Positions 1-64,000 of a stretch of 64,000 bases of DNA are shown here, one piece after another. The DNA comes from Dolomedes plantarius (lineage: Eukaryota > Arthropoda > Arachnida > Araneae > Dolomedidae), in the NCBI GenBank assembly GCA_907164885.2, contig OU015496.1:180698754-180762753 (forward strand), in the 5' to 3' direction. Positions within the stretch are counted from its first letter, which is position 1. Every line of letters begins with the position of its first letter. Below the pieces are notes generated by a model. That model was not told the DNA's origin, made no database searches, and saw only the letters and a program-made list of their open reading frames with translations. The position numbers and the translations under genes were made by a program.

Positions 1-30
1 GACAATTAATTTTATAAATACATTTTGGGC

Positions 31-285
31 TTGTGGCGGCCCAGTGGTACGGCGCGCTGGTTTTCGGTGCTGAGGGTGCTGGGATCGAATCCTGGCTTCG
101 CGCCACGAAAAATGACTCCGTTCGTTTCGTCCCTTCATAGGGGGTAATGCTGTCCCTCCCATATGGTGCCCCCACAATAAAATGGGCAGTAAAATTGCGG
201 CGTAGTATAGCACTGCCCTCTAGAAAGCATGTGATCTAGAGGGCAGTGAGTATAGGCAAATATTTTACGACAAGTGCCTCCGCAT
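31..285 (+). repeat. tRNA-derived SINE (family 1)
   Basis: A tRNA-like head carries an A-box-like stretch near 34-47 and a B-box-like stretch (GGATCGAATCC) near 82-92. The body that follows (gtaatgctg, then atggtgcccccacaataaa) recurs in the copy at 52262-52490, which is how the family was recognised. The 3' border is uncertain. It is not a functional tRNA: the head does not fold into a clean acceptor stem. Confidence 0.7.
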
Positions 286-321
286 TGGAAAAAAAAATAA
301 TAATAATTCCATTTTTCTACA

Positions 322-369
322 GTCCCTTTGATGATTCGTCTCCGACCGGAGACGAATCATCAAAGGGAC
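322..369. repeat. perfect 23-bp palindrome, 2-nt spacer
   Basis: The arms at 322-344 and 347-369 are exact reverse complements, separated only by AC. It would form a cruciform or hairpin. No coding region surrounds it, and no direct repeats that would mark it as an insertion were seen. Confidence 0.85.
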
Positions 370-867
370 GACGGCGAGGGGACCAATAAATCACTGATTT
401 TCCCCTACACACTTCGCTCTCAGTTTTGCGAATGTATGAAAGGAGCATAAGAGGGTTGATCAAAATGGAGTAGTTATCGCGCATGGAGGAATGCTTGATT
501 GTTTCTCATAGGTCGAGGAAAAATGCTTTCTGTTTCCGCGAGCAGTATTCCTTCTGAAGCAATACTGTTTGTTGCGATGATTTTTGTGATCTGATAAAGG
601 CTTAAGAGGTGATACTTACACTTTCATAAAATCAGAACAATGATGATTATAAAATTGTAAGTAATAAATTTACAATGAAATAATAAATTAATTGCTGTAA
701 ATCTGAAAATATTAAAAGGCTGCATTGAAAAATTATGATAAAACCTGATAGGATTGGAAATCCAGTAAAAAAATCGGCTATTAGTTTTCATTTTCTGGGC
801 GTAAAACATACTTTGAAGTTTTAGATTCAAACAACCGCATGTTTTTGAGAGGATATCATTGCTATAA

Positions 868-1087
868 GTCCCGTAATTTTGAACCGAGTCAAGTGACGAG
901 ACCGGAACACTTGACCCAGCACCTCCAAAGGTAATTTCGAGAACTTGGAGGACATTGCAGCCACGACAGATTTTACGTGCACCAGCCGCATTAGTGTACA
1001 CGGCAGTGGATTTGTCAGCGACGAGCATCGAACCAGTGACTTTCAGATCACTAGCCCGCTGCCCTTGCCAACTGGGCCACTGCGCCC
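868..1087 (-). repeat. tRNA-derived SINE (family 2), 5' part
   Basis: Read on the minus strand it begins with ggcgcagtggcccagttggc, an A-box, and has a B-box-like GGTTCGATGCTC. It aligns closely with the full copy at 41770-42117 over about 215 bp and ends near the shared word attacgggac, so the 3' portion is missing. The open reading frame crossing it on the minus strand is only the SINE read through. Confidence 0.75.
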
Positions 1088-1632
1088 AGAATAATAACAT
1101 TTAAAGGAGGTATATTGTTCTATAAAATATAATTTTGGAATCATTTAACTATAAAATTTAAGACCAAGTTTGGTAGTTTGCCCAAAGAAGTGTAACGCTC
1201 TTAAAACTCAGATTATAGTGAAGTATATGACATCTTTATCTAATTGCAGGCTTCTTGGGGAAAATCACTAATCATGTGTGTAAAGCAGGACTAATGGGGT
1301 GTTTTGGAAGAGTGTTACACTTCAAATGCACTTTTTTTTTCTTTTTTTTTCGGTAAAGAAAACTCAGGAAATTTTGTTGACTGAGCTGGCAAGATATGCC
1401 TCCTGCAAAAATCAATCAAAATTATTATGACACAGCGGATCTTAAAATTTAGAGGAAACAAAGTAACAAAGCAAGTCAAGTTCGTATTTACAGTATAAAC
1501 AAAGTAAGTCAAGTTCATATTTCTCAGGCACATGCTTACACACATATATGCATGCATTTAACTTCATTTATCTTCTAGCTCTGCAATTTCCATGGGCTTT
1601 TATACAGCAATTTCGTTTCCTCAAGGAACTGT

Positions 1633-1935
1633 TATTGACCCGAGGTAGCATAGTCGTAGCGTGTTGGACTCTGAACTGAGGGTGCTCGGTTGGAATCCCG
1701 ACGAACACCAATAGATTCCGTCTTGTCTAAGCCGGAAATGGGCACGTTAAGTCCGTAGACCGGAAAGTCTTTCCACGTTGTCAGTGGGTGGCGGAAGGTA
1801 CGAACCCCCAGATGTTGCCCCTTGATGTGCTCAACCAAAATTGAAGTGGCACGAAGGAAGCAATGTTGACTCTATGTATGGTGCTCCCAGATAAAAAGTA
1901 GTCAACAATTTCTGCGGTATACAGTGCAAATGTCT
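1633..1935 (+). repeat. tRNA-derived SINE (family 3)
   Basis: The tRNA-like head at about 1637-1705 has a B-box-like GGTTGGAATCC near 1688. The tail (caatgttgactc, tatggtgctccca, then agtagtcaac) resembles the family 1 tail, so the two families may share a 3' module. Borders are approximate. Confidence 0.6.
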
Positions 1936-3180
1936 GTATAAAAGCGTCCGTTTTAGAAAGAAGGAAAAAAATTAAAAGAAGAAAAAAGCAACTATGCGGC
2001 GACTCACCTCCAAATTAGAAAAATAAAATATTTAAAGAAAATAATTATTATTATTTTTTTTTCAAATTCTGCAATTAAAGGAGGGCACAAAGTAAAATCT
2101 TCCGTATTGACAGACATTTTCTTAATTCTCAAAATTGGCAAAGAAATTACGCTTAATATTCAATTATCCATGAGAGTAAATACAGCTCAAATGCACTCGA
2201 AAAACCGGAATTGGCGCCGTGCATTGTTCTTCACATAAAAAAAATTTAATGGGTTTTCCATTTAATGTTGCACTTCTAAAAACACTGCTCCGGCGCGACG
2301 TTTTAAGCTATTTGCTTACATTGTTATAAATGATGTTTGATCAAAATAAAAATATTATTTTAAATAAACTGGCAATTTTCAGTAAAAGTTCTGTTTTATT
2401 CCCCTATCTCTGAGACAAGACGAAATCTTTTTAAGCTGTGTTTTGTTTCTACCCATCTCTTTTTTTTTTTTTTGTTTTTTGTTACGCTCGGGTAATCCAC
2501 TCTTTAATAAATAGAGCTCAGAGTATATTAAAATCTGTTGGGTTCAAATGTAAATTTTTATTTCAGTAAAAAATAATTTTTCCGGGTAATAGAAAAATCT
2601 GAAATTAAAATATTTTGCTTCGAGTTCAGTCTGTATAAACATGTGACCTTGGATAAGTTACCATTTTTTTTTCGCACAGCCCGCCTTTACTCAGGCCATT
2701 AGAAAAAATAAGCAATCCTATCTACTCACGAAATCTCCACCTATTACTCTTATCTGTGTTTCTACAGAGGAATGCAGTCAATATAAACTTAATTCAACAT
2801 TTTATTGCTCTTATCCTGTGCAGGGAATAATGACTGCAGTAATAATGTACCGCTATAACAATAAGTATTGAATTTCAAAAGTAAACAGGGCAGGGTTATC
2901 TTCAGTGGATCTGAGGAACGGAGAAATGATTTACGCAACTATTACGGTTAGAATATGCTTTTCATAAACGTTTTAGTTTGTCTTTTCGGGAAAATTAATC
3001 GTGCCATAGATTAGCTCAAAGTTTACTCAAACTTTCATACTATCCCCGTGAATTGAAAACCTGCGGAAAACATAGTTTACAATGCCACATTAAGGATCTT
3101 GATTAAAGTAAATTATTTAACTTTTACACTGAATAGTCATTACCAGTCTATCTACGCATGGAAAAGATAATGAGCTTGAC
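1936..3180. other. no recognisable feature
   Basis: AT-rich sequence with short homopolymer runs, for example a T-run near 2460. I see no supported gene, terminal inverted repeat or tRNA-like head. Confidence 0.5.
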
Positions 3181-3249
3181 CAGTGGTTCCCAACGGGGGT
3201 AGTACAGCCCCCTGGTGGGTGCAGAGAAGATGCAGGAGGGGCACTACTG
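3181..3249. mobile_element. hAT-like mini-element or end fragment
   Basis: Begins cagtggttcccaac, a typical hAT transposon end, and closes with a loosely matching inverted end (gcactactg). Only about 70 bp remain. No clear 8-bp target duplication was found. Confidence 0.4.
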
Positions 3250-3427
3250 GTCCAAGATATAAACAAGTAATATATAAAAAAAAAATTTTAAGTCAATTCC
3301 TACTTAGGTCAACAAAGAAAAATTTGAGTGTGAACTAATAGTAGGAATTGAAAAAAAGGATTGCCTGCCAGAACCTTGCCTACTGTGCGAGATTAGGAGG
3401 GGGGGAAAAAGAGAGAAAAAGTTTGTC

Positions 3428-3505
3428 AGGTTGGGGATTCGATCTCGCAACCTACAGGACGGAAGAAGCCCGCGATACCGCAGTGCTACCGTTTACACAA
3501 TAGCA
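3428..3505 (-). repeat. tRNA-like SINE head fragment
   Basis: On the minus strand there is an A-box-like cggtagcactgcgg and, downstream, a B-box-like gagatcgaatcccc. It is probably the head of a degraded SINE. Not a complete tRNA cloverleaf. Confidence 0.45.
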
Positions 3506-3997
3506 AGAGGGAAATTACTATTCAAGAGCAAGAGACGCTCTAGGTCTAAAACTAAAATTGATTAATTAAATTTAATTAATGAATTAATATTTGAAAAAAC
3601 TGTATTAACATCAAGTGTCATCCACTACAAGTTTAAAAAAATGTATTTGAACTTGAGTGGATGAATAAAAAGTACTTTTATTAACGATTGAAAATTTGAA
3701 CAAGATATATATAGAGAGAGTGTGAACTAATAGTAGGAATTGAAAAAGGGACGCTCAAACTCCACTTCCAACAGCCTGGATTATAGGCTATACAGTCGAA
3801 CCCCGTTATAGCGAACCCGGTATATAACGAACTCAAGGATATAACGAACGAAAATTTTGGTCCGGCCGTTTTCCTATTGTATTTAATGCTAATGTGTCCT
3901 TTTATAGCGAACCTCCGAAATCTTAAGAATAGGCTCTAACGAACCTTTTTTTTCAGTCGACTACTGAATTTTTATTATTTTTTTTTAAACTTTTTAA

Positions 3998-4310
3998 GAA
4001 TGCTGAAGATACAACGAATGTTGAAGAAGCAAAGAATGTTGAGGAAGAAGATGATGAAGAAATACCTATCGCGATGTGAATAGAAAAGCACAAAATTTCA
4101 TCATTCTCAGATTGTGACATGCAATTGTCCGAAACATGTGATGATGAAGTCATTACATGTGAAAATTCGACTGAGGAAGATATTGTGGAAGAAATTGAAA
4201 TGAATCATTCTGAAATCGAAGATTCTGCATCTGATGCTGATGAAGAGAAGCACATAAAAGATGGAAGTCCCCAACATCTCAGATGCTACAGCAGAGATAC
4301 ATGGAATTAA
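3998..4310 (+). pseudogene. Tigger/pogo-like transposase C-terminal relic
   Basis: An acidic reading frame containing DDEVITCENSTEEDIVEEI resembles the acidic C-terminal tail of Tigger/pogo transposases, where a TEEDIV/TDEEIL-type motif recurs. One in-frame stop lies near 4078. No DDE catalytic core or DNA-binding domain is present. The assignment rests on this tail plus the enclosing inverted repeats. Confidence 0.5.
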
Positions 4311-4514
4311 TAAGTTTTTGTCTACACAAACAGTGGAAGAAGAGCGTTGGAGTCATTTGATCTATTGGACAAAGAAATTCATAAAATGTTTTTGAAATCG
4401 GCATCACGTCAATAGAAGATTACCGATTATTTCCGTATCAAAACAGTGAGCAACAATTAAGGGTAAAATGAATTTATTTCCATTTGTCTTCATTTTTAGT
4501 TAATTTAATTATTA

Positions 4515-5268
4515 CTAGCCGCTGTGCGACCAGCATGGTCACTTTCAGTTTTATATTTTCTTTTGCAAAACAACTCAACTGAATGTAACATATGTAAGGA
4601 ATGTTACCATTACCTGTCATCATAAATATACGTTGTTAAGGGGTATTCTCCCTGAGGCTGAACTTTCTAAAAGATCGCCTTTTCTAAAACATCGTGATTA
4701 AAAAATATGAATTTCCATTACTTCAGAACAGAGTTAAAGATAAGACTTTGAAACACAACACCAATGATTTTAAAAATTACTTCCCTCTCTTTATGTACTA
4801 TTTTCAAAATTAAGATATGTACACTTTATTATTACATCAAATAAGAAATTGTTGGGGAACAATTTTTTCATAATAAATTGTTGGGAAAATTTTTTTACTT
4901 ATAAAATGGAGTAAAAATCCAGCAAGTACTGAAAAAAATGTAGAAAATTAACTATTACTGGCTGTAGGTTGCTCTGCCGGCGACGGTAAAGCCTAACCTG
5001 GCGATCATTTTTGCTCTCTCTTTCACGCCTCTCTCTCAATGAATTATTTCTTCTTCGCTTTCTTTCTTGAGACTTCCCAATTTTCACTTGTTCGTGCAGC
5101 TCGCTTTCGAGCATTCCTGATTTCAATGCGTAAATCCATGTTGACACACGGTTACAAATTGCAGACGGCCGCTAATGTTTACATCTGGTAGTTGCAGCCG
5201 TTGCCATTCGGAGTGTAGAAATATTGTCGATTTTTTTTCCGCATACCTACACGTTTTATATATATAGA
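4515..5268 (-). mobile_element. non-autonomous Helitron, family B
   Basis: Read on the minus strand it starts TCTATATATATAAAACG and ends CTAG next to T, the usual A|TC...CTAG|T layout of Helitrons. It is similar along its length to 57212-58041. It carries no Rep/helicase coding sequence and sits inside the Tigger-like element, so it is younger than that element. Confidence 0.7.
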
Positions 5269-5832
5269 TTGTGTCAGTTTAATGTAATCGATTTTAGTCA
5301 ATTTAATTCATTAATGATCATTTTTAATAGATTTTATCATTTTTTAATACATCATTATTGAAAACACGTTGTTACTAATGAGTTATACATTTTGTGAACC
5401 ACCGGATATAGCGAACAAAACCTTTGGTCCCTTGAAGTTCGTTATAACGAGGTTCGTCTGTAGTACAAAAGTTTTAAATTGCATTTCCTTCATCCTGTTG
5501 AGTGGAACACGGGTTCAGTGTAGTCGCAAATCTGCTTACTAAAAACAGAAACAGACTACAAATAGCTAATTGCGATGGTTTAAAAATGCTACTGACAAAA
5601 ATAGTGCCGAACCTTAATTAACTGATAGCAGTGCACCAAGTTCCCCCTTCTCATTAGGATTAGTTTTAAAGTTTTTCGTAATTTTTATTTTAATATTTTC
5701 CTTCGTTATCTTCATTTTGTGTGTGCAATGCGAATGTTACTATAGTTGGTTTTAATAAATAATTTTATAATTTCAAGCTTCAAGGTTTTTCCTTTACGAC
5801 ATCTTTCTTTACTATGTTGACATAGGTAGAAA

Positions 5833-6567
5833 TCTATATATATATCAAACAGTTCCGTAACTGACTGACTAACAGATAACGCACATATCAAACCGCTGGA
5901 CCTAAAGGGCTGAAATTTTGCATGACGATTCTTCTGATAGTGTAGGGATGCAATAAGAAAGATGTTTGAAAAATTCTTCTTAGATTTTTTAAAATTAAAT
6001 TTTAAGCTCTTTTTGTAACTTTTTTTAAACTTTGCATTTAAAATAATAATTTTAGGGTTACAAACTTTATATCAAAAGAAAGATCATAAAAATTCCTTTA
6101 AGATGAAATCTTTTCGAAACTTTACCTCCATTTTCTGATTTTTGGTGAATTTTTAAAGATTAATTTTTAGAATTTAATTTAATTTAATAGATGCTAATCA
6201 CGTGGTTTCTTTTCTTTTTGTGACACTTTAAATTAATTTTGCGTCACGTGCATAACAACGAAATAAATTGACGGGAAAATATTAAAAGTACGGTAAAAGG
6301 TAAAATTTAACCACTATACAAATTGAGATGACATTTTTTAAAGAATGTAATTCAAATTAGTATGTTTTATGGATATTAAACATACAAATTAATTGCATAC
6401 ATTGACCGTTGTATTTAATTTGACTATTTTCTTCTACATTATTTGTCTATAAAAATATCCGTTATGATTTTTTTTATAAATATATATATTTTTTGGCATT
6501 AATTGCAGACATTGACTCTTGTATTTAATTTGAATGAACTCCGTAGAGAAGCATGGGTATTCAGCTA

Positions 6568-6568
<1 letters not shown>
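5833..6568 (+). mobile_element. non-autonomous Helitron, family A
   Basis: Starts TCTATATATATATC and ends with ttcagctag followed by TA. The 5' third (cgctggacctaaagggctg, then attcttctgatagtgtaggg) is shared with 8070-8765 and with the inverted copy at 59824-60596. No Rep/helicase frame remains. Confidence 0.7.

Positions 6569-6612
<44 letters not shown>
6569..6612. repeat. (TA)n microsatellite
   Basis: A TA dinucleotide tract directly abuts the Helitron 3' end. Open frames of tyrosine-isoleucine repeats here are artefacts of the tract. Confidence 0.9.
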
Positions 6613-6614
<2 letters not shown>

Positions 6615-8069
6615 AAAAAAGGAAGTAAATTTGTCACTGCATCTCTGTTTGTTAATTTAGGAAGAAAAATTTGCAGGGTGCACTGTGTAATTTTTTCTTT
6701 TGAAAAGGGGTCGGTAGGCCAAATAAGGTTATGAACCTTATTTGTGGGGGGAGCTAAACCAACCGCCACCCACTTTCCATAGTTTATGTGATCAAATTCC
6801 ATCTAATTTCAATGCCCACAGAAATGTAGTTTATTTTCACATAATTTAATTAAATATTTCTCTCAATTTGTGATATTCATAGTTCTTAAAAAGGAGCTAA
6901 TTTTTCCTCATTTACTTCCTTGTATTGTATTCGTCAACGATTGCTTTTCGTGACATTTTTGGCTGATCTGACACTTGAACATTTTCCTTTTCTTTGACCC
7001 CCTTTGTTTAGAGCCCCATAGAGCCACTTAAACAATTTAACAATGTTTACCTGAAAATTAAGTTATTTCGTTGAGCACAAAAGATTTTTCTACGGGCCAA
7101 CAGATGGCAACAGTTAAATTTGAAATGAACCCAACTTTCGATTAAACTAAGATGAGATCATGATGAAATACTGTTAGAATATATGTTGCCTGATTTCTTT
7201 GAAATGTGTTGTAGTCTGATTATGTTCATTTCTATATTAATCTTACAAATTTGGTGCTTTTGACCTTTCTTTAATTTTCGTTATTTATACTTTTAATTGG
7301 CCGTCTATAAGACATTTATTTAGCCATTTTAACTGGAATGAACTGCAAACAAATAGGAATAGAATTTTATAACTATAAACACGTAACTGACGCACTTTAT
7401 AGACTATGTAAAATATTTAAATTAAAGTTTATTCCCTGTGGATCAATTCCCGGCGAAACTGTTTCACTCCTGTTGCGTACATATAAACTCATTTCTGCTT
7501 TGTTTACACGAATGTTTTTTTTCCTAGTTTATTCTCCAACTTTGTTAGGGGAAAAAAAGGAAGTTTTGTCTATCTGCTTTGATCTAATGCATTTTTTCTT
7601 TTTTTTTTAAATTTCCTGACTACTTTTTTGAAAGAAAATTGAGGATTTCGAATATCATTTCTTCACTTAAAAATTTTCTCCGGATTTGCATTTACATGCA
7701 GAAAGCTTTGATACCCTATATCATATTTAAATTTTCGATTTTTGTGTTCCTTCATGCCAGTTTGTGTCCCTTCCAAGTTTGTGTTTCTCATCAACAACAG
7801 TACTTTTTCGTATTAATCCCTAACGCCTTACCGTAATGTTGGTTTTTATCGGAACGTGGATAAGGAAAATGGCTATCTCTTAGGATTCCAAAATTCGAAT
7901 TTCGATATGAAAAAAAAAAAAGAAAATAATAATAAAGGAAGGATGTACGAAAGCTTTCTTTTTTTAAAATATATAATCTTGATATGCCTGGTATTTTACT
8001 GTACGGTAATATTATTTTCTCGATAAGGGAAAAACAAAAGTATAAATGGTAAAGTATTAAAATGTAAAA
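6613..8069. other. no recognisable feature
   Basis: AT-rich sequence. Short open frames exist on both strands, but none shows a recognisable domain or exon-like signals. Confidence 0.5.
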
Positions 8070-8765
8070 TCTATATATATAAAACAGTTCCGTAACTGAC
8101 TCATTCATTCACTGACTGACTGGCTGACTGACATACAACGCACAGACCAAACCGCTGGACCTAAAGGGCTGAAATTTTGCATGGCGATTCTTCTAATAGT
8201 GTAGGGGTGCACTTAGAAAGATTTTTGAAAAATTCTTCTTAGATTTTTTTAAAATTAAATTTTTAAGCTGTTTTTAAACTTTTTTTACGTTTGCATTTAA
8301 AATAATACATTGGGGGTTATAAAATTTATATCACGAGAAAGATCATAAAAATTCCTTCAAAATGAAATTTTTTTCGAATTTTTACCTCCATTTCCTGATT
8401 TTTGGTGAATTTTTAAAGGTTAATTTTTAGAATTTAATTTATTAAATGCCGATCACGTGATTTCTTTTTCTGGTAATTTCAATAAATTTATCGTCACGTG
8501 CGTAACAACTAAATAGACAAAAAAAATATTTTTTTCTCTTTCTAATGCAGCAGACGATTGGATATTATAAAAAAAAAATGCATATCCCTTACGATTTTTT
8601 TATAAATATATATATATAGATAGATATATATTTTCCATCAATTGTATACATTGATCATCGCATTTATTATAAATATATATATTTATTTTTTGGCATAAAT
8701 TGCATACGTTGACCGTTGTATTTAATTTGAATGTACTCCGTAGCGAAGCGCGGGTTTTCAGCTAG
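8070..8765 (+). mobile_element. non-autonomous Helitron, family A
   Basis: Begins TCTATATATATAAAACAG and ends cgggttttcagctag before TA, so both Helitron ends are present. Compared with the 5833 copy it has the same internal order and many small indels. No protein-coding capacity. Confidence 0.75.
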
Positions 8766-9473
8766 TATTTTCATAAATTTCTGCGTGTGTGATAATTACC
8801 GGAAGAATAGCTCCGTACAACTTATTGGAGATGCAGTCGGGAATGATTGATGAGAAAAACTCATGGAGCCAGAGAACAGATACACAAATTACACAGTCGT
8901 TATCCATTGAACTAACTTTATTAATAGGGAAGCATTACGAAGGCATTAGATGTAGTGGCCACCGGACTTTACGGGGCGCGGAAAAGAAGATACGCTATTA
9001 CATGGTATCAATTCAGAGTTAGGAGAGAAGAGAGAAAATCTTCCTTTCAAGCAATTATAAAATGATTGTTTGCTGATCTTGCCACGGGGATAAGAATTAT
9101 TTCATTGGACAGATTTAGTCGCGTGGTGTCCAATGTCGTAGTTTTCCTAGGGATTAATTGATAGTCACGCGCTCGCTCTGCGTTTTATTGTAAGGAGGAA
9201 TTTGAAAACAGGCTTTATTTGTTATATACAAATTTAATGAGACCTTCGAGATCGGACCAGATATGGTAGTTATTGAATTTAGATATTTCAAGTGCCTGCG
9301 TAAGGATCGGCACATGCATTAAGGACAAATAAAAATTATCAATTACATTATTTCTAGGTTGGAACTTGGAAGAGGGGTTGTTCTTTATAAGAAAGGAGAA
9401 AAAGAGAATTTGGAGTATGGTTTAACAGAAATTTAGGAGAACGCGTTTTTCCGTTACACACGCATACATATAC

Positions 9474-9480
<7 letters not shown>
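8766..9480. other. no recognisable feature
   Basis: Mixed-composition sequence without a supported gene. A short open frame at 8789-9022 has no recognisable domain. Confidence 0.45.

Positions 9481-9549
<69 letters not shown>
9481..9549. repeat. (TA)n microsatellite
   Basis: A pure TA tract, preceded by imperfect (CATA) repeats from about 9461. Confidence 0.9.
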
Positions 9550-9554
<5 letters not shown>

Positions 9555-12527
9555 AAAAACAGTACCACATAGCGAAATTTTTTTCGGACAAATGAATATT
9601 TAAAATTTTTTTTGTCGCATTTTAAACTCGCTGATATGGTTTTGCGTGTAGAGGAATTCTCACGATCACAAGGTCAATAAAAAATTTTACATTTTTGTAC
9701 AACTAAACTTTTTTAAATAAGAAATCGACCATTTAAGAGTGTGTAAGGAATGCGGAAGATATCAATCAATCTTTGCGATTTTTCGCGTTAAAATTTCCAG
9801 CAATTCCATTGTTATCATTCAAGTTCTTTCAAGTTCATTTCAAGGAAACTGACCCCAAAAAATGCAATTTCTTTTTTTCTGATTCTTTTTGTTTCTCAGG
9901 CATTTTTATGAAATATACGCATTTCAATACATTAAAATTTCGTTCGTAGGACTTGGAGTTTAACTAATTTTGTTCTGCAAGCAATAAACTCATTTTTAAT
10001 TTTTTTTCAAACTTTCGACATGAATTCGTCTGAAAGTTTGATATTGCATCATGTTTTAAATAAGGTTTTTTTTTACATTTTTTCTGTTTTTATTTTTCTA
10101 TTTCATTTGTTCCCTATTTAGACGATGAAGTTAATTTAATTTTAGTGAATTTCCTCATAACGAAGGTTTTAAATGGAGCATGGCACTTCGTTAAATAGAA
10201 AATCCATTGTTACTTTATATAATAAAGCATCTTAAAATAAAACGAATAGAGATATAAAAAGAAGTTAAAAATACTTTATTAAAAATTAACTATTGAATTT
10301 TAAAAATATTTTTCCTGATTTTAGAACACTTTGAAACATTTTTCTGTTATTATCTTTTTTTATTAAGTTTGTAAAACGAGCATTCTTCGTTAACAGGAAA
10401 TCGCCGTTTACATTAATGTTTGGGAAAGGCTTGTAAATCACAAATGAAAAGGAAAAAAAAATTAATAAACTCCGTACTTGTTTGTGGAACACTCTAAAAG
10501 TATGCTGTTTATCCAATATACACATTTGTATATTCAATCATAGGTAAAACAGCATATTTTAATTTAAAATCTACGTAAATGTGAGCCTACTGCACACATT
10601 CTCTTATGATGAGAAAATTCAATAACATTACGAACCTAGAGTGTCGCCAAAAAAAGCGATGTTACGACATATCCAACAAAATCTCGCCATAACCGTTACT
10701 TGTGCCCGCGGCGAAACCACCTGTTGATAAAACCGTAGAGAATACGTATTACTCTTTTGCATTTAACTTTGATAAGCCAGTCAGTCGGTTCCAGATCTAA
10801 ATAAAAGCATAGAATAAATTAACATACGTGGTTAACCAATGAATTCTCGTAGGAGGACTTTGGACTGTATTAACATTCAGATGTTAAACTTCAAGAATGG
10901 CCTTCGGCAGTGTTTCAAGAAGTAGTCGCGCGATTTGTCATGAATAATTCCTTCAATACTATTTGGAACTGTTTGCAATTTTTAAGCTAATTAAAAGTAA
11001 ACTATGAATTTTTATGAAGCTAGGAACTATCTAACCAAATTTGTTGCAATCATACATACCGCACTTAGTTTTTGAAATCGAGTTAGCTGTTTTATATTAT
11101 GAAACGTTCGCTTATGAAACTTTTGCTGCTTTAAACTGTGGAATGTTTTTCTTTTCATGTACGATTTTAGAAAATGTTTAATAAAATTATATTAATAATC
11201 GTATTATAAAATGTTTCAAATATTCAGCTTTGTTTTAAGGTTTGATATAATTTTATTATTTTTATCAATTATAACTTAAGGTAATCTGCTTCAGTAATTT
11301 AAAGCAGGAAAGAATACGCGAAAAGAATCTTTAGCATAATTTAAAAAATTTTGGTAATTTGATAGGTATTATCAAAAATATTTTGCAGCTGTAATTTAAC
11401 AAATTATGTGAAGAAGAGAATCTGTAATGCAATTTAAAAAAAAATTAGAACAATTTATTTATTCTAGGCATAAATTTTTAGTAAATTGTTTTTATAGTAA
11501 ATAGGAATATACTGGAATAAAGCTGGTAAAAATTACTAAAAAAATTCAGTGTTTATTATTAAAATCTCCAAACAAACGAAACTGCTTGAAAATTCCTGAT
11601 TTAACCCATTTTTTTTTCTGGGTATGCAGTTCTTATTGGGAAAGGTATCCGACAAATGAATAGTATATAAAATCCGATATTTCAATCACCTAAATTTTTC
11701 ATATCATCTAGGTACAATACTTAGAAGTCCTATTATTTATTTATTATTTAATTATTTAATATATTTTTATACTGAAGCACTGTGATGGAAACAAGCATGA
11801 AATATGACACCAAAATCTTTCTTGGTTATAAAGAAGTTTGTATCCTATAACGGTCTTCTTTGATTTGTTTCCTTAGCAATTCTGTTCCGTTGACACAAAT
11901 TTTATTGTGTCGCAATTTAACTTTGTCTAGAAAAATAGGAAATTATGTTTCCAGACAACCTGTTTAAATTTTATGCTGTTAAATGAATTGATCTTGTGGC
12001 TTACTTTTTGAAAAAAAAAAAAAAAAATTGGAATTCTTCCCCACTTTTGTTCCATTACTTTTAACAAAATTATTTCTCAAATATGCTTACATAAAGGGAA
12101 AGATTTTAGAAAATATTTTACACATAAATTTGTGTCTACTTTAATTCATTAACTATAATTAAAATAAATTTTTGATATAATTTTTAACCCAACCCATTAT
12201 AAACACATCGAAGTTAATACAAATAATTACTCCTTTTCAAAGGATTAAATTTTAAATATAAAAATGTAACAAATACCTTTAAATTCTTTTTGAAAATCGA
12301 AACAAAAAATCTTACTTCTTTGAAATAAAAAGAAAATTAAATATTATATAAATAGCATTTTTTCTGTTTTTTTTTTCTCTTCTAAATACGTGTTCGCGGA
12401 TGGTTCTAATAAACGCCGATCGCTGTAAGTGGCTGTATTGGAGTATATTTTGAAGAACGATTGATTATTTTAACCTTTAAATGACCTTAAATCATAATTT
12501 TCTTTAGTATGGAACTGTCGAGCCTAA
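9550..12527. other. AT-rich stretch, no supported gene
   Basis: Nearly 3 kb of AT-rich sequence. I found no exon with plausible splice sites, no transposase or reverse-transcriptase motif, and no terminal inverted repeats. Confidence 0.5.
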
Positions 12528-13164
12528 GGCTGCTGTGTACTACCCCTATTGGATTCGTTCACCTCAGTGTTAGGCCGTCTGTACACGGGGCAACTCAAAA
12601 GAAACTGATAACTGAACGCGCAACTGATAACTGAACGGCGCAACTGGTTACAAACCCGTCCGGGTTTGTAACCAGTTGCGCCGTGTGCGTGGCTCCATTC
12701 AATTACATAGGTTACGACTCAACACGGACTGGTTTGTGATTCGAGTCAGTTATCAGTTTCTTTTGAGTTGCTCCGTGTGCAGACGGCCTTAACATACGGA
12801 GAAAATTTATCCAAGGATTGACAACTTGGATTGAAATATTTTTTTTTTTTTTTTTTTAATTGCACTCCGTAATAGAAAAAGAAATTTTACACCTTGGGAC
12901 ATTTTTTTAAATGCAGATAATATTCTAAAATTTAAATTATTCAGGGGAAAAAATCTTGTATAGAGTGTTTTAAACGCTCATCAATTCCTTTGGTGGACGA
13001 AATTTATAAAATAAATCCTCTTGCAAGGTGCAGAAAAGTTCAAGCTATCTGAAAATACCCTTTTTATTGCATTATCAACATTTACGTAGCTGTAAATAGT
13101 AGACACATTTTCTCCATAGGTTAAGAGTGAGGTGAGCGAATCCAATAAGGTACACAACAGACTT
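12528..13164. mobile_element. MITE-like inverted-repeat element (family M)
   Basis: The left end ggctgctgtgtacta...ggattcg and the right end ...cgaatccaataaggtacaca are inverted relatives. The same arms bound 27315-27744. A Harbinger-type MITE (12573-12788) has inserted next to the left arm. Termini are approximate because the outermost bases have diverged. Confidence 0.6.
12573..12788. mobile_element. Harbinger-type MITE, palindromic
   Basis: It is flanked by the duplicated trinucleotide TTA (12570-12572 and 12789-12791) and bounded by ggccgtctgtacac / gtgtgcagacggcc. The whole unit folds back. At its centre, arms 12637-12658 and 12661-12682 form a perfect 22-bp palindrome with a 2-nt spacer. 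A 3-bp TWA target duplication with ends starting GG is characteristic of PIF/Harbinger elements. Confidence 0.75.
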
Positions 13165-14271
13165 GCTGCTTTCAATGGTAATATCACACATCGGGTTTTC
13201 TTTTAAGAAAAGCGAAAGTCAAGCGTAAACGCTAACCGTTTTTGTTCCAAATCTCTTCTGTATCCCAAACAAATGTTAGACTGTGCGGTTTTCAGCAGCC
13301 CGTCAATTCTCAGAGACGTCAACGGCATTTCTTCGTACCCTCCCTTACATGGGGGCGACTGTTGAATTGTTATCTAAGATTCCCATCTGCTAAATGCGCT
13401 GTGGAGAACTTCTGGGTGATTTAGCAAAAAGCTTGTGCTGGAACTGGCTGAAAATACATCGATGGAATGGAGAAATCAGTAAAAGAGATCTATATATCTG
13501 CTGTCTAGAAAATGGAGGAGAGGGGGGGGGGGGGGCAAATCTGGGATGTAGAAGTTGATAATTAAGAAATGGAATCGTCTTTCATCTTAAGCGTAACGGA
13601 ATCGTGCGGGCCCAGACCTCTTCAAATAATTTGAGGCCCATTATCTTCAAATCAATCTGGCCTAAACATACTAATAAATCTTTTACTAACGAGGGCTAGA
13701 GATTGCGTGTTCAAATGAAAAGGAAATTATAGTCACAAGGCAGAAATTAAAATTTGAACAAATTGTGCTGGCTTATACAACCTTTTAATCATAGGTAAGA
13801 GATCAAAAAGACACGAATACTACAAAATAATAATAATAATAATAATAATTCTAAGACTGCTAAAATTTGAGGGTTTTTTTTGTTAAAAATAAAATTTCTT
13901 TACATTGATCACTTTTCTAACGGGAAAGGACTCAAGTATATTTTGAAAAATCAAAAGAACCGTTAAATATATTTTGTTTGGTACATTTCAGTCCTGGCGA
14001 CATGAGGAGGACTTGCATGGCTACCCTTAAGTCGGCTGGCTGTGTAAAAGGAATGACTAGCACTGAACGTATTTCCCCTTATCCGGGAGGTACATCATTT
14101 GACATCTCAGATCTTCAGTCCCTATGTTAACCATGGGAACTTCTCTATAAGTATTTTCTAATCGCATATTACCAAATAAATATTTTAACGTAGGATTGCG
14201 CAGTGGCGTAGAGAGCATAACTGGCGCACGATATCTTTTTGGCGCCTCCCCCCGAAAAACATATAGTAATA
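13165..14271. other. no recognisable feature
   Basis: Contains a G-run near 13521 and an (AAT)n tract near 13826-13848. No gene supported. Confidence 0.5.
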
Positions 14272-15953
14272 CAGGTAACCTTCCTATAACACGGTAGATA
14301 GGTTCCTAGAAAATGCCGTGTTGTGTGATGGTGCATATACATTGGTACAGAGTTCTCTCCCCGACTCCTGTCATCACATTAGTCACGGTAACATTAGACA
14401 CGGTATTTAGAACCACCCCCATTTCCGCCCGCAAGATTTCTTTGATGTGGTGTGTCCCCCGACCCCGCTCGACACCATTTGACCCGCTGACCCCCCCACT
14501 CTTTCTTTGATGGACCGCCAGAGGAGGCGATCCACGCATAGTAGAGAGTACAGAGAGACATAAATCACTGGCAGATGCAGAGAACTCTGTACCAATCTGT
14601 ATGCGCTATTAAACCGTGTTATAGGATACCCAGAGCCAGTACAAAAAGGGGGTTACGTTCCGAAAACTTATTAAAAGCAAATATATTTTTTTTAAAATTC
14701 CATATAAACAACCTAATTTTTATGAAAAATATAAATGTATGTATAACACAAAACGAAAAGAAACAAAAAATATTATTTTCACGTAATGCAACCTTATTTT
14801 AATAAATTTCTTCACTGTCGCTGCTCAGTACAATCGAACGAGAACTTTTTTTCGGTTGAACGATGTCACCTTCACTTTCAGAACCTTTTTCTTCATTTAT
14901 ATATTTTGCACCTTCTTATCCTCTTTAAAAAATACAGTCGAACCTCCATATATCGAAGTAGCAAAATGCCGGAAAAAAATTCGATATATAGAAATTTCGA
15001 TATATAGAATTGATCTTAGTTTTATCATAATTCTCCTAAAACATTAAAATTAAAGCTAATTTTCGTATAAGAAACTCCATTTTCAATTTATATGCGAATC
15101 ACATTAAATGAAAATTAATAACTAAAAAATAAATTAATGTGAAAGATTTATTGCGTACTATATACCTTTAAAAAAACAATAATCTAGTTAGTGGTTACAG
15201 TGATCACAGTTACATTCTTTTTTTAAAAAAAACTACGAATATCTTGCTGAACAGCCAGTTTTGTGGAAAGTTCCTCAAAGAAATGCTCGTATTTATTCAG
15301 TCTATTAAAATCTTCATCAGGGATGTTTTCCACGAATTGAAGTCCGCGAAGTATTGTTTCAAAAGCCAAAAATTGTGAGATTTTATTCTAAAGTGGAATA
15401 AAATCTCCCAATATGTCGTGAAAAAAATTTCGATATATAGAGATTTTTTCGATATATAGAAACAGTTTTTCTATGTAATGAACATGGAGATTTGCTAAGA
15501 GTTCGATACATAGAAAATTTTGATATAGGGAAGTTCGATATATGGAGGTTCGACTGTATCTAATTTTGGTTTGTTTGCAGGTTCTTGCAAGGGCGTTCGT
15601 CCACGTGGGGGTATTACGTCACACGTGTAAACTGCGCATGACGCTTTCCGCTATGGCATCGGAATAGCGTTATAAATGAATAAATTATAATTTGTTTATA
15701 CATTTTCATGTAAAGCCACTATAGTTCGTTATTCCTTCCTGTCATTATTTTAAGGAATTTTATTTTTTGAATGTGTTAACCAAAAATCATGTTATCTAGT
15801 GCTGTAGAAGTACAGTGTTGTACAAAGGTATTCGACATTTTTTTTTTATCGTGTTAGAGGGAAACCGTGTTACACGAGGGTTCCCGCAATTTTCCTATCG
15901 TGTTAGAGCGAAACCGTGTTGTAAGATGCCGTGCTGTAGGAGGGCTGCCTGTA
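14272..15953. mobile_element. pogo-like inverted-repeat element
   Basis: Ends are caggtaaccttcctataaca and its imperfect inverse (gctgtaggagggctgcctg), with TA on each side. Internal variants of the end motif (accgtgttataggat, cgtgttagagcgaaaccgtg) suggest decay or subrepeats. No transposase could be read. A second Tigger-like element (14935-15555) lies inside it. Confidence 0.6.
14935..15555. mobile_element. Tigger-like MITE (nested)
   Basis: Ends cagtcgaacctccatatatc and gatatatggaggttcgactg are exact inverse partners with TA duplications outside. The internal cgatatatag motif repeats several times near both ends. No coding capacity. Confidence 0.8.
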
Positions 15954-16102
15954 TAATATAAAGAATTAGTTAAAAGGGTCTTTTGGCGCCAATCTGCGAG
16001 TGGCGCCCGGGTAATCGTGTACTTGTATGGAATTTATTTTAAAATCTGAATTTTCCCGCAAATGATGAGTTTATTATATTTTTTATCAATTAATTTTCGC
16101 TA

Positions 16103-16170
16103 CAGTGACCACTCGGTATAAAGAACTTTTTCTATGGAACGCGGAGGGTCGTTATACCGAGCACCGACTG
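16103..16170. mobile_element. 68-bp Tigger-like mini-element
   Basis: cagtgaccactcggtata at the left and tataccgagcaccgactg at the right are inverse partners, flanked by TA. It is reduced to little more than its inverted repeats. Confidence 0.65.
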
Positions 16171-16179
16171 TATTATAAT

Positions 16180-16221
<42 letters not shown>
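16171..16221. repeat. (AAT)n microsatellite
   Basis: A tandem AAT/ATT trinucleotide tract immediately after the mini-element. Confidence 0.9.
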
Positions 16222-17553
16222 CACTATTATTATAACTTAAGACGGTGCAGCAAATGGCCTCGCAAATCTCCTACTACAACCATGTTAAACGACGGAATAT
16301 TTTCAAATCATTAATTTTCTAATCATTCACTAACAAATGTGTATTTTGGAATCTTGTTTTATGCATCTTAAAGAGGAAATATGAGTTAACAACGTGAAGT
16401 TTTTCAAATTTTGAAATATTTAGTAATTAATATTTTACAGTTAATGTAGAAAAGATCTTGTAAAATATCAATGATTTTATTATTTGTTGCCACTAAAAGA
16501 TAAAATTATTTCTTTTAAAAGTTATCTTAAAAAAATAAAGATATTTTGAATAATGCGTGCTCTGCATTTAGACGTAAAAATAAGGAACACAGATTTAAAA
16601 AAAAAAAACTTAAAAATATGCATTTGTGTTCATGTGTAGTTTGAAAAATATCAGTCTAACTTAGCATATATATTGAAGACCTACGAGGCAAACTGTTACT
16701 CAACAAAATCATATTCCCAATAATAATTTAAAAAAAAAATAACGTTGTAAACGGATACTGAAATTTCAAAAAGTTTTCTTCACATTCAAGTTTTAATATT
16801 TTGAAAATTTTTTTTTGTTGGTTTGTTTCACATTCACAGGAGTATCCACCATAACTTTGGGAATCAATTTCCCAGTAAATTGGTAGTTTATAGAAAATTT
16901 TTTAAAAAGTCCAAAGCCTATGTAAAAATTCCTTTACAACAAGAATTCTTCATTTTGTTCATTTATTACAGTTATTTATTTTCATTTTATTACGAAATCT
17001 ATTCTTAATTTTGTTAACTAGATCCTATTGACAATATGAAAAAGAAATCAAATTGCCGTTTAAATATCTCTTGAAATTTCAGCATGTTAAACAACGAAAA
17101 AAAATCGCTGCAGTGATTTCAACTTTAAATAAAGTTAAAGTTACTTGGATAAGAAAAAAAACTTTTTGTAAACATAATAATTATCGGATAGTTTAAAAGA
17201 AAACTTCGTCACAATATTCAACAGGTGTCGAAGTATGTTTTACCAAATAGTAGTAATTGAATCGGTATTTTCATCGTTTTTGTCACATTAGGGGTGACGG
17301 GACCCTTCAATCGTCCTAAATACTTTCGAAAGGCTTTCAAACTTACAATTTTCAATCCGCGAGGAGATGGCAATTTTTTTTAACTGTCGCACACACGTGA
17401 ATTTGATACATTTGCAGTATTGACACGATCCTACTAACCCGATAGTTTAATCTGGGAATATGCATCTTGTATCACCATAGGAATGCTTAAATATTCAGCT
17501 ATTTTGTAAATCGCCCTTTTTAAGTCTTTCGTCTGTACGTTTAAATAATAAAA
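16222..17553. other. no recognisable feature
   Basis: AT-rich sequence. No gene or bounded repeat recognised. Confidence 0.5.
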
Positions 17554-18008
17554 CAGTAAAACCTGGTTTATCCGGCTCTCATTGATCCGGATCAGATTTA
17601 TAGACATTATTTTTATTTGATGTTCACATTAGATAATAATTTTTAACTATGACAGCAAGAACGTAACTACAATATTCGCTTTTTAGTTTGATTCAATGTA
17701 CAGTTCCTGCATAGATTGTACAATAAATTATGGTAATAAAATGCTTTTTGTTGAATTTAACAAAGCTTTACTAGACTTACCAATTCTTTGTTAAGAAATG
17801 ATGTGAAAAGTTATTTTTGTGTTATTTAATGTCTTGTAAACAATACTATGTAATTTTGTTACAAAATGTAGTCTATTATCGTAATAAACGGTCTGCTTAG
17901 TTAAGGATTTTGTTTTGCTTATTACCTATATTACCCAGATTATCCGGATTTTCGATTCTCTTGATTGCCTGTGGTCCCAGTTAGTCCGGATAAACGAGGT
18001 TTTACTCT
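17554..18008. mobile_element. Tigger-like MITE
   Basis: The left end cagtaaaacctggtttatcc pairs with the inverse of ggataaacgaggttttact at the right end. The subterminal 'atccggat' motif recurs near both ends. No transposase remains. Confidence 0.7.
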
Positions 18009-18379
18009 AATAGTAATAAAAATAACATCATCACTTAGTTTTGGGATAAACCACTTCCTATTTCTGAAAAAAAGAACTAGAAAACCTTGAATGCTTATTG
18101 TAGTTTCTTTAATAATGCTTTTATCTGTTGTGATGATCTAGTAATTTACTCGTTTTTGCTTTCCAAACCAAATAGATTTTGCCCTCAACGTTTTTAAAAG
18201 TATTATTTACAAATTTTAATCACTTTAGAGGGGAAAAAATTTAGAGAAATTTTTTTCTTCAGGGAAGAAATTGTTTACTCTAAATCAAGATTTTCGAAGA
18301 CAGTTCAATGAAAACCAAAAAAAGGAACGCTGTAGAAAATTTCATAGAGCTATCTTACAAGGAGGTTTAGACATTCCAT

Positions 18380-19980
18380 TTTAAGGGGACTCGGTACCCT
18401 TTGAAGGAAAATTTTTGCAGAATTATATTTACCTATAGTATACACATACTATTATAGGTAATACTTAAACAAACTGATTTTAACAAGAGTAAAAATTATT
18501 TTGTGGGTAAAATTTGAGTAATTTAAATTTTTTTTTAAAAATTAAAGAATTTAAAAAATTGCTTTTCTCCTTTAGTTATCAAAATTCTAACATGATTTTT
18601 TTATTAGATCTTTATGACATTATACTTTATAGTTCTAAGGATCGATTTTACATATAATGAATTAGTTTCTGAGAAAAAAAATAAAATGTACAAGTGTAGG
18701 CAAAAAAGCAGCAAAAAACATGGTTTCCTCAACATTTCGATTTTTCTTTTTTTTCTTTTAATTATATTGTAAAATACCTCCCAAATTTTATTAAATACAT
18801 TATATTAAACATACAAAAAAATAATGGAGTCATTTGACATATATTTGTAGACGTAGTCGTGTTTTAAACACAGTAAAACGTCAAAAACAGCAAACTGAGA
18901 AAAATCCATTTAAAGATTTAAGCACTGAAAAAACTGTATATACCTATTCCAGTTTTCGTAATATTAATGTCGTTATGTTGCTACTTATATATCTTTAAAA
19001 TTATAGCCATTTTCTTTGAAAAGGGGAACATCTAGTTTTAATTAGAGGCTTTTATTAAAAACTTATCCAAACAGAAATAATGAGAGAAGTGGTGAAAAAT
19101 GAGAATAACAATTTAAATATCTTTCTTTGAGTGCTTTTAAATACTTATAAATATTATTACAAGACATTTGTAATAAAGATTTATAGCATAAATTAATAGT
19201 TTCGTTAAGAATTTTAAAATTTAAGTTGCAATGGTTCATCAACAGAGTCCACAAACCTCGGTCATAACACTTGACGATTTTAAAAACATCCTGCTCATTA
19301 TGTAACGCCGCCTCTCTTTCTGGATAGTTGTTCTCTTTTACGAATAGCATTTTTTATAATTTACGGGTAAGTTGGTACTTTGCATTATTATGCCTTTTCC
19401 GAAGCAAAAATTTTCGTGAATGCAATACAACACCAAATTTTTCTTGGAATGACCTGTATTCATTCCTAGTGTCTTTTGTACTTCTCTTATTGTATACATT
19501 GTACCCGTATTAAATTCGCAAACTGCTGTTGTTGCAGAGTTTTACACTTTGTTTATTAGGAAATATTTCTGTAGGGAACTTTGCCCAAATCACACTGTGC
19601 AAACTGTCATCAGTATTTTGAGTTCCACAACGTACACATATTTCCAGAAGTTCGCTAGATGCAAGTCGTTGACATACTGGTAGAATTTTGGGAAGAAATA
19701 CTTCATTTATTGCGGTCCCTACTCTTATTTTGTGACTATCTGGGTCATCCCGGGGGTTATTTGTAATTTAGGGAGGACATTTTAGAATAAAAGGAATGTA
19801 AATACTAACGTGGGCGTGGCATTTAAAGGGCTGACGAGATAATGCAAGGTATTTTTCATACACTTACAATCGTCAGATCATCTCAAAACTTTGTACCAAT
19901 ATACTAGAGGTGTCAAAGTATTTTTTTTAACAAAAAATTGAAAAATCGATATTTTCATAAGGGTACCAAGTCCCCTTAAA
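18380..19980 (-). mobile_element. Mutator-like DNA transposon remnant
   Basis: Inverted ends ttaaggggactcggtaccct (18381-18400) and agggtaccaagtccccttaa (about 19960-19979) bound 1.6 kb that contains a transposase relic on the minus strand (19340-19730). A target-site duplication was not recognised. Both the ends and the coding relic support a DNA transposon. Confidence 0.6.
19340..19730 (-). pseudogene. Mutator-like transposase C-terminal relic
   Basis: On the minus strand a frame of about 55 codons (roughly 19558-19725) runs LPKILPVCQRLASSELLEIC and then CGTQNTDDSLHSVIWAKFP. This matches the pattern of the C-terminal part of Mutator-like transposase-domain proteins of animals, in which a TQN-x-N/D-x-S-x-x-x-x-W block is followed by a P-K/T-x-x-F block. 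It continues with stops and frameshifts toward 19340. The catalytic DDE region is not recognisable. Confidence 0.55.
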
Positions 19981-21378
19981 ATAAGGGATAAACATTGCAG
20001 CATGAAAAAGGCTGTATTTGGCAATGTAATCATCCCGAAACATGCGGTTTGCATTTTTTTATTCTAAAAACGCTATAGCATGTTTTAAACTAAGAAAATA
20101 AAAATGTGTTAATTCCTGCGTCTCGGGCCCCCTTTATAAACTTACATTTAATATTTATTATTATTTGAGGCACCCCTCTTTGACACTTTTCCGCAGTTCG
20201 CAATCTGCACGCTGGCGGTTATCTGGTTTCCCGATAACCGCCTCTGAATCATTCTTACAACCCATAAATATAAGATCGTCTCCACAGTATATTTCCCACC
20301 CTTTTGCAGTTTCATTCTTTCGCGAGTCATTTTGGTTTAGAAACAAGCAGCAGAAATTTTAACACCTCGTTTTTCCTTGGCATGTTGACAGACGGCAACT
20401 GATCTCCCCTACAGAGGATGCAGATACTGGATTGGGGTAAAGGTCTTGGAAATTTATAGTGGGGGGGAGAGAGAGTGAAGTAACAAGAATTTTCTCTGGA
20501 ATTCTGCTTGAAAATCGTTTGCGGCTGTTTTCAGCAGAGCCTTGTCATCACTTTCTTTGATACATACTGGAGAGGGATATTCAGGTAGAATGGCTGACAG
20601 GACTTAAAAAAAAGAAAGAAAAAAAATTTAAGAATGACCTTGTAAGAAACTTGTGTATTTATTTACTTGAGTATATGTATTACTTGTTACAAGTGTATAT
20701 ATTTACGTATTCACATAAACAATACAAACAGACACAAAAATTTGAATCCAACTAAAAATGATCATTTTTGAAAGATAAAATTCTTAGAAGCACATCATGA
20801 TAGGTGCTTACAATTTTTATGTTCTTTGAAAATTTGTATATCGCTGTAGTTTGCTCACGGTTTCAACTCAAACTGTTTTGAAACAAATACTTCGCCCAAC
20901 GATATTTTTGATCGAGACACCAACGATAAGTAATTGTTACTATAATACGAATAGGTTTCACGTTTTCCACTACACATCTATGCATTGGAAAATATTTCAA
21001 ACATCAGTTTTATCAACGATCAATTTCTGGAAATTTCATTAAAACATCAAAGTGAAAAATATTTAGAACACAATGAAAAGCCAATTTTCTGTTGTTATCT
21101 ATTTCTTTTAACCTAATGACTTATAAGTAGACAGTTCCAGAAGAAGGTACAACTGCACTACAATTCAGCAACAAACTGAAGTTTATTTTAAACTCGACTT
21201 CGAAATACAATTAAAGTTTGGGAGTAAAAAAACCCTGGTTTACAAAATCCTACTCAGTTACTCCTCCTGCTTAGAGCTCACGCTAGTAAAGGCGCGTATC
21301 CAGAGGATAAGGAAGGGTGGGTGGGTGCCCAGGGTACAGGGGCACTCCCCTCTTGCTTGAAGTAGGTTCATCATAAAC
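19981..21378. other. no supported gene
   Basis: A small inverted repeat (gcggttatc / gataaccgc) lies near 20212-20238. Short open frames on both strands show no known domain. Confidence 0.45.
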
Positions 21379-21543
21379 CAGTGGCGTAGCGAGGGGGGGC
21401 AAGGGGGTCTATCATGTCCCGGGAACAATTCGCAAAGGGGCACCAAATTGTCTCCAAGACCATTGAACCATTTGGTCCCCAAGACCAGGGGGGGGGGCGC
21501 CAAAAAGGTATCGTGCCCCGGGCACCAGCTGTGCTCGCTACTC
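21379..21543. mobile_element. hAT-like MITE fragment
   Basis: Starts cagtggcgtagcgag, a common hAT-type MITE end, and closes with a partly matching inverse (gctcgctactcc). The interior has two G-runs and the word tgtcccggg / tgccccggg. The open frames here come from this GC-rich repeat. Confidence 0.45.
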
Positions 21544-22460
21544 CAATTCCATAAACAAAAGATCCGTGAATTTTTAAAAAAAAGAAGAAGAAAACTTGAA
21601 CAGTACTCATCGCATCACATAATGAGCAACATAGTATCAGAATTAAATTTTTGCGATATATACAAGATTTTTTTGCGGATCGTCGTGACTTGATGTATAA
21701 ATGTCTCGTTGAATTACTGCATGAAGGGAGAGGTGGCTCGTACTTACATCTTGTTTAATATGACATATTTACAATAATAATAATATACAGGAGTTCGTTC
21801 CGTAGAACCATCGTCACATCGATTAGAGAGAGCGGGCACATAACATACTCCAAATTTGAGACCTCAGTCCCTCGATTCTCCGAGCTTTCCCAGTACGTCA
21901 ATACATAATCAAAGTTCAGTCTATAATGCTCCTGTTGTCTCGTTCATTTATCACCTTCCTTGGAAAATTCTCGTACGTTCTACCGCACCACGTGTAATAT
22001 TTATCATGCTTACCAGGAGTCACCTTTTCATTCCTTTGTCGGCAGACCCCTTTTCTGCGGTTAAGTATTCACAGTCTTTTGTCTGTCTCGTTATCTAGGC
22101 TCTCCCATTCTTACGTCGCCTCTCTTCCTGCGCTAGCGAACTTTTGCTTAACTATTCTAAATGAGGTGTCCATTCCATTAAGTATCGAAATTGTCCTCTT
22201 TTAAAAGATTATTTGAGTTGTTAATGGTCCTGTCGATCATGCTTAAACTAGTCACATCTTTCACAATTGAGAATCAGTCAGGTGCGAGCCTGACATTTTT
22301 ATTCCGATATTTTCATATACAATTTTCCCCAAATAACATAGTTGCGTTACTGTTACATCTAATGGAAGGTAATAAGAGTTTAAAAGTATGTAAACCCCAA
22401 ATAGAATGAATAGCAAAAATTGAATGAATAAATGTAAAGTTTCAATCATCCGTGTTGTTC
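21544..22460. other. no recognisable feature
   Basis: Unremarkable sequence with no supported gene or repeat boundary. Confidence 0.5.
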
Positions 22461-22630
<170 letters not shown>

Positions 22631-22865
22631 AATGGAACAGGCCATCACACCTCCCCCCGAATTGTAGAATGGAACTGGCCATCACTGATCTCCCACCAGA
22701 CGTTAACAGAAGCGACCTCTACCGACTACGACGGAATATATATAGCAGTTCTTCACTGGAAGCAGAAGCGATTCCTTGGACGACGGTTCCTTCGTTTACT
22801 GTTCGTAGTAACCCTGAGTCAGGTGGATGGATTTTAACGAATTTTAATGGATATGACTCCGTCGA

Positions 22866-23000
22866 GGACGCTAAAGACGTTAGCTTTCATTTCTTAGTAT
22901 GTGTAATTGCATTAATTGTTCGTGTTTCGTCATTAAATGTGATTATATGTGAGTTGCATCATTCTTCTCGACCGCTCACCATTGCCCATTCTGACCGCCC
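22866..23000 (+). repeat. el3 5' LTR, conserved portion
   Basis: 135 bp from ggacgctaaagacgtt to ctgaccgccc, repeated at 25872-26006. The true LTR probably extends left toward about 22640 and a little right toward 23012, but only this part is shared with the 3' copy. Confidence 0.7.
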
Positions 23001-23261
23001 CACAATTATTCAGAAGTGGGATTTCGAAGAAGTGAGATTCGAAGCAATGTGAACTATAAACTTTTGCGTGGATCCAGGTGGAAAGATGTTGATTGAAGAT
23101 TAATTTAAGACGATTAAGGAAGAAATACGACCTTGTTTACGTACCGACTTTTTATGTGGATTCAAGACTGAAGTCAAGATCGATAGCGTTTGTTTCATCC
23201 GTGGATATCTTGCTGGTTTCGAGACGAGATTCTATTTTCAACGCGGTGAGTAAATACGATT

Positions 23262-24509
23262 TTGTCTTTTAAAATGAAGTTAAATGATATTGATGAAATT
23301 AGCAATGCACTGAGGAATACGAAATCTACGAAAATAAAACTGTTACATAAATTCATTTTTGGTTCTGATGGTGACCAGAAAAATAGAGATAGGGTTAGAA
23401 GTTTTACTGGTTTTGAATTTAAATCAAATGATCCAAAATTTAAATCGAAATTAAAATCTATAGAAGTAGCACTTTCGATTAACGAACTAATCAGTATTTG
23501 CGACATTTTGAAAGTTCCATTTGATGGGGACAAAAGCGAAATATCCGGAAGAATATTAACATTGTTATGTGATATTTCTTTGCTTGCTTAAAATATCAAG
23601 GACACTGAACTGTCAGAATCAGAAAACGAAATAGAAAGTGTTAATGAAGTTCAAGGAAATGATTCATCAGTGCAATGCGAAAGTGTTAATGAGGTTCAAA
23701 GAAATGATTCGTCGATGCAATGCGAAAGTAATAATGAAGTTCAAATGCCTGTTAAGAACTGTGTTAAAAATGTATTTGAAAACAAAACTCAATCTCTCCC
23801 AGTTAACTTTTCTGATATCGGAAGTGTTATTCCACCATTTTGTGCTGACTCGCACGAAAATGTTTTAGTGTGGGTAGAACAGTTTGAAAACGTTGCTCAG
23901 TTGTTTAATTTGTCTAATATTCAGAAGTTTATTTTTGCTAAGCGATAACTTGGTGGGAATGCCCTACTGTTTGTTAAAAGTGAAAGAGATGTCATGACGT
24001 GGGAAAAATTGAAACAAGTGCTGATAGATGAGTTTACTGTTGATATCAACTCAGCCAACTTGCATGAAATGTTAAGTAAGCGAAAAATTAAAGAATCTGA
24101 ATCTGTACAGGAATATTATTTTAAAATGAGAGAACTGAGTAATCAGGGTAAAATTGAAGACACGGCATTAATCCAATATGTTATAAGAGGTATAAATGAT
24201 AAACAGGAAAATAAACTAGTTTTATATGGATGTAAAAAATTCTACGAACTTAAAGAAAAACTGAAAATATATGAAATGATAAAAAATGACTCTCATAGAA
24301 ACAAAAATACTTTTGACGGGGTGAAACCTAAACATAAAAACTATGGTAATTCAAAACAAAATTTTGACAGTTCTGTTTCTCGTAACTTTAAGGTGTGCTA
24401 TAATTGTGGAGGTAGAAACCCTTTATCTAAATTTTGTATGCATAAAAACAACGGTCCGAAATGTTTTCGATGCTTATCTTTTGGACACAAGGCATCTGAG
24501 TGCCCCTAG
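23262..24509 (+). pseudogene. gag with DEK-like head (el3)
   Basis: One reading frame broken by stops at 23589-23591 and 23946-23948. Residues 1-109 form a domain with LLHKFIF, then FTGFEF, then LISICDILKVPFDGDKSEI, which resembles the DNA-binding pseudo-SAP/SAP region of the chromatin protein DEK. A Ser/Glu/Asn-rich linker follows, with a repeated ~14-codon unit (SVNEVQ..DSS..CE). Then come a capsid-like region and two zinc knuckles (CYNCGGRNPLSKFCMHK, CFRCLSFGHKASEC). The first knuckle deviates from the usual CX2CX4HX4C spacing. The start at 23262 keeps the DEK-like domain whole, and a second Met (23274) aligns better with the starts of el1 and el2. The stops make it non-functional. Confidence 0.75.
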
Positions 24510-25304
24510 ACCAGACCCAAATCCAAAACCAAGGGCAGATAATGTATCATCTCTTAATGTTAACGTTCATCCTAATTTGAATAAAATTGTGAAAACTGGA
24601 AACTTAAGTTTTAACTCAATCGGAAGTCAAGTTACTCTATTACGTAAAGTAATTTTTGATCCACTAAATAATAACCAGTTAAGACCATCATATTTAACTT
24701 GACAGGATTAGGTAAATGCAATATCAGACCCTTAGGTTATTTTACAAGTGAAATCGAAACTGATAATTTCAAATGCAGTACAAATATTTGCGTGGTTGAA
24801 AACGGCACAATGAATCATGATATAATCGTAGGACTTGATGTGCTTATGCAGGGTGAAACAGTTATAAGCGAAAACGGAATCATAATTCGAGATAAAAATC
24901 AGAGTGAAGAAGTTAACTCCTTCACAATTTTACCAGTAGATTTAACTTTTGGTGATATCGAACTTGATATTGCGCATGATATTCCTGAATTCTATAAAGA
25001 TGAAGTAAGCGAGATAGTTTTGAACTATAAGCCTATAAAAACGAAAACAACTAATGTAGAAATGAATATTCTCGTGAAGGATAAAGAGCCAATTTATCAT
25101 CGACCTCGTCGTTTACCATTCACTGAAAGGAAAACTGTTGAAACTCAGGTGGCTGAATGGATGGAGCATGGCATAGTCGAACCATGCTCTTCTGAGTATT
25201 CAAGTCCGATCGTATTAGTTAAGAAAAAAGATGGCACCCCTCGTGTATGCATCGATTACCGGAAATTAAATAAAATTATTGATAATACACAATTTATGAA
25301 TTAG
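24510..25304 (+). pseudogene. protease and N-terminal RT fragment (el3)
   Basis: After a frameshift just past gag, a retropepsin-like stretch reads FNSIGSQVTLLRK. The catalytic D-S/T-G triad has become S-I-G, so the protease would be dead. A second frame (24699-25304) continues with IIVGLDVL, the protease second half. Then comes the reverse-transcriptase finger region: RRLPF, VEPCSSEYSSPIVLVKKKDG and RVCIDYRKLNK, classic for Ty3/Gypsy. The frame then ends, and the YxDD core is missing. Confidence 0.8.
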
Positions 25305-25871
25305 AAGCTGTCGCTATTATAGAGGCTTTAAAAAAGTTTAGAATTTATTTGCAATGGATAAAAAAGAGTTGTCTACACGTGTTGCTCTTTGGGCTTTACT
25401 ACTACAGGAATTTGATTACGCTATTGAACATCGACCCGGAAGTGAAATGACTCATGTTGACGCCCTAAATAGATGCCCAATAAACACACTTTGCATTACT
25501 ATTGAAAATATCTTACCCAAACTTAGGTTACCTCAGGAAGAAGACAGTGTAACTAAAACAATTAAAAAACTATTGAAGGTTTCGAACTATGATAATTATT
25601 TTATGCGCAACGAAATTTTGTATAGGTTTATCGACGGTAAAGAGTTAATTGTTGTTCCCGAAAATATGCAAACTGAAATCATCAGAAATGCTCACGAAAA
25701 GGAACATATGGGAATTAAACATACTGAGAAACACTTAGAAGACAGGTATTTTATTCCAAAACTTAAATCAAAAATCGAGAAACTAATAGCTAATTGTGTA
25801 CATTGTATTTTAGTAAATCGTAAATGAGCCAAACAAGAGGGTTTTCTTCACCCCATTCATAAAGATGACTT
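25290..25871 (+). pseudogene. RNase H end and integrase zinc-binding fragment (el3)
   Basis: A short frame (YELEAVAIIEAL, from about 25292) is the RNase H region. It follows the reverse-transcriptase start directly, which defines an internal deletion near 25288. The frame 25354-25827 gives the RNase H/integrase linker (IEHRPGSEMTHVDALNRCP) and an HHCC-type integrase N-terminus (HEKEHMGIKHTEKHL ... NCVHC). The catalytic D,D-35-E core is absent, because sequence jumps from the zinc-binding domain to the LTR at about 25872. Confidence 0.75.
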
Positions 25872-27100
<1,229 letters not shown>

Positions 27101-27183
27101 TATATATATATATATATATATAATATTCTACCATTAATTATTTAGATAATTAATTTATTATCTAGACAATTAATTTTAACAGA

Positions 27184-28640
27184 ATGGGTAAAACGGCAGA
27201 CTTGTATCCGTTTGAAAAAAGTCCTATTGTGTGAGCTCGTTTCGCAGGTGTCACAAGTGCCAGAACAAAACAACTCCCTGCCTTCTCAAAAGATGAGATA
27301 TCCAAAGTGTTAAAGGCTGCTGTATACTAAGCCTATTGGATTTGCTCACCTCAAAGTTAACCTATGGAGAAAATGTGTCTACTACTTACAGCTGCATAAA
27401 TGCTGATAATTCAATAAAAATGGTATTTTAAGATGGCCTGAATTTTTCTGCACCTTGCAACAGGATTTATTTTATAAATTTCGTTCACCAAATGAATTTC
27501 TGAGCGTTTAAAACCCTCTATACTAGATTTTTCCCCAAAATAATTTAAATTTTAAAATATTTTCGTTTTTTAAAAAAAAACGAAAAATTCCCCAATATGT
27601 AAATATTTTCTCTATTACGGAGTACAATTAAAAAATAAAATAACTAAATAAATCCCTCAATCTAAGTCTGCACTCATTGGAGAAATTTTCTCCATAGGTT
27701 AACAATGAGGTGAGTGAATCCAATAGGGTTAGTACACAGCGGCCCAATTGGAAACAGAACCTACTGTCCTTGACTGAAAGGCATAACCGTGTATCGCAAA
27801 AAATCAATCTAGCCCGCGATCGGTGTCGTCACAAGCAGCTTGTGCGGCAGAAAATGGGGTCTAATGTGCAGCAACTGCCGGACAATTTAAAGGAAGGCTC
27901 GTCAGAACAGATCTTGACCTGAAAATTGCGCAGGGAATTGTAGAGAGGCGGTATAGCAAATCGCATGCCTCTGCGGAATCCTCTCATTTCTGCGAAGAAC
28001 CGGAAAGTTCGCATTACAATGGTGTTAGGTACAGCGTAACTAGACATCTGAAGATTGGAAAATGGTGATATGGTCGAACGAATCACACTACACCTTTTTT
28101 TTTGTACCCACAGCAGGCGGAAAGTGTGGCGCCAGCCCCATGAAGCCCTGGCCCCATCTTGCCTTGCTAGCGCAATTTAAGTTTGTGGTTGGGATATCAT
28201 GATGTGGGGTATGTTCTGCTGGTTTTGTACTGGTCCCCTGGTATTTATGGAAGGTCGGGTATCATCCACTGATTGCTTGAATATTGTTGCAGATCAAGTT
28301 CATTCTGCAATGTTGCATTTTTATCCTGCATGTGACGGGTCTTTCATGGACGATAATGCTACCATCCACCGCGTTAGAATTGCTCGAGTGGTTCACTGAC
28401 CATGAATCTGACTTCGAAATCTACCCTGGCTACCACAAAATCCATATCTGAACCCTCTATTGAACGTTTGGGTCATGTTGGAAAGACAGATCTGACATTG
28501 GTCTCCTCTGCCATCAGGATCTTAAGATCTGTATGGCCGACGACTGGTATTCTCTTGATTTATATTCCAGCACCTTGTACAATCAATGCCTAACCGCATA
28601 CGTACTGTAATTCGGGCTACTGGAGGTGCAATAAAATATT
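27184..28640 (+). pseudogene. Tc1-like transposase pseudogene
   Basis: It begins ATGGGTAAAACGGC (MGKTADL...), the usual start of one Tc1-like transposase group, then hits a stop about 17 codons in. A MITE (27315-27744) interrupts it within the helix-turn-helix region. Downstream relics include MWGMFCWFCTGPLVFMEG and FMDDNATIHRVRI, the counterparts of the catalytic-domain blocks VWG-x-F and QDNAxxHxA, in different frames. Several stops and frameshifts; certainly inactive. Confidence 0.75.
27315..27744. mobile_element. MITE (family M) inside Tc1-like pseudogene
   Basis: Arms ggctgctgtatactaagcct and the inverse of ggttagtacacagcggcc bound 430 bp. The internal gttaacctatggagaaaat recurs inverted near 27690. 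Same family as 12528-13164. It splits the transposase, which dates it after that insertion. Confidence 0.7.
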
Positions 28641-29027
28641 CAACCAAGGTTTCTTATTCATTGACAGATGTGTCTAACAGTAGCAGTTATATGAATCAAT
28701 GTAAACGAAAAATGCCCACTCTTCACGAAGCACAATTTTAATCGATATCGTCCTCAAGGAAAATATCTTTTAAATGTACGGGGTAATCTGAACATAACCT
28801 TTTTTGGAAAAAATTCCCCCCTTCCTACAGTCTTTTCAGGTTATCTGATGCACATCGCTCGGTTTACATTCTGTAGATGTATACATCTAGGGTATTATTT
28901 TTAAAAATATAAAGTTTTGTAGCCTTTTTTTCCTCTTAGTAGAAAATTCTTTTTATGCAGCATTCAAATTTTAAAAAATTGAGCTATTCAAAGTAGCGAT
29001 TTTAGTGTGAGTTCATTCGATTATATA

Positions 29028-29909
29028 TACCGGGTGGTTATAATTAAACTTCCCCTATAAACGGCATCCTACAGCGCAAACGGGTGAACGGAATGCAACG
29101 AAATTTTGTATATGGGCTATACACGAGATGCGCTCACGGAATTTCGAAAAAAAAATTAGTTCCAAAATGTCCACCAGAGGGCGCTTTTTCGGGAAAAACA
29201 TTAAATTTAACACAATAAACGACCAAAACTTAAGTAAAGGTAAGGGAGAAACAAAAACAGTACAGTTTAAAGAAACAAGAACACATTAGGACGAAATTGC
29301 ACAACAGGAGCAGTTGTTAATCGTGTCCAGGACGATGTAGGGAAAGCGGACGATCGTACTGAGCGAGCTGGGGTATCGTGGAGGTGTTGCGACGTTGAAT
29401 GACTTAAAGAACTCCATAACGCTCCATGTGCAAAGCCTCACAACTGATCAGTTACGATCTGCTGTTGAACACACTGTCCATCGACTTGAAATTTTGCAGG
29501 TGAATGAAGGTGGTCACGTGGAGCAGCTTTCCCTACATCGTCCTGGACACGATTAACAACTGCTCCTCTTGTGCAATTTCGTCCTAATCTGTTCTTGTTT
29601 CTGCAAACTGAACTATTTTTGTTTCTCTCTTACCTTTACTTAATGTGGTTCGATGACAAGGTGATCAGAAACCAGTCAATAAATGTTAATATTGTTTCTG
29701 TATTCCGTTTTGGTCGTTTATTGTGTTAAATTTCATGTTTTTCCCGAAAAGGCGCCCTCTGGTGGACATTTTGGAACTAATTTTTTTTTTCGAAATTCTG
29801 TGAGCGCATCTCGTGTATAGCCCATATACAAAATTTCGTTGCATTCCGTTCACCCGTTTGCGCTGTAGGATGCCGTTTATAGGGGAAGTTAAATTATAAC
29901 CACCCGGTA
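29028..29909. mobile_element. fold-back DNA element
   Basis: Long inverted arms: about 29028-29225 pairs with about 29710-29909, and 29276-29345 pairs with 29525-29600, both nearly perfect. Ends are taccgggtggttataattaa and the inverse. Only about 180 bp in the centre is unpaired, and that part codes for the tail of a transposase (29341-29556). Superfamily not assigned with certainty. Confidence 0.75.
29341..29556 (+). pseudogene. mariner/IS630-type transposase C-terminal relic
   Basis: A 71-codon open stretch includes LNDLKNSITLHVQSLTTDQL and, further on, VEHTVHRLEILQVNEGGHVE. The pattern DLK-x-SI...T-x-x-x-L-R-x-x-V-E-x-x-x-x-R...GGH-x-E is the C-terminus seen in a widespread arthropod transposase group. 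No catalytic domain remains. Confidence 0.5.
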
Positions 29910-30965
29910 TATGCATGTATCATACATTTTTGTAAACATCCCTCCTATTTAAAAACATCAAGCCTATTTCAAGCTCTTTTTTTCTTTACTAATAAGGAAT
30001 TTTTTATTGTAAGCATTCATAGGATATGCGCATTATTAAGTTGTTTTCGCGCTATAATGGAATTGTTTCATTTCCTTCAATTTCAGTTTGAAAACTGATC
30101 AGTGTTTCTTCCTTTGTATGCAGAATGCAATATTTGAAAAGGGAGTAATATATTTAATTAAGGAAAATGATTTAAAGATGAGTAGCTTCAACGATTTTGA
30201 TGATAATTAATGGTGGAATTTGGTGTACAAATCATCAAGGTCGTCCAGGTCCCGCAGCCCTTTCTTTAATAAGAAAACGCTTAAAAGGGATAGTTTACGA
30301 GAGGGCCTTCTCAGAATAACACAGGCCTCGGGGTCTAAGAAACATGAAGCGTGATCTCTCGTTCAGAATCTTGTCTTATGCACTTTTTTTTGTTTGTTCA
30401 GGGACTAGATCTTATCTATAGAGGCTGTTAAATGATCTAAATTGCCTTCGCTCTTCAACCTGGGATGGCCGAATGGCTAGGGTGCTGACATTCGGCCCAG
30501 AGCCTTTGAGTTAAAATCCCTCTATCGGGATGGATGTTTGTGGCCGTTCGGTATCAGCTTTAAACTATAGGTCCCGGTTTAATTACACTGTACAACAAAT
30601 TTGAATTTTTTCTGTCCTTTAGATGAAACTATGTGATTCTGTATAAACAAAAGGTGCTTGATTCATATATCAAAACCAAAATGGTCCATCGCGTACCGTA
30701 TTTGTAGGAGACCCACTTCTCATATTTACACAAATTGGTTACAGAGAAATGTAACAGAGGCTTGATTATAGAAAACACAAACACTAAAATTATTTTTTTA
30801 GCCGTTGCCTCTTTTAGACATCTGTTAGTGTCAGCACCATACGCAGAAATTTTCAAAGGGGGGGGGGTTACTATGAAAGAGTAGTTTTGAGCAATCGGTT
30901 CAAAGCTTAAACGTAATTAAATAATATATGTAATCAGAACCAATGGGGGGGGGAGTCAACCCCCA
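29910..30965. other. no gene; one tRNA-like fragment
   Basis: Apart from a tRNA-like fragment at 30470-30545, I see only unremarkable sequence and G-runs near 30860 and 30945. Confidence 0.45.
30470..30545 (+). repeat. tRNA-like (SINE) fragment
   Basis: Begins gggatggccgaatggctagg, an A-box resembling tRNA-Ser/Leu, but the B-box position reads gagttaaaatccc, well off consensus. Probably a degraded SINE head and not a tRNA gene. Confidence 0.4.
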
Positions 30966-31259
30966 TCAACCCCCCCTGGTTGGTGTGTCCCTGGTAACAG
31001 ACCAGCAATATTCAGCTAGCATATTCCCATTCCATCGTCCACTGAAACGCTTTTCAAACATAGAGATGTCCTGGTGAAATCTTTCCCTATGCTCATCAGT
31101 AATTGCGCCAAGGTTTTGAGGAAAGAAGTCCAGATGTGAGTCCAAAAAGTGTAGTTTTAAAAACATATTGCAACCTATAACACAAAAGCATTTCACCATG
31201 TTCCCAATAAGATGTTCACAGTTTTCAGCTTTCTCATTTACAAGGAAACGTGAGCTCAC
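30966..31259 (-). pseudogene. fragment of a recurrent arthropod protein family, function unknown
   Basis: An open frame of 97 codons with LKLHFLDSHLDFFPQNLGAI and DEHRERFHQDISMFEKRFSG, then MLAEYCWSVTRD. I recognise this block as one that recurs in many uncharacterised arthropod and cnidarian predicted proteins, often in high copy number, so it is probably part of a transposable element. The charged/histidine pattern H-x4-H and DEH-x-ERFHQD looks like a conserved site, but I know of no assigned activity. It ends just before a C-run and has no visible exon partners. Confidence 0.5.
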
Positions 31260-31395
31260 TGATTTTAATGTTAGCCAGGCTTCTTTTTTCTGCTTGTGAC
31301 GTTGAGTCCGTCAGCGTCAGCGTTAAAGATTCCATTGACGCTGATTAGTTAAATGAGTCAATGATTGGTATTGAAAATTTTTACATTGGCGCCAA

Positions 31396-31565
31396 GGCCT
31401 GTTCACACTGCATTCGGAGCGTTGCGATACGTTGGCTCAGAGATCGTTGACATACCCTGTGATTGGTTTGACATATCGTGTGGTCAATGAATTGAGCTCT
31501 TTTGACTGGTTAAAATTTTTAACGCCGACGCTACATATCTCTGCGGATTCAGTGTGAACAGGCCG
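31396..31565. mobile_element. Harbinger-type MITE, diverged
   Basis: ggcctgttcacactgcattc at the left and gcggattcagtgtgaacagg at the right are near inverse partners. The ends match the family at 43802 and 45395 (gggcctgttcacat...). The target duplication is unclear here. Confidence 0.55.
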
Positions 31566-32520
31566 TATGTGAATCACATACAATAGTCGCTTCATTGCTA
31601 ACATTTTTCGAAATTCATTAATAAATTGAATTTTAATCTGATGAAAGTCACTGCTAATGGAGAAATTCATTTACCTGCTACACAACGAAATAGTTTAATG
31701 GTAAACAGAGAGTGCAGAACATATTTTTAAAACAAGGAATATTTTTCAGAAGAGAAGGGGGTTGCTCTATTGTACAGGTATGCACTTAGTACATTTAACT
31801 GTAATGAGATGCATATAACTTTCATCCCTTGAGTAGGTCTATAAAATGAGGACCAAGTATGCTTGGGAACTAAACTCTGGGGGTTCCACGTCAGTTCTGA
31901 CCACCTGACTGAGACATATACTGTATGGCACCCCAAGCCCACGGTGAAGAAAGCGGAGATGGGTATCGCCGCCCTTGGTCCACTGCGGACTATTGCGCCA
32001 TGAGTTTCATTTTTTAGAGATGCATATAATAGGTTCCCTGTAATTTTTTGAGCATATAGTGTAAATGCGTATTTTCACACAAGTACGTCCGTTAAGAAAA
32101 CATCCTCCTTCGAAGCAGTACATTTCCCCCTGTAAAATCATTGAATCAGCTTCACCTTATTTTCAGTTTAAAAAACATGAATGTGTTAAAATAATTTAAA
32201 AGTAACGCAGTAGTTATTTTTTTAGATTTTTTTTTTTACATGCACAACCAATTAAACACTTTTTCAATATCTTAATATTTGAAGTGAAAAACTAGTAGGC
32301 TAAGGTAACTCCAGATTTATCAACATAGGAATGTGCCAAATTTTCGTATATTAATTATGCCTTCCGTCAAGGAAATCGAATCCTTAAGTGACACATGCAT
32401 AGAAGATCTGAAATGTGCGCTTTGTGGGATTAAACTCATGTAAACAGCATTTTCACTTCTACTTATATTTCTACGGAATATTCCTATCTTTATGCATTTA
32501 TATCATCTTATGTATTCATT

Positions 32521-32545
<25 letters not shown>
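31566..32545. other. no recognisable feature
   Basis: Contains a (TA)n tract at about 32523-32546 directly before el1. A GC-richer block at 31890-32000 could be a SINE on the minus strand, but I could not define its boxes. Confidence 0.4.
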
Positions 32546-32551
<6 letters not shown>

Positions 32552-33377
32552 TTGGTGTCCGTCGTTCTAAATTGAACATATCGGTTCACACTAACACCAA
32601 TTTTATTCTTGACGAGTCACAGGACAAAAACAGTTACAATTAACATTTATGGAACATGATTTTACTTCTTTACGGTAGCCATTTGCTACCACGTATATCT
32701 TAACGTCTTAGGCCCGTTGCACACACAGCGTTTTTATCTCTAGCGGAAATTTTCTATCGGACGTCGTTCCAACAGTAGACCACAGAAGTCAATTGGAGCT
32801 TGCACACACAGCGGAAAATGAAATTTTTCTTCGACGGTAGCCTGTGCAGCTGTCGAGTGCCACTGTGTGCCGGCGGATACGTTGACGCCAGATTGAAGTA
32901 GTTATCCATGTGACCCTATGCACGCTTACACACACAGCGGACTCTACCGTCGTAGGGTCTTTTGCGAGGGTGTGGTTGGGGGTTTGCTGGGGGGGGAGGC
33001 GCGCTGGTTTTCTTGGAATCGTAAAGGGGATTCGAAAAGGAGGGCTCCTCCGATCCCGGCTGGGGGGAGGGGGGCGTTGATGCGACCCCTCTGGTTTCTT
33101 GGACACGTGCAGGATTCCAAAAGGAGGGGTGGGCCTTTTCCCCGGCGACGGAGGTTTTCGCCGTGTGTGTAAGCTCTACTTTTAGAACGACGTCCGATGG
33201 AAAATCTCCGCCTACGCCGTGTGTGCAACGGGCCTTACTCTCCCAGCAGCTTTTTCCTCTCTGTCTAGTCGTGCTTTCCCCGTAGAATGGCGGGGATCTT
33301 CGTTCGGCGGGAATGTCTCTGATTCGTCTCGGGTGCTGTGGATGCTGTTGCCACAGTTCTCAATAACACATATCACA
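32546..33377 (-). repeat. el1 3' LTR, interrupted by MITE
   Basis: Plus-strand borders are TGTAAATTGG and ATATCACA. Without the 524-bp MITE and its duplicated TTA it is 305 bp, the same as the 5' LTR. Outside it lies a (TA)n tract, so no target duplication can be read. Confidence 0.9.
32711..33234. mobile_element. Harbinger-type MITE in the el1 LTR
   Basis: Ends ggcccgttgcacacacagcg and the inverse (gtgtgtgcaacgggcc) are flanked by TTA at 32708-32710 and 33235-33237. The matching uninterrupted site (aacgtcTTActctcc) survives in the other el1 LTR near 36900, direct proof of insertion. The interior is GC-rich with long G-runs that could form quadruplexes. The open frames crossing it on both strands are not genes. 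Confidence 0.9.
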
Positions 33378-33690
33378 CTCGGGCATCCTGGCTCGACAGG
33401 TCCTCCTGTCGCCCAAGAAAACCAAAGGAACCAAACCTAAAAAAACAAGAAAGGGGAGAAAACAAACAAAACAAAAACATGGCATGGTCGGTTAAAGCTA
33501 CATCATCGTCGTTGTATAGCAATTGTCCGTCATAGGTGCCATAGTCTTTGCCGTCACTGAAATATTACACAAAACAAAGAAAAAAGAAAAGAAAAAAAAA
33601 AGAAAGTCATTAATAATAGTTCAGGATAATGATAGAATGTCCATTGTTCAAATCCAAGTCGTCATCGTAAAGGAGCTGTAGGTATAGTCA
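33378..33690 (-). other. el1 3' non-coding region
   Basis: Lies between the pol stop and the 3' LTR. A-rich on the plus strand (33430-33480 and 33570-33605) and rich in GACGATGATG-like repeats on the minus strand. No convincing polypurine tract was seen next to the LTR. Confidence 0.5.
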
Positions 33691-34563
33691 CTAGGTGTTT
33701 GGCCAACTTTTGAGTTGATCAGCGGCTGTAGATGTCAAGTTGGGACCATCGTGCAGACCAACTTTTCGGATGTCATATCGGTCATGTGGTCGAACTTTTA
33801 TGATTTCGTAAGGACCAAAGAATTTGGGGCGCAATTTGAGCCCAGACCCAAATTGGGTACGTTGAATTGCTTCTTGATAGGTAGTTGCTTGTTTTCGACG
33901 TTCGTTATACTGTCGCTTGTTCTGCTCTTGTAGTTTCAAAATGTTGTTTTTTACGTCGTTGCGAAGATGATTTGTTGCGTGAAATGTCATGTTGATAAAC
34001 TCATCTTCTAGGTCAGAAACCTGCTTTATCAAAGCTAGTCGTTTTTCGTCATTTTGTTCATCTCGAGCTGGCAAGTCTTTTTCTAATTGAGTCTTTAGGT
34101 CTTGCATATTCACTTCTAAACGTAATTTGGAATCGTCAGTTAACTGTAAGTCGTCTTCAAGTTCGTGAATTTGGTTGTCTAATTCGATGTTAAGATCTTC
34201 AAACATTGATTGTAATTTATTCTTTGATTTATCCAGTTTTTCATGAACCATTTGTAATTCCTCTAATTTGTGGTGCAGTATATCAATATCTTTCGACATC
34301 GTCCTCTTTTGTTCTTCTAACAGAGCAGAAGCATCTGCTTCCTCTTCAGCTTTCTTTTTATATTCTGCAATCTGGATTTCGGTAATAGCTAACTTTTTCT
34401 CAACTTTTTTCCTTGCTTCTACTTCTTCAAATACTTGCTCTTGTAAACTCTCACGTTCACGTTCAAGATTGTGCTTAGTCTTCTCTAAAGCAACTTTAGC
34501 TTTTTGCACTGAATCTAACTGTTCATTGAATTTTTCAGTGGCAATTGTATGTTTCTGCTTCAA
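33691..34563 (-). CDS. myosin-rod / integrase-tail fusion frame (el1)
   Basis: 290 codons, not a normal pol product. Residues 1-188 are an alpha-helical coiled coil that reads as non-muscle myosin II heavy-chain rod: MKQKHT at the start, [20 protein letters not shown] in the middle, and [20 protein letters not shown] with [10 protein letters not shown] near residues 144-175. From about residue 189 the sequence switches to Ty3/Gypsy integrase C-terminus: [20 protein letters not shown], then [14 protein letters not shown] (the GPY/F module), ending [11 protein letters not shown]. There are no stops inside. It overlaps the preceding frame by four bases. An 8-bp tandem duplication (34595-34610) separates the two halves of the myosin insert. 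Start is arbitrary: the frame originally continued from upstream. Confidence 0.8.
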
Positions 34564-36107
34564 ATTACGAATCTGGTTTTGGTGTGCAGCAGTTTCATCT
34601 TCTCATCTTCTATGTTTCTCTTTAAAATATTGAGTTCTTCCTCCATTTTAGTTCGCAAAGCTTGTTGTGTACCTGTTGAATCCATATAATCAATAAGTTT
34701 ATTCCTCAAACATTCTAACTCCTCATTTAAGTTTCTTTTCTGCATTTCAGACATTGCTAAAACTTCTTTTAAGTGAATCAGTTCAGATTCAAAAGCTTTT
34801 TGTTTCTTTTCAGCTTCTTTCGCTTGAGCATTCAGTTCATCTTTAACTAATCGTGATTCTTCCACTTCTCGCTGAAAATCTTTCAACTCACTCTGCAATT
34901 TTTTGAGTTGGTGGGTTTGGTCAGTAATCATTGTAGCTTCGCTACCTGAATCGTGAAGCTCATGAAGATCAACATTGTTTATCATTATTGGATAACACCT
35001 ATAATTGGTTGGTGTAGAAACATGTAAGGCGTCATTAGGTGGAGTAGTGTCCGAAGAATTTTCTGAAATTGTCTGTCCAACGCGTTGGGAGCAAGTTGAG
35101 GATAAATGTCCAAAAGAATTGCACGTAAAACATTTTGGAGTCGTATGCTGACAACTGGAGCTTTTGTGGCCCTTGGAACCACAATTATAGCAAACGGGGG
35201 GTTTTGGAGAATTATTAGAGAGTTTTCTGTCGAAGGTGTAATTTCGTTGACGATTATCATATGTGAATTTAATATCCTTAGAAGGTTTACTTAATTTGGA
35301 CGTTGAAAGAAATTTCTGATAAACTGTCAATTTTTCTTTGAATTCTGAAACAGATTTAGCACCATATAACAAAATTTTATTAGATGTAGAATCGGGAATA
35401 CCGTTGATAACATAATTAAAAATTGAAGAAATGTCAATTTGACCTCTTGAACCGATTTCTCGCATAGCTATGAAGTAGTCGTGTAAGGATTCATTAGGTT
35501 GTAACCGTCTTTGCAGCAACATCGTATGAAGATCGGCGCTATTTAATTTGGAGGAAAATTCTTCTAGTAAGTTTCCTTTGAACGAATTCCAAGTGGTTAT
35601 GCCATGAAGAGAATTAATAAATATTTTTGCGGAACTAACTAAACATTTTTTCGCAAAGACAATTTTGTGGACATCATTTGTGATGCCATTAAGATCAAAA
35701 AGTTCTTCTAAATCCTGTATGAAAATTTTAACGCTGTAAGAATCGGATGAACCGTTAAAATTCTTAATGCACTCTGCAAGGTCTCGTAACGATAAATGTG
35801 TTCCACTGTTTGTAACTGGAAAACGCTGCGAATCAACATCACATAAAAAAGGATTTATCTGTCTGTGCTCGAAAGAGTTGTTTATGTTAGAATGTGAAGC
35901 TGCGGTTGGAAATGAACTTTGAACCGGCACCTGGCTAGTCGCCAAAACCGTAGAGCTTCTGTTGGCGTCGTGTGAATCATTTTCGGTTTCACTCGTATCC
36001 GAGAGCACAGGGGGGGGGGAATAATGCAAAGTTATGTAAAGCATTGAAAATAGTTTCACAGCTCTGAGCTGGGTCTGTTGAACAATCAAGATGTAGCAAA
36101 TTCGCAA
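34560..36107 (-). CDS. gag - protease start - myosin-rod fusion frame (el1)
   Basis: 515 codons. Residues 30-105 are a Ser/Thr/Asp-rich linker. Residues 105-265 are a capsid-like region ([36 protein letters not shown]). Two CCHC zinc knuckles lie at residues 306-319 and 326-339 ([28 protein letters not shown]). The protease opens with an intact D-S-G at 386-388 but is cut about ten residues later. From residue 399 the sequence is myosin-heavy-chain rod ([20 protein letters not shown] ... [17 protein letters not shown]), continuing with [20 protein letters not shown] until an 8-bp duplication shifts the frame. The first ~29 codons are out-of-frame read-in: a C-run at 36010-36018 has split this frame from the DEK-like head. 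Confidence 0.85.
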
Positions 36108-36342
36108 TACAAATTAAATCGGTGCTGGAAAATGTTTTAAGTCTTTTATCTCGTTCGTCATTGACATGAAAAGTTTTAGGAAAACCAGAAAAAATGCGGA
36201 GTTCTTTACGGTTGTCTCTCCCAGCATCATTTTCAAATATAAACTGATGTAATAATCTAATTGCTTTTGTGGACCCTGATTTAAGGGCTTTTGAAATATG
36301 TGGAATATCATTTAGAGTACTCATATTGAAAGTAAACAGCAT
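35989..36342 (-). CDS. DEK-like N-terminal part of gag (el1)
   Basis: 117 codons; an internal Met at position 7 (MSTLND) aligns with the starts in el2 and el3. Key blocks are LLHQFIF, IFSGFP and [12 protein letters not shown], the same order as in el3 and el2 and resembling the DNA-binding pseudo-SAP/SAP region of DEK. The frame breaks in a G/C-run (36010-36018), so head and capsid were probably one protein with an acidic linker. Position and orientation fit the first product after the 5' leader. Confidence 0.65.
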   Translation of the reverse strand: MLFTFNMSTLNDIPHISKALKSGSTKAIRLLHQFIFENDAGRDNRKELRIFSGFPKTFHVNDERDKRLKTFSSTDLICIANLLHLDCSTDPAQSCETIFNALHNFALFPPPCALGYE

Positions 36343-36742
36343 AAAATATAAATATGCAAATATATCTTCAAAAACAAAACACTTCTTGTATCGGAATTAA
36401 AAATGCAGACATTTGTTAGAAAAATATACATTCTTTTTTAAATATTTCTTAAATATGTTCATATATCTTCAAAAACAAAAGACTTCTGGGAGATTTAAAT
36501 TCAACTGTTCATCCGCAGTAACAACAAATAGATGATCGTAAAAATATCTTCAATTGACAAATTAAATTAAACACACCGGTTCGTCGTAGATGAGCAAGAA
36601 ATAAATCGGAGTAATCCGGAGTAATCCAAAAGTAATCCAGAAGTAATCCAGTTCGTTAATAACGTCGTAGGATGGCTTGCTAGGGGATAGGGAATAGTGG
36701 CCCAGAACGCACTTTGAGAAAAATGCAACGGCCGAGTCCTCG
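36343..36742 (-). other. el1 5' leader
   Basis: Untranslated region between the 5' LTR and the gag head. Next to the LTR the minus strand reads CGAGGACTCGGCCG, the expected place for a primer-binding site, but I cannot match it to a tRNA end with confidence. A repeated GTAATCC motif lies at 36608-36656. Confidence 0.5.
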
Positions 36743-37043
36743 TGTAAATTGGTGTCCGTCATTCTAAATTGAACACATCGGTTCACATTAACACCAGTTT
36801 TATTCTTGACGAGTCACAGGACAAAAACAGTTACAATTAACATTTATGGAACATGATTTTACTTCTTTACGGTAGCCATTTGCTACCACGTATATCTTAA
36901 CGTCTTACTCTCCCGGCAGCTTTTTCCTCTCTGTCTAGTCGTGCGTTCCCCGTAGAATGGCGGGGATCTTCGTTCGGCGGGAATGTCTCTGATTCGTCTC
37001 GGGTGCTGTGGATGCTGTTGCCACAGTTCTCAATAACACATAT

Positions 37044-37047
<4 letters not shown>
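36743..37047 (-). repeat. el1 5' LTR
   Basis: 305 bp, TG...CA borders, uninterrupted. It gives the empty site for the MITE in the 3' LTR. It runs directly into (CA)n-(TA)n at 37048. Confidence 0.9.
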
Positions 37048-37096
<49 letters not shown>

Positions 37097-37182
37097 CATA
37101 ACGGCCTCTGACACCGTATCTTCATTTATATATATATATATATATATATATCATAAATGGCCTCTGACACCCGCTGCTGGCT
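37048..37182. repeat. (CA)n/(TA)n tracts with GGCCTCTGACACC repeats
   Basis: Dinucleotide tracts separate two copies of ggcctctgacacc (near 37104 and 37159). The second begins an almost perfect hairpin: arms 37159-37181 and 37185-37207, 23 nt each, one mismatch, 3-nt loop. Confidence 0.7.
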
Positions 37183-37595
37183 GCGCCAGCAGCGGGTGTC
37201 AGCGGCCGTTTCTACAAACTCGGTCCTCCTGATAGATGACGGTCCTCCGCATCTAGACATGATAAATTCTGCAAAAGAAAGAGAACAAGCAGAAATGATC
37301 TATTTTTAAAAAATCAAATAATAATAAAAAAAACTGTTTAGTCTGTCATCGTTATAATAATTTTTCTAGGACAGCATCGTTGTTGTGGTCATTTCGTCGT
37401 CGGAAATCATATCATCGTCGTTTCATTATCATAGCCCATTTGTTGTTGTCGTCTTTAAAATCAAGATCATGTCGTCTTCATCTTCTTCAATATTTCATCT
37501 TCATCGTGAAACAAAACTAATAATTTTTAACACTTTTTCAGGACAAAATTGGGGTGAAAAATGTCTAATTCGGTATGTTGACATCGTAGTATGAC

Positions 37596-38622
37596 TTAAT
37601 TTTGGTTCCAAGGCTTCATGTAATCGGCAGCTGTAGATGTAAAATTTGTATCTTCGTGTTGTATTTCAGTATCTTTAAATGCTCGTAACTTTTCAAAAGA
37701 CAGTTTATTGGCACTATACAACTGCTTCTTCTCTTCTTGTAATTTAAGGAAGATTTCTTGCTTCTTCAGTTTTTCACCTTCTGATTTAATTTTTAATATC
37801 TGCTCTCCAAAGTCGTTTTCTTAATTTGAAATACTAATCTGTAACAAACGTTTTTCTTCAAGAACTGTTTCTAATTGCAATTCTATTTCTTTTACATCTT
37901 ATATTCCAAAGAAGCTAGAACTTTCTTTGCTTTTCAACTCCGATAGCAACTGTTCTTTCAACATTTTGTCATAAGTTCTAAGTTCATCGATTATTTCCTT
38001 CATTTGTGACACAACATTTTCTTTTTGTACAACTGCAAAAGTATTTGTTTGATTAATAACAACAGTAAGATATAAACTCATTATTACTCCTCCTGTGATA
38101 TACCAATCATAGCCACACAAATTACGAAACAATTCTATTAACAAAACAAATCAGTCAAAGAAAGATCGGCGATTCGTAGTCTTCTGAGATTCAAGTCTTT
38201 GAACATTTTCTCTCTTATTTTCATCTTGTAGTTTATCATGGTGAACATCATGTTTTAGTCCTATTTTTTTCAGTACTTTCGCTTCTGTTAGAATCTCTCA
38301 CCTTTCTAGTATCTTCGGTCGTTTCTTGTGGTTTGTGATCTTGACTATCCTCTGACTGAGATGTAAATGATTGCATATTAGATGTATCAGCAACTGAAGA
38401 ATTGATAGATAGCCATAACGGAGATATACAAGAACTTGTAATGCTTTCTTCGATATTTTTATCTATGATGTCAATATCACTTGGGTAATTTTCTATGGCA
38501 ACCATTTCTTGCTCAATATTTATTCTTTCTGGTATAAGCTCTAGAGTATCTTGATCAAATTCTTCACATCTCTCAATTTCAAAAGTCATCTCAGAACTAT
38601 CTAAATTATTATCTACGGGACT
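37596..38622 (-). pseudogene. unidentified acidic/membrane/coiled-coil segment fused to integrase tail (el2)
   Basis: Three parts, separated by one frameshift (near 38265) and three stops. First, about 115 codons rich in Asp/Glu/Ser (MTFEIERCEEFDQDTLELIP). Second, a hydrophobic helix that could span a membrane (DWYITGGVIMSLYLTVVI). Third, about 130 codons of coiled coil (KENVVSQMKEIIDELRTYDK, later GEQILKIKSEGEKLKKQEIF). It closes with TNFTSTAADYMKPW, matching the end of the el1 pol frame. I do not recognise the middle protein. It is unlike gag, protease, reverse transcriptase or integrase, and is best explained as captured host coding sequence, although an unusual element-encoded protein is possible. 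The LINE target duplication marks its upstream edge, so the apparent Met at 38625 is not a true start. Confidence 0.55.
38610..38622. repeat. LINE target-site duplication, left copy
   Basis: tatctacgggact matches tatctatgggact at 41069-41081 in 12 of 13 bases. Confidence 0.8.
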
Positions 38623-41068
38623 CATTTTTTTCTTTATTTTTTATTGTTTCATTTTAAATCTCCTCATGCACCACAAGGTATAACATGAGGCTTACAGAAG
38701 TAAGTGAAAAACACAAAACAAGAAAAATTAAAAATTTAAATTACAAACAAAATTTCGCAAGACAGCAAGACTTTCAACACTCTTAACGAGATCAGAAAGA
38801 ACAGGAGGCCAACAAAGGGACAGACGTCTCAAGTCCGCCATTAATATAGCTCGGGCACTCACATGTAATTTGCAGTGAAAAAGAAAATGTTCAACATCTT
38901 CATCAGCATCACCGCAAGTACAAAGTCTACTGGTCACCAAATTAAAACGAAGCAAATAGCTCTTAAAATTTTCATGACCAGTTAAAACTTGAGTTAAGTT
39001 AAAGTCAGTTGAAAAGTGCTTACACTTTAAACGCTGAAAAATAGTTGGAAAAAATCTTTTTGTCCACAATGCCTTAGACGAAGCAAGAAATTCAGTATTC
39101 CAGTCCAAGACAGTTTTTTCCCTAGCGACACAATTCCAGTGAGACTCCGGGACAGACATCACTAAATCTATTTCATGAAAAGTCGCTTCTTTCACCAACT
39201 GGTCCGCTCTTTCATTGCCAAGATTACCACTATGGCCCCGAATATAAGAAAAATGAATCTCAACAACATTTTTCACGATCGTGCAAAATTGAGTGAATTT
39301 CTACTACAAGCTTTTCTGTAGAAGCCGTATTACGCAAAAGAAAGAGGGAAGGAAGAGAATCTGAGCAAATAAGATATTTAAGTGTTCCACTCTCACGGAA
39401 AGAATCCTGAATCCATTTTACAACCAGGTTTAAGGATAAAAGTTCGGCCTGGAAAACAGAACATTCATCAAGTAATCGATACTGGGCTGTAACCTTCTCT
39501 ATTCCATCTTCATAAATCACAAAAGCAAGACCAATCCTTCCATCTAGCTTACTACCATCCGTGAAACATATAGTTTTATACTCCTGAAAAACATCCTCTG
39601 CATAGTTAATAACTATAATAGATTTCCTACTCGCAGGGTGCGGCAAACAAGAAATAGGAAGCTTCCCATCCAGGGTGTTACAAACGTTGTCTTTTATATG
39701 GCCCCTCTTAACCTCAAGATTATTTAAGATAATTAAATCAATAGGTGGAAGAGCAGAAATAACAAAGACTGCATTATAACTAACGGTCCTATAACCCTGA
39801 ATAATACGAAGGAGAAATCTTCTTTGAATTCTTCTAAGAAGTCTACTATTTATTTTCTTTCTCAAGGAGTGTCCCCAAGCTCCTGAAGCATACGAGATCA
39901 GTGGTACAATACCCTAATTATATATCAATTTAAGAACATCAGTTTTAACCCCATAAGTGTTTTTTGCAATTCGCAATAAACCAAGAAGAATTTTTTCACT
40001 TTTACTGGAGACATAAGAAATATGCTTCTTCCACCGCAGTTTATTATCAACAATAACTCCCAAATACCTTATCTGCTGTACTTCTTCAATAGGTTCACTC
40101 CCAAGAGTTAAATGAATTCCATGAGCCGGCCTCGCTTTTTTATGTATCATCATAACTTTAGATTTCGAAGAATTAAACCCCAACTTATAAAGATCCGACC
40201 ATTCAAAAATGTAATCCAGAATATTTTGAGATATAACACAGGCATCATCAAAGTTTTTACACTGAACAATAAGCAATAAATCGTCTGCAAAAGCAATTTT
40301 ATAACTATTTTGGAATTTTGAGATATTGCAGAGTAAGTCATTCTTAATAATGTTCCAAACAAAAGGTCCCGTAACGGACCCTTGAGGACAGCCTTTTTCT
40401 AAAACAATTTTTTTGTGATATTTCCCAATGTAAGATCTGCTGAGCCACCCTGCAAGAAACTCTTTATTAGGTAAAAACATTCTTAGGAACTTTAAGACAT
40501 CTAAGCAAGTGCAGAATACCAGGCCACCATGCATTATCGAAAGCCCCCTTAATATCCAAGAAAATAAGAAAGGTCACATAATACTTACGTTTTCCTTGTT
40601 TAACAATATCGCATAGGCGGATCAAAGCATCCTCAGCTGACCTTTGAGGAGTAAATCCATATTGATCCTCACTCAAGAGGCTGGATCGTCGTAGATGGTA
40701 GCTAAGTCTATTTAGGCAGAATTTTTCAAGACACTTACCCAAACAAGGAAGTAAGCTGATGCATCGAATATTATCAATATTTGTCCTCGATAGCTCAGTA
40801 CTTTTAGGAATAAGTACACCTTTTGCTCTCTTCCAGGTCTTCGGAAAAACACCAAGATTTAAACAAGCATTAAACAAGGCCATCAGCACAGAAGGACAAC
40901 TACCATGAAAATTCTTAATTAATTCATTTGTTATTCTATCGTATCCTGGAGCCCTGTTTAAACTTAAATTTTCCACTACACAATCAACTTCCGCCCTAGA
41001 GAAAGGAACATCATCATTGACGTCATACACCAATTCAGCTTCGTCACGCAAAAACCTATGACTAGAAC
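38623..41068 (-). mobile_element. 5'-truncated LINE with RT and RNase H
   Basis: 2446 bp bounded by a 13-bp target duplication. Its minus-strand 3' end is A-rich (38623-38650). It lacks the endonuclease, so it is 5'-truncated. Inserted into the gag capsid region of el2. The order reverse transcriptase, RNase H, CCHC-like cluster places it in the I-type group of LINEs (I, R1, Ingi-like); I cannot choose between them. Confidence 0.85.
38728..41051 (-). pseudogene. LINE ORF2 relic: reverse transcriptase - RNase H - zinc cluster
   Basis: Four adjoining frames. 41051-40467 has the reverse-transcriptase start: APGYDRITNELIK, VFPKTWKRAKGVLIPK and GFTPQRSAEDALIRL. 40534-39914 has GCPQGSVTGPFVWNI and the catalytic FADDLLLI. 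39865-39260 has the RNase H opening, FTDGSKLDGRIGLAFVIYED. 39276-38728 has the RNase H end (HFSYIRGHSGNLGNERADQL) and a Cys/His cluster (CTCGDADEDVEHFLFHC). Frame changes between these blocks make it inactive, yet each block is well preserved, so the insertion is not very old. Catalytic Asp pairs are still visible. Confidence 0.85.
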
Positions 41069-41081
41069 TATCTATGGGACT
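41069..41081. repeat. LINE target-site duplication, right copy
   Basis: tatctatgggact; one mismatch to 38610-38622. Confidence 0.8.
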
Positions 41082-41621
41082 TCGTCAATCCATTTATCAA
41101 TATTTTGCCAAGAATCACCATTAAATGGAATAATAGTATTTTCAATATCAGAAAAACTAATGTTAGGTTTGAATAATTCTTAAACTAGAAGTCGAACAGA
41201 TCGTCTTTATTTTATTTGTTATTTACGGGTTGATCATAATCTTTTACAGAATCATTATCACTCTGATCATCAATTTCATTATCCTCATCTTCAAGAATGG
41301 TATTTTTTCTAGTAATGTTATATCACAAAGAAATGCAAAAATTCGAGTTATTATTTCAGTTTTTGTTCCTTCATTACATATATATAGTAAATTACAGACA
41401 GTTATGATGTCATTTAGAGCAAATTCTTTACCAATTAACTCGAATTTCTGTTTAAAAGCAGGTTGTTCTGCCTTAAAACCAAAACCATTAAATTCTCTAA
41501 GACGCTTTCGGTTTCGACGATCAGCTTCTATTTCAAAAATAAGTTTATGCAAGCATCGAATTTTCGATGGCTTTTCAGTTTTCAGTGTAACTTCCAATTC
41601 AGCAATGTCATTTAATTTCAT
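41082..41621 (-). pseudogene. DEK-like gag head and capsid start (el2)
   Basis: The frame from 41621 begins MKLNDIAELEVTLK and has CLHKLIF, FNGFGFKAEQ and DIITVCNLLYICNEGTKTEI, nearly the same layout as el3 (MKLNDIDEISNAL...). After about residue 103 the frame shifts. In another frame an acidic linker follows (LEDEDNEIDDQSDND), then after a stop the capsid opening (FSDIENTIIPFNGDSWQNID), which matches el3's FSDIGSVIPPF. It ends at the LINE target duplication. Together with el1 and el3 this shows head, acidic linker and capsid as one conserved protein plan. Confidence 0.7.
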
Positions 41622-41769
41622 CTTGAATTAATTAAAAAAATTAACTCACCGGATACGTCTTAAAGATAAATCGCCGTTCTGTTGATTATCAAGGAAAAGG
41701 TTTATTCCACACGTCATTAAAAGTCTAAAGTCATTCATTAACATGTATCCAATGTATCCAGAAATTCTA

Positions 41770-42117
41770 GAGGCGCGGTGGCCCAGTTGGCAAGAGCAGC
41801 GGACCAGTGATCTAAACGTCCATGGTTCTATGCTCGTCGCTGCAAATCCACTGCCGTGTTCACTAATGGGGCCGGGGCACTTAAAATAGGTCGTGGCTGC
41901 AATGTCCTCCAAGTTCTGAAATTTACCTCTGGAGGTGTGGGGTCAAGTGAACCGGTCTCGTCACTTTACTTCGTTCAAAATTACGGGACCGGTCATTTAG
42001 CCAAGTCGGACTCCGACCCTTGTGTGCTAATTCAAAACAGGAGCCGCCCTTTTCTTCTCAATAGCCTATTAGTACCTGGTGAATGGAACCTCCAACCAGG
42101 GGCATTAGCAACAACAA
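41770..42117 (+). repeat. full-length tRNA-derived SINE (family 2) with target duplication
   Basis: Flanked by an 11-bp direct repeat cagaaattcta (41759-41769 and 42118-42128). The tRNA-like head has tggcccagttggc as A-box and GGTTCTATGC as a weak B-box. The body matches 868-1087, and the tail ends gcaacaacaa. Inserted in the leader of el2. Confidence 0.85.
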
Positions 42118-42165
42118 CAGAAATTCTATCCCGGCCGAACCGCCAAAAGTTATAAGAAAGGTTCG

Positions 42166-42481
42166 TGTCTAGGGGTTATAGGGGTCGTCGTATATCTTTT
42201 AAACCATTAACTGACTCGAATAACACGAATACTACAAGACGAACACAATTATATTTAAACCAAACGGTACATTCAACAAGTAACATAAAACAGGTTTTTT
42301 ACACTAAGACAATTATTAAAATACGTCGTTTGATAGTCGTTACAAATAATCTAAAGTCTCTTCCTACGCAGCCGTCTGCCGCTATAGAATACTAGAACGT
42401 CTTTTCACCATGGGAAGTGCGCAGATGGTGCTGGCTGGAAAACAGAAGCGCCAGCAGCGGGTGTCAGAGGCCGTTCCTACA
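42166..42481 (-). repeat. el2 5' LTR (proposed)
   Basis: Plus-strand borders TGTCTAGGGG and CGTTCCTACA. The last 34 bp recur at 37183-37216 at the other end of el2. Only that short outer end is available for comparison, so the inner border is an estimate. Confidence 0.55.
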
Positions 42482-42495
42482 CATACACACGCGCG

Positions 42496-42552
<57 letters not shown>

Positions 42553-42553
42553 T
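42482..42553. repeat. (CA)n-(TA)n microsatellite
   Basis: Compound tract with a CG-containing start (cacgcgcgcg), directly outside the el2 LTR. Confidence 0.9.
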
Positions 42554-43153
42554 GTACCAAATCCGTGGTACGGAAAGATATTTTAAAAAGTGAATTTGAA
42601 ATACAGAAATAAATATGCCAGCTACCGCAATTGAAAAACAGAGATTTTATAAACAGTTCTTTTACAACTTGCAGCAGTAGACTAAATAATACTACAAATC
42701 TTAGATGGGAGTCGACAAACTCCAGCACTTATGTACTTCTATTAACAATAAGGAATTCAAAGTTTTCATTAATACAATATAACACTTATTAATAAATAGC
42801 ATACGACCTTATAATCTCTTACACCAAGGTCCTCGTCTCAAGCCCGACGAGAAAATATCTTTTCAAAAAGAAAATGTCACCAGCTCCAATTCCTCAACCT
42901 TTCGCCACAAAAACAACTCTTTAACTGAACTTTTATTCCATCCTCTTATTCACCTAGGAAATAAAACCCGTGATGCCACATCGCTCAACCAAACCATTTT
43001 CCAACAATAGACCCAAGAGCAGGATTTATTTCTTACTCCATGGTAGACGCGTGAACGTGCTAAACCATAGTTTTAATTCACGTGAACTCCAAAGCATCGC
43101 ATGCTGGAGATAACACGCCAAGCTGGCCCCTAGAGAGAGTGAATGATACATAA
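42554..43153. other. no recognisable feature
   Basis: No gene or bounded repeat seen. Confidence 0.45.
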
Positions 43154-43161
43154 CACATACA

Positions 43162-43593
43162 CATAGGCATAGCGTCGGGGGGGGGGACATGCCCCCCCCA
43201 ACTTAACTAAATAAATTAAAACGTTATTAGAATTTTAGTTAAAATCGGAAAATTGTAGAAAACTTTTAAGAAAGTTGGATTTTTCCTGCTTTTTGAAACT
43301 GTGAAACTGAAGATTCCGATTATGTCTTCAACCTTAACATAGTTTTTAACAATGATGTGATCCATAACAAAAATTCGATGCTATATTTTTTTCATTTTAT
43401 TTATATTATATTTAATTTTCTCATTGTATAACTTTTGAATACTACTCAAACATCAATTCTATTGTTATTCAATTTCAAAAAATCCCAATATTTCATATTT
43501 TAAGGACCGTCCGGCAGTCAATGCGCTGAGGAGTGCTCTAACTGAATACAATTCGTCCCCCCACCCCAAAGTTAGAAGCAGGCTACGCTTATG
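43162..43593 (+). mobile_element. hAT-like non-autonomous element, copy 1
   Basis: Ends cataggcatagcg / gctacgcttatg with flanking 8-bp repeats CACATACA (43154-43161) and CACGTACA (43594-43601), one mismatch. The interior aligns in inverted orientation with copy 2 at 43656-44289. No transposase. Confidence 0.75.
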
Positions 43594-43655
43594 CACGTAC
43601 ATACATATCTACATACAAAGAGGTAAGCAACGATAAGTAATTCTACGTTAATAAC

Positions 43656-44289
43656 CATAGGCGTAGCATGTTTCTAACTTTTTTTTTGGGGGGGAGGCAC
43701 AAATTGAATTCAGTTAGGGCCTTCCTCAGCGCACTGACTGCCGGACGGTCCTTAAAATATGAAATATTATGAATTTTTTTAATTGAATAACATTAGAATT
43801 AGGGCCTGTTCACATAGGAGTCCGTTGCGTTGCGTTAAGGAAAAGATGACATTGAGACGAAAATAAACCAATCATATGCCGCCAAACGATTAGCAATGAA
43901 ATTTTTAACGCCTATGATTGGTTTATTTTCGTCTCAACGTCATCTTTTCCTTAACGCAACGCAACTGACTCCTATGTGAACAGGCCCTTAATGTTTGAGT
44001 AGTATTTAAAAGTCATACAATGAGAAAAATAAACATAATATAAATAAAAGGAGAAAAAAAATATAGCATTGAATTTTTGTTATGGATAATATCATCGTTA
44101 AAAACTATGTTAAGGCTAGAGGCAAAATCGGAATCTTCAGTTTCACAGTTTGAAATAGTGGGAAAAAACCAACTTTCTTAAAAGTTTTCTGCAGTTTTCA
44201 GATTTTAACTGAACTTCTATTAACGTTTTAATATATCTCAAGTTAAGTTGGGAGGGGGGGAAACATCCCCCTTCGTGGCTACGCCTATG
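43656..44289 (-). mobile_element. hAT-like non-autonomous element, copy 2
   Basis: Ends cataggcgtagc / gctacgcctatg with an exact 8-bp target duplication TTAATAAC (43648-43655 and 44290-44297), as expected of hAT. It is interrupted by a 186-bp Harbinger-type MITE (43802-43987); without it the length matches copy 1. Confidence 0.85.
43802..43987. mobile_element. Harbinger-type MITE, 186 bp
   Basis: gggcctgttcacataggagt and its inverse bound a hairpin with long arms. TTA is duplicated at 43799-43801 and 43988-43990. Copy 1 of the hAT element preserves the uninterrupted site. Same length and family as 45395-45580. Confidence 0.9.
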
Positions 44290-44819
44290 TTAATAACCCG
44301 TGGTAGTCTCGTTAGAAGAGACTACCTGAAATTTTTGTCTTTCTTTTTAATGATATATCATGACGTCACACCTTTACCTCAAAGAAATTTCAAGGTGTCA
44401 AAACGTCCCCCTCCATGGCTACGCCTATGTTAATAACCCGTGGTAGTCTCGTTAGAAGAGACTACCTGAAATTTTTGTCTTTCATTTAATGATATATCAT
44501 GACGTCACACCTTTACCTCAAAGAAATTTCAAGGTGTCAAAACGTCCCCCTCCATGGCTACGCCTATGTTAATAACCCGTGGTAGTCTCGTTAGAAGAGA
44601 CTACCTGAAATGTTTGTCTTTCATTTAATGATATATCATGACGTCACACCTTTCCCTCAAAGAAATTTCAAGGTGTCAAAATGTCCCCCTCCATGGCTAC
44701 GCCTATGTTAATAACCCGTGGTAGTCTCGTTAGAAGAGACTACCTGAAATTTTTGTCTTTCTTTTTTAATGATATATCATGACGTCACACCTTTTCCTCA
44801 AAGAAATTTCAAGGTGTAT
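44277..44819. repeat. four-unit tandem repeat, about 139 bp per unit
   Basis: The word ggctacgcctatg recurs at 44277, 44417, 44556 and 44695 (spacing 140, 139, 139). Units differ by a few bases. Each contains a right-end piece of the hAT-like element (ccctccatggctacgcctatg) followed by TTAATAAC and then cccgtggtagtctcg with the short palindrome tagtctcgttagaagagacta. The last unit stops at aaggtgta. Confidence 0.9.
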
Positions 44820-45394
44820 CAAAATAAATTCAAGAAAAATTTTCATATCCAACCAAATTAAATAATTTACTAAAGCTAAAATTTTGTGTGGATTATACTG
44901 CTTTAAGAATGTTACCATACAAATATTTGAGGTAAATTGAATGAACAATAAGGTGAATAAGGAATGAACAATAATATCCGTATTTTTACAGTGATAATTT
45001 TTATCGAAAGTGACATTTTAATACCGTTACCGTCAGCGACATTCAAATTAGAAATACAATGGAACTAGGGATATATCAGTGTTACTGGGAATAAAATCTA
45101 CTTAACAATTCATCTTCATTATGTTAGAATTTCCACATAGACAGAAACAACATAAACTATTCACACACATTAAATAAAAAATTTGAAGAGTATCACTTCC
45201 TCTAAGCCGATCTTTGTGAAAGATAATGAAATTTTAAAACACCTTCTGCTCTTATTCTTGTACGAAATCACATTCCTCAACTTTTGTGGTAGGTTATTTT
45301 CTGCTCTTTATCGATTTCAGGACGTTCAGAAAGATAATATTGAATAGTTTCAGAGATAGATTCAGACTTGTTTTTCTGTCCTATGGGAGAATAA
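44820..45394. other. no recognisable feature
   Basis: AT-rich sequence upstream of a MITE. Nothing supported. Confidence 0.45.
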
Positions 45395-45580
45395 GGGCCT
45401 GTTCACATAGGAGTCCGTTGCGTTGCGTTAAGGAAAAGATGACGTTGAGACGAAAATAAACCAATCATAGGCGTTAAAAATTTCATTGCTAATCGTTTGG
45501 AGGCATATGATTGGTTTATTTTCGTCTCAACGTCATCTTTTCCTTAACGCAACGCAACGGACTCCTATGTGAACAGGCCC
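45395..45580. mobile_element. Harbinger-type MITE, 186 bp
   Basis: Bounded by gggcctgttcacataggagt and its inverse, with TAA on both sides (45392-45394 and 45581-45583). Its central region is inverted relative to 43802-43987. It lies only about 260 bp upstream of the RWDD1 start codon, so it may touch the promoter. Confidence 0.9.
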
Positions 45581-45622
45581 TAACACGGGCCACCATTGCG
45601 ATGGTGCCCAACATGGTGGACA

Positions 45623-45630
45623 TGACGTCA
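45623..45630 (+). promoter_or_regulatory. CRE/ATF-type octamer in likely RWDD1 promoter
   Basis: An exact TGACGTCA, about 212 bp upstream of the RWDD1 ATG in a stretch with higher GC than its surroundings. No TATA box was found nearby. The octamer is seen; the regulatory role is inferred from position only. Confidence 0.3.
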
Positions 45631-45841
45631 CTCTTCGAGCACGTATTAATTATCTGAGCAAATCAGAAACTTTGAAAATGTGGAATCAAGTCCTTGAAAT
45701 TAGGATCTGCGCTGAATCATTGCGCGAGAGAGCTCCTGTATATAGATACAATTCATTCATATGTGGTCGGGATTGTTTATATTTTTCAACTCGCGTTGAA
45801 ACGTGTTGCTAAGTTTTCTATTGGTTTTAAAAATTAACATT

Positions 45842-45914
45842 ATGACAGATTATAAAGAAGAACAAAAAAATGAAATCGAAGCTTTAGAATCAATTTATTC
45901 AACGGAACTTAAAC
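45842..45914 (+). CDS. RWDD1: RWDD1 coding exon 1
   Basis: Starts ATGACAGATTATAAAG (MTDYKEEQKNEIEALESIYS), matching the conserved RWD start. 73 nt, ends in phase 1 (24 codons plus C). Donor gtatga is weak but correctly placed. An open frame starting at 45803 and reading on into the intron is not the product: family conservation begins at this Met and stops at the donor. Confidence 0.95.
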
Positions 45915-46634
45915 GTATGACTCTTTTTTTTCCCCTCTGTAGTTTTAATTTATTGATCTATATTAAGAAAACAGGTCTCACTTTTTTGCCTTATTTCATC
46001 AAACATTTTACTGTTGAAAATATTTCCAAAAACTAAAGGACCCTCCCCCCATTCTTTTACAACTGGAATTACTAAATTACCTGGTTAATATCTGTAAATA
46101 ATTTCTTTGGGAATAAGCCAATTTCGGCAGTTGGATGACAGACGCAACAATGCAGAACACTCTGAGAGATTTGAAATTATAACACTTTTTGGCAGGAGTC
46201 TTTTTGCTTATTTATTTTGAATTTTTCTTGTCTGACTAAACGTACTTTTAGTGTCCGTAGCAGGTAGAATTTTCCGCTATGTTATTTTAAAATTGTAGCA
46301 CCTTTATTGAAGGTAATTAACAACTTGCACGTATGATGAGGAAGAAATTAATTTGCTTAGTAATTGATTGCCAGGTTATCGGGTGAAAGGAATAATGTAA
46401 AGGCTGTATGATTTCTTGACTTGGGAGTTAAAAAACCAGTGATTGGGTTAGACATCAAACTAAGAGTTTAAAGTATGTTGAAAAGGGCTGAAATCGAAGG
46501 TTTTAATTAGAACTGAAAAATTGTAGTTCTTTGTTTGGGAGCTCATGACTTTATGTAAATTGCTGGGGAGGAATATAATAATTTTTTTCTTTACATAGGA
46601 CACATTGAGAAAATTGCAACTTAAACAATCCTGA

Positions 46635-46810
46635 GGGGCCTGGGTTGCCCAAATTGGTCAGCAGATCTGTACTGTCTGTCTGGCGCCCAGGCCCATACTA
46701 ATTAGAAACGGACAGGGGAAATAAACACACGGCTGAATTTGCAGGTTTTGCTACGCAGCGTCTGGTCTTCAGGTTCTTCATGCGTGGACTAACCGTCCTG
46801 GACGCTTATA
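46635..46810 (+). repeat. possible SINE remnant in intron 1
   Basis: A GC-richer block in the AT-rich intron with an A-box-like gggttgcccaaattggtca near 46641. No B-box was found, so the call is weak. Confidence 0.25.
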
Positions 46811-48110
46811 AATGTCGAATTAAGCAATCCTGAGTCATATAATTCCTTATGATAGCAATGAAATTATTATGAATTAAATTCTGATTTGTTATTAAACATA
46901 ACAGTATAAACATAATAAAGTTATTCTATATCCTCACATCCACAATCCAAGCAGAAACTGTATAACATTTTTTTTTGGTTGTTGTTGTTGTCAAATTCAT
47001 CAACATTTGATAAGTGAAATTCACTTTCATTTGTCTTGCAGTAAAGTATATAATAAAATATGCATTGTATTTGAATTTCTGTACCTTATTAAGTTATAAT
47101 TCCATAAGTAATCATTTGGATTCCTGGAGAACATTAAGTTTTACGAGTTAAACTTAGTCTAGAGAAAACAGTTCTTGTGCATCATTTAGCAAACCTCTAG
47201 TAAGCTAAAAATATCTTTACTTCCAGGATTGCCATCTTGTGTTAAGGTACAATTTTGCCCATGTTAAAACTCTGATAAAATTAAAGTAATACAATGTTGT
47301 ATAATTAGATAGAATTCTCTCTTAGTATGAGGTTTGGTTATCAAACATTTTAAAATTTCATATGTGTTTCATTTATATTTCATCCCCTACATTTCATCAT
47401 TTATTTGATTATATTTATGTAAGTCTTCAGTGAGATATCAAAATAGGTTGCTTTTATATATTTTTGGGGTATTTTATAATTTTTGTGTGATGCTTGTGCA
47501 TAATTAGGGAACAATTATATATATATAATAGCCGTTGTCTCTGTATAACACTTCCGGGCTGTACTCATCTTTCAATTGAAGCCCTCAGTAAACAAACAGC
47601 CGGTTAGGCTTAATTTCAATTTCAGATGTGGATCAGAATTTTTTCTTACCTAAAAAGTAATATCTTCTCCATCAAATCATGTTTGTTCAGCCTATTTTTT
47701 TATAAAACATTCAGAACTAAAAAAAATTGGATTCTTTTAGCTGTATATTTAACAGTTTTTAAAAATCTGTTTACTTTTGCGATGAATTCTGAAAGTAAAC
47801 AAACTTTAATGTGAATGAATCAAGTAACTCAAGTATTCGTATCGCGTAGTGATCTGTAAAAAACTGGATGGCAGTCTACTACTCCAATCGCATGAAAAAC
47901 TAAATAAATAAAAAATAATGAAAGGGTTTGCTTTTACAAGGTGTGGATTAAATGCAATATTGTTAGATAATTCGGGATATTTTTTAACTTTCATATACTT
48001 TTTCCATTATGACGTCATTATTAGTATTATGACGTCGAAATGACGGGTTACCTTCTAGTGATGTTAATAAAGTAGTGATGTTTTGAATATTTTGCAGATA
48101 TTTTCGAATA

Positions 48111-48815
48111 CAGTGGTACCTCGATTCTCGTTGTTAAGTGGTTCCAGAAGGCACGATGTGTACCAAACAAGTTTTTCTCTAAGGAGTAATGCCATTTGAA
48201 TTAATTCGTTCCTGAATATAAAAAATTTCACATTTTACTAGGCAGTTTATAAATTGATGGGGTTGTTATTTTATACAGAATCTTTAAACTAGGCAGACAT
48301 AATTTAAAAGGAAATACAATTTTATTATATAAAATAAAATACAATTTATTGTCACTCAACCTGTACTGAAAGGAGTTCATGGCCTAATGGGATAGTGGCG
48401 AAGTAGAGGAACAGAGAGGTTATTACTTGGAAGGGGATTCTTTTTCCAATAAAACATCAGGCACTTGCACAGAGATTCTCTCTTTTTTTTTGTCTCTTTA
48501 CACCGCTGATCCCTGTTGCAGACTCAGATTTAGGGAGTTTCACTACAAACCTATCCAGAGAAACTTACTTCTGCCTATGTTTCAAAATGTCTTTGAAGTG
48601 AGATATTGTTTGATTGTTAAGTAAGTGCATATTTCGGCCATGTAGAACTTTGTAAGGTGATACTTTTGGACAAAATTTTGTCATTCAACCTATTTTGGTC
48701 TTTCTTTTTATTTGGAGAGATAGGATGTTATATCATGTGTGAGGAGTACCAAGCAAACATCGAATACCAAAGTATTTTTTCATGTTGAAATGAGATGAGT
48801 TCTGAGGTATGACAG
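48111..48815. mobile_element. Tigger-like element, decayed (intron 1)
   Basis: The left end cagtggtacctcgattctcg pairs loosely with gagttctgaggtatgacag at the right, with TA outside. The left end resembles that of the better preserved 58046-58814 element. Confidence 0.5.
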
Positions 48816-49232
48816 TATTTCTGTGTTTTTTAATCTAGTTTTCTAACCACTTAAAATCTAGTGATGGATAAAGCACTTTTATTTCTGTTGCTGAGCGTAG
48901 AAATGTTAAGATTACATTAATTTAAATAAGTTGTCTTGTTTTCTAAAGATATCCATCTTAAAGTGTTACAAGTTTCTTTGTTTACCTGTATTTTTTATTA
49001 TTAAAAATTAGGTATTAGGAAAAAATGAAAAACAATTTCTGTTGTCATGTAGCATATAAAATAACTGAACTTCATATCACAGGTAAATTGAAATATACAG
49101 TACTTAATATTTGATGAGTTGAACATTCTTGCATACCATTATTTTAAATACATTCATATAATTTTTTTTAATGAGGGAGGAGAAGATGTTTGATTAAAAC
49201 TGAATTATAATTACTTTAAATTCTCGTTGCAG

Positions 49233-49310
49233 TTATTTCAGATGATCCAGAGTATGTTTTTTCCATCGATATTAAAACTGAAGCTTTGAGATATGACCCA
49301 GATGAGTATA
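49233..49310 (+). CDS. RWDD1: RWDD1 coding exon 2
   Basis: 78 nt, begins TTATTTCAG after the acceptor ttgcag and gives LISDDPEYVFSIDIKTE. A second AG nine bases on (49240-49241) would give the same frame without three residues. The upstream one is preferred because LIS lines up with VLS in the human protein. Donor gtaagt. Confidence 0.9.
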
Positions 49311-50247
49311 GTAAGTTTTTTTCAAATTATAATAAATATATTTTTTAATTTAAGGGGAATAGAAAGGCTTTGAAGTTATTTATTTTAATAATAAGAAAAG
49401 AAAGAACCACTTGAATGTGATATTTTATGTGTTATATTTCAGAACTATTCATGTGTTTTAGATGATTTTTTCTTGAAATTACAAGTAAAATTTATAAAGG
49501 GATAGTCTCTAATTTTTAGTAAACTGAATTTAAGAGCTGCAAGGTTTGTTCATTTATTAAGCTACTTTTGATGAAATTGTGTGATATTCTAATGTGATAC
49601 TGAAAACATATAATTGATGAACTGGATGATGTCTTGTGAAGCTGAAAGGATGTAGATATAGAAAGGATGAGCAAGTTAATAATGAAGTACTGCCTTTTTT
49701 TAACCTTGAAATGCTCATTAGCTCTGTAGGCCCTTGAAGGTCGGAGTATCAGCTAAAGTATTGCATAAAGATTTTGTTAAAACTCTGGGAAGGAATGGTG
49801 CTTAAAAGAAAACAGAGGTATGGGAAAAGGATGTATTCATTTTTTATAAGGAAAATTTTCCTAATCAATTGATACTATCTATATTGTAATTTTGGTTTCA
49901 AAATCCATAGCAGCACAAAAATACCGTTTCTTTATCCTAGATATTTAACTCCACATGATTGCTTTTATTCCCCAAAATTTAAGGTGTGGTGATGGAGATC
50001 TATCATTCTGGGGAGCAGGTCAAACACTAAAGGCAGAATTGCTTAAAAGCCCGTCTGAGATGATTGGTTTTAACCATTGTTAATTGGAATATAGATATGT
50101 GTAGATGGAGAAAGTGACAAAGTTTAGGATGTGAACATATAACAAAAACCCTCCTTGTAATAGCTATATCTGATGGATATAAAAAAATTTATTTTTTTCT
50201 TTTATTTGCTTTACTAAGATTTTATTAAATATATTTTATTTGTTTAG

Positions 50248-50375
50248 TGGCTGTGAGTGTAAAATTTACATATGTGCCAACTTATCCAGATGAATCTCCT
50301 ATTATTGAAATAGCAGATTCAGAGAATATATCTGAAGATGATATTAATGCTCTCCTTGAATTTTTACAAAGCAGG
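50248..50375 (+). CDS. RWDD1: RWDD1 coding exon 3
   Basis: 128 nt after acceptor gtttag. Encodes VSVKFTYVPTYPDESPIIEI, including the YPxxxP signature of RWD domains. Donor gtaaga, ends in phase 0. Confidence 0.95.
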
Positions 50376-50986
50376 GTAAGAAACTATAGATAAAGTAATC
50401 TTTCAATTTTTATTTTATATTGTGCATTTAGTATTTAATTTATTAAATGCTAATTTATAAAATTGTTTCTTTTCTATTGTATAAATATATTTGACTTATA
50501 ATTTTATTCAACTTCCTTTGTGTAATACACCAGTTTGCCAATTTCAAAACACTATAAATTTCTGATCAAAAATGTTAACTTGCATGTTTATATTGTTGAT
50601 AAAAATCAAAATATGTCATTATGGAGTATGAGGTGTTTTATATGTAGTATGAATTTATATATTGATAAATAGTAATTGTTAGATTCAGCAGCGCCATCAT
50701 CATTTGCTTTAAAACGGTCATCAAGATGCTCTCCCCATTGTATGTTATGTATTGTGTTGCTTGTCATTCAAAACCATATTCATATCGTATTTGTAAATAT
50801 TTATTCCTAATTACACTTCTTGGTACTATGTTTCTTATTTACTTCAAGATGTTTATTTCTGAAGAGGCTCTCTTATGGAGAAAATGTTGTAACTTCTGTT
50901 GTAAACTTGTAAATTCTGCCTTGTGTAATTTTTTTCAACTCTTCAAAACTTGAAAGTTTTATAGATCTTGTTTATTGTCTCTATAG

Positions 50987-51130
50987 GTTGAGGAAAATTT
51001 AGGCATGGTAATGGTTTTTACATTAGTTTCTGAAGCTTCAGAATGGTTAAACAAAAGGCTTCAAGATAATATTACACAGGCAAAATTAGAAGAAGAATTG
51101 AAGATAAAAAGATTAGAAGAGGAGGAAAGG
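50987..51130 (+). CDS. RWDD1: RWDD1 coding exon 4
   Basis: 144 nt, 48 whole codons. Begins VEENLGMVMVFTLVSEASEW, the last helix of the RWD domain and its most conserved stretch, then a charged helix (EEELKIKRLEEEER). Acceptor tatag, donor gtaaat. Confidence 0.95.
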
Positions 51131-52261
51131 GTAAATGCTCTTAGTAATTGATTTTTTTATCTAATTATCATTCATTAAAAGTTATTCAAAATGTTTGGGT
51201 TACCATTTGCGAACTTGTTTTCTAAATAGAAGAGCAGTTTTCAGTATATGATTTCCATTGTCATTTTTTTTAAGCAGTCTATAATATGCCGTCCAAAGTG
51301 ATATATTTTGCTTCTAGTATTGATTTACTGGCTGGCAAATTTAAATTATGTATTGAATTTATTGATTAAATTTAGAATTTACCTTTAGAAAAATGACAGA
51401 TTTCCTTCTTACCCTACTACAGAATTTTATAATTAATAATTTAAGTAATAATTTTGCAAAATTATACTTAATAATTATAATTCCTTAATAAAATCATTTA
51501 TCACTAATTCATTACATAGCTTATTATTCAGTTAAAAACAATAATCAGTTTAGTAATGGAATTTCTATACATACCATCTTTATGTATTTATGCACTAACT
51601 GACAATTTAGTTTTGTTCTTTGAAGTCAACTGTTTTAAATGCTGACATTTTAACAAACATAAGCTAATCACTCACAAAATTGTGTTAACTGTTGTATCTT
51701 TTATATAGAGCAATATACTTTGAGAGATCGGGATTTGTAAGATCCACACAGGTTTATACCACTTCTGTTTGATGAGATTTTGAAAAGTATGGGAAGCATC
51801 TTACCACTTAATAGAAGCTGGTGGTATCCTATCTTAAATGAAAATACCAAGTAGAGGGTTGAAATATTTAATTTATTTGACAAGTTGTTATTAAAAAGAA
51901 TTAAGATATTTAAATTTTAACAGGAAATTATCTTAATAAGTTTTTTATATGATAAAAGTCTTTTCAAGACTGTATAGAAGTCTGTTTTTATGTCAGATGG
52001 ATTCTTGAATTGAGAGATTGTCCCATAAGTTTGTTTTTAAAATTTTGGGGGGGGGGGGGGGCTTAGAATTTTTTCACCCTAGACAGATAGATACCAATAA
52101 AGATTCATTATTTGAATCTGCTTTAATGCTAGTCAAAAACTATTCATAAAAAAAATTATATGAATATATTATTTATTTATTCCTTTTGTGATATATTTAT
52201 GTATGTTACCATCAATGTATGATATAAAGCATTGTATAGAATGCCTCAGTAATCTATAGAA

Positions 52262-52490
52262 TGCTGCTGCCCACATTGTATAGTGGTTAGCATTCTGAGC
52301 TGCCACGCAGTGGGCTTGGGTTCAAATTCCGAATAAGGCTTAGTCATTTCCATGTCGTCCCCCTCATAGGGAGCAATGCTGGCTCACATATATGGTGCTC
52401 CCATAATAAAGTAGCCAGCAAACTTTCAGAAATCTACATGGGCCAATGTTAGAAGTACCTACTGTTGAAGACAGAAAAAAAAATCTATAG
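52262..52490 (+). repeat. tRNA-derived SINE family 1 (intron 4)
   Basis: The head has gtatagtggttagcattctg (A-box) and GGGTTCAAATTCC (B-box, near 52318). The tail (gggagcaatgctgg ... atatggtgctcccataataaa) matches the copy at 31-285. Confidence 0.75.
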
Positions 52491-54651
52491 AATGCTGAAA
52501 ATGGGATGTCAAAGTATAAAGCGTTTAACATATTACACATTCCTTAGGCATTCTATGAAATGCCAAAAGGCAAATCGGCAAAGTTTAAAATTCTCCTGCC
52601 AGCAGGGTTGGGTTTCTTCCGGAAGAAACTGGTTTCTTCCAGGACAGTGGAAGAAACTGGAAAAAACCGGAAGAAACTGGAAGAAATGGAAAAACCGAAC
52701 AGAAAACAAAACAGATGCTCAAAATCAAAATTAAAATATATTAACTATATAAAGGACTTAAACTCAAAGCATAATATATCAAATCTAAAGTGCATAACTT
52801 AATTAATATTAAAGATATTATTTTTTCAAATGCAATCCTTTGTATGAGCTGGTACTAACAAGTTTCTTTCCCTCTTCCCCATTTCATTTGCACCTTACCT
52901 TACACACCTGCAATGTTTTATTCTCTCCTATTGTTCAAGTCTGGCCCCATAAGGCTAGAAAGAATGTAGTCAGTCATAGGCACCCATTGAGTGCGTCTCT
53001 GACTATGGCACACCTGTGTGCCATAATGTGTGCTGGACATGTAAAGGAGAATAAGAACAAGTCATTTTTCTTTGAAGTTTGTTTGCATTACCAATATAAC
53101 TGAAAATAAGGTGGACATACCAAATAAATTTTAAAATATTTGCAACTGCAGTGACATACCCAATGAGCTCTATGGGTATGTCGAAATGCTTTAAACTCTC
53201 CTTAAGTTGTGCAGGACTTGAGAAAGAATTTTTTCTTCTTTTGCATTCATCCATTCTAAGTTGAGAAACCAATTGCAGCATCCTATTGCTAAAAAACTTT
53301 TGTTATACCATGTTGCACTGTAGTATGGAAAATGAGGAAGTTGATGATATTTTTTAATACAATAATTATCGTATATTAGTTTAAATAATAAAAAATTATG
53401 CTGGTTAAATTGAAATGGATAACTTTTAATGGATTTTGTGTATTTTGGATAACATTTCTTTTGTTCAGGTGTCTGATCTGATCTTGGCTAAAAAACTGAT
53501 GTAATTATTATAAGGAGAGTAATTATTATGTTATAAGGAGAGACTCAAGCAATTTAGTGGTAGTTGTTATGAATGTGACAGAAGACAGTATTTACCGACT
53601 TGGAACTGCTTGAGGAATTTCAAACCAACTCTATGCCAGATCACAATTCACTTTATGTCCAAAGGACTTAATCAAGTTGAAGACATTTCTGACCACAAAA
53701 TACCTCTTTGATCAGTTGTTATTGCTCAGTACACGCAAAGTAGCCAAGGATTAGTGAGATGTATGTGCAGAATCAAAATATGAAGTGCTCTTGTGTGAAA
53801 CAGACAATTAAGTGCAATTCAAATTCAAATCTAGCCCTCCATGTTGCAACAAGTTGGTCAGTATTAGGTCTTTGTTGCTTCTTTTTTCAGTAAGTAAGTG
53901 GGTATTTTATTTTGCATTTCTTCTTTCATTTTCTTATACATCTTTTGAATAACGGCCTTTCCATAGTTTGCCAAAAAGTATTTGTCGTTCTATATAATGC
54001 CTAAGTATTACATGCAATGCCTAGGAAAAGTATAAAGCATATTAAAATAACACAAATATTTCATGCTTTGCCTAAAAATGTTACTCAATCTATAGATTTC
54101 CTAGGCATTCTCTATGATGCCTGTTTTTCACACATTGCTGGTAACATACATATTTTGCAAAGACAGTATCAAAACGGTGTCATTTACTCAGAAATGGAAG
54201 AATTTCTAGAGATAAGAGCATTGCTTGTAAAACATTTATTTGAGATGAGAAATAGATAATTTCTTAAAATACTCATTTAGGATTTTCACATGATCTCCAT
54301 GAGCTAAAAGGGATAATAATTATAATAAACATGTCTAATTCTTTGTTATTTTTCTAGTTTTTTATTCTGTAATATAATATATTATTGTTTGTGAATATGT
54401 GATGCTATGCACCTAAATATGAAAATTATCTTTTTATTTTCTTCGTGCGGCTTATGCCTCTCTGAGTCGAAAAAAATAAAGTACTAAGTCAATAATGTAT
54501 AGAAGCAGGATGAAGCTTCTAATATACCAGCATTTAGTACTAATGTTAAAAGGCTTAATGTATTTTCTATCATTTTCTTTTTTGTGTGTGTTTTAATCCT
54601 CATTGATTAATCTTGATTTTTTGTGTTATTCTCATTTTTGCTAAAATTTAG

Positions 54652-54778
54652 AATAGGTTTGAAGGAAAACGAGTAACAGTTGAATCTTTTATGAGTTGGA
54701 AAGTTAAATTTGATCAAGAAATAGAACAACTAAAAAAAATTCAAGCCAAAGAGGAAGTGGTATCAAAAAAGTTAACAG
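54652..54778 (+). CDS. RWDD1: RWDD1 coding exon 5
   Basis: 127 nt. NRFEGKRVTVESFMSWKVKF opens the DFRP segment that binds DRG2. Acceptor atttag, donor gtatac, phase 1. Confidence 0.95.
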
Positions 54779-55467
54779 GTATACTAATAAAACTGCATTT
54801 AATCATCATTAGATTGTTTCATTACTTTGATTTATGTTATTTACTTCCCTGCCCATGAAAAGATTCAAGTTCATAATTCTAATACTTTGAATTTGTTTGT
54901 CTGTTATTCAGTATGTTATAATCGGTGCATATTGGTGTGATATTTGTAAGAATGCAGTACCCTATATATAAAAGTAGAAACATAATGAAACAAGGTGAAT
55001 TAAAATTGGGACTCAAGAGATTGGCATATTTAATTTTACTTCATAGTACTTTCATCATAAAATTTAGATGACAGGTAGCTAGTTGATGCGAAATTTCCAT
55101 TATTAATACCACCTATTAGCTGAGAGAGGAATCTTTCATGTCTAGCAAAACTACTTATTCTCAGAAAATTGGTTTTCACTCAGTAATTTGGTCCTAAGCT
55201 GAGTGAAAGTTTAAAAAAAAAAAATAAACATACTTTTATATAAATCAATTAAAAGTATTTTCTTTAATGTGAATTGGTGAACCGTGAGACATTTCTTCTT
55301 AAAATAGTTTGAAATGAAAAATCCAGTTCTTGAATAATGGACAACATGAATGTTATGAAATATTTGTTTCTTGATAAAATTATTTTATTTGGCAGAATAT
55401 TGAATTTGTCTGTATTTGTTAATAATCTGTGAATAGTAGGTGATCCAATAGAAAAGGTGGTTTAGTA

Positions 55468-56249
55468 CAGTGATACTCAAACTTTTTTTTGTCTGCAACC
55501 CATTTTCTTTAAATAAAAAATGAAAATTTATTGGCAATAGTTAATTTTTATTAAAATGTAAGAAAATGTTAACAAAAGTATAGGAAAGCAAAATAAGCAA
55601 ATTTTGAGAAACTATTTCAAAATCCAATGAACTGTAGATTTTGGGGACATAATATTTACTTTATATAACAAAAAAAATCTTCTTTACAATCTACAGTTGT
55701 TTTTTGCCAAATCTTGTGTAACTAAAATTTCATATTTCGATGTTAATATGTAGTTATATTTCATTTAGGTAAATATTAACAAAAATTTAAATTAAAAAAG
55801 ACCATGATTTGAAAATTTTAAGATTCATATTAAAACACTGAAAATTATAAACTTCATTTATCTATGTAAAATTGAAATAGAAAACTGTATGAAATGGGTG
55901 AATCTGGACCTGAGATAGTTTTTGTTCAGTATTTGGTCAAATATTTAAGAATGCTACTCTCATATCACCGTTGTTTGGTTTTTATGGCTACTTATTTTAG
56001 AAACCCAGTCTCAGAAATATAGGTAAAGTGAATTGAAATAATGTAGCCTTGTAAGATTCTTTGCCACCTTGTTTAATGATATCATATATTTTTAACACAT
56101 AAAATTATAAATAAAAATATTAAAAATATGTAATTATAGAAAGTTTAAAGCATGTTTTTTAATTAAATAATACAACATGATATAAATTTACTTCAGCATA
56201 TCTGCCATCCCTCCAATTTTTTTCATGACCGACAGTTTGTGCACCACTG
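55468..56249. mobile_element. hAT-like MITE (intron 5)
   Basis: The left end cagtgatactcaaact pairs with the inverse of agtttgtgcaccactg. Flanks gtttagta and tctagtat could be a degraded 8-bp duplication. No transposase. Confidence 0.55.
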
Positions 56250-56839
56250 TCTAGTATAATAAAAAATTATGAAGTTGTAAAATACTGATTGGCAAAGAAA
56301 ATACAACAACAAAAAAAATTTAATACACAGTGAGCTATATCTGTATCTATTTTCTTGTGAACTGAAAAATAGGTATAGATTTGTTTCGACTCAGTTTGTG
56401 TTTAACTTGTGCTGTTGAGAAATTTGTACAATGATGCAAATTGTTTTATTAGAAACATTTTTAGGTGTGCATTACTAACTGAGGTTTTTAATCAACTTCT
56501 AATTTGATTCTATTTGGTTCTAAGCTGAATTTTGATGTTTTATTGTTGAGTATTTTTGAATTATGTTAAAAACAAATTTAGAATTGTGTTTTAACTTCTA
56601 CTTTCATAAAATTTAAAAGACCAAACATCACTTCTTGTTATGGTGTTCAGGCCCAGCTCAACTCTACTTTTACATATTATGTTAGTATTATAAACTTAAC
56701 TTGATTTTTTTTTTAAAGAAAAAAATTGTATGTGAATTTTGTTATATATTAAATAACTGATCTAAAATCAATAAATTCTTATACTTTTTTATCACCAAAC
56801 TATTTATTTATTTTTAAAATTTGGATTTTTTAAATTTAG

Positions 56840-56902
56840 GCCGAGAATTATTTGAAAAAGATCAGTCATTAGTAGATTCAGATCTACAATTCTTGCAAGA
56901 AG
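56840..56902 (+). CDS. RWDD1: RWDD1 coding exon 6
   Basis: 63 nt. RELFEKDQSLVDSDLQFLQE aligns with the conserved 'G-x-x-LFE-x-D' block. Acceptor atttag, donor gtaaga, phase 1. Confidence 0.95.
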
Positions 56903-57211
56903 GTAAGATTTAAGTTCAATTTCTAACCTAATGCTTGATATACTTCTTTAATTTAAAATGATTGGATGTATTATTTTTAAAAAAGGAGTAACCTATTTGA
57001 AATATTGAGCTAATCAGATTGTGATTATGAGGATAAGCACTCTTGGAATAAGATGTTGTATCTGCTTAGATTTTGTGTTTGATTCCTGTAATTTTAAATC
57101 TAATAATTAAGAATTAATTTTTTAAGAAAGCTATATGAATATTATTAACTTGCATTTCAAAAGAGAGTGTGCAATGGTATCTCCTCTTAGAATGTCATCA
57201 AGTAAATGATA

Positions 57212-58041
57212 CTAGCCACTGCGCAACCAGCATGGTCACTGTTAGTTTTTTGTTTTCTTTTGCTAAAGAACTCAACTGAAAGTAACATATGTAAGGAATG
57301 TTACCATTACCTGTCATCATAAATATACGTTGTTAAGGGGTATTCTCTATACGGCTGATTCTAAAACATTGTGATTAAAAAATGTGAATTTCCATTTTTT
57401 CAGAACAGAGTTGAAGATAAGACTTAAATCCAACACCAATGATTTTATAAATTACATCCCTCTCTGTATGTACTATTTTTCAAAATAAAGATATCTACAC
57501 TTTATCATTACATCAAATAAGAAATTGTTGGGGAAAAATTTTTTCACTTAAAAAATGGAGTAAAAATTCAGCAAGTACTAAAATATAGCATGGATTACAC
57601 CACTCTCAGTATGTACTATTGTTCACAATTCAGATATTTACACTTAATCATATCAAATAATAAATTGTTGGGAAAATTTCTTCACTTATAAAATGGAGTA
57701 AAAATTTAGCAAGTACTGAAAAAAGTGTAGAAAATTAACTATTACTGGCTGTCGGTTGCTATGCCAGCGACGGTTAAGCCTAACCTCGTGATCATTTATG
57801 CTCTCTCTTAATGAATTATTTCTTCGTTGCTTACTATCTTGAGACTGTTCCCAATTTTCACTGATCTTGCAGCTTACTTTTGAGCTTTCCTGATTTCAGT
57901 GCATAAATCCATGTTGACACACTGTTGCAAATTGTGGACGGCTGCTAATATTTATATTTGGTAGTTGTAGCTGTTGCCATTTGAAGTGTAGAAATATCGT
58001 TGATTTTTGTGCCGCTTACCTATGCATTTTATATATATAGA
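57212..58041 (-). mobile_element. non-autonomous Helitron, family B (intron 6)
   Basis: Minus-strand start TCTATATATATAAAATG and end CTAG. Matches 4515-5268 along most of its length, with an internal duplication of the 'aaaaatggagtaaaaattcagcaag' region (57550 and 57692). Confidence 0.7.
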
Positions 58042-58045
58042 TTTA

Positions 58046-58814
58046 CAGTGGTACCTCAACTTACGAGTTTAATTCGTTCCATGACTTAGCTCGTAACTCG
58101 AAATACTCGTATCTCAAATCAATTTTACCCGTTGAAATGAATGGAAATGCCATTAATTCGTTCCATGCTCCCCCAACACACCGCAATTTTTTTGTTGCAT
58201 GTTTTTAAATAAGAAAAACGTGCTTATAAATGACGAACATTGTATAAAAACACAATACAATAGAATGCACTGCAAAATATTTGTTTTATTAAGTGTAATT
58301 TACAACATTTACCTTGGAGATCAGACTTGAAGATGCTGATAGAAGAGGAGGAGAAAGGTTGAACTGAAAATTTAAATCTTATTCGTTGATTTTTTAACTT
58401 TTCACCCTGCTTTCCTGACTTTCGCTTTTATCACCGGCTACTCTCTTACAGTGAACGAATGAGACACGGAAGCTGAGTGATTGTTGCATCGTTCAATGTG
58501 GCTGTAATGTCCAGATTCTTCTTTCTGAGAATTCGAAGAATGCTTTCTCAGAATCCAATCTCTTGGTTTAAGACTGGATAGTAGTCTCAGAATAATATTA
58601 TACAATTGTACAATAATTGTACATAAAGGTTGTAAATATTATATGCTTCTTGTGTTCTCATTTGATGAACACGTAACATGGCATTCACTGCTCAAACTAG
58701 CGGTGGGATATCTGAAGCTTGCTTGTAACCTGAATTTTAGCTCGTAACTCGAAGCAAAAAATCTACCGAGAGAATGCTCGTATCTCGAAAAACTCGTAAG
58801 TCGAGGTACCACTG
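58046..58814. mobile_element. Tigger-like MITE (intron 6)
   Basis: cagtggtacctcaacttacg and cgtaagtcgaggtaccactg are inverse partners with TA on each side. Subterminal 'ctcgtaactcgaa' repeats at both ends. It sits four bases from the Helitron border. Confidence 0.8.
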
Positions 58815-59344
58815 TATATGGCTGGGGAGGGGGTTCATGCTATTGTCTTCTTAGGAGGTTTGAATATAAACCCCTCTTCCAGAAGCCTAAAGAAAAGGAA
58901 GTTTAATTTCAAAGTAATATTTCTTTTTCCCTTCAGTACAAAGGCTTCTCTATCAGAAAAGGGAAAACACACTAAAAAAGGGATTCTGGTTGTACATCTT
59001 TCCGAAATATTTTGGGCAGTTTTTGCTTCATTGGGGATTTGAACTTTTCTTGTTGATGCAATACGATGTGCATTGATTACTGTATTTTATTTTTATATCA
59101 TTCTCTTTCACTAGAGAATCTTCTAAGGAATGTACTCCTTTAGAAAAACTTACTTGAATCCTAACAAAATATAAACTAAACTAAAACTGCTTTAAAGCGA
59201 ATTCTGAGATGCTCCGTCATTTGTGTAATCTAATACACCTCTGACAGTCTTTGCAACAGGAATAAATAACTTGAAATTCCCAATATAATTTAATTAAATT
59301 TTTAATTATCTTGAGGACTTCAAGAAGTTAATTTATTCCTATTT

Positions 59345-60850
59345 GTCTACCCCTTCTTCTTTTTCATCAGCACAACAACCTGATACAGGTCAAGGCAGTT
59401 CCAGTCAGTTTTCTCCATCTATCCAGATAGACACCAATATTCTCCACTGGTTAATGCCAATGATCTTAAGATCTCTCTTGGCACAATCAATCTAACTAGT
59501 GCGGTTCCTTCTGCCTCTTCTAGTACCGTCCATTTTAAAAAAAGTCAATTTTTTAACAGGGTCAGTGTCTTCATGTCTATAAATATCACCAAGCCATCTA
59601 ATACGATAAGATTTAATTACCCTTATTTTATTTGGTTGCCTATATTTAAGGTATAATTCATGGTTATAATAAATTCTCCAGATTCTGTTTTCCTGCACTG
59701 TACCATAAATTCTACGTAGAATCTTTTGCTCAAAAACTAAGAGTTTATTCTCACCAGATTTATTTAGGGGCCAGCATTCACAGCCATAAAGAATAATCAG
59801 TCTTATTAAAGTTTTATATAAAACTAGATGAAAACCCGTACTTCGCTACGGAGTAAATTCAAATTAAATATAACAGTCAATGTATGCAATTAATGCAAAA
59901 AAAAAAAAAATATATATATATATATATTTATATAAATACAACAATCAATGTATGTAATTGATGTAAAAAAAGGGAAAAAATATATTTATAAAAATATCGT
60001 GACAGATATTTTTATAGACAAAATAATGTAGGAGAAAATATTCAAATTAAATCTAATAGAACATACTAAAGAATATAGTACAGTTTGAGGAACAATTCTT
60101 TTACTGTATTTTAATATTTTTTTGGATAATGTCCAATTGTCTTCTGCATTAGCAAGAAAAAAAAATTCTTTTCTATTTCGTTGTTAAGCACATGACGCAA
60201 AATTAGTTTAAAGTATCACAAAAAGAAAAGAAACCACATGATCAGCATTTAATAAATTAAATTTTAAAAATTAATCTTTAAAAATTTACCAAAAATCAGA
60301 AAATTGAGGTAAAGATTCGAAAAAGATTTCATTTTAAAGGAATTTTTATGATCTTTCTTGTGATATACATTTTATAACCCTCAGATTATTATTTTAAATG
60401 CAAACTGTAACAAATGATACAAAAACAGCTTAAAAATTTAATTAAAAAAAAAATCTAAGAATTTTTCAAAAATCTCTCTTAGTGCACCCTTACACTATAA
60501 GAAGAATCGACATGCAAAATTTCAGCCCTTTAGGTTCAGCGGTTTGGTCTGTGCGTTATATGTCAGTCAATTATGGAAATGTTTTATATATATAGATAAT
60601 TTTTGTGTTTATAGAAATGAACTTTGATTTTAGTTGACATCTCAAACCAAAGTAGCACCTATTTGCCATCAATAGTCTGTTTTTAATTTCAAGGTTGAAA
60701 TCATTATTATCAAAGATAATTGTACCCAGTTATTTAAATTGCTTAATCCCTTCAAAGGTGTAATTATTTATCTTAATGGGGATCACATCAAGATCTCTGT
60801 TATTTACCACCATAAATTTGGTCCTTTCCTCATGTATTCGTCTATCCCTT
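59345..60850 (-). pseudogene. LINE C-terminal fragment split by a Helitron (intron 6)
   Basis: On the minus strand the upstream half (60850-60597) reads TKFMVVNNRDLDVIPIKINN and LLMANRCYFGLRCQLKSKF. The downstream half (59823-59345) reads KTLIRLIILYGCECWPL, then FEQKILRRIYGTVQENRIWR and RIRWLGDIYRH. The combination YKTLIR...LYGxExW...KILRxIYG...RxRWxGHxxR is the C-terminal end of a common arthropod LINE reverse-transcriptase protein. A family-A Helitron (59824-60596) interrupts it. Frameshifts and stops are present. Confidence 0.75.
59824..60596 (-). mobile_element. non-autonomous Helitron, family A, inside LINE
   Basis: Minus-strand borders TCTATATATATAAAAC and CTAG. Inserted between A and T as Helitrons do. 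Both LINE halves continue on either side without loss, so it marks a clean insertion. Confidence 0.8.
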
Positions 60851-61239
60851 CGGGAAAATGCAGTTAATACTTTTTTTATTATAATGTGTGTCTTTTTTTC
60901 ATTATTATTTATTTATCATGAGATCACATGTATGATATTATTTCTCTCACCTTTCCACTCCAAACATAAAAAATGACTGGTTTTGCTCTAAAAACTCTCT
61001 CTGATACTGCTTATTGATGTAAATTTATCAAGTCAACACTGGGAAAGCCAAACAGATTGCAATCTGAAAACGTAATTTGAAATATGATTTTTAATATTAT
61101 GAACTGAAAAGTTTATATTTTAGAAGAAATAATCACAAGAATATGTATGTGTAAACCTAATTTTTCCAAATATTTTTAAATGTCGAAACTACAATGCAAT
61201 CAATAATTTGAATAACACAGTTAAACTGCATATACCAGC

Positions 61240-61372
61240 TCACTCGCACGACGGCAATGGAAATTTTCCCACCCTGTGTGTAACGTTTAAGATTTCTTTG
61301 AGTAGCGAGGATAAATTCTCTGCAATGGAAAAATCCACCATATGTGTAACCGGCCTTAGTAGGTCACGATTT
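61240..61372. mobile_element. possible Harbinger-type MITE relic (intron 6)
   Basis: The right end ccatatgtgtaaccggcctta resembles the gtgtgtgcaacgggcctta end of the MITE at 32711-33234. The left end is not clear. Confidence 0.3.
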
Positions 61373-62065
61373 GTTTAGCCGTAGAGTAGAAAGTAGATGA
61401 TTTTAACATTCCCAATCAGTCATTAACAGATGTAACAATTCTTCTTGATTCTGGAAATTTAAAAACTTTGTTGTTAAAGTTTCATTATGGGGTATACAAC
61501 TTTATGTTTGAGTCTCATTATTTAAACTTCTTTTCTTGAACTCTAGTTGTTACCTCTTGCCAATGCTCAAATTTATAGACTTATCAATAGTACCATTTTT
61601 AAACCAGATGGGGAAAGCTATAGACAGGATATCTTTTATGTAAAAGTTTTTCTGGATGATTTCAGATATCTAACTGGTATCTTGCAATAGCAAATTTTGA
61701 GACCATTGTTATTTGTATACTGAACTAAAATTTGCCATACATCTCATATTCAGAGCAATCAGACAGCACAATGCTTTTCAATATTTGTCTGTTTGTTGTG
61801 TTTAAGTTATTCTTTAAAGTGTAACTTTGAATCCCCTGCTTGTCATTGATTTTGTTCGGGTTAACAACCTTATGGATCTTATCAGAATAGTTCAGATTCT
61901 TTAAAGTGTTATGTTTCAATATGTCAGCTTAAGTCAGTAGATAAGAAAAATTGAAGTTTTTTTTGGAACGAAGTTCTTTTACGCGGCTTACAGTAGAGTG
62001 AACTCACAGGAATCGTCATATAACGAAAAAGCGTTATGCCCCCTTCATAAGAGCTTTTTCTCAAG

Positions 62066-62150
62066 GACTGTGTGGCTGAATGGTTATCGTATCAGACTAT
62101 CGCACTATGGAGCGAGAGGTCCCTGGTTCAAATCTCCGCACAATCGCTGG
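62066..62150 (+). repeat. tRNA-derived SINE head (intron 6)
   Basis: gtgtggctgaatggttatcg is the A-box, gtccctggttcaaatctcc the B-box region, and gactgtg (about 62073) can pair with cacaatc (62139-62145), so the tRNA origin is clear. The long variable region points to a Leu/Ser-type ancestor. What follows (ctattcccactcattctgg) is non-tRNA, so this is a SINE and not a working tRNA gene. Confidence 0.65.
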
Positions 62151-62187
62151 CTGTTTCTATTCCCACTCATTCTGGGAATAGCACAGT

Positions 62188-62188
62188 G

Positions 62189-62227
<39 letters not shown>

Positions 62228-62260
62228 ATATATGTATATTTATATATATAATATATTTAT
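62188..62260. repeat. (TA)n / (TATG) microsatellite
   Basis: TA tract interspersed with TATG words, directly after the SINE tail. A G-run (62471-62484) follows further on. Confidence 0.85.
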
Positions 62261-62664
62261 ACATGTATATTACATTATACAAATCGTTCAAATTTCTGGA
62301 TATAGATGGCAGTGTAGAAGTGGAATGGTATAATTCCCCATGGTGTGTGGCCAATAACGGATATACATATATATATGTGTGTATATACGTTTACAGTTGA
62401 AAAAATAACGTAAGGAACTTCGTTCCTGACGGGGGTCCCCCGACCGCACAATTTTTATTTTTTTTTTTTTGGGGGGGGGGGGGGCAACAACAGTGCAAAG
62501 AGTTGCAATGATGTCTGGAATTAACTTTATAATGCCATCAAAATATAACAATTGACTTAATTATTAGGCATTTTAAATGAATAATTTTATGTTTATATCT
62601 TGTTTAAATTTCTATTTATCTTTTCTTTTATAATCAAATGTTTGTATGTGCTATTTAATTTTAG

Positions 62665-62747
62665 GGGAAGAAGAAGTAAAAGTCGATGAATCACTTTTCC
62701 AAGAGCTTGATGATCTAGAGTTACAGGATGAAGAAATTTCTGATTAG
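62665..62747 (+). CDS. RWDD1: RWDD1 coding exon 7 and stop
   Basis: 83 nt, VKVDESLFQELDDLELQDEE and then the end at TAG (62745-62747). The tail is about 12 residues shorter than in human. It lies 5.8 kb after exon 6 because intron 6 has gathered at least five transposable elements. Confidence 0.95.
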
Positions 62748-62823
62748 ACAAAAAAGAACTTATTTGTAGAATGTTTAAAAATGAAGAACCCGGATAAGAG
62801 AGAGAGTTTATATATATATCTAC

Positions 62824-62829
62824 AATAAA
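62824..62829 (+). terminator. RWDD1: poly(A) signal of RWDD1
   Basis: AATAAA 77 bp after the stop codon, followed by a GT-rich stretch near 62848-62868. The 3' untranslated region would be about 100 nt. Confidence 0.8.
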
Positions 62830-62869
62830 GCATGAAATGTTCAGTTAGTTATTTGTAACAGTGTTGTTA

Positions 62870-63300
62870 TTTATGAAATTAACCCCCACATAACCAAAAT
62901 CCGTCCGTGCCACTGAAAAGAAATAAGTATAAAATCAACGAACTTTTGTATCACTTATGTCAGGACATAAATCTTATTCCATTTGAATTTGTTATAATAA
63001 ACTTTCCTTTTTATCGGCACTGTGAGGGTGGAGGAATGATCAAGATGAAAAATTGCAGAAATATCCTCCATTTACTCACGTGTGTGCAAAAAATATTCCA
63101 CATGGGGAATTTTCGATATATTTGAAAGGAAATGTATGATAGAATCAAACAACAAAACAAATCTTTTAATCTTCATATAGCCATATTGAAGATAAAACTG
63201 TGAAATAATATTTGACTTAAAATGGAAGAAGAAATAACAACATTTTAGGGGAACAAAAAGTATTTGCGCACCTATGGCTTTCAGTTCCTTACAAAAATTA
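62870..63300. other. no recognisable feature
   Basis: Downstream flank of RWDD1. No gene or bounded repeat seen. Confidence 0.45.
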
Positions 63301-63310
63301 TTAGTATTTA

Positions 63311-64000
63311 GTATATAATCCATTGGCATTAATAATAGCTTGAGTCTTTTCTTCATTGAATAAACTAGATTTTGTTTCATCAGATATTTTAGCCCATTTA
63401 TTTTGATTTCTGATTCTAGCTTGTTGTGATAGTGATGTGATGCTTTGATGCTTTCAAACTTTTAAGTCCAGAATGTGCTATAAATTTTCGATAGCATTAA
63501 ATTCAGGAGACTGGGAAGGTATAGTGGCCATTCTCAAGTAATATGAGCAGTAGGTTTAGGACCATTATTCGACAGGGAATAATAAGTGCTTATAATTCCC
63601 AAATTTTGGGCACTAAGCTGCAAATTATGCAGATATATGTAAATCACTGCCTCAGAAGAATGTCCCAACTCAAAATAAGCCGTTTTTCCAAAAAAAATGG
63701 GACAACAAAGTTGCAATTTACTTAGATTTGTAAATGAAGAATATATTACTGTTTTTTGCCCAACATTTGGTTAAATTATAGGCATGAGTTTCTAATAATA
63801 ATATCCTAAGAGTATGTAACGTACATTAAACTCAAAACAGTTGATTTTTGAGTTGTGACATTGTTCTTCTAGGGGTGCGAAATATACTGTCTTTCAATCA
63901 AATTTCCTTTGAAGAAGTGTAAGTTACTAATTCCAAAGTTTGGCATATACCTCCACAACACAACACGACCTCCACCATATTTAAGTGTAAGTGAAATGTT
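63311..64000 (-). pseudogene. Tc1-like transposase pseudogene, cut by window end
   Basis: On the minus strand from 64000 there is LKYGGGRVVLWRYMPNFG, counterpart of the VKHGGGSVMVWGCF block. Later comes PSQSPEFNAIENL, counterpart of WPAQSPDLNPIENLW with the last catalytic acid in the E of IEN. It ends NEEKTQAIINANGLYTKY before a stop near 63311. Frameshifts and stops occur between these blocks. The N-terminal half lies outside the window. Confidence 0.75.

Follow-up and report, generated by a model that had tools for sequence, protein, structure and literature searches.

The window, a stretch of 64,000 nucleotides from the spider Dolomedes plantarius, carries on its minus strand an LTR element of ~4 kb in which gag is followed by a protease stub, ~304 codons of myosin rod and the C-terminal (GPY/F) end of an integrase (Table 1). 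Both LTRs recognised in the first-pass annotation are present, with the TG...CA ends expected of a Ty3/Gypsy pair; the 3' copy is split by a 523-bp insert, presumably MITE-like, and no env was noticed between the LTRs. Pfam matches the CCHC knuckle in the gag frame and, barely above its cut-off (29.3 vs 29.1 bits), the Ty3_capsid family, and relatives of this gag are found at 32-40% identity. The integrase end retains the GPY/F C-terminus and, over 90 residues, shows 62% identity to a Ty3/Gypsy polyprotein of Trichonephila clavipes. Most of pol has been replaced, as had been proposed: the protease stub joins the myosin directly, the gap in pol opens just past the active-site-like motif and closes shortly before the integrase ends, and in the two frames of the window copy Pfam finds no reverse transcriptase (RT), RNase H or integrase core family. 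Because the RT-RNase H-integrase part of pol is absent, the element is non-autonomous.

The coordinates, order and identity first given for this chimera agree with the Pfam and PDB matches and with the recurrence of its junctions elsewhere in the genome. The layout of gag, protease, a coiled coil of ~300 codons and integrase also stands, with the refinement that the window copy has two frameshifts, one in gag (at a C run near 36010-36020) and the other within the rod.

Table 1. Features of the chimeric element in the window copy
Feature	Position	Strand	Basis or remark
5' LTR	36743..37047	-	direct repeats and sequence by eye; ~305 bp, TGTGATATG...TTTACA
gag (capsid, CCHC knuckle)	35050..36324	-	Ty3_capsid and zf-CCHC matches
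gag end and protease start (active-site-like DSG motif), then truncated	34914..35049	-	sequence by eye, comparison with relatives
Myosin rod, whole, ~304 codons	34913-34000	-	
Myosin segment S1 (NMII exons F/G; the gene's most 3' piece, here first)	34746..34913	-	
Myosin segment S2 (exons a/A/B)	34456..34745	-	frame broken once inside, window copy
Myosin segment S3 (exons C/D/D2)	34171..34455	-	
Myosin segment S4 (exons E/F)	34000..34170	-	
Integrase C-terminal end, to stop; contains KFFGPY	33691..33999	-	
3' LTR, split by 523-bp insert	32546..33377	-	direct repeats and sequence by eye
523-bp insert inside 3' LTR; inverted ends GGCCCGTTGCACAC and TAA duplication	32711..33233	.	by eye

Other repeats lie nearby in the window. 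A second broken Ty3/Gypsy element (23994-25827, plus strand) has a gag ~41% identical to that of the chimera and 53% identical to a Centruroides protein. Three nested inverted-repeat pairs, with arms of 83-131 nt that are 94-98% complementary, occupy 29025-29912, and broken ORFs resembling those of a non-LTR retrotransposon lie at 38728-41051 on the minus strand (RNase H match just below the cut-off, RT-like ORFs by eye).

Donor gene and spliced origin of the rod

Both frames of the window copy match the Pfam family Myosin_tail_1 (E 8e-38 and 6e-23), and in the PDB the rod matches myosin-10, -11 and -9, which belong to the non-muscle/smooth class of myosin II. The rod is a fragment, consisting of four rod segments with neither a motor head nor a continuous rod. 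The first-pass annotation assigned it to the heavy chain of non-muscle myosin II (NMII), which holds and can be refined: the segments run S1-S2-S3-S4 in the element vs S2-S3-S4-S1 in the gene, and the rod is also internally deleted. At least two genes for NMII are present in the host assembly (2.78 Gb in 390 contigs): NMII-A lies on C2 near 11.13 Mb and NMII-B on C7 near 169.9 Mb. Over the 238 codons of S2-S4, 32 copies of the element are on average 76.5% identical to NMII-B (range 73-82%; window copy 78.5%), the codon alignment is gap-free, and dS and dN are 0.41 and 0.121; identity over a 71-residue exon is 80%. NMII-A is more distant, with 48-67% identity depending on the segment and overall saturation at synonymous sites; it was considered as the donor and was superseded by NMII-B once the paralogue search had been run. 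The comparison with NMII-B covers S2-S4, exon G (which would hold most of S1) lying outside the NMII-B stretch used, and S1 is placed by NMII-A. The origin of the rod is non-muscle myosin II, and NMII-B is the closest host gene.

Six exon junctions of the host gene are crossed without introns, namely a/A and A/B in S2, C/D and D/D2 in S3, E/F in S4 and F/G in S1; two of them (a/A, F/G) were seen in NMII-A alone and the remaining four in NMII-A and NMII-B alike, and the host borders at all six show AG and GT. Because these junctions are crossed, the rod derives from a spliced mRNA. Capture as cDNA, as originally suggested, is supported by the same intronless crossings together with the mean identity to an intron-bearing host gene.

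The internal joins were compared by eye, without a chance control. At the S2/S3 join 7 of 8 donor bases match and at the S3/S4 join all 6, and the similarity at S1/S2, which was compared with NMII-A only, is not clear. A variant copy, L048, has the same S2/S3 join as the main family, a deletion of its own at 7/7 matching bases (again by eye and without a chance control) and its own integrase join, further upstream. The simplest reading that fits both L048 and the main family is a longer common capture that was trimmed separately. The heptad phase carries over from S1 into S2, where it changes once; at each of the other two joins it is displaced by four, a shift that coiled coils tolerate.

Copies, age and insertion sites

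The question of whether the chimera had multiplied can be answered: it has spread. The gag/myosin and myosin/integrase junctions are found at 265 and 197 places, respectively, and the reversed-pattern controls at 0; these counts allow up to 3 mismatches in 26 bases and miss more diverged copies. Querying the genome with the chimeric stretch produced 336 candidates, and the 40 that were scored are all 92-100% identical to it, 39 of them beginning within 3 bases of the start of the query. Among the sampled copies are some with LTR pairs of their own and unlike flanking sequence, and the junction places are spread over many contigs. The protease stub by itself is found at 261 places, in agreement with the 265 gag/myosin junctions (totals compared, not matched place by place), and these totals do not point to any sizeable sibling family with pol and the same gag; nor was a parent found that combines this gag with pol. 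Models of myosin-like proteins predicted from such copies could pass for an expansion of the gene family in annotation.

Some copies keep long frames. One of the 20 other copies fetched, L018, is open from stop to stop over 864 codons, leading out of gag and into an integrase end that is itself truncated; in L017 the open stretch measures 776 codons, from inside gag through KFFGPY, and in L029 737, from gag into the rod. Placed on the columns of L018, the 21 copies have 0-3 in-frame stops each. A frame of 1,896 codons with the chimera proved to be only a run of N and was discarded; N letters are also present in L022, L041 and L043. Of the 21 copies, 14 yielded LTR pairs, and the 13 usable ones (that of L027 was dropped as a microsatellite match) diverge by 0.014-0.060, the window pair being measured over 165 bases only. 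As dS to the donor is 0.41 against this LTR divergence, the capture looks, on sequence comparison, several times older than the sampled insertions.

In all 13 copies with LTR pairs, including the window copy (32500-32545), the 3' flank starts in (CA)n or (TA)n, with L023 showing a short run only, which suggests TA/CA microsatellites as the insertion target of the family. This can be likened to the TATA targets of 17.6/297 elements. An LTR search of the genome gave 637 first-look candidates, of which 40 were scored. The LTRs of L013-L032 are 74-94% identical to the window LTR, compared with 92-97% for gag and rod, and several LTR subfamilies seem to share one common interior.

Tests of constraint on gag, rod and integrase end

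The rod may be a passenger, in which case the family would owe its spread to an intact gag, the LTRs and the ends that a helper needs, with the rod having merely kept the frame uninterrupted. Polymorphism among copies is in line with this. Across 21 copies, singleton changes appear neutral whether they fall in gag, in the rod or in the integrase end. Among shared changes, gag is constrained (52 silent, 51 replacement, omega ~0.44, p 2.4e-5; wrong frames 1.55 and 2.46), the rod gives omega ~0.81 (22 silent, 45 replacement, p 0.24) and the integrase end ~0.42 (5 silent, 8 replacement, p 0.11). In the set of 32 copies, omega for the rod is 1.04 for changes found in two copies and 0.84 (p 0.34) for those found in three or more. 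Because one wrong frame is lower than the true frame (0.68 with 21 copies, 0.63 with 32), the recent-copy test holds no signal for the rod, and no significant constraint on it is detected in recent copies. These tests leave out sites at which more than two letters occur or too few copies are represented; L011 (no match) and L042 (split match) were removed before the 32-row set was formed. A first among-copy dN/dS (myosin 0.61) was misleading because neutral decay was pooled in, and was set aside for the split into singleton and shared changes with wrong-frame controls. The internal deletions, which are unlike between the main family and L048, also speak for a passenger.

Comparison with the donor points the other way. 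The dN/dS between rod and NMII-B is 0.30 (bootstrap 0.19-0.46) vs 0.78 and 1.19 in the wrong frames, a low value of which part falls on the host branch; neutrality has p 0.01 if the element branch is no shorter than the host branch (i.e. carries at least half of the silent change). Heptad core positions are more often identical to the donor than other positions in three of three segments (S2 0.86/0.75, S3 0.76/0.70, S4 0.97/0.74), the hydrophobic class being better kept at the core only in S4 (0.99/0.89, vs 0.92/0.95 in S2 and 0.95/0.95 in S3), and the rod frame of L018 is still open at dS ~0.4 from the donor. Taken together, a mere passenger is a serious reading that falls somewhat short of an even chance. 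Our reading is that the rod was somewhat constrained for much of its time in the element, possibly just to remain open and coiled. How far a captured cellular sequence is used by an element rather than carried becomes a testable question, as does the way in which elements lacking pol go on multiplying.

Proposed capture by template switching and related systems

The reading preferred here, at a probability of about 85%, is that a Ty3/Gypsy element captured a spliced NMII-B message by template switching and that the shuffled chimera then spread non-autonomously through the enzymes of pol-bearing relatives. A template switch during reverse transcription would have copied the message into the element, the rod replacing pol from the protease up to where the integrase core ends, and additional switches or slips at short similar stretches would have removed parts of the rod and shifted its last segment to the front. 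The product would retain its LTRs and a single frame through gag, rod and GPY/F end, and would be incapable of its own reverse transcription. As to the segment order, minus-strand synthesis running from integrase towards gag would have left S1 still uncopied on the message when it hit the 5' limit of S2, and a jump back onto the same message could then have set S1 ahead of S2. A back-spliced circular RNA was also considered as the source of this order and was rejected because, by NMII-A, the limits fall off exon borders, S1 ending inside exon G and S2 starting inside exon a.

Having no RT, the element needs help, which pol-bearing relatives would supply. A possible helper is a very abundant Ty3/Gypsy family of the same genome whose integrase is related to that of the chimera; all 122 scored matches to the T. 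clavipes integrase P0003, of 21,861 candidates, are at 81-83%, many of them within frames of ~1,400 codons. One guess is that the rod lets the Gag fusion self-associate and that the GPY/F end, a multimerisation module, co-assembles with the helper integrase.

Alternatively, a LINE may have made the myosin cDNA first, as a processed pseudogene, with joining to the LTR element following later at the DNA level. The broken non-LTR retrotransposon in the window would suit this route, but the two outer joins of four copies show neither added poly-A nor a pseudogene flank, and the segment order and the similarity at the joins fit switching by a reverse transcriptase, which makes it improbable. An assembly artefact, or the single nested insertion of a processed pseudogene, has nothing in its favour beyond the window alone and a negligible chance, given the missing poly-A, the separate LTR pairs and unlike flanks of other copies, and junctions recurring at 265 and 197 places on many contigs, which rule out the artefact. 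Equally negligible is an origin in a retroelement-specific coiled-coil family merely resembling myosin: coiled coils are alike in composition, and coiled-coil ORFs of other retroelements are described (PMC5408684), but a family of this kind with myosin no closer, named at the outset as the outcome that would count against the chimera, was looked for and did not appear, and the gap-free alignment with NMII-B, the 80% identity of the 71-residue exon and the intronless crossing of host exon borders rule it out.

Template-switch capture of NMII-B would have precedents. In transducing retroviruses, host cDNA is fused to gag, pol is deleted and dependence on a helper is presumed. The comparison of the chimera with them is fair as to layout, with host cDNA in frame with gag, pol gone and a helper presumed, but does not amount to membership, as the chimera is a genomic retrotransposon in which no env was noticed and which is known here from sequence alone. 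Capture of mRNA by LTR elements is already on record for plants and animals (PMC8232201, PMC13317346, PMC5408686). LTR-mediated retroposition in metazoans brings intronless host mRNA into LTR cDNA through switches at short similarities, several of which are possible, and the mRNA is often partial (PMC5408686, PMC8232201); what these accounts describe are gene retrocopies, whereas the chimera is a high-copy family with an in-frame gag-myosin-GPY/F protein. In maize, Bs1 is an LTR element with transduced cellular gene segments that form a hybrid reading frame (PMC13317346, PMC5408686). Bs1 belongs to a plant and has three other donor genes, whereas the donor of the chimera is one animal cytoskeletal gene. 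Unlike in Bs1, the insert of the chimera lies between the protease stub and the GPY/F end; its junctions are found at 197-265 places. A literature search limited to titles and abstract openings returned no report of myosin inside an LTR element. The chimera differs from known captures in its many copies, in an in-frame gag-myosin-GPY/F protein and in having its donor gene in the same assembly. An animal genome here displays the capture of a host mRNA by an LTR element next to the donor gene and its paralogue, with switch-like scars, a separately trimmed sibling variant and hundreds of descendants.

A partial parallel exists in T. clavipes, where gene models P0016, P0030 and others have the arrangement gag-protease-insert-GPY/F. 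They resemble the chimera in a related gag (~36% identity), the GPY/F end and the missing intervening pol, but have a longer protease and, in place of pol, ~170 residues of other sequence that is not myosin. All or part of this insert is matched by 29 protein models (query included), at least 17 of which run, as judged by eye, into the GPY/F end. Its heptad pattern is not significant (p 0.097), and own-genome, PDB and Pfam searches yielded no usable donor; an origin from CLIP1 was considered because of a motif and dropped. Beyond these models, the protein P0009 combines gag and protease with an integrase zinc domain and a GPY/F-like end, but has no RT. Judging by all of these, loss of pol with retention of GPY/F seems to recur in the lineage, and recurrent capture from hosts could be part of it. 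A bolder proposal, which we regard as rather unlikely, is that this gag lineage replaced pol more than once with foreign coiled-coil-like sequence while keeping GPY/F, and that Gag-coil-GPY/F is a working structural protein by which an element lacking pol assembles with the integrase of its abundant pol-bearing relatives and draws on it. If so, a host cytoskeletal rod would have been recruited as an assembly part of the parasite. The N-terminus of the T. clavipes gag shows a further feature: residues 9-90 of P0016 match the protein DEK (2jx3, E 8.5e-4), as if a DEK-like domain headed gag, and positions 36000-36324 of the window look similar to these residues, the DEK match itself coming from P0016.
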